Origin: a virus
Length of the DNA: 21,988 bases
IMG/VR virus record: IMGVR_UViG_3300035698_001899
Span: 1-21,988 of that record
Direction: 5' to 3' (one strand)
How positions within the stretch are numbered: position 1 is the first letter of the stretch; each line of letters begins with the position of its first letter. The position numbers were made by a program, and so were the translations under genes. The notes beneath the pieces were generated by a model. The model searched no databases. It was given only the letters and a program-made list of their open reading frames with translations, and was not told where the DNA came from. Positions 1 to 21,988 of the stretch are shown here, piece by piece.

Positions 1-52
1 ACTGTTTTTTTGCGCATCCAAAATTCAGATTCCAAAAGAGAGAGGTACCAAC

Positions 53-466
53 ATGGCCCGAGGGAGAAAGCCAACGTCCCCGGCCCTCAAGGTTTTGGCC
101 GGAACGAATCGACCATGCCGAGAAAAGCCAGACGCGCCAGAATTCGACCTGGTGAAAAGCTTTCCGGATGCCCCGCAACATCTGAACGTGGACGGAGCGG
201 AGATGTGGAACACCTTGGGAACTCAGTTGGTCGCTGCGAAAGTGCTACAAACAGTTGATCTGTATTCACTTGAGCAGCTTTGTTTTCAATGGCAGCAATT
301 TCGCAAAGATGCAAAGGCAGACAGGGCAATTACCGCGGCAGAAACAACAGCACTAAAATCGTTGTTCTCTGAGTTTGGCATGACGCCGGCCAGTCGTAGC
401 AAGGTCGCATCAGGCGGCGAGAAGGCAAAGCCTAACAAATTCGGGAACAATGGAAAGCGAGCGTGA
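53..466 (+). CDS. terS: Terminase small subunit, P27 family
   Basis: DNA-recognition subunit of the packaging motor; it binds the phage packaging site and hands DNA to the large subunit. The 137-aa product has the P27-family (Terminase_4) layout: a basic N-terminus with GRKPTSPALKVLAGTNRP (residues 4-21), then a proline-rich linker and the conserved W and LVAAKVLQTVDL stretch (about residues 52-70), followed by a helical YSLEQLCFQWQQF segment. Length is normal for the family. The start is fixed by GAGAGG at 40-45, seven bases before the ATG. It overlaps terL by 17 bases, so the two are translationally coupled. The C-terminal 30 residues are basic and low in complexity. The first 52 bases of the window hold only the leader; any cos site would lie upstream and is not visible. 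Confidence 0.93.
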   Translation: MARGRKPTSPALKVLAGTNRPCREKPDAPEFDLVKSFPDAPQHLNVDGAEMWNTLGTQLVAAKVLQTVDLYSLEQLCFQWQQFRKDAKADRAITAAETTALKSLFSEFGMTPASRSKVASGGEKAKPNKFGNNGKRA

Positions 467-2201
467 GTTTGTCAAGATTGCCAAGGCCTACGCCCGGGCC
501 GCGATCAGAGATAAACGCGGGAAGAAGCACGGACTGCTTATTCGGCAGGCTTCCCAGCGGTTCATTGATGACCTGAAGCGAGCCCGCAAAAAGGATTGCC
601 CGTTCATATTCGACAAGTGGCACGCGATTGATGTGTGCGACTTTATCGAGAAGCTGCCCCATGTAGAAGGCAAGTGGGCAACCCCCACAATTGTATTGCA
701 CCCGTCGCACATATTCTTTCTGGTCCAGTTGTTCGGTTTTCGACACCGTAAGTCTGTCCAGGTTGAAGGCTACGGCACGTTCCGCCCGAGACGCTATACC
801 TCTGCCCTCTTTGCGGTGGCGAGGAAGAATGCCAAGTCTACCCTCGCGTCAGGGGTTATGAATTACTGCCTGTGCTGTGAGCCGGAAGCGGGCGCTCAGG
901 TGATAAGCGCCGCCACCACGTATGACCAGGCGTCGATTATCTGGAAAGTCGCCAAAGCGATGGTGGACAAGACACCTGATCTGGGTCAGGCGTTCGGGCT
1001 TGAGACCTGGGCAAAGTCAATCTCTCGAGTAGAGACCGGCGCCAGCTTCAAGGCATTACACGCGAAAGCCTCAACGCAGGATGGATTGAACCCGAGCCAT
1101 GTGGCACTGGATGAAATCCACGCGCACAAGACGCCAGACCTGCTGAACGTCTTAACCTCTGCTGCTGGAGCGAGGGGCAATCCATTGTGGCTTTATACGA
1201 CCACGGAGGGATATACCAACCCTGGCCCGTGGGCAGAGATCAGGATGTTCGCCAAGCGCTTGTTGTCTGGTGTATTTGGACATGATGCCGACCACTTCCT
1301 CGCCGTTTTTTACGCGGTCGATGAAGAAAATAAGACGCTCGGTATTAAGTCGGACGATGAATTCGACGAGTCGGCATGGGTAAAAGCCAACCCATTGATG
1401 GACGTCAACCCGCACTTGCTCGCTGCGATCCGCAAGGAGGCGGTTGAGGCCAAGCAAATGCCGTCGAAGCTGGCGGAGTTTAGAATTAAACGGCTGAATC
1501 GTCCTGCGTCGACGGCGGACGGGTGGGTAGACCTTGCTAAGTGGTCAGAGTGTAGCGGTGAAGTCGATCTTGATTGGCTTAAACCATACCCTTGTTATGG
1601 CGGGCTTGATCTTGCAAGCAAGTCAGACTTTTGCGTTTTCCGGCTGGTCTGGAATGTCAAAGGGGTGCTTTACACCCACGCATGGCGCTGGGTTCCCTCT
1701 GATGCTGTCAGGGGGCGCACAGAGCGCGGCACAGTTCCTTATGCCTCTTGGGTTGAGTCAGGTCTGCTGATCGAGACAGAGGGCAACATAACCGACTATG
1801 CCGCGGTAGAGCAGCAAATACTGGGCGCTCGAATCGAGTTCAACATTGTCCAGATTGCGTTTGATAGCTGGAATGCCTCCGACATTGTAACGCGCCTGGT
1901 TGATGCGGGCGTGCCGATGATTGAATTTGTGCAGGGCCCGAAGTCGTATAACCCTGCAATGATCGCACTAGAGCGCGCTTATGTCTCAGGTGGAGTTGCC
2001 CACGGCGGCGACCCTGTACTGGCATGGTGTGCATCAAACTTAATCGCGCGCCGAGATGTAAATATGAATATGGCTCCTGACAAGAAGAAGGCAGTCGATA
2101 AAATTGACGACATGGTGGCTCTACTGATGGCGGTTGGCCTGGTGGTTTCTAACAGCGCGGGCGGCGGTTCCCTACAAGACTTTCTGGATAGTGTTGCATG
2201 A
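450..2201 (+). CDS. terL: Terminase large subunit (ATPase/nuclease)
   Basis: Packaging motor that translocates DNA into the prohead and cuts the concatemer. The 583-aa product is a full-length Terminase_1-type protein. The ATPase half shows a Walker A variant ARKNAKST (residues 124-131; Ala where Gly is more usual) and Walker B VALDEIH (218-224). The RNase-H-like nuclease half shows three acidic sites: GLDLASKSD (D387), FDSWNA (D472) and KIDDMVAL (D553/D554). All motor and nuclease elements are therefore intact. It starts inside the end of terS in another frame and its stop overlaps the portal start (ATGA). No strong ribosome-binding site precedes it, consistent with coupling to terS. With a P27 small subunit and HK97-type portal, cos packaging is the likely mode; that is inference from the family. 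Confidence 0.95.
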   Translation: MESEREFVKIAKAYARAAIRDKRGKKHGLLIRQASQRFIDDLKRARKKDCPFIFDKWHAIDVCDFIEKLPHVEGKWATPTIVLHPSHIFFLVQLFGFRHRKSVQVEGYGTFRPRRYTSALFAVARKNAKSTLASGVMNYCLCCEPEAGAQVISAATTYDQASIIWKVAKAMVDKTPDLGQAFGLETWAKSISRVETGASFKALHAKASTQDGLNPSHVALDEIHAHKTPDLLNVLTSAAGARGNPLWLYTTTEGYTNPGPWAEIRMFAKRLLSGVFGHDADHFLAVFYAVDEENKTLGIKSDDEFDESAWVKANPLMDVNPHLLAAIRKEAVEAKQMPSKLAEFRIKRLNRPASTADGWVDLAKWSECSGEVDLDWLKPYPCYGGLDLASKSDFCVFRLVWNVKGVLYTHAWRWVPSDAVRGRTERGTVPYASWVESGLLIETEGNITDYAAVEQQILGARIEFNIVQIAFDSWNASDIVTRLVDAGVPMIEFVQGPKSYNPAMIALERAYVSGGVAHGGDPVLAWCASNLIARRDVNMNMAPDKKKAVDKIDDMVALLMAVGLVVSNSAGGGSLQDFLDSVA

Positions 2202-3454
2202 ATATATTTTCAACTGCGGCAAGGTTATTAGGTTGGAGCCCGCTATCAAATCATGATAGCGGCCCCCAGTTGGGCGCCACAGAGCGCACCACGACCATGT
2301 CAGGCGTTAGCGTCACGGATGAAAGGGCGCTGAAAGTCTCCGCTGTATGGGCCTGCGTGCAGCTAATATCCAATTCTGTGTCGGGCTTGCCTCTGGAGGT
2401 TTTCAGAGAGGCGAAAGACGGTCGCGAGTCACTTAAATCCAGACACTATTTGACCGATCTACTGCACAACAAACCGAATCGCTACATGAAGCCACGCGAT
2501 TTTCGGATGGCAATGACGGTTCAAATGACTCTATGGAATAACGCCTACGCCGAGATACAGCGTTCCGGCGAGAGGATCGTGGGGATTATCCCGCTTCGCC
2601 CTGGTCGCATGACGCCATTTATCGCTAAAGACGGCGAACTGACCTATCACTATGCGGTCGAGAGTGGCGTCAAGATTTACACGCAGAAGGATATTTTCCA
2701 CCTTAAAGGTTTTAGCACCGAGGGCATTGTAGGGGCGGAGCGCAACAACTACTCCCGCGAAGCGCTTGGCCTATCGGTTGCTGCGGAGACGTTCGCCGCC
2801 AAACAGTTTGCCAATGGTGGCAGGCCGGGAGGAGTTATAACCTTTAGTGAATTCCTCACGAAAGAGCAGCGCGAGCAAGCCAAAAAGCTGTACGAGAATA
2901 TTTCGGAGGGAGCGGTTAACGCAAATCAATTGTGGTGTCTAGAGGGTGGATCAGAATACAAGGGCTTGGAATTCGCTGCTGATCAGATGCAAATGATCGG
3001 CACTAGATCCCACCAGTTGTCCGAGGTCGCCCGCTTCTTTGGTGTTCCCGGTGTAATGATTGGCGCTGGCGATGGCAAGGGCGCGTGGCCTGCATCGTTT
3101 GAGCAGCAGATGCTTTCATATCTCACCTTCACGCTGCAAAGCTATTTGGACGAATGGGAGGCGGCTATAAGGTTTTCCCTGTTGCCAATGGGCAGCGACA
3201 TTAATGTTGACCATGACACGGGCCCGCTTGTGAAAATGGACAGCGCCGCGAAGGGCAAGTTCCTTTCTACACTGACACAAAATGGCCTAATGACCCGAAA
3301 CGAGGGCCGCAAGAAACTAAACCTTCCCCGACAAGAGGGAGGCGACAAATTAACCGTACAAGTGAACCTAACACCAATAGAAGATCTGGAGGCCATAGAT
3401 GCTTCGCAAAGCAACGAATCCACTACCCCATTGCAACCTGAAAATAGACAGTGA
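2198..3454 (+). CDS. Portal protein, HK97 family
   Basis: Dodecameric ring at the unique capsid vertex; docks the terminase and later the connector. The 418-aa product matches the Phage_portal family in length and sequence: a variable N-terminus, the conserved SAVWACVQLISNSVSGLPLEVF region near residues 48-69, a wing region with LRPGRMTP, and the clip/stem region including ARFFGVPGVMIG (about 278-289). The polar Gln/Asn-rich tail is where the downstream protease gene overlaps. Start ATG overlaps the terL stop by four bases. Nothing appears missing. Confidence 0.95.
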   Translation: MNIFSTAARLLGWSPLSNHDSGPQLGATERTTTMSGVSVTDERALKVSAVWACVQLISNSVSGLPLEVFREAKDGRESLKSRHYLTDLLHNKPNRYMKPRDFRMAMTVQMTLWNNAYAEIQRSGERIVGIIPLRPGRMTPFIAKDGELTYHYAVESGVKIYTQKDIFHLKGFSTEGIVGAERNNYSREALGLSVAAETFAAKQFANGGRPGGVITFSEFLTKEQREQAKKLYENISEGAVNANQLWCLEGGSEYKGLEFAADQMQMIGTRSHQLSEVARFFGVPGVMIGAGDGKGAWPASFEQQMLSYLTFTLQSYLDEWEAAIRFSLLPMGSDINVDHDTGPLVKMDSAAKGKFLSTLTQNGLMTRNEGRKKLNLPRQEGGDKLTVQVNLTPIEDLEAIDASQSNESTTPLQPENRQ

Positions 3455-4106
3455 GCCCGGGGTATTCAGCGGCTACGCCTCTGTATTCAATTCTAATGAC
3501 AGTGTAAATGACACCATCCTCAAGGGTGCGTTTGCTCAGTCGTTATCTAGCGGCAAGTCTATCAAGATGTTTTTCAACCACGAACACTATGACGTGCCTG
3601 TGGGTGATTGGATCGACTTGAAAGAAGACGACACCGGGCTGATGGCCGTCGGGAAAATTGACATGGATCACCACATGGGGAAAAGCTTACACAGCGCTCT
3701 CAAGCGGCGGGCTATTGATGGCCTTTCCATTGGCTTTAAGTTGGGCACAAAAGATTTTGAGATGAAAGAGGGATTTGAGGACTCGTATTTCGGAGGTAAT
3801 CGAATCATTAAGAATGTTGATCTCATGGAAACATCGGTTGTGACCTACCCTTGTGACGATAACGCCCGCATCGGTGACGTTAAGAACGCGGCGGTATCTG
3901 ATTTAGACGGGCTAATGACCCTGAAAGATTTTGAAAACTATCTTCGTGAGGTTGGTGGTTTTTCAAAAGCAATGGCGACATCAATTGTCTGCCAGTTGAG
4001 TAAGACTATCCGTGGTGAGCATGGGGAGAACGAAAGGCAAAAGACGCAGCAAATGGCCGGTGAAATTAGCGGCTTACTAACCAATCTCAGGAAATCGATT
4101 CAATAG
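3399..4106 (+). CDS. Prohead maturation protease, HK97 family (S78)
   Basis: Serine protease packed inside the prohead; it removes the capsid delta domain and itself before DNA packaging. The 235-aa product has the S78 core: SGYASVFN near residue 24, catalytic His61 in FNHEH and nucleophile Ser110 in DGLSIGF, followed by the VDLMETSVVTYPC strand (140-152). The last 70 residues are a helical extension that may act in scaffolding or self-cleavage. The start is supported by CTGGAGG at 3386-3392, six bases before ATG. It overlaps the portal gene by 56 bases in another frame, a common arrangement in this family. Its product lies directly upstream of the capsid substrate gene. Confidence 0.93.
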   Translation: MLRKATNPLPHCNLKIDSEPGVFSGYASVFNSNDSVNDTILKGAFAQSLSSGKSIKMFFNHEHYDVPVGDWIDLKEDDTGLMAVGKIDMDHHMGKSLHSALKRRAIDGLSIGFKLGTKDFEMKEGFEDSYFGGNRIIKNVDLMETSVVTYPCDDNARIGDVKNAAVSDLDGLMTLKDFENYLREVGGFSKAMATSIVCQLSKTIRGEHGENERQKTQQMAGEISGLLTNLRKSIQ

Positions 4107-4126
4107 ATTTCTGACAAAAAACCCAT

Positions 4127-4150
4127 AACCCGCCGAGTGCGGGTTTTTTT
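4127..4150 (+). terminator. Intrinsic terminator-like hairpin before capsid gene
   Basis: A perfect 7-bp stem, AACCCGC (4127-4133) with GCGGGTT (4139-4145), closes a 5-base loop and runs into seven T residues (4144-4150). It sits only about 30 bases before the capsid ATG. It is too close to leave room for a separate promoter, so the capsid message must come from read-through, antitermination or RNA processing at this point. Confidence 0.75.
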
Positions 4151-4151
4151 A

Positions 4152-4181
4152 TGCCTGCGAAAAGGCAAGGAAACAATTATG
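4152..4181 (+). promoter_or_regulatory. Capsid leader hairpin and ribosome-binding site
   Basis: Immediately after the terminator T-run, TGCCT (4152-4156) pairs with AGGCA (4163-4167) around a 6-base loop. It is followed by AAGGAAA and the ATG at 4179. The same order, spacing and nearly the same bases occur before the tail tube gene at 10184-10214. The Shine-Dalgarno sequence sets the capsid start at 4179 rather than an in-frame ATG at 4137 lying inside the terminator. Confidence 0.65.
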
Positions 4182-5384
4182 AGCAAGGAAGAGCAACAGG
4201 AACTAGACCAAGTTGGTCTTGTCGTCGAGGTAAAGGCCCTTGAAAAAGTCATTCTGGAGAAGTTCGACACTCTGAATGAAACCAGCAATGAACTGAAAGG
4301 CGAGATGGAAACTGTTGGCGCTGCCAGCACTGACACCATCGCCAAGTATGAAGCTGTCGCGAAGCAGTACGACGAACTGTACGACCGCCTCCAGGTGATC
4401 GAGCAGAAAGGCGGGACGCTGGAAGAAGAACGTGCCGAGTCTCTTGGGGAGCGATTCCTGAAGGAAGAGGGTGTTCTGGCTTTCCTTGAAGGCAAGAATC
4501 AGAGCGCCCGCATGGAGCTGAAAACGGCGATCATCAACGCAACAGGCCAAAATCAGCCTCTGGTTGAATCCGAGCGCGTTAGCGGTATTGTCACCGCACC
4601 CAATCGTCGCCTGACTATCCGCGATCTGCTTTCTGTGACCCCGACCAGCTCAAACCTGATCGAGTTCACCAGTGAGTCGTCATTCACCAACAACGCAGCA
4701 CCGACTGTGTCTGGCTCGCCTGAGCAGTACGAAAACGTCACCAAGCCTGAGTCAGCGATGGCATTCAGCTTGTCCAGCGTTCCCGTGGTAACACTGGCGC
4801 ACTTCATTCCTGCATCAAAGCAGGTTATGGAGGACTCAGCGGCCCTGTCTGGTCATATCAACAACCGTTTGATGTACGGCCTGAAGCTGAAAGAAGAATC
4901 TCAGCTTTTGGGCGGCACCGGTGCAAACCACCAGTTGAACGGACTGATTACCCAGGCGACGGCGTATGCCCCGACCTCTCCGCAGTTGGCTAACGAAATC
5001 GACATTATTCGTCATGCCATGCTGCAGCTGGAGATTTCGGAGTACACCTCCGATATTTTGGTGTTGAATCCGGTTGATTGGTACAGCATTGAAATCCGCA
5101 AGGTCGGCACTTCCGATGACCGTTATGTGGTTGGTAATCCCAACAGCATGATGAGCAAGAACCTTTGGGGCTTGCCTGTTATTTGTAGCAACTCTGTTGC
5201 TGCCGGTACGTTCCTGCTGGGCTCTCGCTCTGCTGCTGAAATTCGCGACAGAGAGCAAGCCTCTGTTCAGATCAGCCGCGAAGATGGCAACAACTTCACC
5301 AAGAACATGGTGACGGTACTTGCCGAAGAGCGTCTGGCGCTGGTTGTTTACAACACTGGCGCGTGGATCACCGGCTCACTGTAG
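4179..5384 (+). CDS. Major capsid protein, HK97 fold
   Basis: Main shell subunit, 401 aa. Residues 1 to about 110 form an acidic helical delta domain (coiled-coil pattern such as VEVKALEKVILEKFDTL at 16-32) expected to be cut off by the upstream protease. The capsid fold starts near RRLTIRDLLSVTPTSSNLIEF (143-163). Compared with HK97 gp5 from memory, the cross-link Lys aligns with K189 (VTKPES), the partner Asn with N376 (TKNM) and the catalytic Glu with E383 (AEERLAL). Other shared blocks are FTNNA, INNRLMYGL and the ISRED motif. Start chosen at 4179 because of AAGGAAA just upstream; the 14-residue longer version would begin inside the terminator. Flanked by a leader hairpin upstream and a GC hairpin downstream. 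Confidence 0.95.
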   Translation: MSKEEQQELDQVGLVVEVKALEKVILEKFDTLNETSNELKGEMETVGAASTDTIAKYEAVAKQYDELYDRLQVIEQKGGTLEEERAESLGERFLKEEGVLAFLEGKNQSARMELKTAIINATGQNQPLVESERVSGIVTAPNRRLTIRDLLSVTPTSSNLIEFTSESSFTNNAAPTVSGSPEQYENVTKPESAMAFSLSSVPVVTLAHFIPASKQVMEDSAALSGHINNRLMYGLKLKEESQLLGGTGANHQLNGLITQATAYAPTSPQLANEIDIIRHAMLQLEISEYTSDILVLNPVDWYSIEIRKVGTSDDRYVVGNPNSMMSKNLWGLPVICSNSVAAGTFLLGSRSAAEIRDREQASVQISREDGNNFTKNMVTVLAEERLALVVYNTGAWITGSL

Positions 5385-5399
5385 TCGATTGGCTAGACC

Positions 5400-5432
5400 G
5401 CCGGGGGTAAAACCCCGGCCCTTATTCAGGGC
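5400..5432 (+). promoter_or_regulatory. GC hairpin element after capsid gene
   Basis: GCCGGGG (5400-5406) pairs with CCCCGGC (5413-5419) around GTAAAA; a second short stem GCCC (5418-5421) and GGGC (5429-5432) surrounds TTATTCA. There is no T-run after the first stem, so it looks more like a 3' stabiliser or processing element than a terminator. The TTATTCA-GGGCAT block recurs after the tail tube gene (11211-11225). AGGG in the second stem is the likely ribosome-binding site for the next gene. Confidence 0.5.
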
Positions 5433-5437
5433 ATATT

Positions 5438-5677
5438 ATGAAAATAATCGTATTGAACAGCACCCTTATGGGTGACAAGTGGTATGAGCCAAAGCCATAC
5501 GCGCAAGACGTTAGCGACGCGGTGGGCGAGCATTTGTGTTCCATTGGTTCTGCTAGAATTTTCGAGACAAAAGTGGTGGAAGTGACAGAAAAAAAGCTTT
5601 CGTCTGCCTCGCAAGCGGGCCGAGCCTCACAAGAGACGACGCCCAAAAAGCAACGGACTCGAAAGCCCAGGTCATAG
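5438..5677 (+). CDS. Small capsid-adjacent protein (zero frame of -1 shift)
   Basis: A 79-aa protein, function not known. The first 45 residues resemble the short proteins often found just after HK97-type capsid genes, with a hydrophobic first strand (MKIIVLNSTL) and a later aspartate/alanine/glycine pattern (DVSDAVGEHLCSIGSARIFE). The tail after residue 53 is Ser/Gln-rich then strongly basic (PKKQRTRKPRS). Codon 53 is the end of the heptamer A_AAA_AAG (5590-5596); a -1 shift there replaces the basic tail with a 195-aa DUF115-like domain. Without the shift this short form is made. It could be a head-completion or decoration protein; that is inference from position. Confidence 0.7.
   Translation: MKIIVLNSTLMGDKWYEPKPYAQDVSDAVGEHLCSIGSARIFETKVVEVTEKKLSSASQAGRASQETTPKKQRTRKPRS
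5590..5596 (+). other. Candidate -1 ribosomal frameshift site A_AAA_AAG
   Basis: In the frame of the small protein the codons are GAA AAA AAG, giving the slippery heptamer A_AAA_AAG, the dnaX-type sequence and among the most efficient in E. coli. The downstream -1 frame is open from 5557 and carries a conserved domain but has no ATG, GTG or TTG before that domain. Three bases downstream, TCGTCT (5600-5605) can pair with AGACGA (5634-5639), with a small GGGC/GCCT hairpin inside the loop. A purine-rich GGTGGA lies about ten bases upstream. Confidence 0.7.
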
Positions 5678-6183
5678 CGGTAAACGACTGCTGGCGATTG
5701 GCGCCGGACGCTGATTATCTGTACGCCTGTGATGATCAGTGGTGGGGAGTCCACATCGATGAGGTCAAGGCGAACTTTAAAGGCGAACTGTTTACCCAGT
5801 ACCGTGATGACAAGGAAAAGCAGTACGCCGAGGACAACGGCATTACCCCTATCAAGGGTGCTGATAACCCTGGCTTGGGTCGCGATAGATTGCATTTCAA
5901 CGCAAACAGCGGAGCGCAAGCTATCAATCTGGCTTACCTGATGGGGGCTGGCTTGATCATTCTGTGTGGCTACGACATGCAGAATACGGACGGCAAGGCT
6001 CATTGGTTCGGCGATCACCCGAAAGAGCTAACCAATGGCAATTACGCCACCTATAACGCTCGATTTACGCGATTGGCGCGTGATCTGGAATCGGAGTGTG
6101 TGAGCGTGGTGAATTGCTCGCGTGTTAGTGCGTTGACGCAGTTTGATCGGATGGAATTGGGGGAACTTCTATGCGTGCTGTAA
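5596..6183 (+). CDS. DUF115-like sugar-transfer domain reached by -1 frameshift
   Basis: This open frame encodes 195 aa that, joined to the first 53 residues of the small protein upstream, would give a 248-aa fusion (5438-6183). It begins AFVCLASGPSL (fusion residues 54-64), a GxGPS-type nucleotide-binding loop, then VIAVNDCWRLAPDADYLYACD, NSGAQAINLA (157-166), LCGYDM (176-181) and HWFGDHPKEL (from 189), the order seen in DUF115/MptE-like and sialyltransferase-like Rossmann proteins; some phage homologues carry the odd name norphogenetic protein. The next gene is a paralogue with the same motifs. The first standard start in this frame is TTG at 5698, which would remove the GPS loop and the first strand-helix, so independent translation is unlikely to give a working protein. 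A homopolymer indel is the main alternative to programmed shifting. Confidence 0.72.
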   Translation, partial: AFVCLASGPSLTRDDAQKATDSKAQVIAVNDCWRLAPDADYLYACDDQWWGVHIDEVKANFKGELFTQYRDDKEKQYAEDNGITPIKGADNPGLGRDRLHFNANSGAQAINLAYLMGAGLIILCGYDMQNTDGKAHWFGDHPKELTNGNYATYNARFTRLARDLESECVSVVNCSRVSALTQFDRMELGELLCVL

Positions 6184-6794
6184 TTCTAGGCACAGGCCCA
6201 AGCGTCACGCCGGAGGTGATTGAATTACTCCAAGCAACGAGATTACCGATATTCGGATGCAACAACGCCTATCAGGTGGCGCCGTTAAAGGCTCTGCTCT
6301 CATGCAATGCCGAATGGTGGGATTACTACTGGCCTCGCGATGAAAAGCTGCGCGATGGGGATTTTGACAAGTGGACATGGGACAGCCCGACCGCAAAGCG
6401 GTACAGGATTAGCCATATCAAAGGTGAGTGGGGCGACGGCTTATCCACTACGCCGGGTGTTATCCACTTTGGGCACAGCTCCGGATACCAGCTATTAAAC
6501 CTCGCCACTGTCCAGTACGGAGTCACACAGGCGGTATTGATAGGGTATGACCTACGTTTTCCTGCTGGCTATAACGGCGTAAACAAACACCCGGGCGGTG
6601 ACAGGCACTATTTCGGCGAATACCCGAAGGAACTACAGCATTGGACGCGATTCAATATGGGCAAGGGAGGCGAGCTCAACGGTTTGCTCGATTGCTATAA
6701 AACCATTCAGCCCGATGGATTGCGGATTATCAATTGCAGTCCGGGCACTGCTCTGGACTTTTTTGAAACAGGGGAGTTGTGCGAATGGATTTAA
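6171..6794 (+). CDS. DUF115-like protein, putative glycosyltransferase-fold paralogue
   Basis: A 207-aa protein with VILGTGPSVTPEVIEL (residues 4-19), FGCNNAYQVAPLKALLSCNAEWW (28-50), HSSGYQLLNLA (102-112), LIGYDLRF (123-130), HYFGEYPKEL (146-155) and a final IINCSPGTALDFF. The motif order matches the preceding frameshift-accessed domain, so the two form a tandem paralogous pair. The fold is that of DUF115/MptE-like proteins, which include motility-accessory flagellin glycosylation factors; the substrate here is unknown. Start ATG follows TTGGGGGAAC and overlaps the previous gene by 13 bases. Its end overlaps the next gene by 10 bases, so all four cassette genes are coupled. Confidence 0.75.
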   Translation: MRAVILGTGPSVTPEVIELLQATRLPIFGCNNAYQVAPLKALLSCNAEWWDYYWPRDEKLRDGDFDKWTWDSPTAKRYRISHIKGEWGDGLSTTPGVIHFGHSSGYQLLNLATVQYGVTQAVLIGYDLRFPAGYNGVNKHPGGDRHYFGEYPKELQHWTRFNMGKGGELNGLLDCYKTIQPDGLRIINCSPGTALDFFETGELCEWI

Positions 6795-7429
6795 CCGTAT
6801 GGTGCGTCCTAAATGGCGGCAAGTATTGTGACGTCGACGTTTATTTGTTGCGCGACCAAGTTGCAGCCAATCTCAATCAGCCGCACGAATTCCGATGTTT
6901 GGCAGACCGAGAGATAGAGGGCATTGATTGCTTTATACCTGATGAACAGTGGCCGGGTTGGTGGTCGAAGCTATTGCTGTTCCGTTATGCCACTGGGTAC
7001 AACCTTTATTTCGATTTGGACACTGTTATCACGGGCTCAATTGGTGGCCTGATATCTGAACAGCTATCTATGCCGAAAAACTGGGGCCAATCAGGATACG
7101 GAGGATGCCAGTCTTCAGTTATGTCGTGGGGCATGGATTATAGCCCGATCGCCGATAGGTTTAACGTGGATGAGTTGGCGCAGCCGACAAGCGGAGACTG
7201 TGGCAGGTTCCGCGGCCTGTACGGTGATCAGGAGTACGTCACCAATCAACTTGGCAACCCCGGCGCCGGCGTCATCGCAGAAATGAAGCGCGTCTATTCT
7301 TACAAATACCACTGCCAAAAAGGTCTACCCAGTGATGCGGTCGCCATTTGCTTTCATGGTGAGCCAAAGCCGGGACAGGTATCCGACCAATGGGTAATCG
7401 ATTCACGATACACGCAAACGGCGGCCTAG
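6785..7429 (+). CDS. Putative glycosyltransferase with DxD motif (GT8-like)
   Basis: A 214-aa protein resembling GT-A-fold transferases found in some siphoviruses. Key signs are the N-terminal strand LTVWCVLNGGKYCDVDVYLLRDQV, CLADREIEGIDCF, PGWWSKLLLFRYATG (57-71), YFDLDTVITG (75-84; the DLD is a DxD metal/sugar-nucleotide site) and GDQEYV (147-152) near the acceptor side. It is shorter than bacterial GT8 enzymes and has no membrane anchor. A GTG at 6779 is in frame, but GGGGAG at 6771-6776 is only two bases from it and eight from the ATG at 6785, so the ATG is chosen. Sugar and acceptor are unknown. Confidence 0.75.
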   Translation: MDLTVWCVLNGGKYCDVDVYLLRDQVAANLNQPHEFRCLADREIEGIDCFIPDEQWPGWWSKLLLFRYATGYNLYFDLDTVITGSIGGLISEQLSMPKNWGQSGYGGCQSSVMSWGMDYSPIADRFNVDELAQPTSGDCGRFRGLYGDQEYVTNQLGNPGAGVIAEMKRVYSYKYHCQKGLPSDAVAICFHGEPKPGQVSDQWVIDSRYTQTAA

Positions 7430-8061
7430 CGCACCAGGTCGCCATCGCGAGGGCGGTAAAGGCTGGATTTGATGCCACCGGTGAAACCAGCCAAATAACT
7501 CACTCACCGCACACGGCGGGTGATATCCATGTGGCAATCGGGCCCTGGTTCGCTTTAAAGCAATGGGTTGATTCGGACACTCTGTATATCGATCGCGCGT
7601 ACTGGGGAGACCCTGAGTGTGTCTCAATTCACTGGCTCAAAGGCGGCGAGAAGTGGTTTAGCGCCAACGGCCCGGGCAGGCCGACGCCGACCCTGAAGCC
7701 CCACAAGCAGGGTGTCAGGCGATTATATCTGTGTGACTACAACAAAGAACCCCAAGGGCGCTACGACAGCGCGCGCAGACACCCAGCCAATGGGCAGAAA
7801 GGGGATCTGTCTGACGATTTAGCGCGACACGATATAGCCATAGGCGGCCGATCAACGGCCCTCGTAGACGCAGCGATTGAGGGCCTGTCAGTTATCACTG
7901 ATGACCGCAATAGCCCTGTGTGGCAGCTACACGCGCGAAAGCAGACCCGAAGGCAGTGGATTGAAAACTTGGCATGGCACAACTGGTCACTGGACGAAAT
8001 AACGAGAGGTAATGCGTGGGAACACTTGTCACAACAGAAGCGGCGGAGGAAACACCCGTAA
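7390..8061 (+). CDS. GT-B-like phage protein of the glyco cassette
   Basis: A 223-aa protein. It begins with a His/Gly-rich segment (FTIHANGGLAHQVAIARA), then DIHVAIGPWFALKQW (45-59) and DTLYIDRAYWGDP (63-75). The C-terminal half has DIAIGGRSTALVDAAIEGLSV (148-168), reminiscent of the sugar-nucleotide-binding half of GT-B transferases where a Ser/Thr after Gly-Arg and a Glu in AAIEG are typical, and ends with RRQWIENLAWHNWSLDEITRGNAWEHL. The family is recurrent in phages next to DUF115-like genes. Activity is not proven. It overlaps the gene before by 40 bases and the connector gene after by 46 bases, so it is firmly part of the head operon. Confidence 0.6.
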   Translation: MGNRFTIHANGGLAHQVAIARAVKAGFDATGETSQITHSPHTAGDIHVAIGPWFALKQWVDSDTLYIDRAYWGDPECVSIHWLKGGEKWFSANGPGRPTPTLKPHKQGVRRLYLCDYNKEPQGRYDSARRHPANGQKGDLSDDLARHDIAIGGRSTALVDAAIEGLSVITDDRNSPVWQLHARKQTRRQWIENLAWHNWSLDEITRGNAWEHLSQQKRRRKHP

Positions 8062-8558
8062 CACTGGCCCAAGCTAAAGTGCAGTGTCGCATGGGTGACA
8101 TCACAGACCACGACACGCTATTGGCCCGATTAATCGACGCTGCTACTGCAGAGTATGAGCAATATGCCGGTATCACACTCGTATCGCGCACGATGACGTT
8201 GTATCTGGACGGATTCGGCGATTTGGATGTGGATCTGCAGACATACCCTGTCCAATCGGTGGGAAGCGTCAAATACGATGATGCCGACAATTCAGAGCAG
8301 ATACTCGGGAGTAGTAGCTACTTCACCAAATTGCAAGGGATGAGCCCTTATATCCGGGCAGTGGACTATTGGCCGAGCGCCTATACAAGCAAGCCGTCCA
8401 GCGTGCGGGTTGAATTTGTCGCCGGTTACCAAACTGTCGATGCTATCCCGGATGATGCCAAGCAAGCCATTTTGGTCAGAGTGCTGGAAATGTTCGAGGC
8501 CGAGGAAGGCACGCATCACAGCAAGTTACCCGGCCAGTCGCGTAGACGCTTTAACTAA
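8016..8558 (+). CDS. Head-tail connector protein, gp6-like
   Basis: Adaptor that forms a ring under the portal after packaging. The 180-aa product has the gp6/gp8-like layout: PVTLAQAKVQCRM (14-26) with a DHDTLLARLIDAATAEYEQYAGITLVSRTM helix region, then DLQTYPVQSVGSVKY, SSVRVEFVAGY and a final helix AIPDDAKQAILVRVLEMFEAEEG. Start is GTG at 8016, placed by GAGAGG (8004-8009) six bases before it; there is no better ATG. It begins within the last 46 bases of the GT-B-like gene. Its stop shares a base with the next start (TAATG). Confidence 0.88.
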   Translation: MGTLVTTEAAEETPVTLAQAKVQCRMGDITDHDTLLARLIDAATAEYEQYAGITLVSRTMTLYLDGFGDLDVDLQTYPVQSVGSVKYDDADNSEQILGSSSYFTKLQGMSPYIRAVDYWPSAYTSKPSSVRVEFVAGYQTVDAIPDDAKQAILVRVLEMFEAEEGTHHSKLPGQSRRRFN

Positions 8559-8872
8559 TGAAAAAGAAAAACACGCCGGTTGAGTTGCAGGTTGCAACCA
8601 ATGGCAGGGATTCGGTCGGCCAAGTCACCAAAACGTGGGCCAAATATGCCGACGTTTTCGGCTCCGTGGTCAGTTTGCGTGGTGCGGCTTATTACGCAGC
8701 CGAGCAGACGGCGAACGAAACCACTATTGAGCTTTATATTTGGTATCGGTCAGATATCAAGACCGACGACAGGGCAATTATCGGGGGTGTTACTTATGAA
8801 ATTGCGACGCCTCCGGAAAACCTTGGCATGAAAAACCGTGAATTATTGCTGCGGCTGCGAGTTGTCAGTTGA
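8558..8872 (+). CDS. Head-tail joining protein (SPP1 gp16-like)
   Basis: Head-closure protein that plugs the portal and joins the tail. At 104 aa it has the family's usual size. It shows the typical small beta-barrel pattern: DSVGQVTKTWAKYADVFGSV, a variable loop, ETTIELYIWYRSDIKTDDRAIIGGVTYEI and NRELLLRLRVV at the end. Start ATG shares one base with the connector stop. Its stop overlaps the next start (TTGA). Confidence 0.87.
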   Translation: MKKKNTPVELQVATNGRDSVGQVTKTWAKYADVFGSVVSLRGAAYYAAEQTANETTIELYIWYRSDIKTDDRAIIGGVTYEIATPPENLGMKNRELLLRLRVVS

Positions 8873-9423
8873 CCAACATATCCATACAGGCGCATCCCGA
8901 TAACAGGAAGCTGATAGACACGCTCAATACGTTGGCGGCTGACCTGCAACAAAAAGGGATTCGCTCCGCACTTCATGTGTCAGCAAAGCCGCTATTAGTG
9001 GCAATGAGATCAAAGGCGCCTGATGACGGCAAAACGTCGGGGAGTCGATTGGCTCGGGCGATCAATAAGACGCAGGCCAAAACAGGCCAGGGCGTACAGA
9101 CTGGAAAAGGTAAACGGAAGGTATCCCTTGCAAGTGGCGAAGTGGGGTTGATTATCGGGCCCAATAAAAAGGTCGCAGGGAACGCTGTGCAGTGGCTCGC
9201 AAACATTGTCGAGCATGGCGCCAAGCCGCATAAAATCAAGGTGCGCGCAAAGAACCAGGGCGGCGCATTCAGGTTTGGCGGGCAATTCAGAAGTGGGACC
9301 ATTATGCACCCGGGGATCAAGGCCAGTAACTTTATGTCAGGCGCATTGGATTCCGCCGGCGGGCAGATGGAGCAAGGTTTTTACGGCGGATTAAGCAAGT
9401 GGTTGGATAAAAATGGACGTTAG
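8869..9423 (+). CDS. Tail completion protein, HK97 gp10 family
   Basis: A 184-aa protein of the HK97-gp10-like family, which acts at the head-proximal end of the tail. Visible features are LIDTLNTLAADLQQKGIRSALHVSAKPLLVAMRSKAP (15-51), the basic KGKRKVS loop, GEVGLIIGP and the conserved AQ-like site here VQWLANIVEHGAKPHKI, then MHPGIKASNFM and a C-terminal amphipathic segment. Start is TTG at 8869, within the stop of the previous gene; no alternative start gives the full conserved N-terminus. It overlaps the next gene by 11 bases. Confidence 0.85.
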   Translation: MTNISIQAHPDNRKLIDTLNTLAADLQQKGIRSALHVSAKPLLVAMRSKAPDDGKTSGSRLARAINKTQAKTGQGVQTGKGKRKVSLASGEVGLIIGPNKKVAGNAVQWLANIVEHGAKPHKIKVRAKNQGGAFRFGGQFRSGTIMHPGIKASNFMSGALDSAGGQMEQGFYGGLSKWLDKNGR

Positions 9424-10141
9424 CGGAATTGTTACACGGCTGGTTGCCCAGTGCCCGACGCTGGCACAGGTTATCGCTGCAGGTACAGGTGGTACCCAGA
9501 CGCCGATAGCATCACAGGCGAATCTTTGCACTCTTCTGGAGGGGCTGGTGTCTAGCAGGATGTATCCGCTGCAGCTTCCGGAGAACCCCGATCATCCCTC
9601 AATCGTGTATCAAATGGTCAGTAGCGCGCCGGGAGTCTTTGAGGGGTACGACGTTACCCACACCGACCTATTCATACTGAATGTGCGTGGCGAAGATTAC
9701 GCGGTATTGCTGACCCTGGTGAATAGCGTCATATCGGCACTGGCGGGTGCCAATATCGAAATCACTGACATTCTCCACGACTACGACCAAACCGAGAACC
9801 TGTACCGCATCAATCTTGAGGTGAGCTATAGCTATATAACCAGCGCGAGTCAGTCAATGCCCGCTGCTTTTGTGTACCCCATATCCAGAGCAGGCGAGGG
9901 GTCAACTTACGACAACTATACCAAGCAATTACTGGCGGGAGATTATGCAGTATTGATTATCACCGCCGACAACAATATTCCTGCACTGCAGGATGAAGTA
10001 CAGGCCGCCTTACTCGGTTGGCAGCAGTCTCAGTACCACCATGAAATGGAGTACGGAAACGGGGCCTCTGTTGAGGGAGTAGGAGGGCTTGAAGTGTGGC
10101 GGGAGAATTACCGTGACGCGTTTTACATGACTCAAACCTAA
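9413..10141 (+). CDS. Tail terminator-like protein with two domains
   Basis: Tail terminators cap the tail tube at its final length and bind the head connector. This 242-aa product is about 1.7 times the length of a single-domain terminator. Residues 1-145 look like DUF3168/gpU-type proteins (YPLQLPENPDHPSIVYQMVS, FILNVRGEDYAVLLTLVNSV, then a LYRINLEVSYSY strand). Residues 160-242 resemble the Mu gp37-type terminator (DNIPALQDEVQAALLGWQ, then GLEVWRENYRDAFYMTQ). The two appear fused or duplicated in one chain. The ATG lies inside the previous gene's end; the stop is followed directly by a terminator hairpin. Confidence 0.72.
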   Translation: MDVSGIVTRLVAQCPTLAQVIAAGTGGTQTPIASQANLCTLLEGLVSSRMYPLQLPENPDHPSIVYQMVSSAPGVFEGYDVTHTDLFILNVRGEDYAVLLTLVNSVISALAGANIEITDILHDYDQTENLYRINLEVSYSYITSASQSMPAAFVYPISRAGEGSTYDNYTKQLLAGDYAVLIITADNNIPALQDEVQAALLGWQQSQYHHEMEYGNGASVEGVGGLEVWRENYRDAFYMTQT

Positions 10142-10160
10142 AAGCAACCAGAACCTAACG

Positions 10161-10182
10161 ACCCGCTTCGGCGGGTTTTTTT
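10161..10182 (+). terminator. Intrinsic terminator-like hairpin before tail tube gene
   Basis: ACCCGC (10161-10166) pairs perfectly with GCGGGT (10171-10176) around a TTCG tetraloop, a very stable loop, and is followed by a run of seven T residues ending at 10182. As with the capsid gene, the next ATG lies about 30 bases on, leaving no space for an independent promoter. Confidence 0.8.
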
Positions 10183-10183
10183 A

Positions 10184-10214
10184 TGCCTGAAAAAAGGCAG
10201 AGGAATCAACTATG
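10184..10214 (+). promoter_or_regulatory. Tail tube leader hairpin and ribosome-binding site
   Basis: TGCCT (10184-10188) pairs with AGGCA (10195-10199) around a 6-base loop, followed by GAGGAA and the ATG at 10212. This is a near-copy of the capsid leader at 4152-4181; both run from the terminator T-run through TATGCCTG to the start codon with almost identical spacing. Confidence 0.65.
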
Positions 10215-11159
10215 TTATTTAAAAACAAGACGCTTTTGGCGAAGGTCGAAAGCACATACGGAACTGATCCAGCTCCGGATGGATCAGACGCGGTACTCAC
10301 AAGCAACTTCCAGATACAGCCGTATGCCGGCCCTGTTGTGTCCCGAAATAACGACCGCTCAACGCTGGGTGGTCAGACGGTCGTGAATACTAACCCGCAA
10401 GTCCAGATCACGTTCGATGTTGAGATCGCCGGAAGTGGAACCGCTGGCGATGCGCCTGCCTATGCCGCACTGCTGAAGGGATGTGGCTTTGCTGAGACAG
10501 ATCCGAGCCCTACCGGAACGTCAAAGATTTACTCGCCGGTATCGTCTGCGTTTGATTCGCTGGCGTTTTACTTTTTCCACGACGGCCAGCGTCACAAGAT
10601 ACTGGGTTCTCGGGGCAATATGTCGCTGTCACTGGCTCGTGGCGCAATACCCATGTTCAGTTTTACCTTCATTGGGCGCTACACCACGCCGACAGCAGTC
10701 TCACCCAGCAGTGTCGATGTGAGCGACTACGTTTCACCCATCGCCGTAACGAACGCAAACACTCCCACCTACACAATGGGCGGATCTCCATTGACCGCTC
10801 TGCGCGCCGAGTCTTTGACACTGGATATGGGGAACAACGTCATTGCTCGCAACATTATCAACTCAAACGAAATCTTCATTACAGACAGAGCTGTCACAGG
10901 CAACACGGTTGTTGAGGCGGTACTGCCAAGCGCTAAGGACTGGTTCACGGACGGACTAGAAAGCCACGCGGGCGTTATTACCCAGACGGTACAGCTTGTG
11001 CACGGCACCGTCTCTGGAAACATCGTTCAGATCGATGCGCCAGCGGTGCAGCTCACCTCTGTTGGACAGAATGAAAGCGAGGGCCTGTTGGTCTACGCCT
11101 TCGGACTGTCTTGCGTCCCTGTCGCTGGTAATGACGAAATCGTTTTGACTATTTACTAA
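10212..11159 (+). CDS. Major tail tube protein
   Basis: A 315-aa protein that forms the stacked hexameric rings of the tail. It starts LFKNKTLLAKVESTYGTDPAP (residues 2-22), a common opening for this phage tail-tube family, followed by beta-rich sequence with VQITFDVEIAGSG, APAYAALLKGCGF and SARGNMSLS-like strands. Position between the tail terminator and the G/GT chaperones is that of lambda gpV. Its own leader with terminator hairpin and strong Shine-Dalgarno sequence fits a need for high expression. Length suits a tube protein with one extra C-terminal domain (about residues 200-315). Confidence 0.88.
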   Translation: MLFKNKTLLAKVESTYGTDPAPDGSDAVLTSNFQIQPYAGPVVSRNNDRSTLGGQTVVNTNPQVQITFDVEIAGSGTAGDAPAYAALLKGCGFAETDPSPTGTSKIYSPVSSAFDSLAFYFFHDGQRHKILGSRGNMSLSLARGAIPMFSFTFIGRYTTPTAVSPSSVDVSDYVSPIAVTNANTPTYTMGGSPLTALRAESLTLDMGNNVIARNIINSNEIFITDRAVTGNTVVEAVLPSAKDWFTDGLESHAGVITQTVQLVHGTVSGNIVQIDAPAVQLTSVGQNESEGLLVYAFGLSCVPVAGNDEIVLTIY

Positions 11160-11170
11160 CCGCGCGGTAG

Positions 11171-11231
11171 GTGAGCGGCCCCGTTTGCCCGTGGGGTCGC
11201 TTGCCATCTTTTATTCAACGGGCATTTTTTT
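11171..11231 (+). terminator. Hairpin and alternative terminator after tail tube gene
   Basis: Two exclusive or pseudoknotted pairings are possible. The first is GCGGCCCC (11175-11182) with GGGGTCGC (11193-11200), extendable to 12 bp with wobbles. The second is TGCCCGT (11186-11192), which lies in the loop of the first, with ACGGGCA (11218-11224) followed by seven T residues (11225-11231). The second is a terminator. The TTATTCA..GGGCAT part resembles the element after the capsid gene (5422-5433). Confidence 0.55.
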
Positions 11232-11253
11232 CATCATTCAGGAGTAACGCACA

Positions 11254-11613
11254 ATGGGCATATTGTACGGGCGAGAAGACACTATCGAGGTCAACGTTGC
11301 AACCACTATCAGCGGGAGTCTCGAAAAAAAATACAAGCTGAAATTCAAGGTTACTTTCAAGCGTCGGGATTACGACGACGCAAAAGAGCAAGTCCGGCAG
11401 CTTAACAACACTGATTATTCGGACGTCACTGAGGTCTCGCTGATTAAGAGCGACATTATTTCATGGCGCGATCTTCAGGGCGACGGTGGCGAGGTTGAGT
11501 ATAACGAAGAAAACCTCGAGGCCGCTTTACAGCAGCCGGAATATCGCTTGGCCTTTTTCAACGCATGGGGGGAGGTGCAACTGCGCCGACTGCTGGCAAA
11601 CACAAAAAACTGA
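11254..11613 (+). CDS. Tail assembly chaperone G (zero frame)
   Basis: A 119-aa acidic protein in the place of lambda gpG, between tail tube and tape measure. These chaperones coat the tape measure before tube polymerisation and are not part of the finished virion. It has an N-terminal beta segment (EVNVATTISGSLEKKYKLKFKVTF, about residues 12-35) and a later helical part ending LRRLLANTKN. Start ATG follows CAGGAGTAA at good spacing. The last two sense codons, AAA AAC, together with the preceding A form the slippery heptamer A_AAA_AAC directly before the TGA stop, allowing read-through into the T part by a -1 shift. Confidence 0.85.
   Translation: MGILYGREDTIEVNVATTISGSLEKKYKLKFKVTFKRRDYDDAKEQVRQLNNTDYSDVTEVSLIKSDIISWRDLQGDGGEVEYNEENLEAALQQPEYRLAFFNAWGEVQLRRLLANTKN
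11604..11610 (+). other. Programmed -1 frameshift site A_AAA_AAC
   Basis: In the G frame the codons are ACA AAA AAC TGA; the heptamer A_AAA_AAC obeys the X_XXY_YYZ rule and abuts the stop codon. A -1 shift there continues LIEAGYQYVQ in the T frame, which is open from before this point to 11966. Only a weak 5-bp stem ATTGA/TCAAT (11613-11631) follows. Frameshifting at this position between tail tube and tape measure is well established for siphoviruses. Confidence 0.85.
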
Positions 11614-11966
11614 TTGAGGCTGGCTATCAATACGTCCAAAGGAATCAGTCGGGCGACGATGGCCTAGCCGAAGACTCAGAGTATTTTAATCTTCCAGAAT
11701 CCTATCTAAAACGCCATAGGGATGAGCACTTCACGGTACACCACGAAGGCAAGGACGCCTTCCAGTTGTTCGAGTTTTGTCAAACCCAGTGGCGCCTTCA
11801 TCCGGCAACAGGATCGCGGATAGGTCTGGATTACACCGCAGTTATTGCAATCGCTGGCGTTATGGGTTGCAACGACTTACAGACTCTCAAATTTGTTCGT
11901 TTTATCGAGCTAGGCGCTTTAACGGCCTATGCCAACCGTGACGTGGAATCAATGATCTATGGCTAA
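11610..11966 (+). CDS. Tail assembly chaperone T part (GT fusion)
   Basis: The 118 residues translated after the -1 shift; joined to G they give a 237-aa GT protein (11254-11966). In the lambda system G and GT must be made at a fixed ratio, GT linking the chaperone-coated tape measure to tube subunits. The T part carries a DUF1799-like signature: FQLFEFCQTQWRLHP followed by RIGLDYTAVIAIAGVMG, with the QWR and GLDY pieces typical of phage proteins in this slot. An in-frame ATG at 11565 lies inside the G overlap without a good ribosome-binding site and is not thought to be used. The tape measure starts within the last eight bases. Confidence 0.82.
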   Translation: MIEAGYQYVQRNQSGDDGLAEDSEYFNLPESYLKRHRDEHFTVHHEGKDAFQLFEFCQTQWRLHPATGSRIGLDYTAVIAIAGVMGCNDLQTLKFVRFIELGALTAYANRDVESMIYG

Positions 11967-14787
11967 GACATATAAAGCCGGTATTCTAATTACCGCCGAT
12001 GGCAAGGGCGCACAGAAGCAGATAAAGCTCACGTCCAACCAGGTGGCTGCGCTCGATAAAACGGTTTCAAAGTCCTCTAAAAGCATCGCCAGTGATTCTA
12101 ACCGTATTAGCAACGGCTTTAAAAAAGTCGGTAAGAGTGCGGCCATTTTTGGTGCCGCATTTGCGGGCGTAGCGGCTCTAACTCTCCGCAAGGTCATCCA
12201 GAACACTAGCGAACAAGACGCGGCGATGGCACAGCTTAATGCCACGCTCAAGTCTACCAAATTCGCAGCGGGCAAGAGTGCAGAAGGTTTAGCCCAAACA
12301 GCCTCCAGCCTCCAGAAGATCACTCGCTACGGTGACGAATCCATCATCGGCCTGCAATCCCTGCTGCTCACCTTCAAAGAAATCAAAGGGGATAATTTTG
12401 ACCGGACGACCAAAGCGGCCCTCGACATGGCGACCGCTATGGGCACTGATACAAAGTCCGCCGCCATCCAACTGGGCAAAGCATTAAACGACCCCGCTAC
12501 CCAGCTCTCCGCTCTCTCGCGCTCAGGTATCACGTTCAGCGAAAGCCAGAAGGAAGTCATCAAATCAATGCAGGCGTCCGGCGATATGGCTGGCGCTCAG
12601 ACGCTCATCCTTGAAGAACTGGAAAGTCAATTCGGGGGTTCCGCCGAAGCTGCGAGAGATACTCTCGGTGGCGCTCTTGACGGTCTATCGAACGCCTGGG
12701 GTGATCTGTTTGAGGCGGAGTCAAGTACATCCAGCTCAATGGTGTCTGGGATAAACAGTATTGAGGAGGCGATTACTTCTCAGGGCTTCGCTGATGGATT
12801 ATCTGGTGCAGTGGCTCTGTTTACGGAGCTTTTTGAGATAATAGGTAAGGTTTATGAAGGCTTTTCGTTGCTCGGGGGTGTTCTTGCTGAAGGCTTTGCC
12901 ACATTGCGACAGGAGACCGGTCTTTTTGCTGACGCATTGGACGCGCAAGGGGAGGCACTGACTGCTACGGTCGAAATGTCAGCGGAGTCTATCGCTGCTC
13001 TAAAAGCCGAAGCGAAATTGACCGAAGAATCGACCAAGTCAACCGAAGGTCTCACCAAAGCTACGCTCGATGAGATCAAAGTGACCGCCACCAGGTTAAA
13101 GCAATCCACCACCTTGAAAAAATTGCTCGCTGATGAGCAGAAGGGAATTGAAAAGTTACGTAAGGAACAAGAAAAAGCGGTCGCGCAGTTGGTGAAAAAC
13201 CTCGCATCCAATGAGGCGCTGATCGAGACGATTGAGTTCGAGACAGAATTGCTGGGATTGAGTGCTGACGCGCAGGAACTTGAGCGCGAACTGAGGCGCC
13301 TAAACGTCGATGCCACGGAGGAGCAAACCGCTGCGCTTACAGAGGCAGTCAAGGCTAGGCAAGCAGCGCGGAAAGCGGCTGATGAGGAAACCGCCGCACT
13401 CGAAGTCAATACCTCGAAGCAGGAAGATGCAGCGGCAAGGACGATCGGGGCGTGGGAAGATAGTGCGACAGCTATCAGCGGAGTCTTTACCGGCATTTTA
13501 GAAGATGGGAAGCTGTCTTTTGACGGACTATTCGAGAGTTTTAGTGGGACTCTATCCGATATGGCGGCGGAAGCGGTCGCGACAGAATTTGAAATCCCCG
13601 GTGGCGAACTGGGCGGCGATCTAGTTTCCGGTGTGGTTGGTGGGGTAGTCAGCGCGGCGGTCACTTCATTCCTTCCGAAGGTTTTAGACGCGATTGGATT
13701 CGGCGAAGATAATGACGGCAATAATGCAGGTAGTGCTAACTTTAATCTAGCGGACGGATCGATCAGTCGTAACTTTTGGGGAAATAACGGCGACGGAAAT
13801 GCCAATACAAACTCAGCAGCCGACCTTGTTCAGCCCCTTATAGACTTTGCTGATTTAATCGGAGGGTCTAATTTTGCCGGACAAATTCAGGTCGATAATA
13901 ATAACGGCATTCAATATGACGGCCAGACTTTCGGACAAGACCAGTCCGGATTTTTAGCCGCTGCATTTAGAGATATTATTGGTGGTGCCGACGAACTGGA
14001 CGACTCTCTCAAAAGACTGCTGGTCGGCTTCGATGGAACCTCTGACCAGTTCCTAGAGTTCACGCAGGCGATACTGACCCTCTCCGAGAACGCATCGATC
14101 AACTCTGTCACCGATGCGATTAAAGAGTTCGACGGCGCTCAGCGCACGATGCTTGTCAATTTCGACCAGCAAACGATCTCTTTGAATACGCTGGTCGATA
14201 ACTTCGATGGCTCAAGCGAGGCAGCGCAAGAGCTCTCCGATAAGCTGGTTATCAACAAAAACGCCGCGTATGACTTCGCGCTGGCTATCCAAGCCATCGG
14301 CCTTCAGATCGGCGAGGCGGCGTCGGCACAGGCTCAGTATATCCGTGAGTCGGTAATGACCGAAGAGGACCTGCGATCGTCCAGGCTTGCTGAGCGTGAT
14401 GCGCTGCGTGATTCACTATCATCACTGGTTGATCCTCAGAAAATCGAAGAGGCATCGTCAAAAATTCTTGAGCTCAATAAGCAGGTTTTCGATAGCCTTG
14501 CCGAGGATGAGCAGCTACGTCGATCGGAAGAGTTCGCCGGCATAGCGGAGAACACAGCCGATATTGCCCAAACTGTTCTTGATAAGTCTCTCGAGACGCT
14601 AGAGGTGAACGCGGAAAAAACCAATGAGCGTATAAGAGTCATGCTCGAACTGGCGGCGGACAAGCAAAATATAGCGGCGGATACCGCGCTGCAGGCATCA
14701 CTGAACATGCTCGCAGCGGTGGCTGATCTTCAAACTAACGGCGTGACCGTGAACGTGAATACCGCGACTGGCGAGGTGAACACATGA
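11959..14787 (+). CDS. Tail length tape measure protein
   Basis: A 942-aa protein that sets tail length and is ejected with the DNA. It begins with a basic coat-like segment (KTYKAGILITADGKGAQKQI) and the typical HNRISNGFKK-type N-terminus with a hydrophobic AAIFGAAFAGVAALTL (57-72). Domains that follow include the conserved tape-measure block with GDESIIGLQSLLLTFKEI and LGKALNDPATQLSALSRSGITFSE (about 128-192), a Lys/Glu coiled coil (KKLLADEQKGIEKLRKEQEKA near 387), and a Gly/Val hydrophobic stretch (GVVGGVVSAAVTSF near 557). No lysozyme or peptidase motif was seen. At 0.15 nm per residue it would give a tail of about 140 nm. Start overlaps the T stop by eight bases. Confidence 0.93.
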   Translation: MAKTYKAGILITADGKGAQKQIKLTSNQVAALDKTVSKSSKSIASDSNRISNGFKKVGKSAAIFGAAFAGVAALTLRKVIQNTSEQDAAMAQLNATLKSTKFAAGKSAEGLAQTASSLQKITRYGDESIIGLQSLLLTFKEIKGDNFDRTTKAALDMATAMGTDTKSAAIQLGKALNDPATQLSALSRSGITFSESQKEVIKSMQASGDMAGAQTLILEELESQFGGSAEAARDTLGGALDGLSNAWGDLFEAESSTSSSMVSGINSIEEAITSQGFADGLSGAVALFTELFEIIGKVYEGFSLLGGVLAEGFATLRQETGLFADALDAQGEALTATVEMSAESIAALKAEAKLTEESTKSTEGLTKATLDEIKVTATRLKQSTTLKKLLADEQKGIEKLRKEQEKAVAQLVKNLASNEALIETIEFETELLGLSADAQELERELRRLNVDATEEQTAALTEAVKARQAARKAADEETAALEVNTSKQEDAAARTIGAWEDSATAISGVFTGILEDGKLSFDGLFESFSGTLSDMAAEAVATEFEIPGGELGGDLVSGVVGGVVSAAVTSFLPKVLDAIGFGEDNDGNNAGSANFNLADGSISRNFWGNNGDGNANTNSAADLVQPLIDFADLIGGSNFAGQIQVDNNNGIQYDGQTFGQDQSGFLAAAFRDIIGGADELDDSLKRLLVGFDGTSDQFLEFTQAILTLSENASINSVTDAIKEFDGAQRTMLVNFDQQTISLNTLVDNFDGSSEAAQELSDKLVINKNAAYDFALAIQAIGLQIGEAASAQAQYIRESVMTEEDLRSSRLAERDALRDSLSSLVDPQKIEEASSKILELNKQVFDSLAEDEQLRRSEEFAGIAENTADIAQTVLDKSLETLEVNAEKTNERIRVMLELAADKQNIAADTALQASLNMLAAVADLQTNGVTVNVNTATGEVNT

Positions 14788-15266
14788 ACCCGCTTGATAG
14801 CACGATAAAGACGGCGATTGCACAGCCGATAACGCGGCCCTATTACTTGGTAGCTGTCGGCTTCGATACCCCTGCTTATTATTCGACCGTCGGCGAGATC
14901 ACATGGAATTCGCACACATGGGTCGCTCAATCGCTGGAGGTCGCTTTAGGGGAAAGGCCGCGACTGAAGATATTTAACGGCGGTCTGACCATCGGCGCCT
15001 TGGTTCTGGCTCAAGGCACAGCCGGACGCAGCGTCGATATCTATCAGGGTTATCAAAACGACTCAGCACACCCTTCGCCAGAGCTCATTTTCAGCGGTGA
15101 GTTGGGCGAGTCTCGAGTCGGGATTAGTGTCGATATAACCTGCAAGCGATACCGCCCCATAAAAACACCTCGATTCTACTGCACACCACCAGTGTTCAAT
15201 CACATGCCAAAATCCGGGACTCGTTTTGATACTCCCGGCGGCGTAATCATATTGGAGTCTCGATAA
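14784..15266 (+). CDS. Tail-tip protein, DUF2163-like
   Basis: A 160-aa protein at the position of lambda L/M-type tip proteins. It opens with PITRPYYLVAVGFDTPAYYSTVGEITW and continues with SLEVALGERPRLKIFNGG, GTAGRSVDIYQGYQ, ELIFSGELGESRVG-type strands and a last part RPIKTPRFYCTPPVFNHMPK then GTRFDTPGGVIILESR. The pattern of a small strand repeat measuring an aperture value, a short Ser/Gly turn and PR.YC.PPVFNH resembles the DUF2163/rcc01688-type hub-associated proteins. Residue Cys172-type metal binding is not clear here, as only one Cys pair region is visible. It overlaps the tape measure by four bases (ATGA). Confidence 0.6.
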   Translation: MNPLDSTIKTAIAQPITRPYYLVAVGFDTPAYYSTVGEITWNSHTWVAQSLEVALGERPRLKIFNGGLTIGALVLAQGTAGRSVDIYQGYQNDSAHPSPELIFSGELGESRVGISVDITCKRYRPIKTPRFYCTPPVFNHMPKSGTRFDTPGGVIILESR

Positions 15267-15589
15267 TGGCTGCGTATCCTAGCATTGGCCTGCAGCACAA
15301 CATTGAGCCGATCACTAAGCGTGATATCGACATATCTGAAGCCGGCGATATTCGTTCGGCTGATCTCGGCGCTGACACTGTTTATCGAATCTCGTTGACT
15401 CATCCTCTTATTCCAGAAGCAGATCGGGCTACCCTGATCGCTTTTTACGATACCAATAAGAACAACGTGAACACGATCACCCTGGCCGGCGAAGATTACT
15501 CCGCCCAGTTCGAGAGCGATTACAAGGTCAAGAGTCTGAGCGCAACATACTTTGAAGCCTCCGTCCGGCTGGTCGGGAAGAAAGTCTGA
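15266..15589 (+). CDS. Small tail-tip protein
   Basis: A 107-aa protein of unknown exact role in the tail-tip cluster. The middle part, HPLIPEADRATLIAFYDTNK, followed by ITLAGEDYSAQFESDYKVKSLSATYFEASVRLVGKK, is like gpM/DUF2460-style minor tail proteins in which a helix ending in FYD precedes a strand-rich segment describing an inserted value. Start ATG shares one base with the preceding stop and has TTGGAG upstream. Its stop shares one base with the hub gene start. Family membership is a judgement from position and pattern. Confidence 0.6.
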   Translation: MAAYPSIGLQHNIEPITKRDIDISEAGDIRSADLGADTVYRISLTHPLIPEADRATLIAFYDTNKNNVNTITLAGEDYSAQFESDYKVKSLSATYFEASVRLVGKKV

Positions 15590-18021
15590 TGCAGTACCGG
15601 TATGAAAGATTCACCGGCACCTACAGGCTGCCTGATGGGTCGCTGGTTCAAATGGGATCAATGCGCCGTGTGCTGGTGCCCGCGCAAGTTCTTAACAGCC
15701 AGTCGAGCCTCAGTGAGATCCAAAAGAACGTGCCGGCGGAAGGCGAGTCGATACCGATTGTCTACGGGGCAGCGCAAGTCGGCGGCAAAGTGTTCGCCCT
15801 GGACTACAAGCCGAGTTCTCAGCAGTGGACGGTAGGCTATGTTGTCGCCCTCGGCGAGATAGATGGCTTTGAAACCGTATGGATCAACGGCGTCGATGCC
15901 TCCACGATCACTGGCCTGTCGGTAACGACCTACACAGGGACCACCTCACAGGGCGTAGACTCAAAGCTATCCGCCGAGATCGGAAGTTATACCGACGACA
16001 TGGTTATCGAAGATCCCGCCGGGGATATCGGTGTGGCCTACGTCGTCCTGCAGTACACAAATTCAGTTTTAAACCAGTGGCCGGAAGTTATTTTTGAGAT
16101 TCGTGGCCGCAAAGTCTGGAACCCCAAAACCTCCACCACCGTATACAGCGAGAACCCAGCGCTACACCTTGGCGATTATCTCTCCAGTGATATCTACGGG
16201 CTGGGTCGCTCTGTCAACGACACCGCTTTGGAGGCAGCACAGGACTACTGCGACGACAGTTCGCCAGGGCAGGTACGCCGCACTGGATTTCTGGTCATGG
16301 ATTCGCCGCAGGGCGCGGAGCAGTGGGTCGATATCATGCGATCCTACGCGAGTTGCTGGGTCGTGGAGCGAGGTAATGCAGTTCACCTCATCCCCGATAA
16401 GCCGGGGGCATCCGTTAAAACACTCACTGCCAGCGACGTTATCGAGGGCTCTCTGAGCATCACGAAGCAGGATTCATCCAGCCTTCCGACAGTCGTGAGG
16501 GCCTTTTATACCGACACAACGCCGACCATCTGGCGGGAGGTGCTCTGTACTGCAGCCAAAGCCGCCGGAGTGGACGCTGGGACTACCGCTTGGCGCGAGT
16601 CGAGAATCAGGCTACCCGGCTGCACGCGCCATTCACAGGCGGTGCGAGAGTGTATTGAGCGATTAGACAAGCTGGCGCTGTCTGATATCGAAGTCACTTG
16701 GGAAATGTTCGACGAAGGGATGGAACTCGAGCAGGGTGATATCGTCACCATGACACACCCGCTAGGGCTCTCAGCCAAGACTTTGCGGCTGGTTGACACG
16801 CCTGTACAGTCTCGCCCGGGCCGCTGGCGATTGCGTGGGAGCGAGTACGCCGCTGCAGCCTATGACGACACGGTAGACGCAGGGTCTACTCAGGCAGACA
16901 GCACGCTTCCAAATGGCGGCATTCCGACTGCTCCGGCCTCACTGACAGCTACCCCTGTCTGGTTCCAGACGGAGGATAGTTTCTGGCGATCTCGCTTCAA
17001 AATCGAGTGGACTGCCCCGTCTGATAATTCACTGGTATCGCATTACTTTATAACAGTTTCTCAGGGCGGCGAGCCGATATGGGATGTGATGGTTGGTGGT
17101 GGCGTTTTCGAGACCGCCACACCTTCGCTTGAAGAAGGGCTCAGCTACGACATTTCGATCTCGGCGGAGTTCGCCGGCATCATCGGGCCCGCTATTGTTG
17201 ACGCCGAAACCCTGACACAGAACACCGCAGCGCCTGGTACTCCGACCGGCGTGAGTGCCTCGGTTCGCAATGCGATCGTGTATCTGGATTGGGATTCAAT
17301 GCCCAATGCTCAATACTACGAGATCCGACAAGCGGCTTCCGGCGGAGACTGGGCTAGTGGCGCCACAGTTGACCCGAGGTTATCCGCTACCAATATCGCC
17401 ATAGATCAGGGCTCTCACATCACCAGCACGCGCCGGTATATGGTCCGTGCCTATGACTCGATCGGAAACAACTCTAACGAGGGCTCTGTTGAAGTTCTAA
17501 TTCCAGTTGCCGAGGGGATCACCATTTTCTATCAGGGGCAATCCTCTGACGGTATCCCTACGGCACTTGTGGCGGATGATCTCTGGTACGACACAGATAA
17601 CGACTCCCGGCCATACCGCGCAACGGCGGCGGGCGATGATGCGATCACGGCTGGTGAGTGGGAACTGGAGTCCGAGACGCTGCAAACGAAGGTCGATCTC
17701 TCATTTATCAATACAGTGGCGACTGTGCAGGACGAAGATTTCACAGCGGTCGCGCAAAATCGGTACGCGATCGATACGGAAACCAATGCGGCAACGACAA
17801 CCGCTGGCGGTCTCGAGCTAACCCTGCCCGATAATCCTGTCCACATGATGGCGGTTTATTTTTGGGACTCCAATGCCTACTTTGATGTAAATCCCTGCAT
17901 CATTAAGCAGAACGCGAACGGCCACAACATTATGGAGTATGACGAGGATATGACCTGCGATGTGCGTTTTTTTAGTGGTGGCTTGCAATATGTCACCGCA
18001 ATAGGCTGGCAACTAATATGA
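15589..18021 (+). CDS. Tail hub / host specificity protein, J-like with FN3 repeats
   Basis: Central tail-tip protein, 810 aa, that closes the tube and often helps bind the host. Residues 1 to about 440 are the hub: SIPIVYGAAQVGGKVFALDY (51-70), VYSENPALHLGDYLSSDIYGLGR (183-205), then the SYASCWVVERGNAVHLIPDKPG part and DIEVTWEMFDEGMELEQGDIV. Two fibronectin type III-like repeats follow, near 442-533 (PASLTATP, then FKIEWTAPSDNSLVSHYFI) and 545-640 (PGTPTGVSASVRNAIVYLDWDS). Then comes a short module, DDLWYDTDNDSRPYRATA, common in phage tip proteins, and a C-terminal beta domain ending LQYVTAIGWQLI. It is shorter than lambda J (about 1130 aa). The next gene starts inside its stop. Confidence 0.87.
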   Translation: MQYRYERFTGTYRLPDGSLVQMGSMRRVLVPAQVLNSQSSLSEIQKNVPAEGESIPIVYGAAQVGGKVFALDYKPSSQQWTVGYVVALGEIDGFETVWINGVDASTITGLSVTTYTGTTSQGVDSKLSAEIGSYTDDMVIEDPAGDIGVAYVVLQYTNSVLNQWPEVIFEIRGRKVWNPKTSTTVYSENPALHLGDYLSSDIYGLGRSVNDTALEAAQDYCDDSSPGQVRRTGFLVMDSPQGAEQWVDIMRSYASCWVVERGNAVHLIPDKPGASVKTLTASDVIEGSLSITKQDSSSLPTVVRAFYTDTTPTIWREVLCTAAKAAGVDAGTTAWRESRIRLPGCTRHSQAVRECIERLDKLALSDIEVTWEMFDEGMELEQGDIVTMTHPLGLSAKTLRLVDTPVQSRPGRWRLRGSEYAAAAYDDTVDAGSTQADSTLPNGGIPTAPASLTATPVWFQTEDSFWRSRFKIEWTAPSDNSLVSHYFITVSQGGEPIWDVMVGGGVFETATPSLEEGLSYDISISAEFAGIIGPAIVDAETLTQNTAAPGTPTGVSASVRNAIVYLDWDSMPNAQYYEIRQAASGGDWASGATVDPRLSATNIAIDQGSHITSTRRYMVRAYDSIGNNSNEGSVEVLIPVAEGITIFYQGQSSDGIPTALVADDLWYDTDNDSRPYRATAAGDDAITAGEWELESETLQTKVDLSFINTVATVQDEDFTAVAQNRYAIDTETNAATTTAGGLELTLPDNPVHMMAVYFWDSNAYFDVNPCIIKQNANGHNIMEYDEDMTCDVRFFSGGLQYVTAIGWQLI

Positions 18022-19259
18022 GCTATTTATCGAGTTTTCTACCGCGTGGACTGGTTCCGTTATCTCAAACGATGATCACTGGCTCTCGTGTTGTGAGCTT
18101 CAATACGGACGTTTTAGCGCTGGTGATACTGGTGGGAGGAGGTGGCTCCGGAGCTGTCTATCATCGCGGCAACCAAACCGCTGATAAAAAAGTAGCGGTG
18201 CAGGGCGGCAATGGAGGCGGGGTAGCAGTTCAATTAATTCGATTTAGAGCAGGCGTAGAGTATACCTTCACGCTGGGCGTCGGTGGCGTAGCAACTCTGC
18301 GATCGGGCGCAACTGAGGGTATATGGAACGGGGCCGTTGGCGGCGACTCAACTTTGACCGCGACAGGATTAGCGACCATCACCGCGAAAGGTGGATGGGC
18401 CGGACAGTCGAACTTGAAGGCGTATAACGAAAACGGAGCAACCCTGCTCGACTTTCAAGACCAAGTGGGAGACGACTCCGCTACGGGGAGTGATCTGGTT
18501 TTCCCTTGTGGTCGTGGCGGCAAGATTGATACCGATGGCACCAACACCAACAAGCAGGTCGCTCTAGCAACTGGCGGTGGATCAGCGAACATTTTGGGCG
18601 TACCGCAAGAGATTTGTTCGGGCGGTACGATTACTATTCGTGATGCGCTTGGTGGTTCAGATACAGAGCAGGGTACTTACTACATAGCGACTGGCGGCGC
18701 TGGAGTTGGAGGCAAGGGCGGGGATTATTGGGTCGCAAATGATCAAACGGCTTTCACGCGAAAAACTAGCGGTGGAGGTTCTTCGGGCAATGCGACAAAC
18801 AAGATAGAGGTCAGCGATGATCTTTTTGAAACTGGCGACAGTGAGTTTGGAGTAGGACAATACTTTCTCGGAAACGCCATTGTCTCCTGCTTCGGAAAAG
18901 GCGGGCTATTTTATAATTACACGCAACTAGCAACTGCCGGACCTTCTTTCTTGGAGCTCCCAGGATATGGCGGAGGGTCCGGAGGATACCTTGTCGATTA
19001 CGCGGGAAGCGGGAGCAACGTGAACCCTCCTGACGGTTCTGTTTTCGGTGGAGGCGGTGGCATTGTAGATTTTGGTGAAGAGTGGGCTTTCAAAATTTAC
19101 GGCTCAAACGGAGGACTTGGCGCGGGAGGTGGTGCTACGTCCGGCTGTCCGTTCGACACATACGCAACTCCCAGCGCCACCCAGACACAAGCAGGCGAGG
19201 GCGGGGACGGGTTCGCCATACTTTCAGTCATGACCGACTTCGGCAGGGTGACAACATGA
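18018..19259 (+). CDS. Glycine-rich tail protein, candidate receptor-binding protein
   Basis: A 413-aa protein with an N-terminal strand region, then many Gly runs: LVGGGGSGA (38-46), GGNGGGVAV (63-71), GGAGVGGKGG, GYGGGSGG, FGGGGGIVDFG and GLGAGGGATSG, ending GEGGDGFAILSVM. Gly clusters alternate with short beta-like segments of 20-50 residues, the pattern of Gly-rich phage tip domains that form packed polyglycine-II bundles with host-contacting loops between them (T-even gp38-type adhesins are an analogue, not a claimed homologue). It follows the J-like hub and precedes a tail-fibre-assembly-like gene, the usual spot for an adhesin. No coiled coil is visible. Start ATG overlaps the hub stop by four bases. 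Confidence 0.7.
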   Translation: MSYLSSFLPRGLVPLSQTMITGSRVVSFNTDVLALVILVGGGGSGAVYHRGNQTADKKVAVQGGNGGGVAVQLIRFRAGVEYTFTLGVGGVATLRSGATEGIWNGAVGGDSTLTATGLATITAKGGWAGQSNLKAYNENGATLLDFQDQVGDDSATGSDLVFPCGRGGKIDTDGTNTNKQVALATGGGSANILGVPQEICSGGTITIRDALGGSDTEQGTYYIATGGAGVGGKGGDYWVANDQTAFTRKTSGGGSSGNATNKIEVSDDLFETGDSEFGVGQYFLGNAIVSCFGKGGLFYNYTQLATAGPSFLELPGYGGGSGGYLVDYAGSGSNVNPPDGSVFGGGGGIVDFGEEWAFKIYGSNGGLGAGGGATSGCPFDTYATPSATQTQAGEGGDGFAILSVMTDFGRVTT

Positions 19260-19702
19260 AGTGGGCGCATATCACGGCGGGTGTTTGCGATAAGATTATT
19301 GTCGCTGATCCTGCCTTTATAGCGGGCAAGTCAGATTCATCCGACTGGAGAATATCACCCTACGGCGCGTATGCCGGTTGTCTCTTTGATGGCACCGACT
19401 GGACTTGTCCGGATGGAGACTCTCTACCCGCCAAACCCTCTGCACCCATTGTCTTGAATTTTATTCTCACAGGAGTTGAGTGGGTCGATAGGTTTACGGG
19501 CCAAGAGTGGGCATGGCTAAAAGCTCAACGGAGCTTGGATACCTCTGACGGAAGGCGACTCGATCAAATGATGGACGCAATCCGATGGACGAATGCGATT
19601 GACGTTTCTGCAAGCGGTATGGACGAGTTTTATGACTGGCTTGTTGACAACGGAATCACTGGCGGTCAGGGCCGCGTCGATATTCTGCGGGCCTCGAAGT
19701 AG
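19256..19702 (+). CDS. Tail fibre assembly-like protein
   Basis: A 148-aa protein. It opens KWAHITAGVCDKIIVADPAFIAG, then YGAYAGCLFDGTDWTCPDG (about 40-58) and ends NFILTGVEWVDRFTGQEWAWL, then DQMMDAIRWTNAIDVSASGMDEFYDWLVDNGI and RVDILRA. The first part matches the short phage proteins with an IVAD..F motif and the second the common C-terminal module in which an RFT.QE helix is followed by a variable loop and a final 'R..IL'. Such proteins lie after tail fibres and may act as chaperones or minor structural parts. A longer in-frame version would start at 19082 inside the Gly-rich gene; the ATG at 19256, with AGGGTG just before it and overlapping the preceding stop, is preferred. Confidence 0.6.
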   Translation: MKWAHITAGVCDKIIVADPAFIAGKSDSSDWRISPYGAYAGCLFDGTDWTCPDGDSLPAKPSAPIVLNFILTGVEWVDRFTGQEWAWLKAQRSLDTSDGRRLDQMMDAIRWTNAIDVSASGMDEFYDWLVDNGITGGQGRVDILRASK

Positions 19703-19726
19703 ATGGATAACCTCAAGGAATCGAAC

Positions 19727-20092
19727 ATGGAACCTAAGCAGGTCACACACAAGATGCTCGCAAGATTTTTCACCGCTGAGTTCGTCATAACTTGCGTGGT
19801 AGTCGTGTTTGGGCTCGGTGTTACTTGGTCAAGCCTCAATGGTGCGGTGGCGTCCGCTCAAGCGGCAGCGGCTACAAATACCGATAAGCTGACGAATCAA
19901 GGGTCCATCCTGAAGGATCAGGGCAAAGCTCTCTCAAAAATCGAAACTGCGGTGGCGATTATCCAAGTGCAGGCCGCCGAAGCGGAAAAGCGCGATGTGG
20001 CGCAGTCGGTTGAATTGAGAGAGCAGCGCACGGATATCAAAGAGATTATACGATTGCTTGGTGGCGTGACTCATAATCAGAGAGGTGAGTAA
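19727..20092 (+). CDS. Small membrane protein with coiled-coil tail
   Basis: A 121-aa protein with one membrane segment near the N-terminus (EFVITCVVVVFGLGVTW, about residues 18-34) followed by an Ala/Gln/Lys-rich helical region (GAVASAQAAAATNTDKLTN through AVAIIQVQAAEAEKRDVAQS) and a final basic, polar end. The layout, one N-terminal anchor and a long helical outside part, recalls inner-membrane spanins or holin-associated proteins, but no specific family is recognised. An ATG at 19703 is in frame, but AAGGAA at 19715-19720, six bases before 19727, favours the later start. The stop overlaps the next gene's start. Confidence 0.6.
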   Translation: MEPKQVTHKMLARFFTAEFVITCVVVVFGLGVTWSSLNGAVASAQAAAATNTDKLTNQGSILKDQGKALSKIETAVAIIQVQAAEAEKRDVAQSVELREQRTDIKEIIRLLGGVTHNQRGE

Positions 20093-20364
20093 TGGAACGA
20101 AATAAAAATGGCATCAGTAAAAACTATGAGCGAGTCAAAGAGGGCTTTGCCCCGTTTTGGATGGAGTGCCAGGAGCAGACAGACAAGATTAAGGATGCGA
20201 TGGAGAAGCGCGATATATGGGACGCCCTGCACCACGCATCAGGGTATCTGGAAGCGGGACTGCAGCACTTGTCGAAGCTATGGTTTTATACATGGGTTCC
20301 AAAATGGCTGCTAGTCGCCTTCCTGATATGGCGGGTGTGGCTCGTTATTCGCGGCCCGATTTAA
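20092..20364 (+). CDS. Small C-terminally anchored membrane protein
   Basis: A 90-aa protein with a charged soluble N-terminal part (KEGFAPFWMECQEQTDKIKDAMEKRDIWDALHHA spans about residues 16-49) and one hydrophobic segment at the end, WLLVAFLIWRVWLVI (about 72-86). It is the last gene of the late operon. With the preceding N-anchored protein it may form a lysis pair (holin and partner); this rests on size, topology and place only. The start has GAGAGGTGAGT upstream and shares a base with the previous stop. Its last 54 bases overlap the end of the convergent 68-aa gene. Confidence 0.6.
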   Translation: MERNKNGISKNYERVKEGFAPFWMECQEQTDKIKDAMEKRDIWDALHHASGYLEAGLQHLSKLWFYTWVPKWLLVAFLIWRVWLVIRGPI

Positions 20365-20517
20365 TTCTTCTGTAACCCACGCAGCGAGCTTGCCGCCTTT
20401 CGCGGCCTCTTGCCACTTTGCCTTGTCATCCTTTCGGCATCGGATATGCAAAAAAGCAGAGGCTTTATCAGCCTCTTTTTTCGCGGCGTTTTGGTTGCTT
20501 TTATTAGGAGATTTCAC
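20311..20517 (-). CDS. Small ribbon-helix-helix-like protein
   Basis: A 68-aa basic protein. The core, SAFLHIRCRKDDKAKWQEAAKGGKLAAWVTEELNRAA (about 20-56), has the strand, helix, short turn and helix pattern of Arc/MetJ-type (RHH) regulators and MobC-like proteins: an exposed 'LHIRC' strand, a Lys/Asp helix with W, then 'LAAWVTEELN'. It could repress its own promoter, which carries a palindrome. Start ATG overlaps the stop of the gene before it (ATGA). Its coding region contains a 6-bp hairpin with A- and T-runs (20450-20481) acting as a terminator for the opposite strand. It is likely real because of this operon layout and good codon structure. Confidence 0.62.
   Translation of the reverse strand: MKSPNKSNQNAAKKEADKASAFLHIRCRKDDKAKWQEAAKGGKLAAWVTEELNRAANNEPHPPYQEGD
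20450..20481. terminator. Bidirectional intrinsic terminator inside minus-strand gene
   Basis: AGAGGC (20458-20463) pairs with GCCTCT (20471-20476) around TTTATCA, with A6 (20450-20455) on one side and T6 (20476-20481) on the other. It would stop the plus-strand late transcript about 95 bases past its last gene. On the minus strand it lies within the codons for KKEADKASAFL of the 68-aa gene, so it is passed only while ribosomes follow closely. Confidence 0.7.
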
Positions 20518-20861
20518 GCCTCTACCCAGTCGCCTTTGTCGTCTTTTACAACCCCTATAAGGTCTGCGGTTTCCTGCGTGTGACCTTCAGCCTTCCAATT
20601 ATCGGCAGTATCAACGCTGCCAGTGCTTGGGTTCATCAGCATCTTTTCTCGCGCTGTCATGTACTCTTTTGCTTGACCAAGACTCATTCGGATGCCGTTT
20701 AGCGTCACGACTTTTTGAGCAACATTTGTGCTGCCCAGCGTGTGTCCTCGGCGGTGTTGCGGCTTGCTGGACTCGAGTATTTCGGCTGATACGCCAGCGG
20801 CTTTGGCTCGCTCAATTATTTTTGCGGTAGCTTTGGGGCTTTGGTTTGGTTGGTTTTTCAT
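20514..20861 (-). CDS. Uncharacterised 115-aa phage protein
   Basis: Not recognised. The protein is hydrophilic, with an N-terminal helix (ATAKIIERAKAAGVSAEIL, about residues 11-29), a middle SKPQHRRGHTLGS turn, a helix with LNGIRMSLGQAKEYMTAREKML (53-74) and an acidic end DLIGVVKDDKGDWVEA. There is no signal peptide, membrane segment or Cys cluster. Start ATG follows CTGGAGATAGACG in good position, and a strong promoter lies 55-80 bases upstream. It overlaps the 68-aa gene by four bases, so both are read from that promoter. Confidence 0.6.
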   Translation of the reverse strand: MKNQPNQSPKATAKIIERAKAAGVSAEILESSKPQHRRGHTLGSTNVAQKVVTLNGIRMSLGQAKEYMTAREKMLMNPSTGSVDTADNWKAEGHTQETADLIGVVKDDKGDWVEA

Positions 20862-20915
20862 CGTCTATCTCCAGTCCCAGTATCCGCTAGGGCGGTATGC
20901 GTTGTGCATGTGGTT

Positions 20916-20943
20916 ATAATAGCAGATTTCAGTATATTGTCAA
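20916..20943 (-). promoter_or_regulatory. Sigma70-type promoter for the 115-aa and 68-aa genes
   Basis: On the minus strand TTGACA (20938-20943) is followed after 16 bases by TATTAT (20916-20921), near consensus for host RNA polymerase. The ATG it serves is at 20861, giving a leader of about 50 bases. It is the clearest promoter in the window. Confidence 0.75.
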
Positions 20944-20963
20944 CACAATACGGATATACAATA
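20935..20963. promoter_or_regulatory. Palindromic operator over the -35 box
   Basis: TATTGT (20935-20940), CAAC, ACAATA (20945-20950) is a perfect 6+6 inverted repeat covering the -35 box; another ACAATA occurs at 20958-20963. Such overlap suggests a repressor site. The regulator is unknown; the 68-aa RHH-like protein in the same operon is one candidate. Confidence 0.45.
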
Positions 20964-20968
20964 TCTCC

Positions 20969-21376
20969 TTATTCGCTATCTGGTTTAAAGGGACAACCCG
21001 CCCGTCCAGCGGCTTTGGCGGCTTTGGCTGTTAGGTGGACTAAACCCCTTGCCATTCGCATACTGTGCGCTATGTTTCCGCGCCATGGTGTACTATAGTG
21101 AAAGTTCTTTTGGGTCGAATCAGCTACATAAACAGTCTGCCCTATCTCCAACTCACCACGATAAGGAACTGGAATTTTATACTCCACCTTGATGGTGTCG
21201 GGCTTGCGGCGGAATCTTACATCGCTTAACCCGAAATCAGGGTGGAATCTACAGGTATGCCACATGGCATCGCTTAGCCATGTCATTTTAAACTCCCACC
21301 TCTCCCAAGGCTTCTTATAAACTCCAGCATCTAGCCCGTACTGCATGATTTGCTCGGCTTCTTTACAAAGTTTCAT
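20969..21376 (-). CDS. Uncharacterised 135-aa phage protein
   Basis: Function not known. The protein is rich in Trp and aromatic residues, with KKPWERWEFKMTWLSDAMWH (21-40), DVRFRRKPDTIKVEYKIPVPYRGELEIGQTVY (52-83), then STPWRGNIAHSMRMARGLVHLTAKAAKAAG. The ending, an aromatic W, 'ARGLVHLTAKAAKA', recurs in short phage proteins of early regions whose role is not established. Start is firm: AAGGAGAC lies five bases before the ATG. No membrane segment is seen. Confidence 0.65.
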   Translation of the reverse strand: MKLCKEAEQIMQYGLDAGVYKKPWERWEFKMTWLSDAMWHTCRFHPDFGLSDVRFRRKPDTIKVEYKIPVPYRGELEIGQTVYVADSTQKNFHYSTPWRGNIAHSMRMARGLVHLTAKAAKAAGRAGCPFKPDSE

Positions 21377-21401
21377 AATGTCTCCTTTAGTCCTTATCTA
21401 T

Positions 21402-21542
21402 TTACCACCAGTCACTGTAGATCAGGCTGTAACCCAAAATGGTTAGCCCGCAATAGTTGATCCCAGAAATTTGATCCGGCACGTAATGCAATTCAAATTT
21501 ACTAGCGCACCATGACGGGCCTTTAATCCAAAACTTCTTCAT
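21402..21542 (-). CDS. Small uncharacterised protein, 46 aa
   Basis: Not recognised. A strong ribosome-binding site (GAGAGGGAG, followed by TGATTT) precedes the ATG at 21542. The product opens KKFWIKGPSWCASKFELHY and ends GLTILGYSLIYSDWW, with Cys12 and Cys31. It is aromatic-rich, without a clear membrane segment. It sits 25 bases before the 135-aa gene and 32 bases after the zinc-ribbon-like gene, so the four make a compact minus-strand operon. Confidence 0.6.
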   Translation of the reverse strand: MKKFWIKGPSWCASKFELHYVPDQISGINYCGLTILGYSLIYSDWW

Positions 21543-21574
21543 AAATCACTCCCTCTCTAGTTCCGTTGGTGTAT

Positions 21575-21739
21575 TCACCCACTTTTTCCGATCCCTGCAA
21601 CGGCTCTACGCTGCTCTGAAATAGATAATTTTGGTAATTCCTTACATGGCATATAGCGCTGTTTTCCGTTTTTATTACGGTATTTATAGCCACCGCCACA
21701 GAAACCGGCACAGCTTCGACACTGTTTAAAATCATTCAT
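21575..21739 (-). CDS. Small zinc-ribbon-like protein, 54 aa
   Basis: MNDFKQCRSCAGFCGGGYKY opens the protein, with Cys7, Cys10, Cys14 and a later Cys32 (MPCKE), a pattern suited to binding one zinc; the rest is basic (RNKNGKQRY, then EQRRAVAGIGKSG). GTAGGTGAG precedes the ATG and the gene starts one base after the stop of the upstream gene, so they are coupled. A 70-aa open frame starting four bases later in another frame (21523-21735) lacks these features and is treated as a shadow. The role is unknown; small phage zinc proteins often bind nucleic acid or host proteins. Confidence 0.62.
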   Translation of the reverse strand: MNDFKQCRSCAGFCGGGYKYRNKNGKQRYMPCKELPKLSISEQRRAVAGIGKSG

Positions 21740-21740
21740 C

Positions 21741-21987
21741 TCACCTACTCCCCTTCCCCAATGCCGTTTTCATAATCAGGTACGCCGGATCGTCCTCCTG
21801 CTGGTAAAAACGATTAACGCCACACTCCAATGCGAACTTTAGTTTGCCGTTATCCTCAGTGCCTTCTTTGATATTGAACACCTTCAACCCAGACGCCACG
21901 CTGAATGTTGCCGCGCACCTGACCATCAGACATCCCGGAGCGATGACAATACACGTCTTTACGCATCCAGCTCAACAGGTCATCCAT
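21741..21987 (-). pseudogene. Excisionase-like gene split by a +1 frameshift (edge of window)
   Basis: Frame one, from ATG at 21987 (it may begin beyond the window) to TGA at 21856, gives 43 aa with RKDVYCHRSGMSDGQVRGNI then QRGVWVEGVQYQRRH, like excisionase/AlpA-type helix-turn-helix proteins. The +1 frame continues the expected pattern: TEDNGKLKFALECGVNRFYQ, then QEDDPAYLIMK, ending at 21741. Joined by a +1 step after the tandem rare arginine codons AGA AGG (21862-21867) they make an 81-aa protein. A one-base insertion (mutation or sequencing error) is the simplest reading; programmed +1 shifting at AGA-AGG is possible. The part of the second frame before 21860 is probably not translated. 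Confidence 0.45.
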
Positions 21988-21988
21988 C

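Follow-up and report, generated by a model that had tools for sequence, protein, structure and literature searches.

A probable programmed -1 ribosomal frameshift behind the capsid gene of tailed phages, predicted to fuse a small protein to a sugar-transferase-like domain

Frameshifts in phages are known mainly from tail assembly chaperones and from a few capsid genes. The DNA analysed here, a viral stretch of 21,988 nucleotides (IMG/VR record IMGVR_UViG_3300035698_001899; hereafter the window), raises the question of how a conserved domain is translated when its reading frame, overlapping that of a small gene beside the capsid gene, offers no start codon ahead of its conserved loop. Our answer, drawn from sequence comparison, is that a programmed -1 ribosomal frameshift at 5590-5596 very probably joins the small protein (its N domain) to the domain downstream (S) in a single N-S fusion. 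We regard the frameshift as strongly supported because the -1 phase is conserved, the in-phase slip sites are varied, the frame under selection switches, and a natural in-frame fusion exists. The mechanism, -1 frameshifting, is a known one, and this is a new case of it at a new gene; it would add a common class of frameshift, one that occurs in the classic phage D3 and, at 70% identity, in no fewer than 79 lineages, and it opens to direct test how phage heads come to be decorated or modified.

Overlapping reading frames behind the capsid gene

The features of the locus are these:

4176 to 5384, + strand: major capsid protein, HK97 fold (Phage_capsid PF05065, Pfam E 1e-44), adjoining the small gene upstream
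5438 to 5677, + strand: small gene in the 0 frame, 79 aa, N domain and tail (N domains of relatives match it by profile)
5438 to 5596, + strand: N part of the predicted fusion, 53 aa (domain at residues 1-41, then a linker, from an AlphaFold2 model)
5590 to 5596, + strand: slippery heptamer A_AAA_AAG, in phase (heptamer and phase also in relatives L090, L024, L027 and L040)
5596 to 6183, + strand: S domain as predicted beyond the -1 slip, 195 aa and a stop codon (phrog_4603, E 1.2e-46; the S fold of a relative matches Maf 5mu5)
5597 to 5677, + strand: tail of the unshifted product in the 0 frame, on bases shared with the S domain
5608 to 5628, + strand: codons of the LASGPSL loop in the -1 frame (the 0 frame there encodes the Ser/Ala-rich tail)
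5698 to 5700, + strand: TTG, the earliest possible start codon in the -1 frame, past the loop
6171 to 6794, + strand: second S paralogue with its own ATG (phrog_4603, E 4.7e-16)
6779 to 7429, + strand: glycosyltransferase-like gene of the same cassette (phrog_1962, E 3.9e-21)

As listed, the capsid ORF opens at a GTG at 4137, and the in-frame ATG at 4176 is its likely start. The initial annotation had proposed a dnaX-type slip between the small gene and a start-less frame behind it, and re-examination bears out its geometry: the heptamer lies in the dnaX phase (small-gene codons GAA AAA AAG); the -1 frame stays open between 5557 and 6183, with the TTG at 5698, beyond LASGPSL, as its earliest ATG, GTG or TTG; a shift would give a product of 248 aa (53 plus 195); and the paralogue at 6171-6794 opens with an ATG six codons ahead of its own loop, TGPSV. 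The run of A residues at the slip site is seven bases long (5589-5595), and among the 20 main ORFs of the window an in-phase A_AAA_AAG occurs at 5590-5596 and nowhere else.

Most ribosomes translating the small post-capsid gene would finish the 79-aa protein, presumably the majority product, and a fraction very probably slips back one base at A_AAA_AAG, Lys AAA and Lys AAG re-pairing on AAA AAA. Shifted ribosomes would continue in the -1 frame to a 248-aa protein, a small N domain followed by a Maf/CstII-like S domain, and the proportion of N-S to bare N would be set by the shift.

The heptamer of Escherichia coli dnaX is also A_AAA_AAG; there the shift leads to an early stop, with a Shine-Dalgarno element ahead of the site and a stem-loop behind it. 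In the window neither element is clear. A search of the window for a stimulatory RNA structure found none (z 0.28, and z 0.05 for the 55 nt past the site), and the upstream Shine-Dalgarno-like element is at most a weak GGA. Across the clusters of relatives described below, the 55 nt past the site show modestly more structure than control stretches do (mean z -1.04 versus -0.05 to -0.59; P 6e-5, indicative only, as the clusters share descent), chiefly in clusters with C_CCT_TTN (-1.56).

Phase, slip sites and selection among relatives

A tblastn search of the phage collection with the small protein gave no match, so homology was traced through the S domain. Scans of viral contigs and genomes yielded about 350 places, which clustering at 70% identity reduced to 141 clusters; in 81 of these the S domain has no start codon ahead of the loop. 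In 79 of the 81 a small ORF spans the loop and the S frame lies at -1 to it; the other two have no such ORF. An in-phase X_XXY_YYZ heptamer is present in 52 of the 79, compared with 7 and 9 in the two other phases and at most 8.9 expected at the control rate; the slip site and its phase recur among relatives more often than chance allows. The heptamers are of several types (C_CCT_TTN in 23 clusters, A_AAC_CCN in 10, A_AAA_AAN in 7, G_GGA_AAN in 4, G_GGC_CCN in 3, and others). Among the 27 clusters without a heptamer, 23 have an in-phase C_CCY (6 and 3 off phase), which suggests slippage of the P-site proline tRNA alone; in roughly 4 of the 79 the region tested contains no slip site of either kind. 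In a smaller set of start-less relatives, 24 of 29 clusters carry an in-phase heptamer, the number predicted by 39,369 control codons being 2.4 (P about 1e-23, indicative given that the clusters are related). The absence of a start codon is by itself weak evidence (16 observed in the overlap, where control rates predict 23); what carries the argument is the phase, the slip sites, the frame switch in selection and the natural fusion.

Several individual relatives extend the range of sites. Many lineages, L175, L163, L271 and L279 among them, are without a full heptamer and keep C_CCT or C_CCC in phase as a proline slip site, and T_TTT_A was seen repeatedly (L284, L291, L308); both kinds may be single-tRNA -1 slips. 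The start-less L242 has no spanning ORF, its 0 frame ending just ahead of the loop, past an AAA CCC TTC stretch, and it may represent the same arrangement. At L077:2462-3073 there is an S copy without the usual start codon, spanning small ORF or capsid gene.

Selection was measured in a clade of 22 relatives whose alignment is nearly gap-free, the nearest relatives of the window being few and divergent. In this clade the 0 frame has a pN/pS of 0.27-0.53 ahead of the site, which lies at -81, and of about 1.5 right behind it; the S frame has 1.7-2.5 ahead of the site and 0.45, then 0.13, behind it. Between -87 and -39 the codon position that varies most ceases to be position 3 of the 0 frame and becomes position 3 of the S frame. 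Purifying selection thus changes frame at the heptamer, from that of the small gene to the -1 frame, and the 0-frame tail after the site lacks protein-level constraint in the same clade. Sister sub-clades carry A_AAC_CCC and C_CCA_AAG on the identical two codons, so the capacity to slip is apparently retained though the sequence differs; one member, L064, has lost the slip site (G_GAC_CCC). Across the loop the 0-frame tail is rich in Ser, Ala and Thr (SASQxxxASQ) in many lineages and resembles an O-glycosylation acceptor, but this composition is forced by the loop codons. A functional role for the Ser/Ala-rich tail was considered and set aside, given the missing constraint past the site in the clade tested.

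The same unit can be recognized in well-known phages, S relatives being found by protein search in 74 phage records. In phage D3 a small ORF, orf6.5, comes after the capsid gene, with the S domain overlapping it in the -1 phase, and the D3 frame reads ATC CCA AAG, an in-phase C_CCA_AAG. The annotated start of D3 orf7 (AF165214.2, 5691-6409; L001:1337-2055) lies past the GPSL loop, as do those of its relatives, and database 'sialyltransferases' of this type are to all appearance truncated entries. D14C and Psp6 are likewise in the -1 phase, the only in-phase heptamer of Psp6 lying far upstream. Other copies of S begin on their own: in PAJU2 and in P1 (pmgO) S has an ATG and no overlapping or spanning small ORF, and second S copies with their own start follow in L023, L024, L027, L028, L040 and L090. 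In L029 the capsid gene (1059-2228) is followed, 71 bases past its end, by a single ORF of 264 aa (2300-3094) in which an N-like part and S share one frame; a profile of the N domain built without L029 matches it weakly (E 2.2e-4 as a single test), and 2 of 1000 shuffles score as well. A second candidate in-frame fusion, L096, is not relied on: its N match is weak, as is that of L029 (E about 2e-4 as a single test and 1-2 of 1000 shuffles as good for the two), and no capsid gene was found upstream.

How else might the two frames be explained? S could be made alone by internal initiation, at the TTG at 5698 or at a non-standard start in the overlap, as the annotation of D3 orf7 from past the loop and the S copies with their own starts in PAJU2, P1 and Enterobacter would allow. 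Initiation at 5698, however, would forfeit the invariant GPS of the loop together with the first strand and helix, and the -1 frame of the window runs for 18 codons ahead of the loop without ATG, GTG or TTG; the -1 phase of nearly all start-less clusters, the enrichment of in-phase slip sites and the one-ORF fusion of L029 also speak against it, and we consider it quite improbable. Slippage of the polymerase rather than of the ribosome would yield the same fusion, and runs of A do occur at the site in the window and in several relatives; yet seven A residues are few for bacterial polymerase slippage, and most lineages carry C_CCT_TTN, A_AAC_CCN, C_CCA_AAN or G_GGC_CCN, which contain no long homopolymer, so that transcriptional slippage seems to us slightly less probable still. 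The reading to which we give least credence, a very slight one, is that the frames are one ORF broken by a base-calling error or by decay. Homopolymers are classic error sites, but the independent contigs L090, L024, L027 and L040 share both A_AAA_AAG and the -1 phase, the layout recurs in genomes deposited as complete (D3, D14C, Psp6), and the S frame of the 22-sequence clade is under strong purifying selection; this reading is already contradicted by the relatives.

Folds and possible role of the two domains

The S domain of the window matches PHROG 4603 ('alpha-2,3-sialyltransferase') over profile positions 1-174 of 178. Its earlier description as a DUF115-like sugar-transfer domain is upheld by fold (Maf Z 16.4, Cst-I and Cst-II Z 11-13) and not by Pfam score, the match to MptE-like PF01973 reaching 18.5 bits, below the gathering cut-off of 34.6. 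In a model of the L029 fusion, pLDDT is 92-98 nearly throughout S (87-88 in one stretch) and 56-71 in the N part. The best fold match of this S domain is Maf 5mu5, with the Z of 16.4 extending over 186 residues (VIA-align), followed by Cst-I (Z 12.8), CstII (up to 12.4) and an MptE-type HPPK (11.9). Run on the models of N and of the L029 fusion, Foldseek yielded no hit reaching E 0.001, and the fold assignments rest on VIA-align. S is accordingly predicted to adopt a Maf/GT42 (CstII)-type sugar-transferase fold, an assignment supported at fold level. With the flagellin glycosyltransferase Maf and with Cst-I/Cst-II it shares the fold at a sequence identity of 11-16%; unlike them it is joined to a phage head-module domain, and its activity is putative.

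For N, the AlphaFold2 model of 53 residues has a mean pLDDT of 88.8 (93-96 over residues 1-40) and a beta-beta-beta-alpha-beta fold. In sequence-profile comparison N hits a GINS subunit at E 1.3e-5, and its match to the DNA-packaging protein gpFI of lambda, at E 0.19, is not significant; the structure resembles GINS, L9 and gpFI (Z 3.8-5.2, VIA-align), all common small folds. The C-terminal domain of gpFI superposes on N over 41 residues at 2.2 A with 22% identity (Z 3.8); GINS or ribosomal L9 domains match N as well as, or better than, gpFI and Bacillus subtilis YqbF. In lambda the gpFI gene comes after the capsid gene. The weak likeness and the same gene position make kinship of N with gpFI a lead.

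From gene order and this likeness to gpFI, N may dock on the capsid: encoded where gpFI is in lambda and resembling it weakly in fold, it would bring S to the capsid or prohead, where S would transfer a CMP-activated sugar onto a head protein. A few enzyme domains could then sit on the virion at a set ratio, as the initial annotation envisaged. A mass-spectrometry list of lambda virion proteins omits gpFI (PMC10721106), so the fusion could instead act during assembly and then leave, and we regard a role during assembly as likely as one in the virion. Put more broadly, and tentatively, this widespread head-module frameshift might supply a capsid-docked protein glycosyltransferase of Maf type at a fixed minority dose, many tailed phages sugar-coating their own head proteins during assembly. 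A different function, which rivals this role and not the frameshift, is that the product works away from the capsid, S modifying lipopolysaccharide or another cell target and N serving as a stable leader. The fold of S matches the sialyltransferases Cst-I and Cst-II, which act on glycans, and phage sugar enzymes often alter the surface sugars of the host; against this, the frameshift form is tied to the slot right behind the capsid gene, and Maf, the best fold match, is a protein-directed transferase. We consider the off-capsid function possible, at rather less than an even chance.

Comparison with known frameshifts and gene neighbourhood

In the literature searched, which reached few subscription journals, we found no published description of this frameshift site, and three reviews or tools (PMC5009743, PMC10885494, PMC3711429) do not mention the gene in the passages searched. 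D3 orf6.5/orf7 and its relatives (Detrevirus) represent the same N-S unit on an in-phase slip site, entered as two genes, the second truncated ahead of the loop, with no frameshift noted. Public annotations split the unit in this way and drop the S loop, and the fusion is therefore missing from the records inspected; none of the D3-type phage records inspected has a joined CDS.

Frameshifting in the head module is itself described for T7/T3 gene 10, Lactobacillus A2 and Listeria PSA, each yielding a minor extended protein (PMC5009743). The capsid protein itself is extended in these phages, by an Ig-like domain in T3 and A2; here, by contrast, it is the small post-capsid gene that would gain a sugar-transferase fold. 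The tail assembly chaperones of lambda G/GT type likewise combine a -1 slip at X_XXY_YYZ, a structural module and a minor, C-terminally extended product, whereas the pair in the window lies between the capsid and the head-tail connector and its extension is an enzyme-like domain. Nor is the pair at 5438-6183 of tail-chaperone type by position, since it follows the capsid gene and is not just upstream of the tape measure gene. A capsid gene stands directly upstream in 70 of 81 frameshift-type clusters (cluster representatives were chosen slightly differently for this tally and for that of 79).

Between capsid and head-tail connector, the window carries at 6171-8061 a cassette of the S paralogue, the phrog_1962 glycosyltransferase-like gene and an unknown gene, and sugar-enzyme genes also lie downstream in L029 (judged by eye) and in phage D14Q (annotated heptosyltransferase). 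At 11254-11966, just upstream of the tape measure gene, there is a further pair, likely the tail assembly chaperone pair, whose second ORF lies at -1 and which carries an in-phase A_AAA_AAC at 11604-11610; the genome of the window seems to use one kind of slip site twice.
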